A DNA stretch of 64,000 nucleotides from Pelagomonas calceolata (taxonomy: Eukaryota > Sar > Pelagophyceae > Pelagomonadales > Pelagomonadaceae). The translations under genes and the position numbers were made by a program. Of the stretch, positions 1-64,000 are shown piece by piece. Below the pieces are notes generated by a model, which was not told the DNA's origin, searched no databases, and was given only the letters and a program-made list of their open reading frames with translations. Numbering within the stretch: the first letter of the stretch is position 1; each line of letters opens with the position of its first letter. The stretch spans positions 1,550,001 to 1,614,000 of the forward strand of contig CAKKNE010000006.1 in assembly GCA_918797485.1 (NCBI GenBank), read 5' to 3'.

Positions 1-2314
1 AAAGTTTTCGTTTGTTGTCCAAGGCCTACGACGTCCTCAGCGATCAGGAGCGGCGTAAGTACTACGACCGCACGGGCCGCCCGGAACGCACGGCGGAGGA
101 CGACTTCCTCGACTGCTTCGGCAAGAAGACCACGGAGACCCCGAAGCGCGACGAGAGCGCCGCGCTCGCGCAGCGCCTCGACGCGTCGCACGAAGAGTCG
201 CACGCCACGTCCTTCGAGGCGTGGATGCGGAGCCGTCGCCCGCGGTGTCCTGATCTGGTGGAGGCGATGGCGCCTTCGCGAGACCACGTCGCCGTCGGCG
301 TGCCGTCAGAGAGTCAACGTGAACCTGACGTGGTCGCGTCGATGGCGTCGACGCGGTGCCGCGTCGCCGCGACGCCGTCGACGCGGCCACACGAGAGTCC
401 CCGCGCCTCGCGAACGAACACGACGGTATCAAATCAAACGCAGGCAACGGCGAGAGCATGGTCGTCACGACGGAAAGCCTCCTCAACGACAAGAAGAACA
501 TCGCCGCGGACTCCTACGAGAAGGTCCTGCTGCCGCGGGTGCGTTCCACCACGATCCGCGTCACTCCGTCCATCGCGAAGGGCGACCTACTAAAACGAGC
601 GGCGCAGCGCACCGAGGTCCACTACCGCAAGCTCCCCAAGCATTTGGACTGGAAGGAGTGCCTCGTCAACGTCCGGAGTGCGCCGCTCACCTTACCGGAT
701 CTGCGGAACGCCGCGGACTCTTCATTGGAATTGGGCTGCTCTTGTGTCGGTGTTGTGGAGACCGTGGGGCCCGGCACGTCGTTATTGAAGGAGAGCGACT
801 GGGTCGTGCCCCTATCTGACACGATGGGCACCTTTTCTTCCTTACGCGTTTGGGACGAGAAAGATTTATTGAAGATAGAGAGAGACGTCATGCCCGTCGA
901 GTACGCGGCTTTATGGAGAGAGTTAGCGTTGGCCTACCATCTCCTGGAGACGGAGGCTTCCGAGCTCAAAGCGGGCGACGCTGTCCTGATAAGTGCGGCG
1001 AACGGGGCCGTCGGCCAGATCTTGATTCAATTATGCAGACTCGTGAAGCTCCGAACGTTATGTATTGTACGAAAGTCCGACGCCTTCGAGGACACGAAGG
1101 CGTGGCTCGAGTTCCTGGGCGCGGCGCGCGTGTTCTGTTACGAGGACGTTATTGCCGACGAACTGAAGCGGGAACATTCGTCACTGCCGAAGCTGGCCTT
1201 CGACGGTGTTGGTGGTTCTTCTAGTTTGGTATTGGCGGAGGCGTTGGCTCCGGGTGGAAGCGTCGTGACCTACGGCTCGTTGGCTCCGGTGCGCGGCGAC
1301 TGGAGCGTATTAGCGCGGAACCGTATTACGGTGAGCGGCTTTTCTCTGCTCAGTTGGCTGAAGGAGGATCGTAAAAACAGAGACAAGCTGAAGACGATAC
1401 TGACACAAGTGGCGAAGCTCGTCAACGCCCAGAAGCTGCGCGTCTCGACGACGGACGCGCCGTTGCACGCGTTCCACCGGGCGCTGTCGTCCCTGGAGCC
1501 GAACACGAAGGTCGTCTTCGCGATGCCGTCGCTCCAGGAGGAATTGACGCGCGAGGCCGCGCGGAAGCAATCCATGCGGCGCGAGAAGGAGCTCCAGAGG
1601 GAGCGCGCCCTCGCGTTGGACGCGGCGGCCTCGAGGCTCTTCGCTTCGCCTAGCTCGTCGTCAAAAGTAGACCAAGCTTTGGTCATCGACTGCCCTTCAC
1701 CGACGTCGACGCTGATCTGGTGCCACGGCAACGGCGAGCTCGCCCAGGAGTACGCGCCCATGTTCCGCAAGGTCTTTTCTCCAATGAACGTCAAGGTCGT
1801 CATGCCGGCGCCGCCCACTTCCTCCGATTCGCAGAAGTGGTTCGATCTTGAGGATTTGAGTTGGTCCAAGGTCATCGGAGGGTCGTGCGCGACGGAGGCG
1901 GATTTGAGCGTACTAGAACAGATCGACGCGGGCGCGGCGAAAGTAGCGGCGCTCGTGGAACAAGAAGCGAATGGTGTCTACGTGAGCGGCTTCGCGCAGG
2001 GGGGCTGCGTCGCTTTATATGCGGCGCTGTGCCGCGCGCGGACGGCCGGCGCGATGAGCCTGGGCGGGCCGCCGGTGCGCGTCGAGGTGTTGAAGGCCAA
2101 GGCCCGCTTCCCTACTACTCCGGTGCGGCTCCTTTGCGGCTCGGACGACGAGGCCTTCTCCGTCCAGTCTTGCGAGAGCGTCGTGGGCGGGTTGTCCGAG
2201 ATTGTGCCCGACGCGCGTTTGGAGGTCGTGGCGGGCGGCCGCCACGACGTGTCGTTGACCGAGGTCGAGGCGCTGGCCGCCGCGGTCAAGGCGTGCGCGA
2301 AGCCGTCGCAGTGA
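1..2314 (+). CDS. J-domain / mitochondrial enoyl-thioester reductase (MECR-like) / acyl-protein-thioesterase-like fusion, 5' end outside window
   Basis: Two coding blocks appear to be joined by an intron (247-443). The first block (to 246) is the end of a DnaJ J domain: AYDVLSDQERRKYYDRTG, then an acidic region ending SFEAWMRSRRPR. The second block runs from 444 to 2314 and has an internal ATG at 458 that could start a separate gene. About residues 70-355 counted from that ATG match MECR/Etr1, the NADPH-dependent 2-enoyl thioester reductase of mitochondrial fatty-acid synthesis: a GDAVLISAANGAVGQ nucleotide-binding loop, FDGVGGSSS, and VTYGS. Residues about 406-618 match the alpha/beta-hydrolase family of acyl-protein thioesterases: IWCHGNGEL, KWFDLEDLS, GSDDEAF, GGRHDVS. 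The nucleophile motif reads GFAQGG instead of GFSQGG (alanine codon 1994-1996), so hydrolase activity is probably lost. Splicing keeps phase (codon split T|GC). The reductase and hydrolase assignments are solid; joining the J domain is an inference. Confidence 0.75.
247..443 (+). other. Predicted 197-bp intron
   Basis: A GT at 247-248 and an AG at 442-443 (...AAACGCAG) bracket 197 bp whose removal joins the J-domain frame to the reductase frame in phase 1. Inside, the DNA is rich in CGTCGACGCGG-like short inverted repeats around 340-390, and its translation resembles nothing. Alternative: the J-domain gene ends in this region and the reductase gene starts at 458. Confidence 0.5.
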
Positions 2315-2535
2315 TCCCCGCTAGATAGCTCCCCCGACCCTCCCCCCTATGTAATGCGTATTACGGTAGGGGCTCTTGGCGGGCACCGTCGCGCGGCTTC
2401 TAGCGCGTGTTCGGGGAACGCGACGACCCGAAGATAACTCGAAGCTAGCGTGTGTGGACACACTAGGCAGCAGCTCGGAGACTCGGCGGCAGGAGCAGCT
2501 TTGTAGAGGCGAAGCGGCGCTCCGCCGCGCTCTTA
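2315..2535. promoter_or_regulatory. Short spacer and presumed promoter of the KH-domain gene
   Basis: This 221-bp stretch between the upstream stop and the preferred ATG at 2536 holds no convincing gene. An open frame from 2376 continues into the KH gene, but its sequence before 2536 looks like untranslated DNA. No clear TATA box was seen. Confidence 0.35.
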
Positions 2536-4142
2536 ATGCCAAGAAGGAAGGCAGCAGCCGCCGAGGAAGAATCCTCGGAGCCGGCTGCCACCAACAGTGC
2601 CGCGCGGCGTCGAATCTAGCTCTCCTGCTCTTCGGCCCCGACCCCCGCGCGCGCGCAGGCGACAAGCGGGAGAGCGAGGCCGCCGACCCCGGCGCACCGC
2701 CCAAGCGGCAGAAGACCGCCTCCCCCTCCCCCTCCCCCTCCCCGCCCCCCTCCCCCTCCGCCGCCAAAAAAGCCATGGCCGAGGCAGCCGAGGAGGCGCC
2801 CGCCGAGGAGGCGCCCGCGGCCCCGGAGCCCGAGGCCGCCGCCGCGGCCGAGCCCGCGCCGACGGAGGAGGCCCCGCCCGCCCCTATCGTGGAATCCACG
2901 GACCCGACGCCCGCTGAGGCCGCCGCTTTGGAAGCGGCCGGCGAGGCGCCGCCGCCGCCTCCCGCCCAGTACGGCAGCCCGCCGCAAGATGGCATGTACC
3001 AGCAGCCGGCCGTCTATAATGTCGCTCCGATGGCCCAGTATACCATACAAGCTCTGGCTGGTCGCACCGTCGAGTTCAAATTATTGCTGCCGCACGCGGC
3101 TTGTGGGATCGTGATCGGCAAGGGCGGCGCCATGGTCTCGCATATTAGGGATGCGTCGGGGTGTCAAGTAGATGTGCAAGAATCTCCCGCGCCGCCGCCG
3201 ATGGCTGGTGGGGTCCAGGGCGGCTCCGAGCGCATCATTACGTTATCAGGCGACTTCGGGAGTGTTTATGCTGCTTTTCAAATGGTTTTACAACATCTCG
3301 CGGCGGCGCAGCCGGCCGACCCTCTACTGACGACGAGACCGCCTGGTTCGGTAGAAGCTGTAGTATTGGTGCCGAGGAACAAGACGGGCGGCTTGATTGG
3401 TCGAGGCGGCGCCTCGATCAACCGCGTCAGGCAGGACTCGGGCGCCACGGTCAAGGTGGGAGCCCCTGAAGACGTTGTGGCCGGGGATCCAGACGTCCGG
3501 AAGTGCATCGTGAGCGGCGCGGTAGAGCAGGTCATGGCCGCCTTTACGTTGATCGTGCACAAATTGGAAGAGACGCCGGCGGGAGCAGCTCGCGCCGCGG
3601 ACGCGCCGCCGATGGCGCAGGGCTACGCGCAAAATCCGTACGTGCAGCAGTACCCGCAAGGGGCCATGCCGGCTCAATTAGCCCCGGGGACCATGCCCGT
3701 GCAGTTCCAGGTACCTAATGAAAGCATGGGCGCCGTGATTGGGAGAGCTGGTGCGACGATCAATCAGATCCGAAGCATGTCGGGTGCGAAGGTCGACATT
3801 GCCCAGTCCGTGCCGGGCATGCCCATGCGTTTGGTCACCGTAACAGGAACCCCAGACCAGATCCAGATGGCGCAGTACTTGATTCAAGTGAAGATGGGCG
3901 GCGGTTCATTACCTGCGGCTGGAGCGCAGTTGGCCGCGGGGAGCTACGACCCGTCCCAGGTCGCGCAGCAGCAGCAGCAGGCGGCAGCTCTCCAGCAGCA
4001 GATGATCCAGGCGCAGCAGCAGCAGTACGCGCAGAACCCGGAAATGTACCGCCAGCAGGTGGCCCAACAACAGGCGATGCTGGCCCAGCAGCAGCAGCAG
4101 ATGCAGGCGGGCGGCTACCAGTACCCGGCGCAGCAGTTTTAG
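2536..4142 (+). CDS. Three-KH-domain RNA-binding protein (PCBP/Nova/hnRNP K type)
   Basis: The protein binds single-stranded RNA or DNA through three KH modules, each with its GxxG loop: GKGG near 3120, GRGG near 3400 and GRAG near 3745. The N-terminal half is acidic and Ala/Pro/Glu-rich, with a nuclear-localisation-like PPKRQK. The C-terminus (about 3960-4135) is glutamine-rich, as in many splicing or translation regulators. I prefer the ATG at 2536 (MPRRKAAAAEEESSE...) joined through a predicted 50-bp intron (2609-2658) to the main frame. The uninterrupted frame also opens at 2376, but its N-terminus looks non-coding. Three closely related KH domains plus a Q-rich tail resemble poly(C)-binding proteins. 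The exact target is unknown. Confidence 0.85.
2609..2658 (+). other. Predicted 50-bp intron in KH-protein gene
   Basis: GT at 2609-2610 and AG at 2657-2658 follow a pyrimidine-rich tract (CTCTCCTGCTCTTC then CCCCGACCCCC). Removing it fuses the natural-looking N-terminus from ATG 2536 with the KH frame (codon C|GC). A donor at 2597 also keeps the frame. An in-frame stop lies just inside the intron in the 2536 frame. Confidence 0.5.
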
Positions 4143-4425
4143 AGGTTGTGATGAATGTGTCCCCTCCCTCCTCCTCACCGCGCCGCGCGAAGCACCACGG
4201 CCGACCCGCCTCCAATTCTATAGCGTCCTCCTCCCCCGGGGCGCGACCTAACGACAACGTTAGGATTTACCGGCGGCGTTGTGACGCACGTGTGCCCCGG
4301 GGCGTAACGCGTCCCAGTTGCCGGCTGTGCGGCTGCGGCTGCGCGTGAGTCCCTGGCTTGAAATCTACACGACGCGCCCGCGAGGTTCCCGGGGACACAA
4401 AAAACGGTGACTTACAGGGGGGGGA

Positions 4426-6067
4426 TCACGCGCGCCCCGCCGCGAGTGGCGACGCGGGTCCTTCGACGTCGACGTCCTCCTCGGCCACCTTCAGGCCCAG
4501 CCGCGATCCCAGCGACGAGAGACGCCTCCCCAAAGTCCGCTTCTGGTGCTTGACCAGATCCTGCAACACCTCCCGCTCTCGTTTTACATCAACATATATA
4601 AGATAGGCGCCCGTGGCCAGGGCGCTTACGAGCAACCCCATAAGTGCCCACCCGACGGCCTCCGAGTCCCTTCGATACGTTCCCTCGTGGACCAGCACCG
4701 CGAGCTGCGTCAAGACTAAAATCCAGCACAGGAGCTCGGCCAATCTATCGTCCGCGTCCACCGAGAACGGCTTGTAGGTGACATACAATTTCAGCGACGC
4801 GAGCGCTATGGTCAAAGATAGAGCGATCTGCAGCACCGGCCGGAACGGGAACAATAACGGAGCCAGGCCCCCCGTCAGTAACCGTCGGATACACTCCCAG
4901 ACCTCCCAGAGGTAGTGCTGCGGCTCGTACGGCCCCCAGAGCATCGACGACGACCTTAGCCTCGTGTCCGCGAGTCTCTGACTTTGTGCGGCCTCGAGCC
5001 GCTCCTCGTCGTGTTTCCGCGCGCGCTTTCCATCAATGATGGGATCCAAGCCGTCCCGATCTTTTCGCAACAGGTAGAAATAAAACAAAGGCACGCCGAG
5101 CGGGTACGCGAATACACATATGATAGCATACGCCCTGTTCCAGTAATGTTGGGACGAGCCGCACCGGACGCCATAGTCCGCCCTTAAATACTGCGAGGAA
5201 CCGACGATGAAAGCGCCCCGCGGGGCACGTCTCGCAGAAGTAGCGCGCCGCGCCGCTCCGGCTAAAGTCGCAGCCGCGGCCGTCCTCTATACTATCAAAG
5301 CGCGACGGCGTTAGTGTAACGCCGTCCCAGATGCGCGTGCCGTTCGATTTGATGATGATTCTGGGGACGTAGGCGTCGTCTCGGTCGAAGATATCCGTCC
5401 AGTTCCCGGCGAGCTCCACCGCTTTTAGGGTTGCGTTGCCGGCGTCCCACGGCGGGTCGTACGACGCCACGAGCCAGTCATCGTTTGTGGAATCTATCGC
5501 GAGCCACGCGGCGACAGACCCGACCCGCTGCGCCAGCGTTTTTGATGGACTGAGCGCGAAGGCGACCTTGGCGCCCGACAGCGATATGGGTGTGATATCA
5601 TTCAAGGTCGTGGCCAGTACTTGCAATCCCGTCCCGACGGCGCGCCGCAGCATGGCATCGAGCTGCGTCGCGAGGGGCAAATTCTCAACGTCGACGACGG
5701 CGCCGATCGCGCGCCAATCATAAACGGCGGCCAGATCCACCAAGGCTTGGAGGCGGTGGCGGGGCTGCGGTCCGAGGCGGTAGTAGCTTCCTTCTTCCGT
5801 AGAACGCGTTGTGAGTAACGTGAGGTTCAAATCCGAGGCGCTTTGTGCGGCGACTTCAAGAAGTGTCCCGGTGAGCGGCGTGACGATGCCCCGCAGGCCG
5901 TCGAGGTCGCCGCACGCCGCCGCGGTCTCGCAGAAATGCGGTGTGACATCGTAACGCTGCGCCGCGTGCATGAAGACGGCGTAGGTGTCGTCCTCGATAT
6001 CACCTAACCACCCAACCTTCGTGGAGACGCAGGTGCCGGCCAGGAGGAGGGTGGAGAGCAGCATCAT
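4426..6067 (-). CDS. Receptor-like membrane protein with type 1 periplasmic-binding-like ectodomain; one apparent frame break
   Basis: The first part (6067 to about 5220) starts with a signal peptide (MMLLSTLLLAGTCVS). A ligand-binding-like region follows that resembles ANF/ABC-type receptor ectodomains, then a CETCPAG motif typical of GCC2/GCC3-type cysteine modules. The second part (about 5215 to 4426) carries hydrophobic helices with the motif YPLGVPLFYFYLLRKDR, a WEVWECIRRLLTGG segment and several more helices, a layout common in stramenopile and green-algal multi-TM receptors of unknown ligand. The two parts are in different frames that meet exactly at a C4 run on the plus strand (5216-5219). 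One extra base there explains the break; removing it reads CPAGAFIVGSSQYL. A sequencing or assembly error or a young pseudogene is possible. Function is unknown beyond likely surface sensing. Confidence 0.65.
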
Positions 6068-6524
6068 GTGTCGAGCCGTGCTCGCGGGCTGCCCGACGCG
6101 CGCGGGCTGCTGCTGTCCGGTGGTCGGACGTGAAGGCTTTCACTGTCTGAGCTGTCAACTGCAGAGCACGCGCTCTCTAGACCACACTAATTGCCAAAGC
6201 ACACTGGAGGCCACTGCCTCTGCTCGACCCCCTATCCCCCGATACTTCCGTACACTACGTACAACGGCCTTGCGAGGCTTCGTTCAAAAGCTGGAAGGTC
6301 GTTTGGCGTGGTCCTAGTAGCTCTATCCCTAGCTTGGCTTTGCGGGCTTAAGCTTAGGAGAGGCACAGCGGTGCGCTCCTACTGTTTATGCGCCTGGGAG
6401 CAAGTGTTGCATCGCTGTTGCATTGCTGAGATAGCTGTGGATCGCAAGTTGCTCTGGCATTGCTGCAGGACACTGACTGCAGACAGGCTGTCTGCAGGAC
6501 ACACTGCAGACAGCTGTGCACACG
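6068..6524. promoter_or_regulatory. Divergent intergenic region
   Basis: This 457-bp stretch lies between divergent genes. It contains CTGCAGACAG/TGTCTGCAG-type short direct and inverted repeats (about 6460-6515: ctgcagacaggctgtctgca and gacacactgcagacag). No convincing ORF is present. It probably holds both promoters. Confidence 0.4.
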
Positions 6525-7133
6525 ATGGCGGTCGGGACGCGCGCCCGCGAGAAGAATGGTGAAGAGTGGCGCCGCCAGGTCGGCTGGCTCTACCCGGCGC
6601 GGGACATCCACCGGAGATTTGAAAGAAGCCCGCGCGAGCGGGAGGGCAAGCCGCTCGCGTGGTGGCGCCTCGTCGGGCCCGAGACGCGCTGCCCGCTGCG
6701 CTGGCGGCGGGACCTGAAAACGGTGAGTGTCTACGCGCTGTCCTCGCTGACTTTTGGGCTGTGCGGCCTCGCCGCATTTTATACCTTCGGCGCGCCGCGC
6801 TTTGACATGTTGTTGTTGTGCGCCGTGGCAGTGACGAGCTGGCAGGCCGACGTGACGTACCTGGGCATCGATCATGGGTGGAGGACGCTCGACACGGTGC
6901 TTGCCGTCATGTTGGTAATGCGGTACGTGGCCCTTGCGTTAAGGCGCCTCGCCCTCGCGTCCTGGGCGCACGGCGCCGCGTTCCCGCCCTTCGTCCTCTC
7001 GCTCCTGTGCTTCCTGCGGTCGCAGCGATCGAATAATTTCAAGACGCGCGCGCGGCTCCAGGCGTGCTGGCACTTCGCGCTCCAGGCGAGCCTGTTGTTG
7101 TTGCTGCGGGCCGAGGAGTCGTTTGTCACTTAA
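6525..7133 (+). CDS. Small multi-pass membrane protein, unknown function
   Basis: About 202 residues from ATG 6525 (MAVGTRAREKNGEEW); an ATG nine bases earlier is also possible. The N-terminal 65 residues are basic and hydrophilic. Three or four hydrophobic segments follow: VYALSSLTFGLCGLAAFYTF, MLLLCAVAVTSW, LDTVLAVMLVMRYVALAL and FALQASLLLLL. I do not recognise the family. The stop codon is only 12 bp from the stop of the convergent gene at 7146, so the 3' UTRs must overlap. Confidence 0.6.
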   Translation: MAVGTRAREKNGEEWRRQVGWLYPARDIHRRFERSPREREGKPLAWWRLVGPETRCPLRWRRDLKTVSVYALSSLTFGLCGLAAFYTFGAPRFDMLLLCAVAVTSWQADVTYLGIDHGWRTLDTVLAVMLVMRYVALALRRLALASWAHGAAFPPFVLSLLCFLRSQRSNNFKTRARLQACWHFALQASLLLLLRAEESFVT

Positions 7134-7145
7134 GCCAGTTGTTTG

Positions 7146-8108
7146 TTATGCCCGGAAGTTCTTCGGCCGCGGCGGCAGCTTCTCGAGGGGCTGTCCTTCG
7201 CCCCTCAAAAGCCGCTCGAGGTTCTCCTTCGCGATCTGGACGCGCTTCGTCTGGATGGCCTCGCGCATGCGGTCGGCCGTCGTGGGCTTGCCCTTGAGGC
7301 GCGGCTCGGCGGCGGCGGGCTTTTTGAAGGGCCGGCGGCGCGCGATCGGCTTCGGCTTCGGCGCCGCTTGTTTTGTGGGCGACCGCGCCGCGCCGACGAT
7401 CGTGCCCCGCGGGATGCGCGCGGGCGCCGGCGCCGCGACCGGTTTTGCTGGCGCCTTTGCCGGCGCCTTCGCGGCGCGCCCGGGCGGGACCGGCGGCGGC
7501 CGGCGCGGCCGCGGGGGCGCCGCCTCCGTCGCCGCGGGCGCGGCGTCGCCGTCGTCCAGGATGCCGCCGCGTGGCGCGCGCCGCGGCGCCGGCGCCGCGT
7601 CGGCCGCGCCGTCGTCCAGTACCGGCGCCGGCGCCGTCGTCGGATGAGCGCCGCCGTCGTCAGTGCCGCGCGCGGGATCGGCGTCGCCGCCGTCGTCCAG
7701 CACGCCACCGCGCCGCCGGGGCGACACCGCGCGCGCGGCCGGGCCCTCGTCGTCGCTTTCGCTGTCGCTGGCCGCCGGCGGCGGCGCCCGGGCCTCCATC
7801 AATGGCACCACATCGTCATCGTCGCCGTCGCAGAGGAGGCCGCGCCGCGCGGCCGGCGCCGCGGGCAGGCCCGGCGCGGGCGCGGGCGCCGCCGCGAACG
7901 CCGGATCGTTGTCGAACGCCGGCACGTAGTTCGCGTGGAAGTCGACCTGCTCCCTGATCAGCGTCTGGTACTGCGCCGCCGACTCGTCGACGGTCGTCTG
8001 CGCCTCCTCGGCGGTGGCGCGCACGGCCGCGAGGCGGGCAGCCAGGCTGTGCTCCTTACTTTCGTCGTTTTCGTCGGGGGTGGCACCCTCGACGCGGAAG
8101 AGCGACAT
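7146..8108 (-). CDS. Ala/Pro-rich low-complexity protein with basic C-terminus, unknown
   Basis: 320 residues. The first 60 residues (MSLFRVEGATPDENDES...) are a plausible helical region ending in EQVDFHANYVPAFDNDP. The middle is disordered, with the short repeated element RRGGxLDDG: GGVLDDGGDA, APVLDDGAAD, GGILDDGDAA. The C-terminal 90 residues are Lys/Pro/Ala-rich, with a helix TADRMREAIQTKRVQIAKENLERLL. Acidic LDDG linear motifs followed by a basic tail could be a scaffold or a chromatin- or microtubule-associated protein, but that is speculation. The frame is supported by the repeat and by a clean start and stop; codon bias alone is weak here because all frames are open. Confidence 0.5.
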   Translation of the reverse strand: MSLFRVEGATPDENDESKEHSLAARLAAVRATAEEAQTTVDESAAQYQTLIREQVDFHANYVPAFDNDPAFAAAPAPAPGLPAAPAARRGLLCDGDDDDVVPLMEARAPPPAASDSESDDEGPAARAVSPRRRGGVLDDGGDADPARGTDDGGAHPTTAPAPVLDDGAADAAPAPRRAPRGGILDDGDAAPAATEAAPPRPRRPPPVPPGRAAKAPAKAPAKPVAAPAPARIPRGTIVGAARSPTKQAAPKPKPIARRRPFKKPAAAEPRLKGKPTTADRMREAIQTKRVQIAKENLERLLRGEGQPLEKLPPRPKNFRA

Positions 8109-8448
8109 GGGGGGTCGTGGAGGGCGGCCCTACAGCCCTTCGGCGACGGCGTAATGGCGCTTCGTAGCGCTTTTACGTCGCGCCGGCAAACGGGCTGCCC
8201 ACGAACGAGGACGGAAGGGAGGCCTGCAAAAGATCCCTGGCTGGGCAGCTAGTGATCCCACGGAGCCCTATGGAGCGGGGGTAGAAATCGGCGCTAGAGT
8301 CTTTGTCACTAGCATTAGGCTTAAAGCTTTTGTACTTCCCCCATGTTTTGTGCTTTTCGCATCCCCGAGTCGACAGCTTTGTCACTCAACCAAGCGTAAC
8401 TCGCTCCGCGCACGCCGCTGCGATCACCTAAGCCAGCACCCTAACACA
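8109..8448. promoter_or_regulatory. Divergent intergenic region
   Basis: 340 bp between the start of the minus-strand low-complexity gene and the ankyrin gene start at 8449. No RNA gene or credible ORF was recognised. It presumably holds two promoters. Confidence 0.35.
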
Positions 8449-8997
8449 ATGGCCCTACGCGCAGCGCTCTGCTGCGTGCTCGCCCTAAAAGCAACAGCCG
8501 AAGGCCCGGCCGGCGTCGCAGATGACATCTTTGCGGCCGTCCGCCGCGACGACGCCGCGGCGATCGAACGCCTCTACAATGCGGACAAATCAATACTAGA
8601 CAAGACCGGGCCGGGCGGCCAGTCGCCGACGATGCACGGCGTGCTGCAGGGCAAGGCGAAGGCGGTCGCGACGCTCATCAAGCTCGGCGCGGACCTGACG
8701 GTGCCCGAGAAGGACGGCTACACTCCCATGCACGGCGCGGGCTTTCAGGGACGAGCGAAGGTCGCGAAACTCCTGGCGGCGGCGGGCGTCGACGTCAACG
8801 ACGTCCACACCGACGGCTACGCGCCGATCCACCGCGCGTGCTGGGGCACGCAGCAGCGGCACGCCGAGACGGTCGAGGCGATGCTCGCGCTCGGGGCAAC
8901 ACTCGCCGACAAGGCGGCCTGCCGCGCGGCGGCCGACGGCTCGAACGCGTGGACCGCCGGAGTGGTAACGGCGCACTTCGCCCAGGCGGACCTGTGA
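8449..8997 (+). CDS. Secreted or lumenal ankyrin-repeat protein
   Basis: 182 residues with a signal-peptide-like N-terminus (MALRAALCCVLALKATAEG) and then about four ankyrin repeats: a TMHGVLQGKAKAVATLIKLGADL unit, DGYTPMHGAGFQGRAKVAKLLAAAGVDV, DGYAPIHRACWGTQQRHAETVEAMLALGA, and a degenerate last one. The start is taken at ATG 8449 in ACACAATGGCC; an upstream in-frame ATG at 8350 gives a longer, unlikely N-terminus. Ankyrin repeats mediate protein binding. A signal peptide on an ankyrin protein is unusual and may mean ER, plastid (via the ER route) or export. The partner is unknown. Confidence 0.7.
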   Translation: MALRAALCCVLALKATAEGPAGVADDIFAAVRRDDAAAIERLYNADKSILDKTGPGGQSPTMHGVLQGKAKAVATLIKLGADLTVPEKDGYTPMHGAGFQGRAKVAKLLAAAGVDVNDVHTDGYAPIHRACWGTQQRHAETVEAMLALGATLADKAACRAAADGSNAWTAGVVTAHFAQADL

Positions 8998-9128
8998 TGT
9001 GTGTAAGTAACTAGTACCTTCAATAACACTTTAGGATGCCTGATTGCAGGTCCGGTGCTCGCGACCGGACGTGCGGCCGATGCGGGCGCATCGGCCGGAT
9101 AAAAAAGTAGGCGCCGTCTGCTGGCGAC

Positions 9129-10247
9129 CTAGCGCCGCGGCTGCACGCCGCGCGCCATGAGCTCGACGACGTCGATCTCGCGCGCGTCGAGCGCCGTCGG
9201 CTGCGACCGCGCGCGCGCGTCGTCGTCGTCCTCGCTCGACGACGCCTCGATCGTGTCGGCCGCGAGCGGCCGCCGCCGCCGCCGCTGCGCCGGCGGCGGC
9301 CCCGGCGCCGGCGCCGGCGCCGGCCGCCGCCGCGGGCCCGAGTCGGGCCGCGCGCGCTGCCAGCGCTGCCGCGGCGCCGCGGGCGCCTTGGCCGGCACGA
9401 AGACGTCGGTCTCGCGCCCGACGAACCACGTCTTGCAGGCGTCGCGGTAGGCGTCGCGCGTCGTGTGGCTCTTCTTCGAGACGCCCATGGCCTTGGCGTA
9501 TTCGCAGGCCTCGTTCCAGTCGAGCGCGTCGACGTCCTGCAGCGTCAGGGGCACGCGGCGCAGCACGCGGTCGCGCGCCTTGTCGCGCGACGGCCGGTGC
9601 CGCTTCTTTTTCGGGCGCTGCGGCTCGGCGGGCTGCTGCGGCGGCGGGCCGCCGGGCTGGTAGGGGCCCTGGAGGACGGTGCCGGGCTGCTGCGGCGGCG
9701 GCGCCGTCTGCCGGAAGAGCTCGGAGGACGACACGCCGCGCGCGGCGCCGGCGGCCTGGAGCCGCAGCACCGTCTCGTGGCAGGCCGCGACGTCGCCCGA
9801 GTGCGCCTGGAGGAGGCCCCGCAGCTCGACGTCCGTGAAGCCGGCGTAGATGTCGCCGCGCTCGCGCATGAGGCCCAGCAGGATGCCCTGGACGCGCGGG
9901 TTCGGCGCGGGCGGCACCGGCGGCGTCGGCGGCCAGAGGTTCGGCGGCGGCGCCGCCGCGGGGGCGCCGGCCGGCGGCGCCGGCTGCCACGCGCTCTGCG
10001 TCGGCGGCGCCGCGGGGGCGCCGGCCGGCGGCGCCGGCGGCCCGCTCGCCGCCGGCGACTGCCACGCGCTCTGCGGCGGCGCCGCGGGGGCACCGGCTGT
10101 CGGTGCCGGCTGCCACGCGCTTTGCGGCGGCGCCGCGGGCGCGCCGGCCGGCGGCGCCGGCGGCCCACCGGGCGGCCACACGTCCGGCGGCGGTGCCGCG
10201 GGGGCGCTGGCCGTCGGCGACGTCGGCCCGCCCAGCGCCGCCATCAT
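9129..10247 (-). CDS. Pro/Ala-rich repeat protein with CUE/UBA-like segment
   Basis: 372 residues if started at the ATG ending at 10247 (MMAALGGPTSP); the open frame reaches 10583, but the extra N-terminus looks untranslated. The first 125 residues hold four or five copies of a GAPAAPPQSAWQPAP-type repeat separated by PPAPPA. A helical region follows (RVQGILLGLMRERGDIYAGF and TDVELRGLLQAHSGDVAAC) that resembles a CUE/UBA three-helix bundle, then a basic KKKRHRPSRDK stretch. Next is a segment, DALDWNEACEYAKAMGVSKKSHT, resembling a small DNA- or protein-binding helix pair. The tail is acidic (EASSSEDDDDA). A ubiquitin-binding or chromatin adaptor is possible; the family is not recognised. Confidence 0.5.
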   Translation of the reverse strand: MMAALGGPTSPTASAPAAPPPDVWPPGGPPAPPAGAPAAPPQSAWQPAPTAGAPAAPPQSAWQSPAASGPPAPPAGAPAAPPTQSAWQPAPPAGAPAAAPPPNLWPPTPPVPPAPNPRVQGILLGLMRERGDIYAGFTDVELRGLLQAHSGDVAACHETVLRLQAAGAARGVSSSELFRQTAPPPQQPGTVLQGPYQPGGPPPQQPAEPQRPKKKRHRPSRDKARDRVLRRVPLTLQDVDALDWNEACEYAKAMGVSKKSHTTRDAYRDACKTWFVGRETDVFVPAKAPAAPRQRWQRARPDSGPRRRPAPAPAPGPPPAQRRRRRPLAADTIEASSSEDDDDARARSQPTALDAREIDVVELMARGVQPRR

Positions 10248-10673
10248 TGAATGGGCGCGGGCGACAAACAAAGCTTGGATTGACCCCTCAGCCGAAATAT
10301 CGGTTTTTAGTGGCCGCAGCAGGTCCAGCGCTGCGACTTTCGTTCCGTCGCGAGTAAGGGTGTTGCGGCACGCCTTCCGGCGGCAACCTCGCGGCCAAGC
10401 GGCCGCTGCGCGCAACAAGCTTTGCAAAGCAGTCGGGAAGATAAGCAAGTGAGGTCCATGGGCATGGCGCCTGGGCTCGGCGGCGGGACGGCTCCTTCTT
10501 CCTTCAGCCGGGGACCCCTCCCCGTGACGGCTCGGCCCCGAAAAACGCGGCGGCGAGAAACCCACTAGCTGCCCAGCGGACATGGGGGAGCGCGAGTGGC
10601 TATTAGCCCGTGCCTGAGCAGCCCCAGCGGCGTTATGGCTTCGCCGGCATACACGTAAAACCGCTTTGAAACC
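10248..10673. promoter_or_regulatory. Divergent intergenic region
   Basis: 426 bp between the minus gene start (10247) and the plus gene start (10674). It includes CGGCGGGACGGCTCC-type GC-rich DNA. Apart from an N-terminal extension of the minus frame that looks non-coding, nothing was recognised. Confidence 0.35.
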
Positions 10674-12791
10674 ATGAGGCCCTGGCTCCTCCTCGTGATA
10701 GGCGCCGAGGCCCAGATCCAGACCCTCCTAAGCCAGCCCTGCCCGAACCTGTGTTCAGGACACGGCTGGTGCGATTCCGGGGATCGAAGGTGTCGGTGCT
10801 ACGCGGGCTACCAAGGTCCCGATTGTTCGGAACGGCTGTGTCCCGTCGGGCCGGCCTGGGCCGATCACCCGGACTCGCTCACCGTGTCGGATGTAGCTCA
10901 CTTGGAGGTGGAATGCTCGAACCGAGGCCATTGTGAAAGGGCCCAGGGCGCCTGTGTGTGTGTCGACGGGTTCACGGGCGCGGCCTGCGAACGAAAAGCG
11001 TGTCCCAACGACTGCAACGGACAGGGGAAATGTACCTCTCTGAAAGATTTTGCGACCTCGCAAGATTTGGGAGTGGGTCTCACGTCCTACACCTTCGAGA
11101 AGGGCGGCTCCAGACCGCAAAAACCGCTCACCCAGGACCTCTGGGACCACGAGCAGATGTATGGCTGCGTGTGTGACGAAGGCTATTATGGCTACGACTG
11201 CCTGAAACGGAGCTGTCCCGTCGGCGACGATCCCTTGCCTTCCTCTTCCTCGTCCTACAGTGTGCAGCGGATGACTTGTATGGCGGACGGTGGTTCATTC
11301 TATCTCACCTTCAGAGGCCATACTACTGAGGCCTTATCCTTCGGCGCGACGCCGGCTCAATTGCAAGCGGCTTTGAATAATCTACCTTCAATAACCACGC
11401 CGCCGTCGCAAGACTGGTCCCAGGGCGTGTTGGTTGAGACCTCATCAAGAGTGCTATGCGACAAGGACGGCGTCTACGTGGACCTGAAATTCTTACAAGA
11501 CTACGGGGAACTGCCTCTAGTGCTCGCGAACGTCGACCAGCTATCCTTGACGACGGGCACGCCGTCCATAAAAATGGAGAAGACCGTGACGGGTGCCAAA
11601 GAATCTCTGGAGTGTTCGGGTCGAGGTATTTGCGACGGCGAACTGGGGACGTGCATCTGCGACCTGAGCTGCGCGGAGGGCTGCTTCTCGACGTCGGACG
11701 GTCATGGGAATCCGGGCGGCCGAGGCGACTGTGGGTATAGAGATGGCACGGTCACGGGCGAGACGATCATGCCGGCCTGCCCGGGCGAGGTCCCCTGCAA
11801 CGACCGAGGTATCTGCGACGAGGACACGTGGGACTGCCAATGCATCGATGGCTTTACGGGCGCGGATTGTACGTTGATGACCTGTCCTAAAGGTAGGAGT
11901 TGGTTCTCGGCGCCAGTGAACGAGATCGACGACGTCCACCTCCAGATGACGGAGTGCAGCGACATGGGCTACTGCAACCGGGACTACGGCGAGTGCGAGT
12001 GCGCGCCGGGCTTCGAGGGCGCGGCCTGCCAGTACATGAAGTGCCCCGGGGCCGACATCGAGGGTCCGTGCTTCAACCAGGGCGAGTGTTTATCTCTCTC
12101 ATTCTTGGCGGAGGCGTCGCTGGATAATGGGGTCGCTACCAAAAGAACCTACGGCAAGACGCCGAATGATAAATATCGGTGGGACTACGACTCCATCCGA
12201 GGGTGCAAATGTAATAGGGATCGATTCGGCTGGGACTGTAGCCAGAAGTTGTGTCCCTTTGGGGACGATCCATTGTCTACATCCCAGTACAACGAGCTCC
12301 AGAACCTGAACTGCGATTTGGATGATGATACCCAAGCTACCGTGAGGTTTACCTTCCGAGAGGAAGTGACCGACGCGTTGGACCCGACGACCATGACCCT
12401 CAAGGACCTGGAGGAAGCCCTGGAAGCGTTGGAGACCATCGACGACGTCCGCCTCAAGTCCAGTATAGTGGGCGGCGACGACGATTCGCAGTTCGTCTGC
12501 TCCAATAGTGGAACTGATATATTGGTCGAGTTCCTGCGGCCGACGGGCGACGTGCCCTTACTGCAAGTGTCCGACGGCGGCACCTTCACGGTCTCGGACT
12601 ACCGCCAGGGCACCAAAGAATGGGAGGAATGTTCCGGAAGGGGCCTCTGCGACCGCATGAGCGGCCTCTGCACGTGTTTTGCCGGCTACGGCGCGTCCGA
12701 CGGCCAGGGCGGCGCGGGGCCCCACGAGGACTGCGGCCACCCGATTCCTCTTGTTAGAGAGATGGCGCAGCTCGTGGGGAACACGGAGTAG
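10674..12791 (+). CDS. Secreted EGF-repeat (teneurin/tenascin-like) protein
   Basis: 705 residues beginning with a signal peptide (MRPWLLLVIGAEAQ). It then carries a string of EGF-like modules: CPNLCSGHGWCDSGDRRCRC, CSNRGHCERAQGACVC, CPNDCNGQGKCTSL, CSGRGICDGELGTCIC, CNDRGICDEDTWDCQC, CSDMGYCNRDYGECEC and CSGRGLCDRMSGLCTC. Two internal blocks share the layout GCxCxxxxxGxDCxxxxCPxGDDPL followed by about 100 residues of beta-rich sequence (near 11215-11580 and 12250-12600), so the protein contains an internal duplication of an EGF-pair plus a globular domain. There is no transmembrane anchor at the C-terminus, so it is probably secreted or wall-associated. Such EGF arrays are common in stramenopile surface proteins; the ligand is unknown. 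Confidence 0.8.
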   Translation: MRPWLLLVIGAEAQIQTLLSQPCPNLCSGHGWCDSGDRRCRCYAGYQGPDCSERLCPVGPAWADHPDSLTVSDVAHLEVECSNRGHCERAQGACVCVDGFTGAACERKACPNDCNGQGKCTSLKDFATSQDLGVGLTSYTFEKGGSRPQKPLTQDLWDHEQMYGCVCDEGYYGYDCLKRSCPVGDDPLPSSSSSYSVQRMTCMADGGSFYLTFRGHTTEALSFGATPAQLQAALNNLPSITTPPSQDWSQGVLVETSSRVLCDKDGVYVDLKFLQDYGELPLVLANVDQLSLTTGTPSIKMEKTVTGAKESLECSGRGICDGELGTCICDLSCAEGCFSTSDGHGNPGGRGDCGYRDGTVTGETIMPACPGEVPCNDRGICDEDTWDCQCIDGFTGADCTLMTCPKGRSWFSAPVNEIDDVHLQMTECSDMGYCNRDYGECECAPGFEGAACQYMKCPGADIEGPCFNQGECLSLSFLAEASLDNGVATKRTYGKTPNDKYRWDYDSIRGCKCNRDRFGWDCSQKLCPFGDDPLSTSQYNELQNLNCDLDDDTQATVRFTFREEVTDALDPTTMTLKDLEEALEALETIDDVRLKSSIVGGDDDSQFVCSNSGTDILVEFLRPTGDVPLLQVSDGGTFTVSDYRQGTKEWEECSGRGLCDRMSGLCTCFAGYGASDGQGGAGPHEDCGHPIPLVREMAQLVGNTE

Positions 12792-13192
12792 TAAGCTTCG
12801 GTTTTTGTGAGTCGTAGTCGATGTTACGGTGCTAGGACTAGTGGGCGGAGCCCCTGGGGGGGAGACACCGCGCGTCGCCGATTCATCGGCGGCGGGCGCG
12901 GGCCGCTTCTTTCATAACAGAGTACCTCCTTCTAAGCAGAACCGCCTTTTGTGAGTCGTTGCGGATTTTGCTAGGCATCCCTAGTGCCTTACAGGCCGCT
13001 AGCCCACTTGCGTTGCAACGCTGCGGGTCCGGCCAAGGTTACGCGCTGTCCCGTTGGCGCATCGTTCGGTGGGCTACTGACGCATAACACACCTCTGAGA
13101 CGCCCTCGAGCAGCGCTGCTCGCAAGCAACACCCGTAGCGGCGGCGTGTCACGCCCTGCAACGAGGATTTGCTGCGCACAGTTCGTGAACGT
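12792..13192. promoter_or_regulatory. Intergenic region with CTAGTG/GCTAGC motif
   Basis: About 400 bp before the permease. It contains the recurrent motif at 12981-13003 (CTAGTGCCTTAC then AGGCCGCTAGC), described under findings. No gene was recognised. Confidence 0.4.
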
Positions 13193-14515
13193 ATGCGGCA
13201 TATACTGTGCCTCGCCACCGGCGCGTCGGCGCTCCTCGCCGTCCCGCGCCCGCTCCACACAAGACGACGAACGACGACGACGCGAGCCACCGCTATAACG
13301 GATGAGGACCCGCCGCCGCGCAGCGTGGCGGGCACGGCCGCGCTGATCACGGGCGGCGCCGTGGGCGGCGGCTTCCTCGCCGTGCCGCGAGCGACGCGCG
13401 GCCTCGGGCTCGGCCCGACGGCCTTCGCTCTCGTTTCAGCCTGGGCCTGGCTCGGGTTGTGTGGTGTCGCGCTCGCCGAGGGCGCCGTGCGCAGCACGGA
13501 GGCGGCGCACGATAGGGACGATTATGTGGATGACGAGGGGCTGTCGGTCTACGGCGTCGCGCTCGAAGCGACGCGGCATCGTAGAAGAAAAAGGGTCATC
13601 CTGCCGTTATCGGTCATGTGCTTTTGTCTGGCGACCTTTTCCTCGTTAGGAGCGCAGTTCGCGAAAAGCCGGGAATTGCTTGGCTCCGTCGGTGCTCTTC
13701 TGAACGGCGTGCCGGCGGTCACGGGCATCGCGTTGACTGCCTATGCGGCGGCCTTCGCTTTTGGCGATCGCATAGCACATAGGATCGCCTACGCGTGTAC
13801 CGGCACCATGGCGGCCTCGTTTCTGTTTCTGGTGGGCCGCGTCGCGGCTTTACCGAAAGTCGCAGCGACAGCACCGACGTCCTGGCGGGCCTTATTACCC
13901 TCGCCCGGGACGCCCTGGGCCGCGGCCGTCGTCGTCCAGATCCTATGTTTTGGTGATGTGGTGGGGGTGGCCGCGGCGCGGCACGAGGCCACGCCACGGA
14001 GGGTGCCGCGCGCGTTGATCCTGGGCACGGTCGTACCGCTCGCGATGGCCCTCGCGCTGGCGTTGGCCTCCTCGAACCTGCCGGGCGCCGACCCCCTTTC
14101 ACCTCTCTTGAAAAGAGGCGGTATGGACGCGTTTACTCTGCGACTGTTCGCGGCGTCGGCGGTCGCCACGACCGTGATTGGGTTGTTGCTCGCCGCGTCT
14201 CAACTTCTCTCAGATGTGGTCTGCGGCTTCGTGGGCTGGTGCTCGGAGCGGGACCGGCGGATCGTGCGCGCCCTCGCGACCGCGCTGCCGGCTGTCGGCA
14301 GTTTGGGCGGCGACGACGCGTTCTACGAGCTGTTGGCCTTCGCGGGCGCCGTGCCCGTGCCTCTCTTATATTGTGTGCTGCCGCCCTTTCTGCTATCTTC
14401 GTTGCGACGGCGGAAGGTCGGCCGGACGACATTGCTCCCGGGCGACGCCGTGATCCTCAACGCGCTCAAATTGGCGGGCGTCGCATTCGTGGGGACGAAC
14501 GTGCTAGTCCGATAA
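13193..14515 (+). CDS. Aromatic amino-acid permease homologue (TyrP/Mtr family), probably plastid or organelle targeted
   Basis: About 440 residues (an ATG at 13169 would add eight). The N-terminus (MRHILCLATGASALLAVPRPLHTRRR) looks like a signal plus transit peptide. From about residue 45 the sequence GTAALITGGAVGGGFLAVPRATRGLG matches the first helix signature of the Trp/Tyr permease family (GAMVGAGILALP-like). About ten further hydrophobic helices follow, including LPLSVMCFCLATFSSLGAQF, FGDVVGVAAARHEATPRRVPRALILG and LLAASQLLSDVVCGF. Chloroplast-located TyrP homologues exist in plants and algas, and transport of Tyr or Trp across the plastid envelope is the likely role. The stop lies 2 bp from the convergent stop at 14518. 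Confidence 0.75.
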   Translation: MRHILCLATGASALLAVPRPLHTRRRTTTTRATAITDEDPPPRSVAGTAALITGGAVGGGFLAVPRATRGLGLGPTAFALVSAWAWLGLCGVALAEGAVRSTEAAHDRDDYVDDEGLSVYGVALEATRHRRRKRVILPLSVMCFCLATFSSLGAQFAKSRELLGSVGALLNGVPAVTGIALTAYAAAFAFGDRIAHRIAYACTGTMAASFLFLVGRVAALPKVAATAPTSWRALLPSPGTPWAAAVVVQILCFGDVVGVAAARHEATPRRVPRALILGTVVPLAMALALALASSNLPGADPLSPLLKRGGMDAFTLRLFAASAVATTVIGLLLAASQLLSDVVCGFVGWCSERDRRIVRALATALPAVGSLGGDDAFYELLAFAGAVPVPLLYCVLPPFLLSSLRRRKVGRTTLLPGDAVILNALKLAGVAFVGTNVLVR

Positions 14516-14517
14516 AA

Positions 14518-14991
14518 TTAGTCTGAGGAGTACACGGTGATCGCGCGCTCCACGATTCGCTCCGACCCATCCAGTGTGAAGGTCAGCCGCGCGACGGCCC
14601 CCAGCCCCCGCGCGTCGAAGCGAATCAAGTCGCCCGGCTCCGCGCCCTCCGGGATGCGCACGCCCACGATAATCGTCTCCGGCTCGCCCGGCGGCGTCGC
14701 GTCTCCCCTACTACATCCGCAGAACGATTTTTTTTTCGGTTGGGTCTGATAGACCATGTCCCTCCTAATAGAATCGCGCCACTTGTGCAGGGGCGGGTCG
14801 CTCGTCTCCATGGCCGGCCGCGGGCTGCCCGCCTCGCTGCCCGGAGACATGGGCGTGCGGGGGCTGCTGTCGCCGTCGGTCTGTTGCGCCTTTCGCTTCA
14901 GAAACTTCGTGGACATGCGCTTGAGGAGCGAGCCGCGCCGCCTTACCCTCTCGCCCTCGAGGACGTGGTTGTAGCGCGGGGAACTACTCAT
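14518..14991 (-). CDS. Small soluble protein of unknown function
   Basis: 157 residues from the ATG ending at 14991 (MSSSPRYNHVLEGERVRRRGS); the open frame extends upstream to 15090, but that part looks untranslated. The N-terminal half is basic and Ser/Pro-rich, with SPRTPMSPGSEAGSP-like phosphorylation-type motifs. A short CGCS motif is followed by a 55-residue beta-rich end (ETIIVGVRIPEGAEPGDLI and RFDARGLGAVARLTFTLDG) that resembles the fold of DnaJ C-terminal or similar small beta domains. It overlaps the 3' end of the convergent permease gene at transcript level. No family is recognised. Confidence 0.55.
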   Translation of the reverse strand: MSSSPRYNHVLEGERVRRRGSLLKRMSTKFLKRKAQQTDGDSSPRTPMSPGSEAGSPRPAMETSDPPLHKWRDSIRRDMVYQTQPKKKSFCGCSRGDATPPGEPETIIVGVRIPEGAEPGDLIRFDARGLGAVARLTFTLDGSERIVERAITVYSSD

Positions 14992-15102
14992 CCTGGCTAT
15001 CGATTCTTGGCAGGTGCTGCGGGCAGCCACTGGCGACGCTGTCGACGGCAGAAATTGAGCGCTTCGATGGCACGGCGCCGGCAATTGCACGAAACGCGCC
15101 TC

Positions 15103-15124
15103 CTAGTGTCTTACCGCCGCTAGC
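15103..15124 (+). promoter_or_regulatory. Recurrent upstream motif CTAGTGTCTTAC-CGCCGCTAGC
   Basis: This copy sits between the divergent genes starting at 14991 (-) and 15264 (+). It matches copies at 12981-13003 and 27149-27170 and the weaker ones at 21214-21237 and 36221-36255. All five lie about 110-220 bp before a start codon. Confidence 0.5.
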
Positions 15125-15263
15125 TCTCGGTCCGAGTGCGAGCCACAAGCAGTGACGTCTATGCCGTGCAGGGGCCTAAGGCGTCGACGGTAGAGCCATA
15201 GCATTCGCACCGTAGCTGCCGGGCAGCACTTACTGCTGCCGAGGCGCTAGGGCAGCACTGCTC

Positions 15264-16028
15264 ATGGTGCGGGGCGGCCTGCTCCTCGTCGCGCTCCTAT
15301 CAACCGCCCGCGGGAAGCGCCGACGGAAACTCGGCGACCACCCGACACCGGATGAAAAAGACCCCGGCCTCCTGAAACGTTTGAGATCCGGCGAAGGCAA
15401 GCCGACGACCGAATGCGAGGCCTGCGTCCATCTGGCGGCGGAGGCGGCGGCCTACGCGCGCGTCTGCGTGCGGGCCCGTTTAGCAGGTGACGAGCCGCCG
15501 AACGCCACAACGTTCGCCCAGCGGCTCGAGGAGGAGGTCTGCGAGACGAAAAAGTGGCCCTGGTGCGAAAGATGGCGCGCGCGGAATGGGTTTAGGAGCT
15601 TTGGCGCGGAGATGGTCGAGCTGGCGGAAGATGCGGAGGACGACCGGGACTCGGCCCTGTCCCGGTCGTCGGTGCAGAAGCTGTGCGTTTATGATGGCCC
15701 CCTCCAGGCGTGCCCGAAAAAGCACAAATTCGTGGACCGCAACGACCCCGCGGCCGCGGACGTCGCGTTTTTAAATAGAACGGGCAAGAAAGTCGAGGTA
15801 TACTGGATTCACGATGAAAAAAGGATCCACCGGGGCACGATGAAGCCGCACGGGCGGCTCGACGAGGACTCCTTCGCGGGCCACGTCTACGAGGTGGATG
15901 TCCAGACCAAAACAATAGGCACCATCACCTTGACGGCGGGCGTCGCCGCCTACTCGGTCGACGGCTACGGCAACGGCATCTACGCATTGAACGAGGTCGA
16001 CACGCGACAGAGGGGTAAGGAGTTCTAG
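15264..16028 (+). CDS. Secreted protein with cysteine-rich (saposin/canopy-like) region and VHL-beta-like domain
   Basis: 254 residues. Signal peptide MVRGGLLLVALLSTARG. Residues about 48-110 hold a helical, cysteine-bearing segment (CEACVHLAAEAAAYARVC... EEEVCETKKWPWCERW) that recalls saposin-B-like ER proteins such as canopy/MZB1. Residues about 170-215 read FLNRTGKKVEVYWIHDEK, then RGTMKPHGRLDEDSFAGHVYEV, which closely follows the von Hippel-Lindau beta-domain pattern (FxNRxxxxVxVxWxD...LxPGxxxxxxTFxGHxWxV). In animals this domain binds hydroxyproline peptides; here it would sit in the secretory path, where hydroxyproline-rich proteins are made. The VHL-like match is good; the saposin-like one is moderate. 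The stop is 7 bp from the convergent stop at 16036. Confidence 0.65.
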   Translation: MVRGGLLLVALLSTARGKRRRKLGDHPTPDEKDPGLLKRLRSGEGKPTTECEACVHLAAEAAAYARVCVRARLAGDEPPNATTFAQRLEEEVCETKKWPWCERWRARNGFRSFGAEMVELAEDAEDDRDSALSRSSVQKLCVYDGPLQACPKKHKFVDRNDPAAADVAFLNRTGKKVEVYWIHDEKRIHRGTMKPHGRLDEDSFAGHVYEVDVQTKTIGTITLTAGVAAYSVDGYGNGIYALNEVDTRQRGKEF

Positions 16029-16035
16029 AGAAATA

Positions 16036-19000
16036 TTACTCGCGTTTTTTCTTGAGCTTCTCCTTCTCCTTCTGTTTGGCTTTTTTAGCCTTCTGTTTCT
16101 CCCGGTCTTTCGCTTTCTTCTTCTCGGAGCCCTTCTTCTTATCCTTCTTCTTCCGCTTCTTCTTGTCGTCGTCCATCATCTTGCGCCAGTCGACGCCTCC
16201 CTTGTTCATCTCCTTCTGGGCGCCCTTGAACTTGCGGCGCATCCTCTTAATAGCGTACCGTTCCATGGCCGCTTTTCTTTTGCGTCGTTGGTACTCCTTG
16301 TAGGCCACTAGTACACACGTCAGAAACGACAGGACCGAATATCCAATATAATCCCAGGGCAGCCGCGTGTTGTACTTCCACTTGTACATGTTCCGGAAAC
16401 GTAAACCGTCGAAGACCACGTCCACATTACCCGCCGCATCGACAGCCCTAACATAAAAAATGTAGAACCCGCTCCCGGGGCCGTTCTCGTAGTACTTATC
16501 GAGCCAGTTGACCTGCGCTTTGCCTAGTGATCTATCCCATGTTCTCACAACTTGATTTTCATCAGCATCATACACTAGGTATTCAAACATAACCGCTTCG
16601 TCCGCCGCCTTGGCGTGGAACTGGTACTGCGGCACGTCGAACATCGTCGTTATGGTACTGAGGTCGGCCTTCGCCGGGACGCGGTCCCCGAGCTCGGCGC
16701 GTGGTAAATTATCATCCCTGTACCACATGTCCTGCGCCGTTTTTAGGGAGGTCTTATTCTCCAGACCACCTAAGACGTAAACCTTGCCGTCGAAGAACAC
16801 GCCCGTATGGTACGCCCGCGGCCCCGGGTTCTGCTTGCAGATCAGCTCGCGCACGAGCGGTTCCGGGTCCTTGACGTCGTCGGGCGGCGGCACGCCGCCG
16901 ATGCCCGGCACGTCGACCGTTCCCCCACCGAGTATGGTTTTGCAGCCGTCCCAGCCCGCGATGATTTCCTCCGCCGGGACGGCCGGCCGCGGGTTCTGGC
17001 ACGGGTACTGGTCCCGGCCGCAGTGCCACCTTGCCTTAAAAGGACTGCCGACGGCCCAGGTCTTCAATTTGTCCTCTTCCTTCAGGCTGCCCGAGGCCTC
17101 GCCGTCCAAAACTGCATCCTTGCCGAACGCGCGTTCGTCGTCGTCCTCGAAGCCGCGCGGCTTCGCGCCGAGCGGCGGGCTCCCGGGCGCGAACTCGACC
17201 TCGACGTTCCAGGGCGCGAAGGTCTCGAGGTCGAAGTGGGTCAGCGGGTGCTGGTGCGGCGTGACGTGGCACTTCTCGAGCAAGGCCTCCGCGAACGCCT
17301 TGTGGTCGCAGACGTCCTCGTAGACGTCGTCGACGAGCGGCGTCGCGCCGGGGTTGCGGTAGCCCCGCAGCTCCACGATCTGTTCCCGCGTCGCTTCCGC
17401 CAAATCCCGGATCGTATGGATGCCGAGCGTATGTAACATACCTAATCTATCTTGCGTGCCGTCCGTGCCGTCCGTGATGAGTTGCTTCCGCCGCGGCACG
17501 ATGCCGTAGTGGTTCTGGCACTGCTGGTACACGCTCGGGTAGCCCTGGTCGCCCGCATGGGACGGCTCCGTCTCCGCGGTCGGCAGGTACACCTTCACCA
17601 ACTTCTCGACCGGCGAGTCGCCGTCGACGTAGTGCTGCTGCGGCGCCCCCGCATCGTAAAACCACGCGCCGATGGGGTCGAAGTCGCACTGCGAGTAGTA
17701 CTCGCCGGGCGTGCCCGTGACGGCGCCCTCGACGTCCTCGACGAACGTCGACTCGGGCATGAACGCCCCGCCCGGCACCTTCGCCCGGAACAGCGCGTCC
17801 GGGTCGTAGTCCCGCCGCCACCGCGGCTTCGCGCGGCAGCTCGCCATGGCCGGGCAGTCCTCCTCCTCGACGCAGGCCACGTAGTGCTGCTCGTCGTCCT
17901 CCGTCCAGGTGATGTCGACGCACTCCTCGTTGTCGCCGCCCGCGCAGTCGCTGTCCACCCTGCACAGCTGCGCGCTGTTCGCGACCGTCAGCGCGTCCGT
18001 CTTCTTGCACTTGCGCGTGAAGCAGTACTTGTTGTCCTGGTCCAGGCCGTCCTGGAGCTCGGTCTTGACGAGGTTAATGTCGTTGTTCGGGTCGCCCGCC
18101 TCGCACTTGCCTTCGAGGCATATCTTCGACGTGCAGAAGCCGCGCCAGACGCCCCGACTCGGTTCGTTCACCGTGTCCGTGGCCGCGGCGGTCGGCACCT
18201 TCGTCCGGCTGCCCGCCTGCTGCCCGTCGTGCGTGCACTCCCAGCCCGTCGACCAGACGTCTCCCAGTAACGAGCCATCCTGACCTTCGCCCCCGATGAC
18301 ATAGACTCGTTGCGTGAATAAATTGCTTTCCGAGGGCAGGTCGACCACCGTGGCGTGGCCCGATCGCGCCGGGAACCCGCACCCGTCGGGGCACGCGTTC
18401 AGCCACTCCCACGTACCGGCCCCGACGTCCACGCACTCGTCGAGACCATCCGGGGGAATCGTCCCAACCGGGCAAGGGTGCATGGGAACCTCGGCGTACC
18501 ACGCGTCGTCGAGCACGGCGTCCCGCGACTTGTCGTCGGCCGAGCCCGTCCGCCCGCCGATCACCCACAGCGCGAAGATGCCCTTGGCCTGCACACCCAA
18601 ACCGTCTTTCGGGAGCATCTCGAGCACGGATAACGAATGCCCGCCTCTCCCGGCGAAGCCTGCGCCAATGGTATTCTCTTCCCACGTGTTCTTTTGACCG
18701 TCGTCGCCCTCGGACAGCCACGTGTTCAGGTCCCAGTACCAGACGTCGCTCAGGTACTCGCGGTAGCCGCCCGCGTCGACGTCGCCGCACGCGTCGCCCT
18801 CGCAGTAGCTCCGGTGCACCGTCACGAACCCGCCCACCAAAAACATGATGCCGCGGTGGATCGCCACGCGGTGCTGCTCGCGCGGCGACCAGATCTTGCA
18901 GGTGCAGATACCCGTCGACTCGTCTCGGCTCTTGTCTACGCCCGTGCACTCCTCGGACGGGCTGTAGCAGTCCGTGTCAACCTTGCACACGTTGCTCTTG

Positions 19001-20175
19001 TCGCTCACGTAGGTTTTGCCGTCGCCGCCCGTCAACAACAACCCCGGCAGGGCCTTGTTGTTCTGGCAGCCCGGTTCGATGAGCCTCCAGTTCGCGCCAC
19101 CGTCCCCGGATAGCCAGACGTCGTTCTTGAGCACGGCCGGCTCGCGCCACGTCGAGTGCCCGGCCCGGCCCCGCATCTGCATCTGTTTGGGGGACGTGAG
19201 CCCCACGGTCCGGTCGTTCGCGAGGCGCTTGTGCTCCCGCGCCCGGCCCCCGATCAGAAAAAGGTTGCCCTTGTGCTCGGCGAGCTGGTGGAACCGTCGC
19301 GGCGAGAACCAGCCCCGGTACATCCCGTCGATCTCCACCTCGCCTTTCTTGCCAAACCACGTTTGACGGGGCATCCGCGTGAACCACTTCCTCGACTGAC
19401 AGTCGATGCCCGCGGTCACGTGTGACGGGTACTTGTCCGACGTCTTGCCCTCGCTCCACTGCTGGAGCGGCAGCTGGCACTGGATGAATTCCTCGTACGT
19501 CTCGCCCGAGTCAGGGACGCGGCCCGGCGCGCGCTGCTCCCACCGGAGCAAGGACCAGAGCTTCGGCATCTTGTGGTCGTAGCGCGTCCGGTCGATCATG
19601 TCGTACATGCCCAGCCACGTCCGGGGCTTGGCCCGTAATCGCCACACGTCGTTCCGGAACCCGTGCGACGGGTTGCCCGCGTCGTGCTGCTTCCTCCGGT
19701 TCGCCTTCGTGAAGGTCGCGCTAAAGTCGTCGCCGCCCACGAGGTACAGGTGGTACCTGTTGTCGTGGATCACCTTGCAGCACCGATCTCTCGAGCAGAC
19801 CGGGTCCGACCCCTGGACGGCGATGTCGACGCACTCCTCGCTGTCGCCGCCCGCGCAGTCGCCGTCCACCCTGCACAGCTGCGCGCTGTCCGCGACGGTC
19901 TCCGAGCCCGTCTTCTTGCACTTGCGCTCGTACATGCAGACGGTCTCGGCGGCGCAGGCGCGCGTCGCCATGCACGCTTCGTTCGAAACGGCCGTGGCGT
20001 GGCCCAACCGGCCGCTCCAGTGGCTCCGATTCTTCGACGGCGTCGCCATGTAGGGCACGGCCAGGTTCTGGCGCAGCGCGCCCGTCGTCTGCGCCCAGTT
20101 CGCGGCGTCTACGCTAGGGATTAGTAAGAGGAGCCATCGTCGTCGTCTCGTTTTTCTGTGGGCCGCGGTGGCCAT
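16036..20175 (-). CDS. Large type I membrane protein with Kelch-like repeats and duplicated cysteine cassette
   Basis: 1379 residues from the ATG ending at 20175 (MATAAHRKTRRRRWLLLLIPSVDAA, signal peptide). The ectodomain has repeated Kelch-type strands: YHLYLVGGDDF, GNLFLIGGRA, GIMFLVGGFV, FALWVIGGRTG, RVYVIGGEGQ and KVYVLGGLEN, which suggest a beta-propeller. A cysteine cassette occurs twice with high DNA similarity (minus-strand copies at 17911-18016 and 19822-19927), reading CRVDGDCAGGDSEECVD and CRVDSDCAGGDNEECVD; a shorter relative is CKVDTDCYSPSEEC. Near the C-terminus comes one membrane helix (YIGYSVLSFLTCVLVAY), then a long, almost pure Lys/Arg/Glu cytosolic tail. It is a surface adhesion or sensing protein of unknown ligand. 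An upstream in-frame ATG reaches 20313 but would mask the signal peptide. Confidence 0.75.
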   Translation of the reverse strand: MATAAHRKTRRRRWLLLLIPSVDAANWAQTTGALRQNLAVPYMATPSKNRSHWSGRLGHATAVSNEACMATRACAAETVCMYERKCKKTGSETVADSAQLCRVDGDCAGGDSEECVDIAVQGSDPVCSRDRCCKVIHDNRYHLYLVGGDDFSATFTKANRRKQHDAGNPSHGFRNDVWRLRAKPRTWLGMYDMIDRTRYDHKMPKLWSLLRWEQRAPGRVPDSGETYEEFIQCQLPLQQWSEGKTSDKYPSHVTAGIDCQSRKWFTRMPRQTWFGKKGEVEIDGMYRGWFSPRRFHQLAEHKGNLFLIGGRAREHKRLANDRTVGLTSPKQMQMRGRAGHSTWREPAVLKNDVWLSGDGGANWRLIEPGCQNNKALPGLLLTGGDGKTYVSDKSNVCKVDTDCYSPSEECTGVDKSRDESTGICTCKIWSPREQHRVAIHRGIMFLVGGFVTVHRSYCEGDACGDVDAGGYREYLSDVWYWDLNTWLSEGDDGQKNTWEENTIGAGFAGRGGHSLSVLEMLPKDGLGVQAKGIFALWVIGGRTGSADDKSRDAVLDDAWYAEVPMHPCPVGTIPPDGLDECVDVGAGTWEWLNACPDGCGFPARSGHATVVDLPSESNLFTQRVYVIGGEGQDGSLLGDVWSTGWECTHDGQQAGSRTKVPTAAATDTVNEPSRGVWRGFCTSKICLEGKCEAGDPNNDINLVKTELQDGLDQDNKYCFTRKCKKTDALTVANSAQLCRVDSDCAGGDNEECVDITWTEDDEQHYVACVEEEDCPAMASCRAKPRWRRDYDPDALFRAKVPGGAFMPESTFVEDVEGAVTGTPGEYYSQCDFDPIGAWFYDAGAPQQHYVDGDSPVEKLVKVYLPTAETEPSHAGDQGYPSVYQQCQNHYGIVPRRKQLITDGTDGTQDRLGMLHTLGIHTIRDLAEATREQIVELRGYRNPGATPLVDDVYEDVCDHKAFAEALLEKCHVTPHQHPLTHFDLETFAPWNVEVEFAPGSPPLGAKPRGFEDDDERAFGKDAVLDGEASGSLKEEDKLKTWAVGSPFKARWHCGRDQYPCQNPRPAVPAEEIIAGWDGCKTILGGGTVDVPGIGGVPPPDDVKDPEPLVRELICKQNPGPRAYHTGVFFDGKVYVLGGLENKTSLKTAQDMWYRDDNLPRAELGDRVPAKADLSTITTMFDVPQYQFHAKAADEAVMFEYLVYDADENQVVRTWDRSLGKAQVNWLDKYYENGPGSGFYIFYVRAVDAAGNVDVVFDGLRFRNMYKWKYNTRLPWDYIGYSVLSFLTCVLVAYKEYQRRKRKAAMERYAIKRMRRKFKGAQKEMNKGGVDWRKMMDDDKKKRKKKDKKKGSEKKKAKDREKQKAKKAKQKEKEKLKKKRE

Positions 20176-20519
20176 CCTTTGCTCCCCTGCTCGGCCCTGG
20201 GAGGGGCAGCACTCAGGCCCGACGCCAGCCGTGTCGGTCGCCGGTCGACGCGCGCGTGATGGCCCGTAGAGGTCTCTGCTGCGCGTGCGGGCTGCCCGGG
20301 TGCGCTGGGGCACCGTCCGAGGCTGAAAAGCGCTGGATCAGCGGACTACTTGCTACCCTAGCCCTGACATACTAGGATGGTGGGAAAGCCCGGCCTGCCA
20401 CTGGACGGGGTGTCTTAGGCCGCTCCGCGCGGGTCCAGCGGCAACGGCACGCCGTGGCGACGCCCCTCCTGCACCAAACGCGGTGCCAACGCGAGAGATA
20501 AACTTGCGCGCCCTTAGCC
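20176..20519. other. Spacer between two minus-strand genes
   Basis: 344 bp upstream of the large surface-protein gene and downstream of the clathrin light chain. No ORF, RNA or repeat was recognised. It presumably includes the promoter of the minus-strand gene starting at 20175. Confidence 0.3.
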
Positions 20520-21089
20520 CTAGGACGACCCCAGCGCGTCCATGTCGACGTCGTTGCTCCGCTTCGGGTCGTTCTTGAGGCGCACCAGCAGGCGGCGCAT
20601 GATGGACGTGTCCTCATTATCAACGTCGGCTTGCGCGCCGCCGATCAACTCGACGACCTTCTCGAAGGGGTTAGCCGGGACCGGTCTCTCCAACATCGCT
20701 TTGAGCTCATCGTCGTGGTCCCGGTTCGACGCTTGTTTTTGCGCTTTTTTGTCCGTGTTCTGGTCGTAGAACGTGTCCAGGTCTCGTTCCGCTTTATCTT
20801 TGCGCTCCTTGGTCAAAGCTTCCTCCTTCGCGGCGCGCTCCGCGACCTTCGCCTCGAAGGCTCGTTGTGCCTCAGCTTGGGGGCTGGCGTCGGCCGCGAG
20901 GAAGGGGTCGGCCGGGGGTTCGGGCGGGTCGACGGCGCCGAAGGGGTCGTCCTGCTGTACCGGCGCAGCGGCCAGAGGGTCGGCGCCGAAGGCGTCCTCT
21001 TGCGCCGGGGGCGCGGCCTCGTCCGCCGCGGCGAAGGGGTCGGCGGCGACGGGGGGGGGGTCGTCCGCGGCCGCGAAGGGGTCGGCCAT
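20520..21089 (-). CDS. CLC: Clathrin light chain
   Basis: 189 residues. The N-terminal half has repeated DPFAAAD/DPF motifs, the classic linear motifs that bind the adaptor appendage domain. The middle is a charged coiled coil (EAKVAERAAKEEALTKERKDKAERDLDTFYDQ), the heavy-chain-binding helix. The C-terminus PFEKVVELIGGAQ followed by MRRLLVRLKNDPK matches the conserved end of light chains, where vertebrate and plant proteins have a V.xLxD..x.SRMR.xL..LK block. It coats clathrin vesicles at the plasma membrane and trans-Golgi and regulates triskelion assembly. Length is in the family range (170-250). The next gene upstream on the plus strand is a carbamoyltransferase, with no functional link. 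Confidence 0.85.
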   Translation of the reverse strand: MADPFAAADDPPPVAADPFAAADEAAPPAQEDAFGADPLAAAPVQQDDPFGAVDPPEPPADPFLAADASPQAEAQRAFEAKVAERAAKEEALTKERKDKAERDLDTFYDQNTDKKAQKQASNRDHDDELKAMLERPVPANPFEKVVELIGGAQADVDNEDTSIMRRLLVRLKNDPKRSNDVDMDALGSS

Positions 21090-21434
21090 GGAAGAGGTCA
21101 GGCCAGTTGCGTCGCAGCAAGTAGTGCGGCTGGTCGCGCAGCACCAGTCTCTAGCGAGCCTGAGGCGTGACGATGTAATGCGTGCTCACGCGGTTCGACC
21201 GAGGCTTTTCGCGCTAGTGCCTTACCTTACGCTATGCATGTGGGCTCCGAGTTGTGAAACTGCTGCTGTGCAGCTCTCCGGGACTCTGAGTGGTGAATTG
21301 AGAGCGTCTCTGCTGCTGTGCAGCTCTCCGGGACCCTGAGTGGTGAATTGAGAGCGTCTCTGCTGCTGTGCAGCTCTCCGGGACCCTGAGTGGTGAATTA
21401 GAGCGTCTCTGCCGCTGTGCATTGCTACGCAGCG
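21090..21434. promoter_or_regulatory. Divergent promoter region with tandem repeat
   Basis: 345 bp between clathrin light chain (-) and the carbamoyltransferase (+). It contains a CTAGTG-type motif copy at 21214-21237 (weaker 3' half) and a three-copy 50-bp tandem repeat (separate entry). Confidence 0.45.
21261..21409 (+). repeat. Tandem repeat, three copies of a 50-bp unit
   Basis: The unit starts TGCTGCTGTGCAGCTCTCCG, continues GGACYCTGAGTGGTGAATTG, and ends AGAGCGTCTC. Copies are at 21261-21310, 21311-21360 and 21361-21409 (the third lacks one base), followed by a truncated fourth start (GCCGCTGTGC). Copies differ at very few positions, so the expansion is recent. It ends about 25 bp before the carbamoyltransferase ATG, so it is probably transcribed into the 5' UTR or forms the promoter. 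Confidence 0.9.
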
Positions 21435-23798
21435 ATGCGTGCCCCACTTGTGCTGCTCGCGCTCCTCGCCGGCGGCAGCCGGGCGCTCGCACCGCGCCCG
21501 GTCGCGCTCGGCCTCGTCAAGTACGCGCACAACGCCTGCTGCTGCGTCGTCGACGCGACGACGGGACGCCTGCTCTTCGCCGGCGAGAAGGAGCGACTCA
21601 CGCGCGTGAAAAATGACGGCGGCTGCGTCGGCGATTTGGTGCGGCACGCGCTCCAGGCGTGTCAACGGACGCCGGAGGACGTCGTGAGTGTCGTGGCGAA
21701 CGACCACCACCGGCCCGTACAAGAGACGGAGGCCGCGGCGATCCGCGCGTCTAGGTTAGGCATTTCGTCGCTGATGGATCCGGTGGACGTCCGCGACCCG
21801 TGCAACTTCTGGGACATGCAGCGGGAGATGTCGCATCATCGAGCGCACGCGCTCGGCGCCGTCGCGACGTTCGGGACTGCAGAATGCGGTTTAGTTCTGT
21901 GCATGGACGGGATGGGCGACCGTGCCAAACGCTTCCGCGGGTCTGATGCGGCTCATATTCGCGATTCCATGACGGAGTGCGTCCACGTCCTCAATAGTGG
22001 GCAAGTGGCGTGGAAGGACGTTCCAGATTCCGCGAGGGAGTGCGAGACAATCTACCGGGAGGACCACGGTTCCCTAACACCCATCTTCAAGCGCTGGTGT
22101 CACACACAACCAGAAAACGACCTGCTCAACGCCTACGGGGACTGGTTCGCGTCACCCCTAGATTCGTTGGGGGCCGGCTACTCGCACGCGTCCCACTTGA
22201 TATTTGGGGACTGGAACGCCTGCGGCAAGGTCATGGGCCTCGCGCCCTGGGGTGCTGCTTCCAGCCATTACGACGCGGGCTGGGGGTCGGCGACCAGAAA
22301 CTCCTGGGCGGCGCGCGTCGCGGAGGCTTCGCTAGAAGACCGCCCGCGGATTTATGACGGTGCCGTCTGGCCTTGTTCAGGTGAGGAGGGGTTGAGGGTG
22401 GACCGGGAGGCCCTCGTCGCCATTCTGGACGCCTCATCAAAGAAACTCGACCCGTCGATCGCCTTTCCCGTCAAAAATCTTTGGAAGACAGGAGACGACG
22501 TCCACAGGGCCTGCGGCGCGGTGTTAGCCCATGCGATCCAGCAAGATTTGGAAGACGTGGCGCTGGACTTCGTAAAGAAGGCTAGAAATGAAGTCCCCGA
22601 CGGACGTCGTATCATACTCTGCGGCGGCGTGGCCCTGAACTCGGTGCTCAACGGGAAGATAGAGGGCATGTTTCCCGACGTGGACGTGCTGGTGCCGCCG
22701 GCGCCGGGCGACGAGGGCTGCGCGCTCGGCTGTGCGGTGGCTGCACTAGATTCGATTCCGGACTTCTCTCGCGTCTTACCGAGGGCCGGCGCGGCGCCGG
22801 ACGCGCCGGACGAGGCCCTATCTCATTTTGGCGAGTGGCTCGACATGGAACGGATCGATGATAACAAACTGATTGATGAATGCTCGGAGATGATCGCCAA
22901 GGAAAATACAATAGTGTTCTGGTTCGAAGGCAGATCAGAGTTCGGGCCGCGGGCGCTCGGCCACCGGTCGATCATCGCGCCGGCGACGAGATGTGATACG
23001 GTGGATTTTATCAATGATGTTGTGAAAGGTCGGGAAGATTTTCGGCCCCTGGCGCCGGCGGTCTTGGCGGAGGAGGCTCATGAATGGTTCGAGGGTGGCT
23101 GCCGAGCGTCGCCGTTCATGTCCCGGGTCTGGGTGTTGAAAGAGGAGGCGGCTCGGCGAGTGCCCGCTTGCGCGCATGTGGATCGCACCGCGCGGCCGCA
23201 GACAGTTGGTGAGAACGAGGTAGATATCGCCCGGTACCGTCGACTCATCCAGGGCGTGTTTCGTTTAATAGGTGTGCCCATCGTCCTGAACACGTCGTTC
23301 AACACGAAGCCAGGCGAGCCGATCGTGGAAACGACAAGGGGGGCGATAGCGTCTTTTCTAGCTGCGGCGGCGCGCGGCGCGGGAGCTTGGGATCTGGTTT
23401 TGTGTTTTCCCGGGATTCTGGTGCGAAGCCGCCCGTGCCCTATCGACGACGAGGGCCGCTTCGAGGACGCGGCGCGGTCCCTTCCTGTCAAACGCCACGA
23501 TGATTGGGAGGTGCGCGAGATATGGAATGATGATGGCGCGTCGCAGACGCTGTACGTGAGGGACCTCGACGAGGCCCTCGAGGACGCGGACCGGACGGGC
23601 CGCGGGAGTCATGTCTTTCTGGACGAGCTCGAATGTAGGATTTATGGATTGTGCGACGGCGGTTTGAGCGCCGAGGAGATCGCTTCATCTATCCTTGATG
23701 AATTAGATGAAGACGAATCAGACGAGGTTACAAGAGAGGACGTCTATCTGCGACTCGCGCGGCTCTGGCGGAGGACGCTGATTCGACTCATGTTGTAG
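21435..23798 (+). CDS. NodU/TobZ-type carbamoyltransferase with C-terminal PqqD-like domain
   Basis: 787 residues. N-terminus MRAPLVLLALLAGGSRALAPRP looks like a signal or bipartite targeting peptide. The Kae1-like carbamoyl-adenylate domain shows SHHRAHALGAV, LCMDGMGD, SLGAGYSHASHLIFGDWNACGKVMGLAPWG, LCGGVALNSVLNGKI and PPAPGDEGCALG. The C-terminal carbamoyltransferase domain shows GRSEFGPRALGHRSI, EDFRPLAPAVL and PIVLNTSFN. These enzymes use carbamoyl phosphate and ATP to O-carbamoylate a sugar or secondary metabolite (nodulation factor, tobramycin). The last 70 residues (FLDELECRIYGLCDGGLSAEEIA and following) resemble the PqqD winged-helix fold, which usually binds a peptide leader. The substrate is unknown. 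Bacterial-type enzymes of this kind suggest transfer into the alga, which needs a tree. Confidence 0.85.
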   Translation: MRAPLVLLALLAGGSRALAPRPVALGLVKYAHNACCCVVDATTGRLLFAGEKERLTRVKNDGGCVGDLVRHALQACQRTPEDVVSVVANDHHRPVQETEAAAIRASRLGISSLMDPVDVRDPCNFWDMQREMSHHRAHALGAVATFGTAECGLVLCMDGMGDRAKRFRGSDAAHIRDSMTECVHVLNSGQVAWKDVPDSARECETIYREDHGSLTPIFKRWCHTQPENDLLNAYGDWFASPLDSLGAGYSHASHLIFGDWNACGKVMGLAPWGAASSHYDAGWGSATRNSWAARVAEASLEDRPRIYDGAVWPCSGEEGLRVDREALVAILDASSKKLDPSIAFPVKNLWKTGDDVHRACGAVLAHAIQQDLEDVALDFVKKARNEVPDGRRIILCGGVALNSVLNGKIEGMFPDVDVLVPPAPGDEGCALGCAVAALDSIPDFSRVLPRAGAAPDAPDEALSHFGEWLDMERIDDNKLIDECSEMIAKENTIVFWFEGRSEFGPRALGHRSIIAPATRCDTVDFINDVVKGREDFRPLAPAVLAEEAHEWFEGGCRASPFMSRVWVLKEEAARRVPACAHVDRTARPQTVGENEVDIARYRRLIQGVFRLIGVPIVLNTSFNTKPGEPIVETTRGAIASFLAAAARGAGAWDLVLCFPGILVRSRPCPIDDEGRFEDAARSLPVKRHDDWEVREIWNDDGASQTLYVRDLDEALEDADRTGRGSHVFLDELECRIYGLCDGGLSAEEIASSILDELDEDESDEVTREDVYLRLARLWRRTLIRLML

Positions 23799-23946
23799 TC
23801 TGCGGCGATGGCGATGAGGAGACACGTTGGACGCCATCGGCGCGACATCTGTGCGCTGGCGTGGCTGCGGCGATGGCGTGCGTCGAACCCTTCACGCCGT
23901 CGCCGCGACGTCTCGGACTAATAATGTTGTGACACAATACTCAGAG
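23799..23946. other. Short convergent spacer
   Basis: 148 bp between the carbamoyltransferase stop and the ankyrin-gene stop. It contains an imperfect direct repeat (GGCGATGGCG... near 23807 and 23870; ACGCCATCGGCGCGACATCT vs ACGCCGTCGCCGCGACGTCT). No gene. Confidence 0.5.
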
Positions 23947-25086
23947 TTAGAAGCACCCCCCGACGCCGAAGCAGCCTCCTTGCCCCGACAAATCTTCGTC
24001 GTCGTCCGCCGCGACCCGCTTCCCCTCCAATATCAATTTCACCCGAGCAGCATCGGGCGTCTTGGAGAAGTTCGGAATAGAAGCCGATATTGCAGCAACG
24101 CACGGCTTCGACCGCGCGACGGCCGCATAAAATATAGCTTTCTGGTTGTGGTGGTCGACGACGTCCGCAGGAACACCACTGGCAACTAACATCTGGGCGC
24201 ACAGCGTAGCTTTGTTCTTCGCCGCGTGGTGCAAGGCGGTCCTCCCATCATTGTCCGTGGCCGTGGCGTCGCATCGCGCTCTCAAAAGTAATTCAACGCA
24301 AGCTGCCGCATTGTAAGCCGCGGCCTTCATGAGCGGCGTGTGCCCGTCGGGGTCCGTCCTCAAGTTCTTGTCCGCCTTATGTTGGAGGAGTATCTTAACG
24401 GCTTGCGGGGCATCATTAATACAGCACCAGTGGAGGGCAGCATAGCCTCCTGAACGATCATCCAACGACTTCCGTCGCGCGACCATCTCGGGCGTCAACA
24501 CAGCGACCGCTGCTGGACGGTTCTCGGAGGCCGCCATCAACAGGGGAGCGTAGCCCTGCCGGTTTTTAGCTGTTAAGTCGGCACCATACTCTAGTAATAC
24601 GGAAGCGATTTCCGCGGCGTCGGTTTGCGCAGCGGCTAATAATGGGGTGTCGCCGTATTTATTCCTGTGATCTACTCTAGCTCCAGCCTCGCATAGAGCC
24701 CTTGCTTTCGTGACGCAGGCGTCCATCCTGCTTCTTTGTGTCGAGCCTTTGGCGCCCTGCTGGAGCGCGAAATATTCGTACACTACCTTATGTAGTGGCA
24801 CCTCGCCCTCGGCGTCGGGCCTATTGAGGCCTCGTAGTTCCGCGTCCGTCAGATCGCAGCCTATTTCCCTCAGAGCCGACGAGAGCGCGTTCCGGTGATC
24901 TAACGCAATCTTCTTGTACTGGGACGAGTTCTTCTTGCCCTGCGCTTCCAACTCTTTCAATTGCTTGGCGAGCCTCCGGTGCTCGGGCTCGGGACCCGCG
25001 GGCTTCTTCTTCGTGCTTCGTTTCTTGTGCTCGCTCCGCTTCTTGCGCGGGCGGTCGGCGCTGGGCGGGCGGTCGTAGCTCGACAT
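23947..25086 (-). CDS. Ankyrin-repeat protein with basic N-terminus and Gly-Gly-Cys-Phe tail
   Basis: 379 residues. The first 45 residues are strongly basic (RPRKKRSEHKKRSTKKK, a nuclear-localisation-like stretch). A helical region follows, then six or so ankyrin repeats: GEVPLHKVVYEYF, YGDTPLLAAAQTDAAEIASVL, QGYAPLLMAASENRP, GGYAALHWCCINDAPQAVKIL, DGHTPLMKAAAYNAAACVELL and DGRTALHHAAKNKATLCAQML. The end repeats a short motif, GGCFGVGGCF. Ankyrin repeats bind proteins; the partner is unknown. The start at 25086 is the only ATG that includes the basic stretch. A nuclear or cytosolic adaptor is likely. Confidence 0.75.
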   Translation of the reverse strand: MSSYDRPPSADRPRKKRSEHKKRSTKKKPAGPEPEHRRLAKQLKELEAQGKKNSSQYKKIALDHRNALSSALREIGCDLTDAELRGLNRPDAEGEVPLHKVVYEYFALQQGAKGSTQRSRMDACVTKARALCEAGARVDHRNKYGDTPLLAAAQTDAAEIASVLLEYGADLTAKNRQGYAPLLMAASENRPAAVAVLTPEMVARRKSLDDRSGGYAALHWCCINDAPQAVKILLQHKADKNLRTDPDGHTPLMKAAAYNAAACVELLLRARCDATATDNDGRTALHHAAKNKATLCAQMLVASGVPADVVDHHNQKAIFYAAVARSKPCVAAISASIPNFSKTPDAARVKLILEGKRVAADDDEDLSGQGGCFGVGGCF

Positions 25087-25674
25087 CTTTGGCGCGGCGT
25101 TGTTCTTTACTGAGCTACAGTGCCTTGGCCTGAGCTACGGTGTCTCGCGCTGCGGTGCGGCCAGTCCTTGTTCCTTCCTGGGCTTGGTTCGCGAGCGGCG
25201 GCGGCGGGCAGAGATGCGGCTGCGGCTGCGCTGGCGCAGTAGAGCAGTCGCAACTAGTACCACCGCCACGCCTGCGTGGCTGGAGAGCTGTGAAGTACTG
25301 GAGCGTGAGCAAAAGCAGGCGCGCTAGCGGCTGTGGTACTAGCAAACACACTAGCAACCCAGCACGAAGCATACTAATTGTCGAAAGGGGCCAAGCGGAA
25401 CCCATGGACCTGTCAAGGGCCTGGCGCGGCAGTGAACGACAAACCCGACTTCTCAAAGCTCGCGCCATCTCCGCCGCGCTCTCCTTTGTAGCCCACTTAA
25501 CGCGCGGCCCAGCACCTCAAGTGCGCAGCCAGTGCCTCACCCTAGTCGCTCGCGCTGCACGGCTCGCCGCCGCGCGCTAGAGACGTCTGGAGAGCAAATC
25601 CAGCAGCACAGAGCCCCCCACAGCACGCGACGGCGGCGCCCACCTGACCACACGATTCGTACGCAGGCGCAAGG
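25087..25674. promoter_or_regulatory. Divergent intergenic region, 588 bp
   Basis: Between the ankyrin gene (-) and the RCC1-repeat gene (+). Open frames exist (for example 25140-25580), but they are arginine/alanine-rich shadows without homology or a proper start. Short direct repeats such as TGAGCTACRGTG occur twice near 25110-25142. No tRNA-like cloverleaf was recognised. Confidence 0.4.
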
Positions 25675-27108
25675 ATGGCCGAGAACGTGCTAGGCGCCCT
25701 CGCGGACCTCCAGGAGGAAAGCAAGCCCGAGCCGAAGGAAGGAACTAACGAAGCCGTCAGCTCGGTCATCAAAGTGGAGACGCCCAACGCCACGTCGGTC
25801 TTGTTTTGCGGTAGCGCGGACTTCGCCGCCGCGGCCAAGGGCGCGAGCGGCAAGGCCCAACAGAAAAAAGACGGCGCGAACGGTGAGGAGTTCCGCGCGC
25901 CGGTGATTATCGCCTCGTTGAACGACAAGAAGGTGCGGTATTTGAGCGTGGGGCCGTCGGCGGGCCATATCGTCGCATTAACCGGAGAAGGGACTTATGC
26001 ATGGGGTTTGAACGGCAACGGGCAGCTCGGGCTGGGCGCCAAAGGTGGCTACGTCCACCCCGGGCCCGTGCGGGCGAAGCTGTGGGACGTGGACGGCGAC
26101 ACGCCCATTGCCGTGGCGGCCGGCAACCGGCACACGCTCGTGTTGTACGCGTCCGGTACGATACTATCTTGCGGCGCCGGCGAGCGCGCGCAGCTCGGTT
26201 TAGGTCATAAGGGCGCCGCTTTGAACGATCAAAACAAGCCCCAGAAAGTACCGATCGAAGCCAAAGTAGCCTGCATCGCCGCGGGCCACGACTACTCCCT
26301 ATGCGCTGATGAAGGTGGTGCTTTATACTCGTGGGGCTGGTCCGAGTACGGTAAATTGGGCACGGGCACGGACGGGTCCTACAACACGCGGGACTCGTCC
26401 ATCAAGATCACGTATACGGCCACGGATATCTCCAAAATACCCATGGAAGGTAAAATTATACAAGTCTCGGCGGGCAAGCACCACGCTGCTTGTCTGACGG
26501 ACGAAGGTTTGGGATATACCTGGGGCGACAATGGGTATGGCAAGCTCGGGCACCGGGACCAGAAGCAGCGGAACGCACCTACACGCGTCCAGGGCGCGAG
26601 GTTCTCCACGCTCTTATGTGGCGACGTCTCGACCGCAGGATTAGGCTGGCCCGAGTATCAAGGAAGACCCTTCTCCAAACAGAGTGGAGATGGATTGGTC
26701 TGGGTCTGGGGCGTCCTCAAAGGGTCGAACGGCGAGGGCGCGACGCACCCCGTGCCGAATTATGATGTGCAGGGCTGGGCCATCGACAAATCTAACTTCG
26801 CGCTGGGCGGCACGCACTGCGCGCTGAGTGGCGAGGGCGCCGGCGTGGCCTGGGCCTTTTCGCCCGTCGCGTTCGGCCAACTGGGATTTGGCCCCAACGG
26901 CGTCAAGTCGTCGCACACGGCGAACAAGATGGACGTGGGGGAGGGCCTGGTGGCGCGGCAGGTTGTGGCCAGCGTGGGCCAGACGCATTTACTGGTCGAT
27001 TCCGAGACGGCCAAGGGCGTGGAGACGTGGGAGCCGCCCACGGAACCATTGCCTGCGCCGGCGACGAAGCCGCGCGGGCCGCCGCCCAAGAAGAAGGCCC
27101 GCTCGTAG
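25675..27108 (+). CDS. RCC1-repeat (beta-propeller) protein
   Basis: 477 residues. The protein contains several RCC1 repeats with the GxxxWGxNxxGQLGxG pattern: TYAWGLNGNGQLGLGAKG, ILSCGAGERAQLGLGH, LYSWGWSEYGKLGTG, GYTWGDNGYGKLGH and VAWAFSPVAFGQLGFGP, each followed by xxxxVxxVAAGxxHTLxL. The start MAENVLGALADLQEES and the tail PPPKKKARS (nuclear-localisation-like) frame a seven-bladed-like propeller. RCC1 proper is the Ran nucleotide exchange factor, but many RCC1-family proteins do other jobs. I see no basis to call this the Ran GEF; chromatin or GTPase regulation is possible. It is a single-exon gene. Confidence 0.8.
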   Translation: MAENVLGALADLQEESKPEPKEGTNEAVSSVIKVETPNATSVLFCGSADFAAAAKGASGKAQQKKDGANGEEFRAPVIIASLNDKKVRYLSVGPSAGHIVALTGEGTYAWGLNGNGQLGLGAKGGYVHPGPVRAKLWDVDGDTPIAVAAGNRHTLVLYASGTILSCGAGERAQLGLGHKGAALNDQNKPQKVPIEAKVACIAAGHDYSLCADEGGALYSWGWSEYGKLGTGTDGSYNTRDSSIKITYTATDISKIPMEGKIIQVSAGKHHAACLTDEGLGYTWGDNGYGKLGHRDQKQRNAPTRVQGARFSTLLCGDVSTAGLGWPEYQGRPFSKQSGDGLVWVWGVLKGSNGEGATHPVPNYDVQGWAIDKSNFALGGTHCALSGEGAGVAWAFSPVAFGQLGFGPNGVKSSHTANKMDVGEGLVARQVVASVGQTHLLVDSETAKGVETWEPPTEPLPAPATKPRGPPPKKKARS

Positions 27109-27302
27109 ATGTCCCGCCTAAGGAGGACTGTGGCCTGAGATGATCTGGCTAGTGTCTTACAGCCGCTAGCTCGGGGGAAGCGCTTTACGCATCGCACAGC
27201 TAGGCCAGTGCGCGTCTCTGTACGTCGTACAACATCGCCAGCCGGTGCGTCGTCTGGCGTACAGCTCTACCGCACGCTAGCACTCGTAGCAGCACGGTCA
27301 GC
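27109..27302. promoter_or_regulatory. Intergenic region with strongest CTAGTG...GCTAGC motif
   Basis: 194 bp between tandem genes. The motif at 27149-27170 is CTAGTGTCTTAC directly followed by AGCCGCTAGC. It lies about 135 bp before the next ATG. Confidence 0.45.
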
Positions 27303-28316
27303 ATGGACGCCACAGCGCCGAGCGAGCCGCAGGCCGACGACGCCGGCGCGCCAGAAGTCGCAGAGGACGGCTTCGAGACGCTCCTGCCCGGCGTGCGCTA
27401 CAAGGAGATTGCAAGAGGCGAGGGCCCGGCGGCGGACTACAAGCAGAGCGTGACGTGCTCGTACACCGCCGAATGTACAAAAACAGGTGAGGTCTTCGAG
27501 AAAGTAGAGCAACGAACGTTACGAATCGGCGACGCAGACGTGCCGCCCGGGCTCGAGCTGGCATTGAGACGGCAGCGCGCGGGCACGCGGGCCGTCATCC
27601 AAGCGGAGTGGCGCTTCGCGTACGGCGAGGACGGCCGGCCGGCGTCATCAATGGATGGCACGAAGGCGGTCGAACCGAGGACGGACGTGACGTGGCGCAT
27701 CTCCACCCTGAGCTTGGGCCGCGGCGAGGGCGAATCAGAGGGACGGGACAAACTAAATGAGTTAAGGGAGAAGAAGGACCTGGGCAATAACCACTTCCGC
27801 CATAGTAATTGGCGCAAGGCGGCGCAGAACTACCAGGACGTGCTCAAGGATTTAAATCCCGAGGCCTATGATGAGTGTCGGGACGAGGCCGTCTCGATAT
27901 ATGTGGCCTGCGCCAACAACCTCGTGTTTGCGCTCATGAAATTAGGCGACTGGCTCAAGGCCGAGCAGGCGGTCTGCGACGTGCTGGGGGTGGCGCCCGA
28001 CGACGAGAAGGCCTTGTATAGAGCTGCGAAGATCGCGCTCCACCTGTCGAAGTGGGCCGAGGCCGACGCCGCGATTTTGAGAGGTCGCTCCTTATACCCC
28101 GCGTCACCGGCCTTCCCCCGGCTGGAATCGGCTCTCAAAACGCAGCGGGCGAAGTACAAGGAGCGGAGGAAGCAGATGAGCCGGAGCATGGCCGGCGCGC
28201 TCTTCGCGGTCGACGGGGCGGTTGATGAGGCGCCCGCCTCATCAACGTTTCCGTGGTATCCTGTGCTCGGCGGATGCGTCGTCGCGGTCGCGGTCGCGGT
28301 CGCAGCGGCGTTGTGA
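27303..28316 (+). CDS. FKBP8/FKBP38-like immunophilin with TPR repeats and C-terminal membrane anchor
   Basis: 337 residues. Residues about 20-135 align to an FKBP fold (PGVRYKEIARGEG, TCSYTAECTKTGEVFEK, PGLELALRR), but the central Trp of catalytic FKBPs is Leu, so isomerase activity is doubtful, as in animal FKBP8. Three TPR motifs follow (EKKDLGNNHFRHSNWRKAAQNY, YVACANNLVFALMKLGDWLKAE and DDEKALYRAAKIALHLSKWAE), with carboxylate-clamp-type Lys/Asn/Lys/Arg positions that would grip the EEVD end of HSP90. The end YPVLGGCVVAVAVAVAAAL is a tail anchor, so it probably sits on the mitochondrial or ER surface. The layout and missing Trp both match FKBP8. Confidence 0.8.
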   Translation: MDATAPSEPQADDAGAPEVAEDGFETLLPGVRYKEIARGEGPAADYKQSVTCSYTAECTKTGEVFEKVEQRTLRIGDADVPPGLELALRRQRAGTRAVIQAEWRFAYGEDGRPASSMDGTKAVEPRTDVTWRISTLSLGRGEGESEGRDKLNELREKKDLGNNHFRHSNWRKAAQNYQDVLKDLNPEAYDECRDEAVSIYVACANNLVFALMKLGDWLKAEQAVCDVLGVAPDDEKALYRAAKIALHLSKWAEADAAILRGRSLYPASPAFPRLESALKTQRAKYKERRKQMSRSMAGALFAVDGAVDEAPASSTFPWYPVLGGCVVAVAVAVAAAL

Positions 28317-28616
28317 GTAACGTGTGATTTGTGGATTTCTATCGTACTTACTAGTATCTAGTGGGTGCCGCGGCGGCGGCAGCCCTATTCGCGCCAAGTT
28401 CCGGGCAGTCAAAACGCCACCCTGCGATCGGGTCGGTTTCACCTTACGGGTCGGTTTAGAGGCTGAGGCTGAGGCTAGTTACGTCGCAGGGTTCCCCGTA
28501 CCCCTCCCGCTCCCAGGACGCAAGGTTTGCTCTAGAGTGTGTCGCTACGCTAGGTTTTTCTGGGTTGCAAGTGCAGCGCTCCTGCCGCCATTACTTAAGT
28601 ATAACATAGCTCAATA
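28317..28616. promoter_or_regulatory. Intergenic region with dispersed repeat
   Basis: 300 bp between tandem plus-strand genes. It contains the dispersed repeat copy at 28463-28534 (separate entry) and presumably the pyruvate kinase promoter. Confidence 0.4.
28463..28534 (+). repeat. Dispersed repeat copy 1 (pairs with 60256-60342)
   Basis: Core AGGCTAGTTACGTCGCAGGG followed by TTCCCCGTACCCCTCCCGCT and CCCAGGACGCAAGG is shared with the region at 60256-60342, 32 kb away, with an internal gap. Both lie in gene-free spacers. It looks like a mobile-element remnant. Confidence 0.7.
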
Positions 28617-30296
28617 ATGCAGCGCCACCTCTTCCTCCTGTTCTATGCGCCAGGCGCCGCGGCGTTAGCGTTGCGCGCCGCGGCGGGCCACAAGCAGCGA
28701 TACAGAAGCAGCATCAACATGGTGCTAGAAGACGCGCCGCAGGTCGTCGCCTTGACCGCCTCGCTCCCGGAAAGCACGCCGGCGCGCTGGCGCAAATCCA
28801 CCAAACAACTGGCGACGGTCGGGCCCGCTTCCAGTACAAGTGAGATGCTCGAGAAGCTCTTCGCCGCCGGTGTTGATGTTTTCAGGCTCAATTTCAGCCA
28901 CGGCAGCCACGACGAGAAGCGCGAACTCATCGAAAAGATAAGACAATTGGAGAAGACGCACGGCCACCCGATTGGCATATTGGCGGACTTGCAGGGCCCC
29001 AAACTGAGAGTGGGGGTCTTCGACAAGGGCAAAGCTATGTTAGTACAGGGCCAATCTTTCAGATTCGATGATGTGGACGAGCCGGGCGACGCGTCTAGGG
29101 TCAGGCTGCCGCATCCGGAAATTCTCCAGACTTTAAATGAAGATGACATTTTGTTGGTCGATGATGGTAAGTTGCGGCTGCAAGTGACGAGCAAAGACAA
29201 CGATGGAGTGGACTGCGAAGTTATTGTAGGCGGTACTATATCAGATAGGAAAGGAGTCAACACCCCCTCTATAACCATCCCGATCTCGCCCCTGACGCCG
29301 AAAGACCGTGCTGATCTGGCCTTCGCTCTCACGCAAAACATCGACTGGGTCGCTCTAAGTTTTGTGCAACGGCCGGAGGACATCGAGGAGTTGAGGACCA
29401 TCGTCAAGAACTCGGAACGGCCCTTTGTGCGGCTGATGGCGAAGATCGAGAAGCCGCAAGCGGTCCAAGATATAGAGAGAATTGTGGAGTTGTGCGATGG
29501 TATTATGGTGGCTCGAGGTGACCTAGGCGTAGAAATGAACCCGGAAGATGTTCCAGTGGTCCAGAAGACCATCATAAACCTATGTCGGTCGAAGGGCGTA
29601 CCTGTGGTCGTAGCGACGCAGATGCTCGAGTCGATGATCGAGTCGCCGACCCCGACCAGAGCGGAATGTAGCGACGTCGCCACAGCGTTGTACGACGGCG
29701 CCGACGCCGTCATGCTGTCCGCGGAGAGTGCCGCGGGCGCCTACCCCGAGGAAGCGGTGACGATGCAGCGTAGAGTTATCTCGCGAGTGGAAGCGGATCC
29801 TTACTATAGAGAGGCCCACGACGCCTTGGTTGGATTTCGTTTGTTGGAAGAACGGTCCACGACGACGGACGCCGTGACGCTCGCCGCGAGACAAATTGCA
29901 GGAGCTATCTCCGCCAAAGTGCTGATCGTCTTCACGTCGGAAGGTACGACCGTATTAACAGCGGCTTCTTTACGGCCGAACGTGCCCATTTTAGCTCTGA
30001 CGCCGAACGAGGAGACGGCTCGCGCGTTATCGCTGTGCTGGGGCGTCTACGCGCGGTTGCTGGCGCCGCAGACGTTTGATGAGAACCAAATCTTCGCCGA
30101 TGTTTTGGGCGCGGCGGTCGACGTCGCCGTGGACTACGGGTTGCTCGAGAATGAGTCCGACGTGGCCGTCGTGACAGCGGGCCTGCCCTGGGGGACGCCG
30201 GGCGCGTCGAACGTCTTGAGGGTCGTGCCGATGATGGGCCCGGACGCGTGGCCCGAGGACCTCTGCCGCGTGGGGGTCGACGAGGCGTGCGCCTAG
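28617..30296 (+). CDS. PK: Pyruvate kinase, probably organelle-targeted
   Basis: 559 residues. The first 60 (MQRHLFLLFYAPGAAALALRAAAGHKQRYRSS...) are a hydrophobic signal followed by a basic stretch, as in stramenopile plastid or mitochondrial presequences. The enzyme body has all signatures: VGPASS, DVFRLNFSHGSHDE, ADLQGPKLRVG, MAKIEKPQAV with the catalytic lysine, MVARGDLGVEM, VATQMLESMIESPTPTRAECSDVATA and AVMLSAESAAG. It transfers phosphate from PEP to ADP, giving pyruvate and ATP. The C-terminal alpha/beta domain (from DAVTLAARQ) lacks a long extension. The single exon is intact. Confidence 0.93.
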   Translation: MQRHLFLLFYAPGAAALALRAAAGHKQRYRSSINMVLEDAPQVVALTASLPESTPARWRKSTKQLATVGPASSTSEMLEKLFAAGVDVFRLNFSHGSHDEKRELIEKIRQLEKTHGHPIGILADLQGPKLRVGVFDKGKAMLVQGQSFRFDDVDEPGDASRVRLPHPEILQTLNEDDILLVDDGKLRLQVTSKDNDGVDCEVIVGGTISDRKGVNTPSITIPISPLTPKDRADLAFALTQNIDWVALSFVQRPEDIEELRTIVKNSERPFVRLMAKIEKPQAVQDIERIVELCDGIMVARGDLGVEMNPEDVPVVQKTIINLCRSKGVPVVVATQMLESMIESPTPTRAECSDVATALYDGADAVMLSAESAAGAYPEEAVTMQRRVISRVEADPYYREAHDALVGFRLLEERSTTTDAVTLAARQIAGAISAKVLIVFTSEGTTVLTAASLRPNVPILALTPNEETARALSLCWGVYARLLAPQTFDENQIFADVLGAAVDVAVDYGLLENESDVAVVTAGLPWGTPGASNVLRVVPMMGPDAWPEDLCRVGVDEACA

Positions 30297-30450
30297 CTCA
30301 CCGTTTGTTAAATAGATCTTGTATGCATTCGCGCCACCGAGCAGGTGTCGCGTCGATAGCGCGGGTCAAATGACGACTCGGCGTGAACTCCACGCCGTGA
30401 AGTTTTTATGCCAGCCTGAATGTCTACGTTTTTATACTTAGACAGAGATC
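30297..30450. other. Convergent spacer with hairpin
   Basis: Spacer between the pyruvate kinase and UXS stops. A perfect 7-bp stem (CGGCGTG/CACGCCG, loop AACTC) lies at 30379-30397 and is followed by GTTTTTA. This may mark a 3' end or be chance. Confidence 0.4.
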
Positions 30451-31722
30451 CTAGGACGACGCGCGCGGCCGCGGCTTCGCCGCGCGCGGCCCCGTCGGGA
30501 TGATCTCCCCGCCCGCGTCCGCCAGCTCCCTTTCAAAATACGCGATCGTCTCGGCCAACCCTCTAGCGACGCTCCACTTCGGCCGCCAGCCGATATGCGT
30601 CTCCGCCGTCGTGATCACGGGCTTGCGCTGTTTCGGATCGTCCTGGTTCGACGGCAGTCTGACAATGCGCGACGAAGATTTCGTCAGCCGCTTGATGGTG
30701 GCCGCGAAGTCGCCGACCGTGTACTCGTCGGGATTGCCCAGGTTGACTGGTAATGAATAATTCGAGTTCATGAGCGCGTGCAAGCCGTCCACCAAGTCAT
30801 CCACGAACTGGAACGAGCGCGTCTGGGAGCCGTCGCCATACAGCGTGATATCTTTGTTCTGCAAGGCTTGGATGATGAAATTCGACACAACTCGCCCATC
30901 GTTCGGGTGCATGCGTCTCCCAAAGGTGTTGAAGATCCTCGCCACTCTCACCTCAACCCCACCCTGCCGCTGGTAGGCGTACATCATCGTCTCCGCGACG
31001 CGCTTGCCCTCGTCGTAACAGGCTCTCGGTCCTATGGTATTCACGTGGCCCCAGTACGATTCCGGTTGCGGGTGGACCTCGGGGTCGCCGTAGATCTCCG
31101 ATGTTGATGCTAATAATATTCTAGCTTTGACTCGTTTCGCCAAGCCCAACATATTAAGAGTACCCTCGGTACTTGTTTTGATGGTTTTTATGGGGTTGTA
31201 CTGGTAATGTGGGGGAGAAGCGGGACAGGCCAGGTGATAAATCTGGTCGACCTCGAGCATGACCGGTTCTACTACATCACCTATAACTAGATTGAAATTC
31301 GGGTGCCCGAGCCAGTGCTCGATATTTTTTTTCCGTCCCGTAAACAAGTTGTCCAGTACTGTGACCTCGTGGCCTTCTCGCATCAATTTATCTACCAAGT
31401 TGCTACCAACAAACCCGGCGCCGCCCGTAATGAGCACTCTCAGCTTCTTCGTGCTGTGTAATTTCTTGACCGGGGGGTAGCCGGTGGCTCCTCCTCTCGT
31501 AGCTTGCGCGCGCATCGCCGCGACCTCTTCGACCACGGCCGATTTCACGACGCCCTGGATGACGTGCTCCGTGACGGGTCCATCCTGTACCGTACTGGGA
31601 GTGTGGAGGGCCGTCGTGAGCAAAAAAATGAGAATCGCTGCGATGCCCAACGCAGGTATTGGTCTTAGAATTATAGACTGCTTGAGGCGGCGGCACTCGC
31701 CGCCGGGGCCATGCTCGTCCAT
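30451..31722 (-). CDS. UXS1: UDP-glucuronate decarboxylase (UDP-xylose synthase), membrane anchored
   Basis: 423 residues of the extended short-chain dehydrogenase family. The N-terminus has a cytosolic stub and a signal anchor (ALGIAAILIFLLTTALHT), as in Golgi UXS. The NAD-binding loop ITGGAGFVGSNL sits near residue 97. Other signatures are DNLFTGRKKNI, YHLACPASPPHYQYNPI, STSEIYGDPEVHPQ, the catalytic YDEGKR, ARIFNTFGRRMHPNDGRVVSNFI and YGDGSQTRSFQFVDDLVDG. It makes UDP-xylose from UDP-glucuronate for cell-wall polysaccharides and glycoproteins. All residues look intact and the length is normal. Confidence 0.93.
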   Translation of the reverse strand: MDEHGPGGECRRLKQSIILRPIPALGIAAILIFLLTTALHTPSTVQDGPVTEHVIQGVVKSAVVEEVAAMRAQATRGGATGYPPVKKLHSTKKLRVLITGGAGFVGSNLVDKLMREGHEVTVLDNLFTGRKKNIEHWLGHPNFNLVIGDVVEPVMLEVDQIYHLACPASPPHYQYNPIKTIKTSTEGTLNMLGLAKRVKARILLASTSEIYGDPEVHPQPESYWGHVNTIGPRACYDEGKRVAETMMYAYQRQGGVEVRVARIFNTFGRRMHPNDGRVVSNFIIQALQNKDITLYGDGSQTRSFQFVDDLVDGLHALMNSNYSLPVNLGNPDEYTVGDFAATIKRLTKSSSRIVRLPSNQDDPKQRKPVITTAETHIGWRPKWSVARGLAETIAYFERELADAGGEIIPTGPRAAKPRPRASS

Positions 31723-32178
31723 GGCCGTGGTGGCGGCGTTTTTTGCGCGGGCCGCGCTGCTCGACAGCTCGGCCTGACGGCTCCTAGATTGGCTCCCAGC
31801 GGTGGTTTGCTGCTTGGCGGCTGCGCGCGCCTAGGTATCGCTGCGCGTGCTGGCCGGTCGTTACCAAGCGTGTGCACGTCTATGGCTGCTGCCGATTTAG
31901 GATGCCCAAGCTATTTTTTTTTGTGTGCTCGAGGCTGGGTGATGGTTCGCCTGCGATCCGTCGCCAGGCGCTTCGCGAGGGGTCCTCGTCGCCCGCTACG
32001 GCTGCGCCGCCCCTGTGGCTAGTACGTATAGCTAGTGCATGCTCTTAATCAGCATCAAGCTTGTCACCCCGCAACTCTGCGCACGCGTCACGAGCGTTGA
32101 CTTACTCAGCACCGGCGCATTGCTGCGCCCATCTACTCACAGAGTACTTGGTGTGCTTTGCAGCACACGGCATCCACC
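31723..32178. promoter_or_regulatory. Divergent promoter region, 456 bp
   Basis: Between UXS (-) and the CYP38-like gene (+). It has a T9 run near 31914-31922 and GCTAGT/AGCTAGTGCATGC-type sequence at about 32017-32042. No ORF looks coding. It presumably holds two promoters. Confidence 0.4.
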
Positions 32179-33411
32179 ATGCGCCGCCTCCTCGCGGTCC
32201 TAGCAGCAACGCATGCCCTTGACATGAAACAAGCGCCGCGGCGCATGCTCAGGAATGCCCTGGGCAACACGGCGGCGGCCCTCGGCGCGGCGTCCCTCGT
32301 CCTCCACCCGCTGCCTTCACTCGCGGCGAAGCCCTCGAACGCCGCGAGTAGTGCTGGCTCGCGCGTCAACAAGGACCCCCAGTCGCTACTGCGGAACGGC
32401 CTGCCTATTGATGGACAGATCGGCTCGGCCACCAAAAAAATGGACGTGCGGCAGCTCCAATCGGCTGTGGAGCTGCTCGGCGACGATTTGAAGGTCAAAA
32501 GAATTTCGGCGGCGAAGAACGACGTCCAGAAGGCCGCTACTATCTTGAATTCGAAAGCCAAGGACATCGCCAAGGGCAACGGTGATATCGCGAAGTTGCT
32601 GGACGAAGTAAGAACCAACTTGGACGCCTTACCGGCCATCCTGGCGGACACGGGACCCGCCGGAAGCCCGCAGGAGCGCGAGTCGCTCGATAAGGCTGGT
32701 GCCGCGCAGCAGCGCTGTGCTTCCTTGATAGGTTCTGCAGAAGCTAGGTTAGTACCTCCAGGCTTCAAATATTCAACACCGGACGAGTACAAGGGCGTCC
32801 CCCGCCTCGATACGAGAGCGCGCGTCCGCTTCACTTTACGAAAAGCGGACAAATCCGACACGTTCAAAGTCAACGGCCAAGGCTACAGTAAAGCTGTTAT
32901 TGATATGATTGTGGACGGCTATACCACACCTTTGACGTCCGGGAACTTTGTCGACTTGGTGAAGAAGGGCTTCTATGATGGCATGGCCATCCAGCGGTCG
33001 GATGGCTTCGTCGTGCAGACGGGCGACCCCGATGGGCCCGACGGGCCGTTGGTGGGCTACGGCGACCCGGTGAGGAGGGTACCGCTCGAGCTGTTTGTGG
33101 ATGGGGACAAGGCGCCGACCTACGGCGAGACGACGGAGGAAGGCTCTAGGGGAGGGGCGGCCACAGTATTACCGTTCCAGGCGTACGGCGCTTTGGGCAT
33201 GGCGCGCGACGAGTACGAGGCCGACTCGGCCTCAAGCCAATTCTTCTGGCTGCTCTTCGACTCGGACCTGACGCCGGCGGGCAAGAATTTGTTAGATGGG
33301 CGCTACGCGTGTTTTGGGTATTCCGTGGAGGGCGAGGACTTCCTCGGCGCGGTGCAGGAGGGCGACGTCATCGAGTCTGCAAAAGTGCTGGGCGTGGGCA
33401 TCGACCCCTAG
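32179..33411 (+). CDS. CYP38: Thylakoid-lumen cyclophilin, CYP38/TLP40 type
   Basis: 410 residues from ATG 32179 (MRRLLAVLAATHALDMKQAPRR). An ER-type signal is followed by a transit-like stretch, then a second hydrophobic segment ending in an AxA-type site (LHPLPSLAAKPS), as expected for lumen import in a secondary plastid. The helical bundle (residues about 80-190) and a divergent cyclophilin fold follow: GNFVDLVKKGFYDGMAIQRSDGFVVQTGDPDGPD, GALGMAR, SQFFWLLFD and GRYACFGYSVEG. CYP38 helps photosystem II assembly and repair and has little isomerase activity. This gene is the clearest sign that the organism is photosynthetic. Confidence 0.88.
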   Translation: MRRLLAVLAATHALDMKQAPRRMLRNALGNTAAALGAASLVLHPLPSLAAKPSNAASSAGSRVNKDPQSLLRNGLPIDGQIGSATKKMDVRQLQSAVELLGDDLKVKRISAAKNDVQKAATILNSKAKDIAKGNGDIAKLLDEVRTNLDALPAILADTGPAGSPQERESLDKAGAAQQRCASLIGSAEARLVPPGFKYSTPDEYKGVPRLDTRARVRFTLRKADKSDTFKVNGQGYSKAVIDMIVDGYTTPLTSGNFVDLVKKGFYDGMAIQRSDGFVVQTGDPDGPDGPLVGYGDPVRRVPLELFVDGDKAPTYGETTEEGSRGGAATVLPFQAYGALGMARDEYEADSASSQFFWLLFDSDLTPAGKNLLDGRYACFGYSVEGEDFLGAVQEGDVIESAKVLGVGIDP

Positions 33412-33475
33412 GTGGCGCGTAAGGAGCGCGTGGCGGATTCCCTACCTAGCGAGTCATTATGTGAACATTAGTCTA

Positions 33476-33871
33476 GTAGAGAGCTAGGTTGGCATTTACC
33501 TGAGGGGTTATTTACCCCAGGCGCCGGCCGGGGGTAATTACCCGGGTAATTACCGGTGAGTACGGGTTATTTACCCCGGGATCTTATAGAGGGGGAGGGG
33601 GAGGGGGCCTCGCGGGCCACTGGCGCGGGCCTGGGCCGCGCCGGACCACATGACTTGGTACTTGCCTTGGCGCACCTGTACGTATCCAAAAGCTCAACGG
33701 GCTGCTTGCGCCCATCCGCTCGCCCGGAGGGGTCTTCGCTAATCGCACTAACGGGTTTAGTCGAAAACCCGTCGGGTAATTTACCGGGTTATTTACCCCA
33801 GATCCCCTCCGAGGAGTGATAATGGGTAAATTACCGGTTATTAACCGGTTAATGCCAACCTAGGTAGAGAG
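33476..33871. mobile_element. Non-autonomous DNA transposon (MITE) with 8-bp target-site duplication
   Basis: The element body is 33484-33863 (380 bp). Its ends are inverted: CTAGGTTGGCATTTACC at the left and, reverse-complemented, CTAGGTTGGCATTAACC at the right (16 of 17 match). GTAGAGAG flanks it on both sides (33476-33483 and 33864-33871), an 8-bp target duplication as in the hAT superfamily. Inside are repeated subterminal GGGTTATTTACCCC-like and GGTAATTACC palindromes near both ends. There is no transposase frame. It stops 5 bp before the helicase stop codon (33877-33879), so it probably lies in that gene's 3' UTR. Confidence 0.92.
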
Positions 33872-33876
33872 CAAAC

Positions 33877-36326
<2,450 letters not shown>

Positions 36327-39230
36327 TTACACCTTCAACCTCGCGACCCCCCGCAAGACCCCGCCGCCCGCGCACGCCTCGAGCGAGTCCGCGAGGCCCT
36401 CGTACAAGACTCGCGCCTTCGCGACGTTCTCCTCGCTGTTGACGTCGTGCTTCCCACCAAGATACCGCTCCAGCGCCGCCGACGACACGCGCGCGAAGCT
36501 GTGCAGCGGTAGCGTGGGCGGCGCCTCGTCGCTCGTCTCGAGCGGCACGAAGGGCGTCCCCGGCGAGACCTGGACTTCCACCGAATACCGGCCCTCGGCG
36601 TTCGTATCGTACGACGTGTCCTCCCACAACCGGAAGACCACATGCGACAAATACGACAGCTCTGGCACGGCCGAGAGCCACCGCCGCCCCGCATCATCAA
36701 CGACGGACTCCGTGCCGTGCTCGTTGAGCCGCAGCGCGTCCAACAGCGCGTGCAAGTGCGACTCGGACGTGAAATAGAGTCGAGACCGGACCGCGCGCCA
36801 GTGCGACTTGATTTCAGAGTCCGCCAGGTGCTCGGGGTGGTCGTCCAGCTGGAAATGGAGGCCCGAGTCCTCCGTGTCGCCGCGCGCCGTCCGCAGGTCG
36901 AAGGAGATCTTATCTAGCAACGCACGACTAACGTGCCACGCCGCCTGCCTTCTGGGTTCCGCCGCACTCCCAAATTCTAAAGGCGCCACCGCTTGAGACA
37001 AGGTAGAGGCCTTCTTCACGAGCACGCCGAACCCAGCATCAAAAGATAACGTAAGAGCATTATGTCTAGCGTCGAAGCGCAGCTTGTCGAAAATCTCCGG
37101 AATCTTCGACAGGTCGTACGCCTTTTGGTCGTAGAACTCCTTGCGGATGCACTTCCACGAATCCAACCAGACGCCGAAGCTCTCGCCCATGTACAGTTGT
37201 TCAGTGCACGGTTTTTGCGAGACCTTCTCGATGAACGAACTCATCTCATCGTACAAGTCCCGCAAAGCCCGCAGGGGGTTGCCCAAATCTCTAAGAGCTC
37301 TCAGGACAGAGTCCGGACCGTCGGGCGCGATGAACCTTCGACGTTGCGCGAATTTCGAGTCACTGGAAGCGGCGTCCTCGTCGTCCGAGTCGGGGCCTCG
37401 TAACTCGACGTCGACCTGAAAACACCTCGACACGTGGGCCTTCGACAAAGCGAGCAATTCCTGGGCCTCGTGGTTGCCCGCGCGGTCGAGCATGTGCACG
37501 TCCGAGCGCCCGCGATGAATCAAAGACACGAGAATAGGCGAGATCTCGCCCTCCAATTCTAACAATCCTTTGGTGAAGGCCGCGCCCGTCTTCATGACCC
37601 GACCTTCGTCCGAGGTTCTTATTTTCAAGTCATGCCTAAAAGTCGCATGCAATCTCAAGAGACCTTGGCCGCCCGTCGTCGGGTACATATGACGTCTGAA
37701 ATGCGCGCCGAGCGCCGTCGCGTGCTGCGCACCTAACTCCGTGAGGACGCCGCCCCACTTGAGGACGACCTGGACCTCTGTTGTCTCGTCGTCCTCCCAC
37801 TTGAGGGGCTTGAGCTGCAGCTTGCAGCCCGAGAAGAAGACGCCGCCCAGCAGCTCCTCTTCGTCGTCGAGTTTGTGCGACTTGAGCACCTCCCGGATCT
37901 TGCGGAACGCGTCGATGTCGTCCTTCAGCAAGATAGCTTTGAGGGTCGAAGAAAACGCCCGCAGATCTTTCGACTCTTTGAGCTTGACCTCCTTCTTGGG
38001 CGTCTTGCACCTATCCCTATGGATCTGGACGATTGAAGGGTGAGTCGTCTTGACCTTCAGTTTTCGTTTCGGCGTCCTATCCCCATGGCGGACGACCGCG
38101 ATGACGCATCTTAACTCTCTTCGGGACGGCGCCAAGCCCGAGGGCGACTGCGGTCTGCTACATATCTTTGGTGGACTTGGAGGCAGTTCTCGGGGCGGCG
38201 GCCGCATGTCCACGATGCGGCCGTCCCTACCCCGTAAAATCGCCGCCAACAACGCCGCGCAATCATCATAATACTTCCTACTCTTCTTCACGAAGGACCA
38301 GCCGTTCACGTCGCAAACGAGACACGCCCCATCATGTGTTCGTAATATGTCGAACCCGCACACAGTTTGTCTAAAAGCGTGGTAGATCTTGAAGGCTACA
38401 TCTTTCTCGACCCATGATAATATCACGGGATACCTTAGTTCTTTACCATCAGCACCTCTCAAAACAACCCCATCTAAGGTAGGGGACTTCCGCGCTTCCG
38501 CGTGGCCGTAATAAGGCCCGACGCTATACACCTTGACATCGGTACCTTGCGTGTCCACGAACTCCTCGTACAAATAACTCCCTTCCCGTCTTATCGAGTG
38601 TAGATCAGGTTCGTACTTCGAGCTTTGATTACCAACTTTCCGAAACAGTCGCTTGCAGCCGCCGCCCGCACTGGTAGGATAGTAGACCCGAATATTATGA
38701 TCATCGGAATCCACGGGCTTCTCGACGAAGGGCTTCTCGATCTTCACGCCGTCGATGATTATGGCGTCATCTAGCTCCTCGATTTTTTGCTCCACGTCCC
38801 TATCCCTATTGACGCAGACGTGTCTGGGGGTTGGGACGCCCGCCCTGGCTAGCGTCGCATAGACCAGCCGCCGATCTCGCAACAAATGCTGCCTTCGTAA
38901 ATCGTTGACCACGAAGGGCTTTCTGAGTTTGGCGTATTGGATCGCCTTGTCCAGCGGAAAGCCCGACGAATGGAACGCGATCAGACACTCGACGACGGGC
39001 CACGCCTCGACGGCCGCCTCCAGAATCACCGACTCCTCGAAAATCACGATTTCGAACGCGTCGCCCGGCAGCCGACTCAGGATCTCGCGCATGGGCTTCG
39101 ACTGCGTCTTCTTGGCCATGGCGCAGACACCCAGGGTCGTGCGCTTCGGCGTCGCGAGGCGCGGCGGCGGCCGCGGCGCCGCGTCGGGCGTCGCGGGCAT
39201 GGCTCGTGACGCTGCTCTCCCAGCAGCCAC
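36327..39230 (-). CDS. VIP1: Diphosphoinositol-pentakisphosphate kinase (VIP1/PPIP5K)
   Basis: 967 residues (an ATG ending at 39200 would shorten it by 10). The N-terminal ATP-grasp kinase domain begins TLGVCAMAKKTQSKPMREIL and includes CLIAFHSSGFPLDKAI, PFVEKPVDSDDHNIRVYYP, SYLYEEFVDTQGTDVKVYSVGP and FDILR...CDVNGWSFVK. The C-terminal histidine-phosphatase-like domain begins VIAVVRHGDRTPKRKLKVK, includes EGRVMKTGAAFTKGLLELEG, and ends with LSYLSHVVFRLWED. It makes 1-InsP7 and InsP8 (phosphate and energy signals) and the phosphatase half can remove them. Both domains look intact. The linear arrangement is the usual one for this family. Confidence 0.92.
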   Translation of the reverse strand: MAAGRAASRAMPATPDAAPRPPPRLATPKRTTLGVCAMAKKTQSKPMREILSRLPGDAFEIVIFEESVILEAAVEAWPVVECLIAFHSSGFPLDKAIQYAKLRKPFVVNDLRRQHLLRDRRLVYATLARAGVPTPRHVCVNRDRDVEQKIEELDDAIIIDGVKIEKPFVEKPVDSDDHNIRVYYPTSAGGGCKRLFRKVGNQSSKYEPDLHSIRREGSYLYEEFVDTQGTDVKVYSVGPYYGHAEARKSPTLDGVVLRGADGKELRYPVILSWVEKDVAFKIYHAFRQTVCGFDILRTHDGACLVCDVNGWSFVKKSRKYYDDCAALLAAILRGRDGRIVDMRPPPRELPPSPPKICSRPQSPSGLAPSRRELRCVIAVVRHGDRTPKRKLKVKTTHPSIVQIHRDRCKTPKKEVKLKESKDLRAFSSTLKAILLKDDIDAFRKIREVLKSHKLDDEEELLGGVFFSGCKLQLKPLKWEDDETTEVQVVLKWGGVLTELGAQHATALGAHFRRHMYPTTGGQGLLRLHATFRHDLKIRTSDEGRVMKTGAAFTKGLLELEGEISPILVSLIHRGRSDVHMLDRAGNHEAQELLALSKAHVSRCFQVDVELRGPDSDDEDAASSDSKFAQRRRFIAPDGPDSVLRALRDLGNPLRALRDLYDEMSSFIEKVSQKPCTEQLYMGESFGVWLDSWKCIRKEFYDQKAYDLSKIPEIFDKLRFDARHNALTLSFDAGFGVLVKKASTLSQAVAPLEFGSAAEPRRQAAWHVSRALLDKISFDLRTARGDTEDSGLHFQLDDHPEHLADSEIKSHWRAVRSRLYFTSESHLHALLDALRLNEHGTESVVDDAGRRWLSAVPELSYLSHVVFRLWEDTSYDTNAEGRYSVEVQVSPGTPFVPLETSDEAPPTLPLHSFARVSSAALERYLGGKHDVNSEENVAKARVLYEGLADSLEACAGGGVLRGVARLKV

Positions 39231-39596
39231 TGCCTCGGCTCTGCCCAGGCGTGCGTACGAGAGTCCTTACGCGTGCCGGTACGTGTGCGTCTGAAGACCC
39301 GGACGGCTCTTTACTCGGCAGCGGCAGCAACGCCGGCAGAAAAATGAATGGCGGCGAGACTGCGCGACAATGAAAATGGGGCGAGTACTCGAGTGTGAGC
39401 TCGAGCTCTGGTACGACGGGTTTTTTTCGTAGTGGCCCGCCCACGGATGCCGGCCCAGGGACGACGCCTCGCACCGATTCAGAGCACCGCGCCTGGTAGG
39501 GAGAGCCCGGCTCCGCGGTGGCGGTGCAGCACCGAGACAACATCCGGCCGGAGAGGGAGTACAGAAGCGGTCACGAACGCTAGACAACATTCCGGC
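39231..39596. promoter_or_regulatory. Divergent intergenic region
   Basis: 366 bp between VIP1 (-) and the repeat protein (+). An open frame from 39432 continues into the plus gene, but the ATG at 39597 fits the composition better. No RNA or repeat is evident. Confidence 0.35.
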
Positions 39597-40400
39597 ATGG
39601 CCGCCCCGCTCCGAGACGCCGCCGGGCCGCCCCCGGCGCCGCCGCGCGGGGCGCTGCCGCCGGCGCCGCCGCCGGGCAGCCCCCGGCGGCGGCGGAACAC
39701 GTCTCCGGTGGCCGTCGACGAGGCGCCCCTCAACGACCTCGCGCCCGCCGGGCCGCGGCGGTCGCCGGCGGGCAGCCCGGACCGCAAGCTGGCCCTCGTG
39801 GCCGAGGTCTCGCCCGTCGACGACGCGCTCGGCGACGTCCGCGTCGCGCGCGCCGCGAAGCCCGGCCTCGCGCTCGTGCCCGAGCTCGAGCCGACGGCCG
39901 AGGCCTGGGGCGACCTCGTGGCCGGCGCCGTCGCGCCCCCGGCGCCGGGCCTGGCGCCCGTCGCCGAGGTGTCGCCCGTCGCCGACGCGCTCGGCGTCGT
40001 CGAGCGGCCGCGGGCGCGGCGGCCCGCGACGCTGCCGCTCGTGGCCGAGGTGTCGCCCGTCGACGAGGCGCTCGGCGGCGCCGCCCGCGCGGCGCCGGCG
40101 CCGCGCCGGCCGAGCCTGGACCTCGTGCCCGAGGTGTCGCCCGTCGACGACGCGCTCGGCGACGTCCGCGTCGCGCGCGCCGCGAAGCCCGGCCTCGCGC
40201 TCGTGCCCGAGCTCGAGCCGACGGCCGAGGCCTGGGGCGACGTCGCCCCCGGGCCCGCGCGCGCGCCGCGCGGCGGCCGCCTCTCGCTCGTGCCCGAGGA
40301 GCCGCCGGAGGCCCCCGCGCCGGCGCCCGCGCCGGCGCGGCGGCGGTCGAACTGCCTCCTGGATTGCCTCCGGCGGCGGCGGCGCGAGGCGTCGCCCTAG
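39597..40400 (+). CDS. Repeat protein with about seven LxLVPEVSPVDDALG-type units, Cys-Arg-rich C-terminus
   Basis: 267 residues from ATG 39597 (MAAPLRDAAGPPPAPP). After a Pro/Ala-rich head come about seven 26-29-residue units of the form L-x-L-V-x-E-V-S-P-V-D-D-A-L-G followed by a variable basic stretch. Two units are the variant LVPELEPTAEAWGD. A DNA stretch of 105 bp is identical at 39810-39914 and 40137-40241, so at least part of the array was recently duplicated. The C-terminus ends NCLLDCLRRRRREASP, a cysteine plus polybasic end of the type often S-acylated and membrane-bound. No family is recognised. The frame is chosen because differences between units fall mainly at third positions or swap Asp/Glu/Ala. 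Confidence 0.55.
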   Translation: MAAPLRDAAGPPPAPPRGALPPAPPPGSPRRRRNTSPVAVDEAPLNDLAPAGPRRSPAGSPDRKLALVAEVSPVDDALGDVRVARAAKPGLALVPELEPTAEAWGDLVAGAVAPPAPGLAPVAEVSPVADALGVVERPRARRPATLPLVAEVSPVDEALGGAARAAPAPRRPSLDLVPEVSPVDDALGDVRVARAAKPGLALVPELEPTAEAWGDVAPGPARAPRGGRLSLVPEEPPEAPAPAPAPARRRSNCLLDCLRRRRREASP

Positions 40401-40643
40401 CCCTCGGGCTGTGTTGTAATGATGAAACTTCGAATCATCACACGGCCTGTGTCTCATTCCGGGCGGCTCCCCGACATCTCCCCGACTCTCGCGAGCGGAC
40501 ACAACTTTGGATGCCTCGAGTGGCAAGGGTGCTTTTTTCGGGCTGCATCACGGCCTCAGGCGCGTTTCGGAACGATACGGCTGCCTTCGTTCGCTTCGGC
40601 ACGATACGGCTGCCTCGACGGGGGCGCGCATCGCTTCGGCACG
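40401..40643. promoter_or_regulatory. Spacer with short tandem repeat
   Basis: 243 bp. Just before the next ATG lie tandem copies of CTTCGGCACGATACGGCTGCC (about 40563-40612), and the start codon itself sits in a third partial copy (CTTCGGCACGATGG). The in-frame extension upstream of 40644 is therefore repeat DNA, not a good N-terminus. Confidence 0.55.
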
Positions 40644-41132
40644 ATGGAGGCGCCGCAGCGCTGCCCCCTGGCGGACGACTGGCACGGCGGTGACTCCACT
40701 GACGTCCTCGACGCCGAGGACGAAGCCGCCTATATTGCGGGGACGCGCACGCGGTTAGAAGGCGTGCCGCGGCGTCCGGATTCGCCGTCGAGCCTCGACG
40801 CGATCGCGGAAGCCGAGGAGCCGCCGGCCGCCGCCGCGCGCGAGCGACGACGGAAGAACACGCCCGTCGCCTACCGACCGCCGCCGCGCGCGACGCGGCC
40901 GCGGCCGCGCGCGCGGCCGCCGCCGCCGTCGGCCTACGAAGCGGGCCTCTCGGCGCCGCCGCTCGAGGTCGGCGGCGCCGCGCCCGGGGACCGGCCGCGC
41001 TCGCCCGAGCTCGTGGCGCTCGAGCACGTCGGCGGCGGCGGCGCCTACGACGGCGCCGAGCCCGACGACGACCGCGACCTGCCCTGGTACGCGGCGCTCA
41101 CGAGCTGCACGGGCTGCACGGGCTACTACTAG
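40644..41132 (+). CDS. Acidic/proline-rich protein, unknown, with C-terminal cysteine motif
   Basis: 162 residues from ATG 40644 (MEAPQRCPLADDWHGGD). The N-terminal part is acidic (DSTDVLDAEDEAAYIAGTRTRLEG) and the middle is Pro/Arg/Ala-rich. The end is acidic (EPDDDRDLPWYAAL) and closes with TSCTGCTGYY. The neighbour ending at 40400 also has a Cys-bearing C-terminal end and an acidic/proline-rich body, so the two may be relatives or co-functional small membrane-associated proteins, but no homology is claimed. Function unknown. Confidence 0.5.
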   Translation: MEAPQRCPLADDWHGGDSTDVLDAEDEAAYIAGTRTRLEGVPRRPDSPSSLDAIAEAEEPPAAAARERRRKNTPVAYRPPPRATRPRPRARPPPPSAYEAGLSAPPLEVGGAAPGDRPRSPELVALEHVGGGGAYDGAEPDDDRDLPWYAALTSCTGCTGYY

Positions 41133-41408
41133 CGGCGCGGCGGGCGCCAGTCGCGGCATAAGCTATCATCTCGAAGCTCTTCACAAGCTCCTCACTCGGG
41201 TATATATGAAAATCCGTTGTACCGTTCTCTTGCTGCTATTTGAGTAGGAGCTTGTTCCTTTTTTTAGGTCATCCTTACTTTATATATATTGATTTATATG
41301 TCCGCATCCCACGCGACTACGGGATGTGTGCTGCTACTGCGGTAGGACCCGCACTCACTATTTTGAGCCCGCGGCCCACCGGACGAAGCGGGGCAGCCCT
41401 ACGCCAAC
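41133..41408. promoter_or_regulatory. AT-rich spacer
   Basis: 276 bp of unusually AT-rich DNA for this window (TATATATGAAAATC near 41204; TTTATATATATTGATTTATA near 41280). It is probably the promoter of the gene at 41409. No RNA gene was recognised. Confidence 0.4.
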
Positions 41409-42659
41409 ATGGGCTCGCTCCGGCCGGGCCCGCGCGACGCCGGCGACGTGCAGCTCGGGGGCAGCCACGCCAGCTGGGGCGGCGAGTGCGTGCTCGGGGG
41501 CCTCGTGTGCTACGACTACGGGCTGGACGAGGGCTCGGTGCAGAACGTGGCGGCGGCGCTCTTCGTGGGGCTGGTGGTGGCGTGGGCCGTGGCCATCTTC
41601 GCGTCCTACGCGAGCCGGCGGGGCGCGCGGAGCGACATGGGCTACTACTTCTCGGCGGGGTGCCTGCTCGGCCTGGTCTGCGTGCAGTGGTACTACGTCT
41701 TCCTCGCGGCGAACCACGCGCCGCCGTCGGTCATGCCCGCGCACACGCGGCGCTACGACTGCGAGCGGAGCCGCAAGGGCGGCAAGCGCTCGACCGTGGA
41801 CCGGCTGAACCCCGCGGGCGGGACCGTGAACCCGTGCTTCTGCCACCCCTACGCGCGGTGCGTCGACCACGCCACGGGCCGCGTCTACCACGCGGGCGAC
41901 GGGACGCCCGCGGCCGTCCCGTGCCCGGCCGACGGCTCGGCGTACTGCCAGGAGCTCGACGGCCGGTTCGTGCCCCACTGGATCCACGAGCGCGGGACCC
42001 AGCCGACGGACCGGGACTGCCGCCACGGCCGCGGCGCCGCGTGCACGGCGCGGGACCCCTGCACGCCGTGCGAGGCCGAGGACGCCGCGCTGGACCCCCA
42101 CGCGGGCTACTGCTCGGTCTGCACGGCCGACGATCGGGGCAAGTGCCTTTTCACGCAGGGCGTCGGGCCTTACTGCAAGGATGGGCACGGCGGCGTCAGG
42201 CCGTGCGAGACGTGCTGCACGGCGCCGCGCCAGGTCATCGTCGACTCGCACGTCTGGGCGGGGCGCGCCGGCGAGGAGAGCGTCTTCCGGACGGTCAAGC
42301 GGTGCGCCTACGCCGTGCACCCGAAGTGGCGGCCATCGTTCTGCAAGAAGACGCCCGCCGAGACGTGCGAGCTCGCGGGCGCCGTCACGGCGCTGGCCCA
42401 GGAGGCGGACCCGCGGGCGCGGGACGAGTGCGAGACGGTCCGGTCGACGCGCGTCGTCGCGACGGAGCCCTGGCCCCCCCGCGGGCCGGACCATTACAGG
42501 ATCGTGCTCGCGTCGTCCGAGGTCCTCATGGACCTGACGCGGCACGGGCCGGGCAACGCGACGGCGGTCATCGCGGCGTGCGCGGGGGGGCTCCCGGCGA
42601 CGCCGGCGCCGGCGCCCTCGCCGGAGCCGACGCCGGCGCTCGGCGACCTGGACACGTAG
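41409..42659 (+). CDS. Two-helix membrane protein with cysteine-rich domain
   Basis: 416 residues. Two hydrophobic helices occur early: VAAALFVGLVVAWAVAIFAS and YFSAGCLLGLVCVQWYYVFL. A cysteine-rich region follows (residues about 135-310) with CFCHPYARCVDHATG, CPADGSAYCQELDG, CTPCEAEDAALDPHAGYC, CLFTQGVGPYC and ETCCTAPRQVIVD. These recall secreted disulfide modules, but no domain is recognised. The C-terminus is Pro/Ala-rich (PATPAPAPSPEPTPAL). The start follows a promoter-like AT-rich stretch. The overlapping 475-residue frame from 41240 has an Arg/Gly-rich composition and is rejected. Confidence 0.6.
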   Translation: MGSLRPGPRDAGDVQLGGSHASWGGECVLGGLVCYDYGLDEGSVQNVAAALFVGLVVAWAVAIFASYASRRGARSDMGYYFSAGCLLGLVCVQWYYVFLAANHAPPSVMPAHTRRYDCERSRKGGKRSTVDRLNPAGGTVNPCFCHPYARCVDHATGRVYHAGDGTPAAVPCPADGSAYCQELDGRFVPHWIHERGTQPTDRDCRHGRGAACTARDPCTPCEAEDAALDPHAGYCSVCTADDRGKCLFTQGVGPYCKDGHGGVRPCETCCTAPRQVIVDSHVWAGRAGEESVFRTVKRCAYAVHPKWRPSFCKKTPAETCELAGAVTALAQEADPRARDECETVRSTRVVATEPWPPRGPDHYRIVLASSEVLMDLTRHGPGNATAVIAACAGGLPATPAPAPSPEPTPALGDLDT

Positions 42660-42844
42660 CGGCGTAAGTTCCCCCCCCCATCCCTCCGGGAGCTCATTGT
42701 AGTGCCGACTAACTGGAGAGGCGCCGCGTTTCCCCGACATCTGCGGGCGTGGGATCTGCGACTCTAGACAGGATGGTGAATTTATTTAGATACGAGCCGG
42801 GGACGGAACGCGCGGCGCGAAGGAAAGCGGCGTCCCGCGGGCGC
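42660..42844. other. Convergent spacer
   Basis: 185 bp between convergent stops. Nothing recognised apart from a C9 run near 42672-42680. Confidence 0.3.
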
Positions 42845-44437
42845 TCACGTGTCGACGTCGCACTCGATCTCGCCCTGGAGGTCCAGCAGCGCGCGGTCGA
42901 GGTCCGCGGAGATCCGCGCCATGGCGCGCATGAGCCGCGCCGTGCGGCCGCCCTGGACGGAGATGCGCCGGAACACGGACGACCGCGAGACCGTGTACGT
43001 CTCGGTCGCCGCGGCCGACCGCCGCAGCGGCGCGCCGGTGTCGACGTCGACGCCGGCGTCCTCGTCGCGCGCCAGCGCGTAGTCGTCCTCGTCGGCCGCG
43101 CGCGAGGCGAGGCCGAGGTCCGCGGCGGACGCGGCGTGGAAGGGGAAGCCCCCGTTCCAGGCCGGCCAGGCCGGGTCGTAGAGGAAGAGCAGGAGGCCGT
43201 GCGCCACGACGACCAGCGCCTGGTCGCAGGCGTAGAGCACGATGGCGCGCTCGTGGTCGCTCACGCTCCGCCCGATCAGGGCGAGCGCGGGCCGCGACAC
43301 GAGCCACAGCGCCGCGGCCGGGTTGAACTTGCCGTAGAACCGCGCCTTGCGCGGGTAGTTCCGGCGCGTCGTGTGCGCCGCGTACAGGAACCAGGCCGCC
43401 GCGTAGGCCCGCAGCGCGACGAGCGCGTAGCCCGGCGGCGACTCGCCCGCGTCCGCGTACCGCGACCGGTCCCACGCGTGCAGGCGCCAGAGCTCCAGCG
43501 CCACCGTCGCCCAGAGGAAGACCGTCGCGTAGACCGTCACGCGGACGCGGCCGTTCGCCGACAGCTTGCGCCGCACCAGCGTCCAGCCCTTGGCCAGGAG
43601 CACGAGCAGGCTCACGAGGAGGATGTCGGCCGCGTGGCCCAGGAAGCGCGCCGCGGCGAGGCACCAGGGCACGCCCGCGCCGTCCCGCGCGAACGTCGCG
43701 ACGTGGCACAGCGCGAAGGCGCAGCCCGCGGCCTGCACCCAGGCCGACCAGCACAGCATGGCCACCGTGTGGTGGAACTTGCGGCGCCGGCGGAGCGCCG
43801 CGCGCACGCGCAGCGCCCAGGCGCCCAGCGCGGCGTACGCGGCGAGCGCGCACCACGCGACCTCGAGCGTCCCCAGCTCGTCGGCCGAGAACTCGCGCCG
43901 CTCCTCGGCGGCGCCGTTCGTGAAGTGCAATTTATAAGAAGCGACGAGCGGCCCCTGGCAGTCGCGGTAGCCCGCGGCCTCGGGGCACTGCGCCGCGCAG
44001 TTCGCGAGGGCCACGAAGAACCACGTGTAGGCCTCGTTGCGCACGTACGCGCGGCCCTTAGCCGTGGTCGTCCGGCCGAGCGAGTCCGGCGCGACGCTCG
44101 TCACGAACGACGTCGGCGCCTGCAGCGACACGACGTTGTCCGCCGCGCGCAGCCGCTCGGAACAGGACCCGCCGCCGTCGACGCCGTCGACCCACTTGTC
44201 GAAGCCGTCGTAGTAGAAGAGGAGCGCGGGCGCCGCGCCGGTCGGGTACGTGACCTCGAACTCGACGAAGCCGTACTTCTTCTTCTTCGCGTCCGCCGCG
44301 AGGTCCACGTCGGCCTGGGGCGTCGGCACGAAGCAGAAGCGGTCCACGAAGGCCCAGGGCGCCAGCGTGTCGAGCTCGCCCCGGAGCTTGAGGCCCGCGG
44401 CGAGCGCGGGCAGGAGCGGCAGGCGCGCGGCCCGCAT
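42845..44437 (-). CDS. GPR180/TMEM145-like seven-helix membrane protein
   Basis: 530 residues. Signal peptide MRAARLPLLPALAAG, then a lumenal domain of about 170 residues (FCFVPTPQADVDLA, KYGFVEFEVTYPTGAAPALLFYY, YKLHFTNG) ending before a run of helices: LEVAWCALAAYAALGAWAL, VAMLCWSAWVQAAGCAFALCH, ILLVSLLVLLAKGWTL, VRVTVYATVFLWATVALELW, VALRAYAAAWFLYAAHT, NPAAALWLVSRPALALIG and VLYACDQALVVVAHGLLLFLY. A lumenal GOLD-like region plus seven helices with a KGW motif is the pattern of the GPR180/TMEM145 family (intimal-thickness-related receptors). A role in secretory traffic or TGF-type signalling is known only for animals. The tail is long and acidic. The opposite-strand frames in this region are shadows. 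Confidence 0.7.
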   Translation of the reverse strand: MRAARLPLLPALAAGLKLRGELDTLAPWAFVDRFCFVPTPQADVDLAADAKKKKYGFVEFEVTYPTGAAPALLFYYDGFDKWVDGVDGGGSCSERLRAADNVVSLQAPTSFVTSVAPDSLGRTTTAKGRAYVRNEAYTWFFVALANCAAQCPEAAGYRDCQGPLVASYKLHFTNGAAEERREFSADELGTLEVAWCALAAYAALGAWALRVRAALRRRRKFHHTVAMLCWSAWVQAAGCAFALCHVATFARDGAGVPWCLAAARFLGHAADILLVSLLVLLAKGWTLVRRKLSANGRVRVTVYATVFLWATVALELWRLHAWDRSRYADAGESPPGYALVALRAYAAAWFLYAAHTTRRNYPRKARFYGKFNPAAALWLVSRPALALIGRSVSDHERAIVLYACDQALVVVAHGLLLFLYDPAWPAWNGGFPFHAASAADLGLASRAADEDDYALARDEDAGVDVDTGAPLRRSAAATETYTVSRSSVFRRISVQGGRTARLMRAMARISADLDRALLDLQGEIECDVDT

Positions 44438-44977
44438 GGCTGCCCTCCGGTCAGTTTCTTATTTTCAAACTCCTTAGCATCCGCCGCCTCTACTACGACG
44501 GGAGGCAGCCATCGGGGCATGCGCCAGAAGTTGTTACTTGTTACCGGTACCGGTACCGTACCGCCAGCACGGTACCTTGGTAGGTATGATAAAAAGAATA
44601 ATAATACAGCGATTGTGCTATGATCCTATAGTTACCTACACTGAGAGCCCTCCCCCGGTTCTAGTAGGACCTCTGGTGGGCGTGAACATACTTGTAGTAT
44701 CATCCGGGCTTCAAGTTTCCCGGGCAAGAACCCGCCGGACGACTGCCGCCGCGAAAGAACATCCAGCGCCGAGTCAGAGGAGTCGGGCGGCGCCGTTAGC
44801 GTGATCACGTATCGCTTCGCCGCGGCCCTCGCGTCGCTAGTCGCGATACTTCTGCGGTAGCCTCTTACGGAAATCGGTTTCAATTGGTGATCTCGCCTGC
44901 TTCTCCGGCATTCTGGAATTTTCCAAGGCTTCTAAAATGCATTTAATCTAGTAAGAGCCTTCGTAGCCCCTCGGTGC
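44438..44977. other. Intergenic region with GGTACC repeats and a dispersed repeat
   Basis: 540 bp. It has a GGTACCGGTACCGTACC-like run at about 44546-44585, related to the arrays at 58205-58275 and 62415-62430. It also has the dispersed element at 44671-44710 that reappears at 56711-56790. No gene was recognised. Confidence 0.5.
44671..44710 (+). repeat. Dispersed repeat (pairs with 56711-56790)
   Basis: CTCTGGTGGGCGTGAACATA followed by a GTAGTATCATCCGGGC end. The copy at 56711-56790 shares CTGGTGGGCGTGAACATA and GTAGTATCATCAGGGC but has about 35 extra bases between. It is a likely transposon fragment. Confidence 0.6.
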
Positions 44978-47545
44978 CTAGGCGGATTCTGATGAGGCGG
45001 CGCCAGGCGCCGCCTTGGGGGGATCCGCGACAAGCGTCGGCCGCCGTCGTCGCCGGTGCGCGAACGCGGCACCCGCGGCCAGGACTGCGACAGCGGCCGC
45101 GCCGACACCAGCGACGCCCGCGTCGTCGATAGCCTCACCACCCCGGCCGCCGGCCCCATCGACCGACGCGTCAGCGTCCGCCCCGGAACCGCCGCCGTTC
45201 TCGAGGACCGTGAGCCCCCCCGCGGCGGGCGCCACCACGAGGTCCGCGGCGCCGTCTCCGTTGATATCCCCGGCCGCAAAGGCGAGCACGGCGCCGGTAT
45301 ACACCTTGCGCCTTCGTACGACGAGCCCCGCCCCGTCGAACCAGTACAGGCCGGCCTGGTCGTCGCGCTCGAAGGCGTCGTTGCCGCGCGCGACGACGTC
45401 CTCCGCCCCACGCCCGTTTAGATCCGCGCCCAGGAGGGCGTCGTACCTCATATCGTCGGTGTCGTACAGCACACCACCGTCGACCGTCGACACCTCCGCG
45501 TCGGCCCGCTTGCCGGCTTCTCCGCCGTGGACGTAGACGGTACGATATGCGACCACAATGTCGTCGCCAACGACCGCGACCGCGCGCTGGCCGCGACCGC
45601 GCGTCCTTAACACTGTCCTCTGGTACTCGAGCCAGTCGTCACCGATCCAAACGTCGTCCTCGCGGTTGCGCGGCATGGACTTCAGCGCGACCACGGTGCC
45701 GGAACAAGGAAGTGTGGGGAGCAGGTCCAGGTCTCCGTCGCCGTCGACGTCTAGGACGACCACGTCAGTAACACCCACCGCGTCAGACGCAGCGAGACGC
45801 TTCGAAAATCCCTTGGACGCACGATACACAGCGACGGTGTCATCCTCGGCCGCCGCCGAGACGACGTCCAGCACGCCGTCGCCGTCGATGTCTGCCGCCC
45901 GGACGACCACAGCACCAGAGGCGACGTCCCGATCCACGATTCGTATTTGCTCACCGTCGAGCGCGTGCACCACCACGGCGCCGGCCTCGTAGCCGACGAC
46001 GATGTCTTCCTCTCCCGCGTCGAGCGCGACCGGGCTCGCGTATTTAGTCGTGACGACATCTCGCGCGATCATCCGCCCCGCCACGTTCTCGTGGATCCGG
46101 AGCCAGTCCCCCTCCGCCGTGACGACGTCCGGGTCGCCATCATTATCAACGTCGACGACCGCGACCGCGTCGAAGCGACCGTCGACGGTATGGTGCTCGC
46201 CAAAAGAGGGACCCATCGTGGGACATCGCTCCGCTGGCTCGGCAACGGCGCACGCATCTCCGGAAGATTCGCGACATCGTACGAGGTCCTCATACGCGTA
46301 CGGCGCCGCGCCCGGCGCCAGCTCGCAGAGGAGCCGCGCGTTTGTCACTAACGTCTCTGGTGATTCGCCGGCGCGCGGCTCGAAACCGAGGTCGTCCATC
46401 GAAAAGCCCCAGCCGTCGCTGAGCGTCTCGTTGAGGAGCTGGCCGGGCGCGCGCCGGCCCGTAAACGCGTCCGTCCCGACCGTGGTGTCAGGATCCAACA
46501 AAGGGTATGCCCAGTAGTCGTCGGCGTCATGAGCGCGCGTCCAGGTCCACCAGTGGCGAGACCGCTCGACGTTTGCGTGGTGGAAGAAGAACACGGGGTC
46601 GTTCGGACCCGCCTGTGTGCGCATCAACCAGTGCTTCGATAGTTCAATTGAATGCGTTGGGAGTTTGATCTGCGCGCTGGGCTCTGCCAAAGTATCCGCA
46701 AAGTCGCCATGGCTGGTCCCGGTGCCACCATCCTGAAAGCCGCCGACCCCTGGGTGCGCACCGCGATGCACCGAGTCGCCTAGGTCGGAGCCGTCCGGCG
46801 CAAATCCGAGGTCGACGCACTTGTTCCATTCCAGGAACGTCGTGGGCTCCTCGACGCAGCGCCAGAACACGTCTTTTTCTAGAGCGTAGTCGCCGCCGAA
46901 GCGGACGACCCCTACAACCGATGTCATGCTATGGGGGTGCCTCAGGTAGCCGGCCGAGTTGCCCGCGACGGCGGTCGAGGCTGAAAACGTCGACGAATTG
47001 GGCGCGTAGTCCGCCAGCGATTTGTGTCGAGGCACTCGCCACGACCCGAACGGGCCGTCAATCACGTCGTAATCATCGCCGAGGCCTGGCGCCGAGCCAA
47101 AGTACGCCCCCCCAAACACCGACGGGGACGTCTCCGAGGCGTCCCAGTAGGGCAACGCTTCGATCGCCGGATCGACCGCGCGGAGCGCCCGTTCGAACTC
47201 GAGGCCGAGCGCAGCGTGCCACGTGGCGAAGTGCGGGCCGTAGTGTGCACCATTTCCCCGTGCGTCAACGCAGGCGGCGTAGTGCTTCGCCGTGAAATAG
47301 TCGTAGCTCCGGTAGGCGGCGCCGTAGGTCGCTTGGCCGTTCGTCGTCGCTACTCGTTTCATGGTGTTCATTGCATTTGTGACGCGCTGCCACTCTGTGG
47401 CGCTCAGGTCCCTGACTTCTCGTCGTACACGTACTCCATCTGGAGCTCGCCAAGGGCAGCTGGGGCAGCTGGTGCCACAGCAGGGTGTTGCTGGTAAGGC
47501 GGCTGCGCCGACGGCTGCGAGGAGGACAAACCCCACGTTCTTCAT
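44978..47545 (-). CDS. Tyrosinase fused to FG-GAP/VCBS repeats and a membrane anchor
   Basis: 855 residues from the ATG ending at 47545 (MKNVGFVLLAAVGAAALPATPCC, signal peptide). The tyrosinase domain covers about residues 40-420: CuA histidines in KHYAACVDARGNGAHYGPHFATWHAALGLEFERAL and CuB in THSIELSKHWLMRTQAGPNDPVFFFHHANVERSRHWWTW, with the usual PYWDAS. After it come about five FG-GAP/VCBS-type repeats with calcium-like DxDxDGxxD loops: DVDNDGDPD, DIDGDGVLD, DVDGDGDLD, DINGDGAAD and DLNGRGAED. A C-terminal hydrophobic stretch (AGVGAAAVAVLAAGAAFAHRRRRR) would anchor it at the surface. Tyrosinases oxidise phenols to quinones, as in melanin or cross-linking of wall or adhesive proteins. The stalk could bind integrin-like partners. 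This join of domains is unusual. Confidence 0.85.
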   Translation of the reverse strand: MKNVGFVLLAAVGAAALPATPCCGTSCPSCPWRAPDGVRVRREVRDLSATEWQRVTNAMNTMKRVATTNGQATYGAAYRSYDYFTAKHYAACVDARGNGAHYGPHFATWHAALGLEFERALRAVDPAIEALPYWDASETSPSVFGGAYFGSAPGLGDDYDVIDGPFGSWRVPRHKSLADYAPNSSTFSASTAVAGNSAGYLRHPHSMTSVVGVVRFGGDYALEKDVFWRCVEEPTTFLEWNKCVDLGFAPDGSDLGDSVHRGAHPGVGGFQDGGTGTSHGDFADTLAEPSAQIKLPTHSIELSKHWLMRTQAGPNDPVFFFHHANVERSRHWWTWTRAHDADDYWAYPLLDPDTTVGTDAFTGRRAPGQLLNETLSDGWGFSMDDLGFEPRAGESPETLVTNARLLCELAPGAAPYAYEDLVRCRESSGDACAVAEPAERCPTMGPSFGEHHTVDGRFDAVAVVDVDNDGDPDVVTAEGDWLRIHENVAGRMIARDVVTTKYASPVALDAGEEDIVVGYEAGAVVVHALDGEQIRIVDRDVASGAVVVRAADIDGDGVLDVVSAAAEDDTVAVYRASKGFSKRLAASDAVGVTDVVVLDVDGDGDLDLLPTLPCSGTVVALKSMPRNREDDVWIGDDWLEYQRTVLRTRGRGQRAVAVVGDDIVVAYRTVYVHGGEAGKRADAEVSTVDGGVLYDTDDMRYDALLGADLNGRGAEDVVARGNDAFERDDQAGLYWFDGAGLVVRRRKVYTGAVLAFAAGDINGDGAADLVVAPAAGGLTVLENGGGSGADADASVDGAGGRGGEAIDDAGVAGVGAAAVAVLAAGAAFAHRRRRRPTLVADPPKAAPGAASSESA

Positions 47546-47905
47546 GGGGCGTCTTTCGGCATTACTACTACAATACGCGGACAGGCTGGTAGCACTAACG
47601 CCGTCAATTGCGAGAAGCCATGTGCACGTGATGAATACCTTCTCGCACAATGTTCTAATTGTTCTTCTATCTGTCTCAATATTATGGGAGTCATTGCTAG
47701 CAGTATTCGCGCGTTCCAACCAGGGAATCAAATTGCGTGCGGGTTTCCTCACGTGTTGATGGAAGGGCAGCCCAAAGTCGTCACGTGTATAGCGAGGACG
47801 GGGTGCAGCGAGCAGCCCAAGTGGCAAGTTGCACCGCGACGCAAGGCCACGGCAGTCGGCAGTCGGCAGGAAGTTTTCAGTCAAAGCGCGTAAGAAAAAG
47901 GGACT
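47546..47905. promoter_or_regulatory. Divergent promoter between tyrosinase and RND genes
   Basis: 360 bp. The minus frame runs through it (ATG at 47884), but its composition before 47545 is not protein-like and the signal peptide at 47545 argues for the shorter start. Both genes probably share this region. No motif stands out. Confidence 0.45.
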
Positions 47906-50900
47906 ATGGGGTCCGATTGCGCCGCGGGCCGGGGTGCGACGCCGTCGGAGGTTGTGTGGGTGCTCGCGCCGGTCATATCAATCATCTGCGCCATGGCCTT
48001 CTTCGGAGCGCGGCGCTTCGGGCTGATCGGCGGGCGCCCGGCGGCGGCGGACCGGCGCCCCGAGGCGTTCGCCGCCGATCTGGTCGTCTCGCACCCCCTG
48101 AAGGTCATCGCCCTCAACGTGTGGCTGATCACGGCGCTGTCGGTCTCGGCCTTCGTCGACGTCGGTTGCGGCGAGCTGCGCGAGTCCATCGACGTGCTGC
48201 TGGACGTGGACGCCTACACAAAGGCGGACAATCGCGCGTCGGAGTGGTACTCGGCGTTTGAGGCCGCAAAGTCCGACACGCGGTATTGCGCCGCGGGGTC
48301 GACGTCGCGGCGGCGCCTCGAGGAGTCGTCCGGCGGCCGCGTCGACACGCTCACGCTGGTGTACCTGCGGAAACCGCTGCATCGGGACGCCATTCGGTCC
48401 CCCGCGCTCCACGACGCGCAGCGGGTCGAGAAGGATTTGATCCTAACCGTCTTTGGGGACCAGGGCTGGCGCGACCACTGCCTACCCACGTACTGGAACG
48501 AAACGGCTTCGCCGCGAGACTGCGCGCCCTGGGCGCGCGACTCGAGCGTGCCCTACTACTGGACGGGCTCGGGACTAACGACGGACTCGGAATTGCGAGA
48601 AGTGGAACAAGTCACGACCTGGATGGCTCAGACTGGCGTCGGCAACGCGTTCTTCTCGGCGAATTTTGGGACCGTCCGCCCGAGGTCGGAGATCATGCGC
48701 TCCACGTTCACGTTCCTGGCCACAGACGACTCCGGGTTCAAGACGTGGCTCGTCGACCACGTCTGGCCGAAAATACTCCAGGAATGGGAGACGTCGTCGT
48801 CAACAATGCGGCTCCTGTGGCTGCAGGGCGACATCAACGGCGCGGAGGTGGCGTCCGCGCTGGGGCTCGACATGGTGCTTTGCGGTATCGCGCTAGTGCT
48901 GGTGTTCGCAGCGCTCATCGCGCACATGCGCTCGCCGGTGCTGGCGATCGTCGCGATGGGCCAGGTCCTGGTGTCGATCCCCGTCGCGCAGTACTTCTAC
49001 CTGCGCGTCTTCGACGTCTACATCATCTACCTGCTGAACTTTCTCAGCGTGTTCATCGTGGCGGGCATCGGCGCCGACGACGCGTTCCTGTTTTTCGACA
49101 CGCTCGCGCAGACCATGGTCGAGCGGCAGCACAAGCGGGAGGGGCTCCGGCGCGTGACCGCGCTCCACGACTGCAAGGGCGACCGCAAGGACGAGCTGAG
49201 TTTCAAGAAGGGCGACGTGTTGATCGTCGAGGACGAGGCCGGCGACGGCTGGTGTCGCGGCCGCCTGGCCGTCGGCGTCGGTAAGTTCCCCGCGACGTAC
49301 GTCGCGCCCTGCGAGGGCCCGCGGCGCGTCACTGCGATCGTTGACCGCAGTCCCCGATGCCGTACCGAAGAGGGCGAGCTCTTCTTCCAGACGGGCGCCA
49401 AAATCCTGGTGGAGGACGACTCGGACGCAACGACGTGGAGCGGGTCGCTCGAGACCGGGGGCGCCTCCGGTCGGTTCCCGGCTGCGCATGTCGTTGGCGG
49501 GAAGCGCTACAAGGCCAAGTTCGACTGCGACGCCGACGCGCAGGACGAGCTCGGCTTCTACGAAGGCGACGTCATCGAGGTCTCCGATCAATCGGACCCG
49601 GACTGGTGGGTCGGGTCCCTAGTGCACGCCAAGGGCGTCTTCCCGGCGATGCACGTGGCCGCCGACGACGAGACGGAGGCGTTCGACGCCGTCGGGCGCA
49701 ACGCGCTCGCGGAGGCGTACCGGCGCGCCGGCGCGTCGATGGCGACGACGTCGTTCACGTCGGCGGCCGCCTTCTATGCGCTCTCCGTGTCTGAGCTGCC
49801 GGCGATCCAGGCGTTCGGCATCTTCACGGGCACGCTCATCATGGTCAACTTCGTCCTCGTCGTCTCGGTCTTTCCCGCCGTACTGGTGCTTTTCCCCCGC
49901 TCGCTGCGCGCGGGCCGCCCGAAGCCGGCGGAGCCCCCCGTCTCGGACCCGGAGAGCGCAACGCCGGCGCCCGACCGGCCCCAGAAAGATGTGCTCAACC
50001 CCCTGGCCCGGGTCCGGCTCAGCAAGAACGTGCGAAAGTTCCTCGACCGGCCGGCCGTCAAGTACGTGACAAGCTCGCTGCACGCTGCGCAGGAGAAAAT
50101 TGGAAGGGGCCTGGACCGCGTGTCCGAGGCGATCACGCCTAGCTCGAAACACGGAGGGTTCCTCGACCGCGACCGCGCGGGAGGCTCGCGGTGGCGCCAG
50201 ACGCTCCAAGGGGAGGTCAACGCCGGTAAGATGGGTTGCCTCGACCGCTTCTTTGGCGTTAGCCTGCCCGGCGTTCTCGTAAAGCGCGCGGGGCTGGTCG
50301 TGGTGCTCACGGTCGCGATGTTGGTCGCCGCCGCGGTGAGCATCGGGCTGGTCGCGGCCGTCGACTACGCGCCGCCACGCTTCTTCCGGCGCGACCACAA
50401 CCTGGGCCTCGTCTATCAAATCCGGGACAAATACTTCCCGGCGGACGGCGGCGTCGCGACGTTGCTCGGGGAGGCCGCCGGCGACGAGAACTATGAGTAC
50501 GGTTCAGCGACCCAGCGCGGGACGGGCGGCTACGACGAGACGCAGTGGAGCCCGCAGTGCTCCGACAAGGTCGGCACGAACGGCGAAATATGCTCCGGAT
50601 ATGGCAAATGCGCCCACACGACCGGGTTTTGTCAGTGTTATGGCGGCTATATGGGCTTGAGGTGTGAATCTCTCGACGAGGAGTACACGGAACCGCCAGT
50701 CACATCGCCGCCGACGATAACGCCCGTTCCGACGCCGGAGCCGGTGCCGACGGTCACGTTCGTCGACCCGAACGCGGCGCAGGCCGGTCCGTCGGCGACG
50801 CCTGCGCCCGCGTCGCTCTCGCCCAGGTCGCCCTCGCCCGGGTCGCCCGCGCCCGCGCCCAGCCCGGCTTCCGGGGAGTCGGGGGACGACGTCGCTCCGG

Positions 50901-52246
50901 TCTGCGTCGACGATACGTGCGGCCGCTGCTCGTGCAGTTCGAACGGCTGTCAGACGGCAGACGGCGCGTGCGATTGCTTCCCGGACTACCGCGGCGAGCT
51001 ATGCGAGTTCTACTACCCCTACGACCTCCAGCACACGATCACGCTGGACGTCGTGCAGGGCGTGCGGTCGCGGCCCGGCCGCCAGTCGGACGCGCATCCG
51101 CACGGCCGACCGCGGTACTGGCGGTCGTACGACTGGTCCGACCCGAACGTGCAGACCTTCGCGCGCGACGCGTGCGCCGAGCACGCCAAGCATGCGCACC
51201 TCAAGATGCGCCGCGAGGACTCGGCCTGTATTGTTGAACTATTTGAAGCCTCCTGGCTCGCCCCGAAGCAAAAGATGCTGCCACTACCGCCGTTCGAGTT
51301 CGAGGCGGAGTTCCTGGCCTACGTCGACAGCAACCCCACGGTAGGCCTCGGCGGCGACTCGATCCTCGACTACGTAGGCGTCGACTGCGACGCCGGGGGG
51401 GGGCGGACGGTCCGCTGGATGCGGGACCGGATCCTCCTGGACGTGCGACCGGACGCTGCGCTGTCGAAGCGCGCCGAGGTCTACCGAAACTGGGTGCGGT
51501 ACCTGCGCCGCCGCGACCACGGGAAGCCGCACGGCGCCACGCGCTCGGTGCTCTCGTCCGACAACTACGTGCTCACGGCGCTGCTCGATGGCGTTATCCG
51601 CGACACGTTGATAGGCGCCGCCGTCGCGCTCGCGTGCGCATACCTCTGCGTCCTCGTCGCGTCGGGCTCGCTCGGCCACACGACGCTCGTCTTCTCACTG
51701 GTCGTCGCCGAGTGCCTCGTGCTCACGTTCACGGTCACGTGCCTGCTGGGCTACGAGATCGGCATCCTCGAGGCGATCTCGATGCCCATCTTCCTGGGTC
51801 TGTCCATCGACTACTCGTTCCACGTCGACCATGCCTACCGCGTCGCGGCGCACGACAACCCCAACGCCGAGCCGGCGAGGCTCGTGCGGCGCGCGCTGGA
51901 GACCGTCGGCGCTCCAGTCTTCGCGGCGGCGTTGACGACGTTCTCGTCGACGTTCGTCCTCATCTTCGCGCGGCTCCTGCCGTTCTCGAGGCTTGGCGTC
52001 ATCGCGTCGATCAACACGACCTACGCGGCCCTGACGGCCCTCGTCGTCCTCCCGTGCTTCCTGCACCTGATGCCGTGCCTCCGGCGAGAGCGGGGCTGTT
52101 GGCAACGACCGCGGCCAAAACTACAGAAGCTCGCGCGGCGCTCGCGTAGCCTTCTGCGCAGCCTCAGCCCGGCGCCCCGCCCCCGGACGCGGCCGGCGGA
52201 CCTCCGAGTCGAGATGAAGCTCGTCAGCATCACGCCCGGCGTATGA
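47906..52246 (+). CDS. Patched/Dispatched-like RND transporter with three SH3 domains inserted in the sterol-sensing domain and two EGF modules
   Basis: 1446 residues. TM1 is near residue 20 or 65 and is followed by a large outer loop. The sterol-sensing module then begins ([62 protein letters not shown]). Right after this TM4 come three SH3 domains: residues about 415-467 (ALHD...[15 protein letters not shown]...GWCRGRL...GKFPATYV), 472-530 (ELFFQTG...GRFPAAHV) and 533-585 ([13 protein letters not shown]...DWWVGSL...GVFPAMHV). The module resumes at [20 protein letters not shown] with TM5 and TM6. The second half has TM7 ([19 protein letters not shown]), an outer loop with EGF modules (about 885-921 and 999-1035) and a proline-rich linker, and TM8-12 with GLSIDYSFH. 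Both GADD and GxxxD coupling motifs are intact. It may export or sense a lipid; the SH3 set probably recruits cytosolic proline-rich partners. Confidence 0.88.
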
Positions 52247-52570
52247 GTTTTAAGGGCACCGCGCAACGTAACATCGATCGAACCTCGGACACTACTCACC
52301 TTGGTTCCATGGTCCTTCCACTTTAATATGAACATGCAGCCACATCTAGGTCCAGGACCAGGGGGAGTACGTCGAGGGAGCGGAGAATTTAACCCCAGTC
52401 TCCCCATCTCTGCCCAGCACTCTCCTTTCTCATATTAAATATCCTGGAGGTCTTAACGTGCCTGTGCACATCCCGTGCCTCCGTGCGGGGAGGGCCCTTT
52501 TGCACGCCGCCGCCCGAGAGGAGGCTGCCCATTCCGTGCTCACGCGCTTAAGAGCGGCAGGAGCGGCAGC
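52247..52570. other. Spacer
   Basis: 324 bp. Contains CTTTAATATGAACATG and CATATTAAATATC AT-rich stretches. An in-frame ATG at 52475 extends the next gene but its product would hide the signal peptide. Nothing else was recognised. Confidence 0.35.
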
Positions 52571-53317
52571 ATGAGGTGCGGGGCGGCTATACTGCTGGCG
52601 TCTACAGTGGGCGCCGAGACTGATGATGCTCACTGCGGCTACGCCGCAGATGCATGGCGCATCACTCCTGCGGAGCAAACCGGCAACATGGGCGACGCCT
52701 GGACGGTACGCGAGCTTCACGTCTATGAGGACAGTGAATGCGAAGGCGACCCGATCCAAGCGACCTCGGTGTTTTCGAAGCCGAGTTATCCATCGAAGAA
52801 AGTCATCGTCGACGGAGACACGGGCTCGTTCTGGCAGGCCAATTGCGGCTACTCGGGCGATGGCTGCGCGGCCTACGGTCCCCACGTCGGTTTCTACACG
52901 GCGACAAACACAACGGCGCGGTGCGTCAAGTTGTACCAGTGCGCTGGGACCGGGTGCGCGCCGTCCATCGCGCTCCAGTATATGATCAATGGCGGCGACT
53001 GGACCACAGCGATCGTCTTCGACGCAAAACATGGCGCGTTTAAAGATTATCCAATTCATTTCCCTTGTCCCGCGACACCGCCGACACCCGGCCCAGAAAG
53101 TTCCCCTAGTGGGTCTAGTGACGCAAACGCTGCCTCGGCCGGTCTCATCACAGGCGTGGTCGTAGGGGCTGCTGTCGTTCTTCTCGTGCTCCTCGCTGGG
53201 TACTTTATTCTTAAGAACCGTCGCGCGGCGCCACTGCCAATGAAGGCGTCCGATTATTCAGCAGACGAGCTGCGGCCGGCGAAACCGCCCCGCGAAGGCG
53301 CTGCGGCAGCTGTCTAG
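52571..53317 (+). CDS. Type I membrane protein, unknown
   Basis: 248 residues from ATG 52571 (MRCGAAILLASTVGA, signal peptide). The ectodomain (about 150 residues) has five or more cysteines in motifs such as DAHCGYAADAW, YEDSECEGD, ANCGYSGDGCAAYGP and LYQCAGTGCAPS, and a beta-rich discoidin-like pattern (SFWQANCG...GFYTATNTTARCVKLYQC). A short Pro/Ser stalk leads to one membrane helix (LITGVVVGAAVVLLVLLAGYFIL), then a 40-residue tail with KASDYSADEL. Small surface proteins of this build are often binding or recognition molecules. The nearest homologue is not recognised. Confidence 0.65.
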   Translation: MRCGAAILLASTVGAETDDAHCGYAADAWRITPAEQTGNMGDAWTVRELHVYEDSECEGDPIQATSVFSKPSYPSKKVIVDGDTGSFWQANCGYSGDGCAAYGPHVGFYTATNTTARCVKLYQCAGTGCAPSIALQYMINGGDWTTAIVFDAKHGAFKDYPIHFPCPATPPTPGPESSPSGSSDANAASAGLITGVVVGAAVVLLVLLAGYFILKNRRAAPLPMKASDYSADELRPAKPPREGAAAAV

Positions 53318-53736
53318 GCACAGCTCCAGTCCTGAGTATCAGCCGCACACGGCTCGTATATTGATGCCATCGTGCAATCGTGTGCGTTCTCTACCGCCCC
53401 CCGGCCGGCGCGGCCTTGGCGTCGGCTCCGCTCCGCACTTATTTCCCCTCAACTGACGGGCAGACTGGAGTCCGAATTCCCGGTGGGTCTGCCCAGCGGG
53501 TCCCGGGCCTTGGTCCTAATGTGATCACAACTGCTCTCTACTTGCAACGGATATATCCTGGTAACGGTAGACTGTCCGTAAATAGAGGAGTATATCACAA
53601 GATTACATGACAACCTTCCAGATAGTGACTCTTAGCGTGCTAAGGAAGTAAGAGCGTGCCACAAAACAGAGCATGCAAAGAAAGGGCGCTGCCTCGCCGA
53701 CTAAAAGCACGCTGCCCCACCCGCCGGCGCCCCACG
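53318..53736. other. Spacer between tandem plus-strand genes
   Basis: 419 bp. No convincing ORF, repeat or RNA. An ATG in frame at 53656 is rejected in favour of the signal peptide ATG at 53737. Confidence 0.35.
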
Positions 53737-56418
53737 ATGCTCCGCCTGCTGCTCGCCCTCGCGCTCGCTGCCCCGGCCGCGGGCCAGGCGCCCAAGTCCA
53801 CCGCGACGAAAGACTGCCAGTCGACGGTGGTCACCAGCCCCGCGGGCGACAATGGCTGCAACTACGGCGCCTGCAAGTCCCTCACGGGCGGTACCCTTAC
53901 CTGCGCGTATGATAGTTCGTTTTGCGGCAGCACCGAGGACTGGCTCACCGCCCAAGATGTCATCGACGCGGGAGAAGAATGTACGTGCGAGCACATCCTA
54001 AATTACCCCAACAACATCGGTACGTGCTCGTCGTCCGGCGTCTACAGTCCCATGGCATTAGCCAGCGATTGCAGCGGCGGCACCGCGGTCTGCGAGGCCG
54101 AACCCGGCGGCCACTACATGATGGGCGACATTCAGAGTGGCGTGAAGCAGTTCACTTCCTGCGACCTGAAGTGTGATGCCTCAAAGGACCACAGGTACGA
54201 CGTGCCCACCGACACCTACCAAGACTGCGAGTTCTACCAGGCGCAGTGGGCAACGCTCGGGCAGGCGCCGACGGGCCGCATGTACCCGCGGCGCATGGTC
54301 ATGATGGACGACATGGCCGTCGTCGGGGGCTATGTCAAGTCGACATCAATGGAGAGTGACTATGAGGAAAATATGAAAGATAGGAATGGGTACGACTTTG
54401 AAATTCGCGGGCCGTTCTCGCGGTCCGACCCTGACGCGTCGGAGGGCACGTCCGTCCACGAGGACCTCAAGGCCTACAGCCCCCCCGGGCGCAGCTGGGA
54501 CGAGTACGAAATGGGTTTTGTCAAGGTCGACACGACCACGGGCGTGCCCCAGGACATCATCCACTTCGGTGGCCATGGTGAGGATGGTCTCTGGGGCATC
54601 CACGCAAACTCTGACAACACGAAGATTGTGGCTTCGGGGTATTTCATCGGAAATCTAACCCTAGATGGGCTACCGACAATATACACCGTTAATGGTGGTA
54701 TGAACAACGCCGCAGGATTAGGTATGGACGGCTGGGTGGCAACATTCGACGCCAATCTGGTGCCAGGCTGGTTAACTCGCTGGCCTGAGTCGGGGGTCGG
54801 GTCAACGGATAGCTCGCGCTGCATGGACGTTGACTTTGACTCTTCTGATCATATCTACGGTGTCGGCTACCAGTGCAGCACGGACTCGTGCGTCGGGGTC
54901 ATGTCAAAGATGGCAGCGGCGGACGGCTCACAGGTGTGGGAGAAGGTTTTCACCGACGCGCAGCACTTCGAGCGCGTTTCCACCTCGAACGACGACTCGG
55001 ATGATTTCTTCGTCCGGGGCAAGCTCTTTACCACAACCGGCGAGCCCACGGCGGAGAACCCGACGCCCTTTGGCGTGGCTTGCGCGGCGGATGACTGTGG
55101 TGTCATCGCGCGTATGTCCAGCGATGGCGCTGTCATCTGGGCTCGGACGATCGAGGGCGCCGACTGGAGCATGAGATACTTTTCGGGTGAGATTGAACTC
55201 GACGCCACCGGCGCACCCTACATCTACGTGGCTATGAAGGACGCAGCGCAAACTGGCGTCGTCTCCCTGGACTCGGGCACGCCCTACGCCGGCTGCAAGG
55301 ACGACACGACCGGCGTGGTGATGCCGGCCTACGAAGTCAGCACGGCCAAGATGGTGACCGCCTCGGACTGCCCGTCGGGCTCGACGTTCGTCGACACCGA
55401 CTCCGCCGACGCCGTCTGGGCTGCCTCGGCGAACACGGGCGTGCATTGCGCGCGCCACTCAGATGACGGTTGCGTGATGAAGTACCACGCGTACACCGGC
55501 CTGCCGATCTGGGCGTCGACGTTCGGGGGTCTTGATGCCATCGTCACGATGGCGGACGGCAGCTTACACGCCATCGGAGATGGCCGTGGGGTGCAGTTCG
55601 ACTCGGTCTATACGCCGGATACGACCACCTCCTGGACCTGGCACGCGGAGCTCGACGCCACGACGGGCAAGGGCAAGTCTGTCAAGGCATTTGGCAGCGC
55701 GACCGGGTCCGGTTCTACCGTCTGCTACGACGCTGCCTCAACGCCTGGCGGCGACCTGATCATCGCCGGTTACTCGGCGGCGACATCTATTTATTTTGAC
55801 GAGAGCTTCACGTTAACTTACCCCGAGGAGAACCAAGAGACACAATTCATGCTAATGAAAGTGGAAACGTCCGGCACCAAAGCTACGCCGTCGTGCATCT
55901 CCACGTGCACGAACGACAGGTCGACGACGGTCATCGAGGCCGGCTTCTGCTATATCGATGGTCTCTGCTACGCTGACGGGGTCACCGGCGAATCTCTCGG
56001 CCGCAGCTGCAAGGTCTGCGACCCCTCTAAGTCGCAGACGTCGTGGAGCGACGGTCCCACCCTCGGTGTCACAGAGTGCTTTATTGACGGCAATTGCGTG
56101 CAGGCCGCTGAATTTGATTACTTTACTGATCGGGGGGGACGGGCGACGGGATGTGTATATTGCGATGTATACTCAGAATGCCGTGCCTGCGACCCTGCCC
56201 AGTCGATTACGGAATGGACGGTTAACGATGGCTACACGGCTACCGGTGAAGCAATGCCGAACGACTGCCTAGCAGATGACACGACGACGGACACGACTGA
56301 CTCGGGCGACTCGCCGGACAGGACGACGGCTGCGAGCGGCGGCACGCTCTCGGAGTCGGACGGCGCGCAGGCGCTTGTTGCCGGCGCTCTGGCCCCGCTC
56401 GCCGCGCTCCTTCTCTAA
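53737..56418 (+). CDS. Probably GPI-anchored surface beta-propeller protein
   Basis: 893 residues from ATG 53737 (MLRLLLALALAAPAAGQ, signal peptide). A Cys-rich head (residues about 20-120) is followed by a long beta-strand region with repeated GGYV, HFGGHGEDGLWGIH, MDGWVATFDANL, YGVGYQC, VAMKDAAQTG and TFGGLDAIVTMADGSLHAIG elements. These suggest a propeller of the quinoprotein or SBBP-repeat kind; SBBP-type motifs (DGWVATFDANL...) often mark secreted proteins. A C-terminal Cys-rich module (CISTCTNDRSTTVIEAGFC, CFIDGNCV, CVYCDVYSECRAC) precedes a Thr/Ser-rich stretch. The very end (SDGAQALVAGALAPLAALLL) fits a GPI-anchor signal. Ligand unknown. Confidence 0.7.
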   Translation: MLRLLLALALAAPAAGQAPKSTATKDCQSTVVTSPAGDNGCNYGACKSLTGGTLTCAYDSSFCGSTEDWLTAQDVIDAGEECTCEHILNYPNNIGTCSSSGVYSPMALASDCSGGTAVCEAEPGGHYMMGDIQSGVKQFTSCDLKCDASKDHRYDVPTDTYQDCEFYQAQWATLGQAPTGRMYPRRMVMMDDMAVVGGYVKSTSMESDYEENMKDRNGYDFEIRGPFSRSDPDASEGTSVHEDLKAYSPPGRSWDEYEMGFVKVDTTTGVPQDIIHFGGHGEDGLWGIHANSDNTKIVASGYFIGNLTLDGLPTIYTVNGGMNNAAGLGMDGWVATFDANLVPGWLTRWPESGVGSTDSSRCMDVDFDSSDHIYGVGYQCSTDSCVGVMSKMAAADGSQVWEKVFTDAQHFERVSTSNDDSDDFFVRGKLFTTTGEPTAENPTPFGVACAADDCGVIARMSSDGAVIWARTIEGADWSMRYFSGEIELDATGAPYIYVAMKDAAQTGVVSLDSGTPYAGCKDDTTGVVMPAYEVSTAKMVTASDCPSGSTFVDTDSADAVWAASANTGVHCARHSDDGCVMKYHAYTGLPIWASTFGGLDAIVTMADGSLHAIGDGRGVQFDSVYTPDTTTSWTWHAELDATTGKGKSVKAFGSATGSGSTVCYDAASTPGGDLIIAGYSAATSIYFDESFTLTYPEENQETQFMLMKVETSGTKATPSCISTCTNDRSTTVIEAGFCYIDGLCYADGVTGESLGRSCKVCDPSKSQTSWSDGPTLGVTECFIDGNCVQAAEFDYFTDRGGRATGCVYCDVYSECRACDPAQSITEWTVNDGYTATGEAMPNDCLADDTTTDTTDSGDSPDRTTAASGGTLSESDGAQALVAGALAPLAALLL

Positions 56419-56851
56419 GTTGGCGGACCGCGACATCGACATCGAAATCGACACATCGTACCCCTCCCGAAGTTCCCCGCGATCGACGTCCGACCAAGCC
56501 AAGTCAAGTCCCAGGACGTTGAGCCGCCTCAGGCCCCCGCCAACTCCCACCGCTCTGGTCTCCGCCGAAGACCACCAAGTAAGGAGCACCCCTGGTGCTG
56601 TCGCGTTTAGACCACGCCTCTCGAGCCGCTGACACGTCTAGGTAGCGCCGTAAATTCGGGTTTACCCTAATTTCTCGGCGCGGAGGAGTCGTGGTCTATA
56701 CTCGACAGCCCCTGGTGGGCGTGAACATAGTTCTACTAGTAGCATCTATTCTAGCCTACTTCTAGTAGTATCATCAGGGCGTAGAAATCGAAGGTACTCC
56801 CGAGTCGGGGCTAAGAAGATAATTAGACATATACGCGGGCGGCCTTGGCGT
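56419..56851. other. Convergent spacer with dispersed repeat
   Basis: 433 bp. It contains a copy of the 44671 repeat (next entry). No gene was recognised. Confidence 0.5.
56711..56790 (+). repeat. Dispersed repeat (pairs with 44671-44710)
   Basis: CCTGGTGGGCGTGAACATAG then, after a stretch with CTACTAGTAG, the end GTAGTATCATCAGGGC. It is shared with 44671-44710, which lacks the middle part. Confidence 0.6.
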
Positions 56852-58057
56852 TCAGCGCTTCCCTAGCGCCCCCCCGAAGTACGGCGACGCCGCGAGCGCG
56901 TCCACGGCGCCGGCGTCCTCGAGCGCGTGGAGCTTCACCATCAGATCCGTGCCGCGGCCCAGCGCCTCGGCGCACGACCCGATCTCCTGCGCCGCCTGCA
57001 TCGCGCCGCCGGCGAAGCCCATGACCTTCTGGTACTTCTCCGCGTCGGCCCCCAGGAAACGGCGCTCGACGAAGCACGTGGACGTGACCACGTACGACGC
57101 GAGCACGGCGAGCTGGCTGGCGTCGACCGCGCGCTCGAACGCGAGTTGCGCGTCGCCCAGGGCCACGGCCGTGGCGCGGAGGTGCGCGTCGTCGGGCGGC
57201 TCGCCCGCCCCCGTTGTCGCGGCGGCGGCCCACGCCGCGCGCGCGGCGTCGTCGTCGGCCTGGCGCGCGTCGCGCGCCGCCGCGAGCGCCGCCGCGACCG
57301 CGCCGACGACCTGCCCCAGCAGCGCCTCGTGCGCGACGAAGTACACCGCCTGGAACGGCGACGCGCGCAGCGCGCCGGCCGCGCCCACGACGCCGAAGGT
57401 TCCCTCGACCACCACGCGCGGCGCCGCGTCGACGACGAGGAGCTTCGGGCCCGCGGCGAGCTGCGCGTCGTCGGCGCCCTCGGCCCCGCCGGCCTTCTGC
57501 CGCGCGGCGAGCCACCGCGCGCGCCCGCGCCGCTCCAGCGCCGCGCCGAGCCGGCCCGCGACGAGGCCCTTGACCGCCTCCGCGAGCAGGTGGACCGCCT
57601 TGATGCCGAAGATCGCCGCGACGTGGCGCAGCGCGTCGTCGAGCCCGACCTGGCCCGGCAGCGCCACGAGCTGCTGCACCTGGCTCGCGAGCGCGACGCG
57701 CTCGACGGCCGTCGCGACGAACGTCGCGAGGCACAGGCTCAGGAACGACGCCCAGTGCGCCAGCGCCTCGCGCAGCGCGTCGCGCCACGCGCGGTTCCGC
57801 GCGGCGAGGGCCGCCGCCTGGACCGCCGCCTCGGCCGCCGCCGCCTCCGCGGCGGGCTCGTCCGCGATTGCGGCCTCGCAGCGCGCCGGCGCCGCGCCGG
57901 GGCGGTGCACCGCGGCCCAGCCGAGGCCCAGGCCCGCCGCCGCGCCCGCCAGCACGCGCGGCGCGCGCGCGCGCTGCCGGGCCGCCGACGACGCGGCGCG
58001 CGCTGCGACGCGGGGCGCACCGCGTCGCGCGCACGTCTGCGCTGCTCTGGCAAGCAT
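56852..58057 (-). CDS. Organelle-targeted membrane protein of unknown function
   Basis: 401 residues from the ATG ending at 58057 (MLARAAQTCARRGAPRVAARAASSAARQ, a strongly mitochondrial-type presequence of Arg/Ala/Ser). Then come VLAGAAAGLGLGWAAV and several long hydrophobic helices (ALAHWASFLSLCLATFVATAVERVAL, QAVYFVAHEALLGQVVGAVAAALAAA, LAVLASYVVTSTCFVERRFLG). The spacing recalls the membrane half of an ABC transporter, but no nucleotide-binding domain or clear family signature is present. Two overlapping plus-strand frames (472 and 422 residues) have Arg-rich composition and no start context. The GGTACC array lies just upstream of the start. Confidence 0.55.
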   Translation of the reverse strand: MLARAAQTCARRGAPRVAARAASSAARQRARAPRVLAGAAAGLGLGWAAVHRPGAAPARCEAAIADEPAAEAAAAEAAVQAAALAARNRAWRDALREALAHWASFLSLCLATFVATAVERVALASQVQQLVALPGQVGLDDALRHVAAIFGIKAVHLLAEAVKGLVAGRLGAALERRGRARWLAARQKAGGAEGADDAQLAAGPKLLVVDAAPRVVVEGTFGVVGAAGALRASPFQAVYFVAHEALLGQVVGAVAAALAAARDARQADDDAARAAWAAAATTGAGEPPDDAHLRATAVALGDAQLAFERAVDASQLAVLASYVVTSTCFVERRFLGADAEKYQKVMGFAGGAMQAAQEIGSCAEALGRGTDLMVKLHALEDAGAVDALAASPYFGGALGKR

Positions 58058-58360
58058 GGGTCTCTTGGCCTCGGTGCACCCTCCTCTACGGCGCTGCTGC
58101 TCCCGCGGCGTCGTGTGCAACCACTGCCGCGGTGCAACCACCAAAAGGGTCAGCGAGAGGCTGCAAACTCTCGTACCGATACTATTACTAGTACTACCTG
58201 GTATATCGGTACCGTAGGTACCTACGGTACCTACCGTAGGTACGGTACCTGCGGTACCGTAGGTACCGCGGGTAGACCAGCAGGAGTAACATATCCCGTC
58301 GAGGAGGTGTTTTCCAAGGACTTTGAAAGAAAGACACAAATATAGTAAAAACCGACTCGC
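58058..58360. promoter_or_regulatory. Upstream region with GGTACC/CCGTAGGTAC array
   Basis: 303 bp between the minus gene start (58057) and the syntaxin stop (58361). It includes the array at 58205-58270. Confidence 0.5.
58205..58270. repeat. Tandem/inverted array of GGTACC and CCGTAGGTAC units
   Basis: About 65 bp consisting of GGTACC palindromes separated by CGTAG, CTACG or TGCG (for example TCGGTACCGTAGGTACC, TACGGTACCTACCG, GGTACCTGCGGTACCG). Related short stretches occur at 44546-44585 and 62415-62430. Confidence 0.85.
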
Positions 58361-59029
58361 TCACCGCGCGGCCGCGGGGACGTGTCGCGCGACGATGACG
58401 GCGAGTACAACGAGCACGATGAGGAGGAGCAGGAAGCACAGGAAATAGGCGCAGCACCGGTGCTTCTGCACGCGGCGCCGGACGGCTCTCTCCAGCTGAC
58501 GGTGCCCGCTCGTCGTCCGGTCGTGCGAGCGCGACACGAGGTCCTCGATCTCGTCGACGTCCTCCTGCTGCGCGCCGACGAGCGAGGCGATGTCGCGGTA
58601 GATCATGTTCACGGTCGAGACCTGGGCCGCGAGGCGCTCGATCTCCTCGGCGCGCTCGCGCTCGAGCTGCGCCGAGTACGCGTCCTCGGCGTCGATCTGC
58701 AGCTGGACCTGGCGGGGGCCGGCCGCGCCCGCCGCGCCGGGCGGGGCCCCTTCGCCGGGCGGGGCGTCGGCGCGCTCGAGGCGCTCGAGGGCCCGCAGCG
58801 CCGCCCGTAGGTCGCGCCGGGCCTGCTCGTCCAGCGCGTCCGGGGCCGCGGCCGCCCGGTCCGCCAGGGCGCGCGCGGCCGCGACCGCGTCGGCCCGCGC
58901 CGCGGCCGGAGCGCCCGTCGCCGCGGCCACCGCGCGCCGCAGGTCGTCTATCAGCTGCGGCGCGTCGTCGTCGTCGGGTTTAGTACTCGGCAAAAGGCTC
59001 CTGCCCTGTTCGGCGGCGTCCCACTCCAT
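58361..59029 (-). CDS. Qa-SNARE (syntaxin 7/12/PEP12-like)
   Basis: 222 residues. The N-terminal half is Ala-rich and helical, as in the Habc bundle of syntaxins. The SNARE motif (about 135-195) reads AQLERERAEEIERLAAQVSTVNMIYRDIASLVGAQQEDVDEIED, in which the Q of LVGAQQ takes the zero-layer position. The tail-anchor helix is YFLCFLLLLIVLVVLAVIVA. The block from ERERxxEIExLxxQVxxxNxIxRDIAxLV is most like the endosomal/vacuolar class (syntaxin 7, Pep12). It acts in fusion at endosomes or the vacuole. Assignment to a particular Qa type is tentative. Confidence 0.8.
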   Translation of the reverse strand: MEWDAAEQGRSLLPSTKPDDDDAPQLIDDLRRAVAAATGAPAAARADAVAAARALADRAAAAPDALDEQARRDLRAALRALERLERADAPPGEGAPPGAAGAAGPRQVQLQIDAEDAYSAQLERERAEEIERLAAQVSTVNMIYRDIASLVGAQQEDVDEIEDLVSRSHDRTTSGHRQLERAVRRRVQKHRCCAYFLCFLLLLIVLVVLAVIVARHVPAAAR

Positions 59030-59450
59030 TTTGCCCGACTAGCTTAGTGATCTTCTATCTGTTTGTACCTTAGGTGATTCTTGTAAAATATTTTTTTTGT
59101 TGCAAAAAAAGGTGGTCAGGCCGCTCCACAGAGCGGCTAACCCTATGCGCCTGGGCTAGCTGCGAGACCAAGACGCCCGGCGCGGCAGCGGCGCAGCGTC
59201 TAAGCAATCGGAGGAAGCGTAAGTTCCAAAACCCGCCACTCGGCTAGGACAGCAAGGACCTCGGCCCCCGGCAGGACGGGATTGCGCTTTAAGTAGCCTC
59301 ATTCGAGCATAAGGATAATCAGTTATTGGTCGATCACCCAAAAAGACGCTTGTCAATATCCATTTAGACACTTTACGAGCTCCTGTATACGGCTTGCCCG
59401 CACCCGCCGGCGGGGCAGATGACAAAAAAAGTTGGTGCGAGACTAGAACG
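59030..59450. other. Divergent spacer with hairpin
   Basis: 421 bp. Contains a perfect hairpin GCCGCTC-CACA-GAGCGGC at 59120-59137 and T/A runs (ATTTTTTTTGTTGCAAAAAAA near 59090-59110). No gene. The hairpin could be chance or part of an upstream UTR. Confidence 0.45.
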
Positions 59451-60162
59451 ATGGCGAATCGAAGACACGTTGCCGCGCTGCTCGTCCATTTCGCCCTCTG
59501 TTACGCGGGATGGGCGTCGGGCAAGGCGCCAGGCCTCCGCGCCACAGACGACGCGATACGAGAGACAACGATAGGCACCGTGTTGCTGGCGGTTCTGCTT
59601 TGCGCGATAGCCCATCGCTCCTACGTTGGCATCCTGGCGATCGGCTGCACGCTCTTCAAGCATCTCGCCTGGGTCCTCTTGCACACGGACGTTGGCATAA
59701 CAGACACGCACATCTTCTGGGGCACCCTAGTGCTCCCGCTCGTCGGCGCGTTCCGCCCAGCGTCATCCCGGGCCACAATGGCGTTTGGCTTCGAACTCAG
59801 ATGTATTGCCGCATAGGTACCATAGATGTCCCTATATTCTATTCGCCGGCGTCTATTCTTTCGGCACGAAGGTGATTGATAAGAACCACCACGCCGTCAA
59901 GGAGGTGATCCGGACGGGCCGACCGTGCTGCACGCGTGCCGAGTTCGAAGCGGCGAAGCTCGTCATATGCGTCGGTGTGTACCTCTCCGTCGTCCTCGCC
60001 TACGTTTTTTCTTTGCGCGTCCGGCGCGGCCCGCTCGTGGTCACGTGGGCCTGCGGCGGCGCCTGCGGGCATCTCCACCCGCGGCGTGCGAGGTATAGGC
60101 CCGTCGCCTACGAGTCCGACGAGGAAGGGACTGCGTCCGCGGAGAAATCTAGGCCGATTTAG
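59451..60162 (+). CDS. Small multi-pass membrane protein, probably two exons
   Basis: The first open frame starts at ATG 59451 (MANRRHVAALLVHFALCY) and has hydrophobic helices (HVAALLVHFALCYAGWA, TTIGTVLLAVLLCAIAHR, GILAIGCTLFKHLAWVLL and WGTLVLPLVGAF), but it stops at 59816. A second frame to 60162 has another helix (LVICVGVYLSVVLAYVFSL). A GT at 59750 and AG at 59824-59825 would join them in frame (76-bp intron), reading ...LVLPLVGA then CPYILFAGVYSFGTKV. This is an inferred model; without it the first frame gives a 121-residue protein. Function unknown. Confidence 0.45.
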
Positions 60163-60476
60163 TAATAATAGGAGAAGGCCTCTAGAGGCTTGGTGTATGT
60201 CCTTTCCTTTAGGATATTCCTTCCTTAATTATTTATTTTTACAAGTATTTAATACTCAGGCTCAGGCTAGTTACGTCGCAGGGTCCCCGTACCCCTCCCG
60301 CTCCCCCCGGGCCCACCCGTCCGGCTGGACTAGGACGCAAGGGCTGAGTCGCAGGGACTCGCACGCCCCCCTCTTTGGGACGCCCCCCGTCAGGATGTGG
60401 AACTGGCCGTCTACTAGTATACCTATCCGCTAGCCCGAGGCTCCCTTATAAGTTGTAAGCAGAGCGTCTCTCGCGG
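60163..60476. other. Spacer with dispersed repeat
   Basis: 314 bp. Contains the second copy of the dispersed repeat (60256-60342). No gene recognised. Confidence 0.45.
60256..60342 (+). repeat. Dispersed repeat copy 2 (pairs with 28463-28534)
   Basis: CAGGCTCAGGCTAGTTACGT followed by CGCAGGGTCCCCGTACCCCT and CCCGCT, then an extra GC-rich stretch, then AGGACGCAAGGGCTGAG. The shared core and end match copy 1, which lacks the middle part. Confidence 0.7.
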
Positions 60477-61319
60477 ATGGCGTCGACACCCAGCCCCCTG
60501 AGTGACCCGCGGTACCGCGCCGGCGTTCGGCTGCGGCGCGGCGGCCGCTTCGAGGCCGCGGCCAATTTGTTAGCCGAGGTGCTGACCCTGGCCACCGAGG
60601 GCGCTCCCGACGAAAGGCAGCTCGACCCCGCGCTCGCGCCGCTCTACTACGAGTACGGCGTCGCGCTCGTGGGCGTCGCGCGCGAGGCCGCGGCGGCCGA
60701 GGAGGACGCCGAGGCCGCGCCGTCGCCGAAGCGGCGGCGCCTGGCCGGCGAGGCGGGCGGCGAGGAGGACGCCGACGCCGACGACGAGGAAAACGCGGAC
60801 GACGCGGCGGTCGCGTGGCAGCTCGTGGACCAGGCGCGGTGCCTCTTCCTCGAGGCGGGGGACCGCGCCGCGGCGGCGCGCTGCGCCGAGCAGCTCGCGG
60901 GCCTCGCCGTGGACCAGCGCAAGTGGGCCGACGCCGTCGCCGAGTTCTCGCTCGGCGTCGAGTTCTACGACGCGGCCGCAGATTTGGATATCGAGGACCG
61001 CGTGCACCACCTCAGCTGCGTCGCCGGCCTCGCCGCCGCGCTCGGCGCGCACTTCGCCGAATCGCCGGCCGCCGACGTCGCGGTCAACGTCGACGGGCGC
61101 CCCGAGGTCGTCGTGGCGGCGGCCGAGGTCGCCGACCGGTGCGCGGCGCACGCGCGCGACGCCGAGCGGGGCCTGAACGCGCTCCTCGGCGAGCTCGCGG
61201 CGGCGCGCGCGACGCTCGACGCCGCGCGGAAGCGCGACCTCTGCGCGCTCGCCGTAGAGGTGAGCCACGCCAAGGAGGTCGCCACCGGCCTCGCGGCGCC
61301 GGCGCCCGCGCCGGGGTGA
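60477..61319 (+). CDS. NASP: NASP/SHNi-TPR family histone chaperone
   Basis: 280 residues. The N-terminal helix pair GVRLRRGGRFEAAANLLAEVLTLA and LAPLYYEYGVALVGVAREAAA matches the first TPR-like repeat of NASP/Sim3/Hif1. An acidic loop follows (DADADDEENADDA, with the basic KRRR motif), as in this family. Then come AVAWQLVDQARCLFLEAGDRAAA, CAEQLAGLAVDQRKWADAVAEFSLGVEFY and a last helix set (DRCAAHARDAERGLNALLGELAAA). NASP binds and stores histone H3-H4 and delivers H1 or H3-H4 to chromatin. Shorter than animal NASP but close to fungal Hif1. The C-terminus is truncated-looking but ends cleanly in a stop. Confidence 0.8.
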   Translation: MASTPSPLSDPRYRAGVRLRRGGRFEAAANLLAEVLTLATEGAPDERQLDPALAPLYYEYGVALVGVAREAAAAEEDAEAAPSPKRRRLAGEAGGEEDADADDEENADDAAVAWQLVDQARCLFLEAGDRAAAARCAEQLAGLAVDQRKWADAVAEFSLGVEFYDAAADLDIEDRVHHLSCVAGLAAALGAHFAESPAADVAVNVDGRPEVVVAAAEVADRCAAHARDAERGLNALLGELAAARATLDAARKRDLCALAVEVSHAKEVATGLAAPAPAPG

Positions 61320-61729
61320 CGCCTCGTCCTTACCGTCGCTCGATACGTGAATTACTAATGTGTTCTAGCCATAAAGACTGTGACGCACAGCCTGGGCATG
61401 ACAAGCGACGGGGTAGATCTGATTTTCGGCATTTTTACATCCGAGTCAGATCGGATGCTCACGGGAACCCGTTCGCTTACAACCCAATGAAATATACTAG
61501 TAGACATCACCAGACTCCAGAATCGACCGCGACTTCAGGACCACTGCCGCAGCACTTTGCACGGATTTTTTGTCGTATTATATATGAGTTCGAGTAGAGA
61601 GTTCGAGTTCCGGCGTTTTTTACATCGTTAGGCGAACGGGGGTTTCCCCGGGCCCGTGAGCAGCGTCCGTTCTGATCATGATGTTAAAAAAACACCGCCG
61701 AACTTTAAACTCATGTAGTAGAAGCTTAC
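61320..61729. other. Convergent spacer
   Basis: 410 bp with short direct repeats (GAGTTCGAGTAGAGAGTTCGAG near 61588-61610) and an AT-rich stretch (CGTATTATATATGAG near 61573). No gene or RNA was recognised. Confidence 0.4.
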
Positions 61730-62329
61730 TCAGGCGAGCCACCCGCCCCGCGGCACGGTCCGCGTGACGGGCTTGGAGTTAATGACGCCCTTCGGATCGG
61801 GCCTCGGGAGGGGACTGCGCAGCGCGTAGGCGCCCTCGACTCGCCAACCGTACATGGCGCCGCGTCCGTTCCAGTCGTATTCCGACCCGGCCGGAATGCG
61901 GTGCTTATCTTCGTCCGCGCGCCACTGTGCAAGCGACGTGTAGCGCACCGACTCGCTCGAAAATTTAATACAGCCGGTGATGTGCGCCCGCTGGCCCCGC
62001 TGCCGCTTTTTGCCCGGCGTCTCGACAACCCAGAACCACTCATTAGCAAAGCATTTTTGTTTGTCGATGTCATAAGTTCGCGTTTCGATCACTTTTGAGC
62101 CGTCGAGCAGCATCGGCGCCCAGGGGCGCTGCACGTTCAGCCCCCGCAGCGTAGCCCGGGTCGGCCGCAGCTGTACGTCGCCGCGAGTCCACGACGGCGG
62201 GCCCGCGGCGGTGGCTTTGCTCTTCTTCGATGGCGGTCCTTTGCCGCGCTTGCGAGTTGTTTGCTGTGGGAGCGCGGGGGGCTGTGATTGCTCAAGCGAT
62301 GCCTTGATTGCAAGGCGGAGACTAGCCAT
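61730..62329 (-). CDS. ASCH/PUA-like domain protein
   Basis: 199 residues from the ATG ending at 62329 (MASLRLAIKASLEQSQPPALPQQ); a longer frame opens at 62539. The first 70 residues are disordered and basic (TTRKRGKGPPSKKSKATAAG). Residues 80-185 match the ASCH fold: LNVQRPWAPMLLDGSKVIETRTYDI (G-x-K-x-x-E-x-R motif), WFWVVETPG, HITGCIKFSSESVRYTSLAQW and AMYGWRVEGAYAL. ASCH domains bind RNA or act as nucleic-acid-modification readers. The basic, likely nuclear, N-terminus fits that. The target is unknown. Confidence 0.75.
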   Translation of the reverse strand: MASLRLAIKASLEQSQPPALPQQTTRKRGKGPPSKKSKATAAGPPSWTRGDVQLRPTRATLRGLNVQRPWAPMLLDGSKVIETRTYDIDKQKCFANEWFWVVETPGKKRQRGQRAHITGCIKFSSESVRYTSLAQWRADEDKHRIPAGSEYDWNGRGAMYGWRVEGAYALRSPLPRPDPKGVINSKPVTRTVPRGGWLA

Positions 62330-62607
62330 AATATGTGCTGCGTGCGCGATGTGAGATAAGGGGGCGATCAAGCAGGCGAATCCACAGGCGAATCCACAGC
62401 AAGTTGTGTTGTAAGTACCGTAGGTACCACCATGTATCCTTTTTTTATATATCTGTCTTACCAAAGGCGGCGGTGGTGCGAACAGAACGCGCTCGTACCC
62501 GGGGCAGCGCCGGCGGAGGAGTTCCTCGTGGTAGCCCACAGCGCGCCCTTACGTTTACCGCGGCAGCAAGGGTGGTAAGCAAAGAACACAGCGAAGTCCT
62601 GTCGACG
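62330..62607. promoter_or_regulatory. Divergent promoter region
   Basis: 278 bp between ASCH (-) and the LRR gene (+). Has a 12-bp direct repeat CAGGCGAATCCA at 62373-62396 and the GTACCGTAGGTACC stretch (62415-62428) that resembles the 58205 array. Confidence 0.5.
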
Positions 62608-63858
62608 ATGGAGGCGACGCTGCTCCCGCCGGCGGGCAAAGCCGCCGACCCCTACGCGTGCATCGGCACGAAGAACGCCAAGCACGTCCAGAACTGCCTC
62701 GAGCTGTACATGAACGACCGGGGCATCGACTACCTCCCCGAGGGCGTCTTCGAGCGCTTCATCGACCTGAAGTATCTGTGGCTCATGCGCAACAACCTCG
62801 CCAAGCTGGAAAATTTAGACGAGAACTTTCGCCTGCACTGCCTCTATCTCTCCAAGAATCGCCTCACGACCTTCGTCGACTCGTCGCTCGCGAAACTCAA
62901 GAACCTCGAGGAGCTCCACGCGAGCGACAACCAGCTGACGGACCTGCACGAGCACATCGAGGTGCTGAAGAAGTTGCGTCGTTTGAAACGCCTCGACCTC
63001 AAGGGCAACCCGCTGGCCCACGAGACGAAGTACCGGCTGCACGTGATCAAGCACATGCCCTGGCTGGAGGAGCTCGACCTGGTGACGGTGACGGACGCCG
63101 AGCGCGCCAAGGCGCGGCGCGTGACGCGGCCGACGTTCGACGCGACGCAGCCGCCGCCCCCGCAACTCACGGAAGAGGAGCGGCGCGCCGCGGCCGAGCG
63201 CGAGCGCGAGCGCGCGGAGAAGGCCGAAAGGCGGGCGGCCCGCGCGCTCGCGCCGATCAAGCGCCGCGTGCTCGAGAAGCGGATCCTGCTGCGACCGCAC
63301 TGGGCCGAGGACGATCGAAGGAAGCGCGGGCTTATCAATCGGGCCAAGTTCGAGCAAGTCCTCCGCATCTACGCGCTGTGGCCCGAGCGGGACCGGGACG
63401 TCAAGGCCCTCGTGGCGACCTATGCGGCCGGCGACGACGACATGGAATACGTGCGGTTCTGCAAGGACGTCGAGCCGCGCGGCCACCGGGGCCGCGACCC
63501 CTACATCCGGGAGCTGCTCGAGGCGGAGGCGAACGCGAGGCCGTGCCCCGAGGTCTCGGTGTGCATGCGCATGGCGCTGAACAAGGCCGCCAAGATTCGG
63601 CGGCGCCGCGCGGAGGCCGAGGAGGCGGCGAAGCTGGCGCTCCTGGGGCAGGGCCCGGCCGTCGCGGCGACCGAGCCCGGCGCGCCAGTGCGGGGGACGG
63701 CGCGGCCGCCCTGCGACGTCTTCACGCAGTTCGTCTACCCCGAGGCGGCCGGCGCGCAGCCCGTGACCAACACGCAGCAGTACTCCGACGGGCGCGAGGG
63801 GTTTTCTCGGAGGGGGCGGCCGCCGCCCGTCCCGTCGACCCGGACAATAACTCTCTAA
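62608..63858 (+). CDS. Leucine-rich-repeat protein, LRRC72-like (cilium-associated type)
   Basis: 416 residues from ATG 62608 (MEATLLPPAGKAADPYACIG). About six LRRs occur (LELYMNDRGIDYLPEGVF, LKYLWLMRNNLAKLENL, LHCLYLSKNRLTTFVDS, LEELHASDNQLTDLHEH, LKRLDLKGNPLAHETKYR) with the capping phrase KYRLHVIKHMPWLEELDLVTVTDAERAKA, which follows LRRC72 and related axonemal LRR proteins closely. A coiled-coil, Arg/Ala/Glu-rich region and a C-terminal TQFVYPEAAGAQP tail come after it. Such proteins attach to axonemal structures of flagella. Its presence suggests that the organism or its ancestor makes flagella. The start at 62335 would include repeat-like DNA and is rejected. Confidence 0.75.
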   Translation: MEATLLPPAGKAADPYACIGTKNAKHVQNCLELYMNDRGIDYLPEGVFERFIDLKYLWLMRNNLAKLENLDENFRLHCLYLSKNRLTTFVDSSLAKLKNLEELHASDNQLTDLHEHIEVLKKLRRLKRLDLKGNPLAHETKYRLHVIKHMPWLEELDLVTVTDAERAKARRVTRPTFDATQPPPPQLTEEERRAAAERERERAEKAERRAARALAPIKRRVLEKRILLRPHWAEDDRRKRGLINRAKFEQVLRIYALWPERDRDVKALVATYAAGDDDMEYVRFCKDVEPRGHRGRDPYIRELLEAEANARPCPEVSVCMRMALNKAAKIRRRRAEAEEAAKLALLGQGPAVAATEPGAPVRGTARPPCDVFTQFVYPEAAGAQPVTNTQQYSDGREGFSRRGRPPPVPSTRTITL

Positions 63859-64000
63859 ATAGACTGTTCGGTCACGCAGTCCCCGCGGCGGGTCGTGGCT
63901 AGGCGGCCTCGCTCTAAGAAAAGCAGACTAATATCTAAGACTAATAGATAAAGTTCGCGGTGGAGGCAAGTCAGGTAGCGCACCGTAAACTTGAAGGGCG
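63859..64000. other. End of window
   Basis: 142 bp after the LRR gene; nothing recognised apart from AT-rich AAGACTAATAGATAAAG near 63936. Confidence 0.4.

Follow-up and report, generated by a model that had tools for sequence, protein, structure and literature searches.

The locus examined here raises the question of whether a sterol-sensing domain (SSD) can carry folded SH3 domains in one of its loops, and of what such a protein would do in the single-celled alga Pelagomonas calceolata. Within the window, the whole 64,000-nucleotide stretch of DNA that was analysed, a forward-strand reading frame at 47906-52246 was originally predicted to encode a Patched/Dispatched-like RND protein with three tandem SH3 domains inserted between TM4 and TM5. 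The frame runs for 1446 codons without an intron, and the open frame of 1450 codons exceeds it by just four in-frame codons.

We used Pfam profiles, hydropathy and a PDB sequence search to define the architecture of this protein. Among the nine Pfam families matched by the full 1446-residue protein at E<=1, SH3_1 (7.3e-23), SH3_9 (2.4e-22), MMPL (3.7e-17, over three stretches), Sterol-sensing (3.5e-10) and Patched (1.6e-6) all exceed their own cut-offs in one open frame. RND/MMPL proteins are taken here to have a six-helix bundle repeated twice, with a large extracytosolic domain following TM1 and TM7. Both halves are visible by hydropathy, which reads in order as an additional N-terminal helix, TM1, the first extracytosolic domain, TM2-TM4, the insert, TM6 (TM5 being below threshold), a linker some 120 residues long, TM7, the second extracytosolic domain and a C-terminal group of helices.

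In the PDB search with the 1446-residue query, the top seven distinct sequences are all Dispatched, ahead of NPC1 and Patched. Dispatched scores 117.6 bits (best stretch residues 1207-1425), compared with 42.1 for NPC1 and 27.5 for Patched-1. The RND/SSD architecture of the original prediction is upheld and its double attribution narrowed: judged by these scores, the nearest solved RND/SSD relative is Dispatched-1 rather than Patched or NPC1. The protein shares with Patched-1 and NPC1 the SSD, the RND fold and a match to the Patched SSD model, but its whole-protein scores against both are weaker, and no NPC1 N-terminal domain is found among the nine Pfam families. With Dispatched it shares the best PDB match, both for the whole protein and for the joined SSD described below, as well as two large extracytosolic domains, GADD in TM4 and an Asp in TM10. 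The Asp pair of GADD and the Asp of GLSID are both present, as predicted, and fit the pattern of three conserved Asp residues in TM4 and TM10 described for human Disp1 (PMC8630017).

Table 1. Features of the gene with the SH3 cassette. Coordinates refer to the window and residue numbers (aa) to the 1446-residue protein.
Feature	Coordinates	Strand	Evidence
Dispatched-like RND/SSD protein with SH3 cassette, complete CDS, 1446 aa	47906..52246	+	ORF, Pfam, PDB search
Additional N-terminal hydrophobic helix, putative signal anchor or TM0, aa 11-37	47936..48016	+	hydropathy
TM1, aa 67-85	48104..48160	+	hydropathy
First extracytosolic domain, aa 86-316	48161..48853	+	between TM1 and TM2
TM2-TM4 of SSD, aa 321-397	48866..49096	+	SSD profile, Dispatched alignment, hydropathy
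GADD in TM4, aa 389-392	49070-49081	+	sequence
SH3a, aa 415-468; Trp449, Pro462 and Tyr465 kept	49148..49309	+	44.7 bits SH3_9
SH3b, aa 469-531, degenerate; Thr510 at Trp position	49310..49498	+	15.6 bits SH3_1
SH3c, aa 532-586; Trp567 and Pro580 kept	49499..49663	+	42.7 bits SH3_1
TM5-TM6 of SSD, aa 601-670	49706..49915	+	profile and alignments; TM5 under hydropathy threshold, hence placed by alignment
Linker joining TM6 and TM7, aa 667-790, on the cytosolic side by topology	49904..50275	+	
TM7, aa 798-816	50297..50353	+	hydropathy
EGF-like stretch in second extracytosolic domain, aa 892-920	50579..50665	+	EGF_2 7.8e-4; 20.2 bits, under the Pfam cut-off of 22.1
Proline-rich extracytosolic linker, aa 938-1012	50717..50941	+	free to vary between gene copies
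TM8-TM12, aa 1234-1392	51605..52081	+	PDB alignment, hydropathy
GLSID in TM10, aa 1298-1302	51797-51811	+	sequence

The insert lies where it had been placed by the original prediction, bounded by GADD within TM4 and by the TM5 block, and the SH3 cassette in this TM4-TM5 loop measures 172 residues. For the whole protein the Sterol-sensing profile scores 40.4 bits (cut-off 22.3) and covers TM5-TM6 only; with residues 411-588 omitted, it scores 47.6 bits and spans TM2-TM6, as in an SSD protein. When the flanks are joined without the cassette, their best alignment, to Dispatched-1 (6xe6), has an E value of 5.9e-23 and 84.9 bits and contains a single 7-residue gap. Because the joined flanks match both the SSD profile and Dispatched-1, we consider the cassette to be cleanly inserted into the TM4-TM5 loop, with the flanking SSD helices retained as had been claimed. 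No counterpart of the cassette appears in the joined-flank PDB matches (29 sequences; alignments of the best five, all Dispatched), and solved Dispatched-1, unlike the protein studied here, has a short TM4-TM5 loop and no SH3 domain. In the RND fold the TM4-TM5 loop is on the cytosolic side, and the cassette would accordingly face the cytosol.

The claim that this loop is short in relatives also agrees with the paralogues of the same genome. Nine genes match the SSD in their first half (10 matches); the distance from the DD of TM4 to the TS of TM5 is 222 residues in the two of them with the cassette versus 35-49 in the seven others. A further gene, L037 (C5), is matched in the second half only and was left out of this comparison.

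To characterize the cassette, its segments were scanned singly with Pfam (SH3a, 49133-49309; SH3b, 49304-49498; SH3c, 49493-49666) against the curated cut-offs of 30 bits for SH3_9 and 22.9 bits for SH3_1. SH3a (44.7 bits with SH3_9, 42.4 with SH3_1) and SH3c (42.7 bits with SH3_1) are above cut-off. SH3b, with 15.6 bits for SH3_1, is below it; all four families that it matches at E<=1 are SH3 models. The top solved relatives of SH3a are PACSIN2 (1.3e-12) and Grb2 (1.7e-11), those of SH3b are the SH3 domains of Grb2 and STAM (best E 2e-4), and the best stretch of SH3c, residues 536-585, aligns with residues 164-213 of a Grb2 chain. By these profiles the cassette is a run of three SH3 domains of which the middle one is degenerate. 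The predicted limits of the repeats are correct to within a few residues, and the outcome named there as refuting, all three repeats scoring below the SH3 threshold, did not occur, SH3a and SH3c being above it. The count of three SH3 domains needs qualifying for SH3b, which fails the cut-off and lacks the ligand-binding Trp. Single-sequence AlphaFold2 models were uninformative, with a mean pLDDT of 34 for the cassette alone and 41 for TM2-TM6 plus cassette.

The cassette is present in two genes. The genome searched for relatives comprises 32,445,274 bases in 8 contigs, and the RCC100 assembly is described as six nuclear contigs with a 90-kb plastid and a 39-kb mitochondrial contig (PMC9481584). 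The genome searched contains a full-length relative at C2:1708491-1712909 (hereafter the C2 copy) that is 92% identical overall and 93% identical in the cassette. The frame of the C2 copy has one stop, located inside a 51-nt insertion that carries a pair of 13-bp inverted repeats; if this insertion is taken as a putative GT-AG intron, removing it leaves an open protein of 1457 residues. Notable similarity around the C2 copy stops at the gene limits (9.5 kb compared with the whole window). The SH3 domains of the C2 copy score 49.9 (SH3a), 16.0 (SH3b) and 42.7 bits (SH3c). A recent foreign origin of the cassette was considered and rejected, as its composition shows no shift (GC3 0.89, compared with 0.885 for the remainder of the gene).

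Across the genome, an SH3 profile search gave 18 matches, 4 of them in the two cassette genes. Other SH3 stretches, at 7 places, share 28-40% identity with portions of the cassette, with SH3b reaching up to 47.5% identity over 40 residues. When the cassette domains were compared with one another and with seven other SH3 loci, a set covering part of the 18 matches, SH3a and SH3c were each other's best match (43%), which suggests that they are related by internal duplication. Searches of viral and genome contig collections, with a single-protein query that detects close relatives only, gave 4 and 7 pattern matches, respectively, and no confirmed relative.

The ligand-groove positions of an SH3 domain, which we take to be those of Src, are the two ALYDY tyrosines, a Trp, a Pro and the last Tyr. 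Read from alignments, SH3a has His421, Cys423, Trp449, Pro462 and Tyr465 at these positions, both ALYDY tyrosines thus being substituted; the SH3a of the C2 copy has Gln, Tyr, Trp, Pro and Tyr, keeping the second ALYDY Tyr. The corresponding residues of SH3b, also from alignments, are Val479, Arg481, Thr510, Pro525 and His528, with N at the last position in the C2 copy, and those of SH3c, assigned by eye, are Phe539, Cys541, Trp567, Pro580 and His583. The Tyr after the FPA block is therefore missing in SH3b and in SH3c. Overall, the pocket is best kept in SH3a, partly kept in SH3c and mostly lost in SH3b. These residues point to SH3a as the likeliest ligand binder and to SH3c as a possible one; conventional PxxP binding by SH3b is unlikely. 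Since SH3b is below the family cut-off and without the ligand-binding Trp, the three SH3 domains would not all be canonical binders.

We favor, with confidence evenly divided between its being right and wrong, a reading in which the cassette is a built-in adaptor that would dock the Dispatched-like transporter to a cytosolic proline-rich partner. In this reading the gene encodes a probably ion-coupled RND protein of the Dispatched type, with the three-SH3 cassette enlarging its TM4-TM5 loop. SH3a, aided by SH3c, would hold the proline-rich partner beside the SSD, with SH3b as a spacer or non-canonical surface. The place or activity of the transporter would thereby be linked to that partner, and docking may be gated by movement of the SSD. 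We counted for the adaptor reading the Trp449, Pro462 and Tyr465 kept in SH3a, together with Grb2 and PACSIN, an endocytic/actin adaptor, as its best solved relatives. Also in its favor are the SH3 and SSD models above cut-off in one frame, the recurrence of the cassette in the C2 copy, the short loops of the seven other SSD paralogues, the purifying selection described below, the fit of GADD and GLSID to the Disp1 Asp pattern, and the precedent of SCAP given below. The analysis shows the architecture, its occurrence in two genes, purifying selection over the cassette taken whole, and the survival of the SSD and of the three-Asp pattern; the cytosolic side of the loop, binding of a ligand, the kind of partner, transport as such and gating by sterol or ions are inferred. 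The original proposal that transport could be coupled to a proline-rich partner or to the endocytic or actin machinery is reasonable as a hypothesis.

Against the adaptor reading stand the replaced ALYDY tyrosines of SH3a in the copy studied here, the missing Tyr after the FPA block in SH3b and SH3c, the absent Trp of SH3b, the lack of constraint on SH3c taken alone and the wide bootstrap range of omega for SH3a alone. Alternatively, the insertion may merely be tolerated: the SH3 domains would fold and serve chiefly for spacing or oligomerisation, binding no proline peptide, and the pocket substitutions, which range from partial to extensive and are clearest in SH3b, would fit such a role. Selection between the gene and its C2 copy bears on this alternative. 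We compared the number of nonsynonymous changes with that obtained when the same changes were placed at random (5000 placements). Of the 30 nucleotide changes in the cassette, 12 are nonsynonymous against 23.0 expected, and 0/5000 placements gave so low a count. At an omega of 0.183 (bootstrap 0.092-0.361), the cassette taken whole is under purifying selection. Taken singly, SH3b has 3 nonsynonymous changes against 10.8 expected and SH3a has 5 against 8.3 (P 0.02; omega 0.246, bootstrap range 0.061-1.2). For SH3c all changes (4/4) are nonsynonymous and purifying selection is not seen, in favor of mere tolerance; its omega point estimate of 2.0 derives from 0.5 synonymous and 3.5 nonsynonymous changes in a stretch almost without synonymous change. 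The deficits in the whole cassette, in SH3b and in SH3a nevertheless argue against a tolerated insertion, as do the second ALYDY Tyr and the higher profile score of SH3a in the C2 copy, and we regard this alternative as rather doubtful.

The rest of the gene provides a scale for these values. TM2-TM4 (residues 317-402) has zero amino-acid changes between the copies, and the first extracytosolic domain has an omega of 0.316, with 28 nonsynonymous changes against 42.2 expected. The proline-rich extracytosolic linker, at an omega of 0.855 and with 34 nonsynonymous changes against 36.0 expected, is unconstrained and serves as an internal control. TM7 and the C-tail have omegas of 1.08 and 1.16, both being small pieces with few changes. 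Identity is uneven along the gene, with identical runs of 230 and 259 bases, the longest among 500 shuffles being 188, and neighbouring sites in the selection tests are therefore non-independent; the unevenness may result from gene conversion between the copies or from constraint.

A further possibility, which we think unlikely, is that the cassette forms part of a lipid- or ion-gated scaffold. The cycle of the Dispatched-like SSD would expose or hide the SH3 domains and so report the sterol or ion state of the membrane to an endocytic or actin SH3-ligand network. Less likely still, the cassette could be an intramolecular switch that clamps the protein's own TM6-TM7 linker and locks the SSD in a single state, to be released by a partner or a modification. 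The linker is on the same side of the membrane as the cassette by RND topology; both copies retain its PDRPQK (689-694), which fits the class II pattern PxxPx[RK], and RPKPAEP (671-677) fits class I in the copy studied here. The class I motif is, however, lost in the C2 copy, and in L029, a paralogue without SH3 domains, TM6 is likewise followed by a class I match (RWRPPTP, by eye). Given how often shuffled linkers contain such motifs (at least one in 30% of them, both in 5%), autoinhibition through proline motifs is kept only as a rival to the adaptor reading. Finally, the SH3 sequence in this SSD gene is very unlikely to be an artefact, whether of an intron that escaped recognition, of a faulty gene model or of a join made in assembly, because the in-frame and stop-free cassette recurs 93% identical at two loci on different contigs, is selected as protein and has nearly the GC3 of its surroundings in the gene (0.89 versus 0.885), in a species described as having 0.45 introns per gene and a Hi-C-checked assembly with no chimeras detected (PMC9481584).

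Among known systems, the SH3 sequences resemble those of Grb2, PACSIN/syndapin and STAM, and Grb2 likewise has more than one SH3 domain. These proteins are soluble adaptors, whereas the SH3 domains described here are embedded inside a polytopic membrane domain. SCAP, also an SSD protein, undergoes sterol-controlled docking with COPII at its cytosolic loop 6 (MELADL) and may be regarded as a precedent for regulated docking at a cytosolic loop of such a protein (PMC7272406). It is an analogy only, as SCAP uses a different loop and a linear motif instead of a folded cassette, and has eight helices and a WD40 tail. In the open-licence literature, the titles and abstract beginnings among the matches listed describe no protein that joins SH3 with SSD, Patched or Dispatched, in agreement with the earlier statement that no such arrangement was known. 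The term 'SH3' is likewise absent from the main text of the oomycete SSD papers PMC8530017 and PMC9927452.

The two natural copies of the cassette and a cassette-less paralogue about 50 kb away offer a ready comparison. The case also shows that the SSD can be opened at the TM4-TM5 loop without losing its flanking helices. Tails and linear motifs are, to our knowledge, the main means by which SSD/RND proteins signal to the cytosol. A docking cassette that is folded and adjoins the helix bearing the ion-coupling Asp pair would connect the transport cycle physically and directly with the cytosolic machinery.

The identity between the cassette-bearing gene in the window and its second copy L028 on contig C2 is unevenly distributed. 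Across window positions 47918-52246 the alignment forms a mosaic that includes stretches of 230 and 259 bases without a mismatch. This pattern suggests either that the copies on contigs C6 and C2 have undergone gene conversion or that constraint varies along the gene.

The C2 copy also carries a 51-nt intron-like insertion that has no counterpart in the window copy. Two 13-bp arms inside this insertion form an inverted repeat (CTGTGTGGAAATC...GATTTCCACACAG), and the genome holds this exact pair at 7 places, spanning 44-56 nt. The insertion is a short introner/MITE-like element, with splicing putative. Both the insertion and the repeat-pair spans are shorter than the peak near 210 bp reported for P. 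calceolata intron lengths (PMC9481584).

Among the compared loci, the best match to SH3b, the degenerate middle domain of the cassette, is the SH3 domain of L036 on C3 (47.5% over 40 residues), and a further SH3 match is found 4 kb from this locus, at C3:4162120. Within the window, the limit of the neighboring tyrosinase/FG-GAP ORF falls 21 bases short of the start codon of the main gene at 47906.

Coordinates of the features discussed in the text
Feature	Location	Strand	Remarks
PPIP5K-like inositol pyrophosphate kinase/phosphatase	window 36327-39230	-	Pfam
Tyrosinase + FG-GAP repeat protein	window 44978-47884	-	divergent to main gene
Additional hydrophobic helix of main protein	window 47936-48016		precedes TM1
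Intron-like insertion	L028:3225-3275		
Inverted repeat pair	G000:C2:1708731-1708774		
L029, close paralogue without SH3	G000:C6:1649000-1656500	-	38% identical over query aa 920-1390
L036, SH3 protein	G000:C3:4155500-4161000		

The SH3-less paralogue L029 lies on the same contig as the main gene, about 50 kb downstream, and has a sister gene, L030, on C4 (37% identical). Because the N-termini of L029 and L030 contain, by eye, a hydrophobic stretch similar to the additional helix of the main protein, all three may be 13-helix proteins or may carry a signal anchor.
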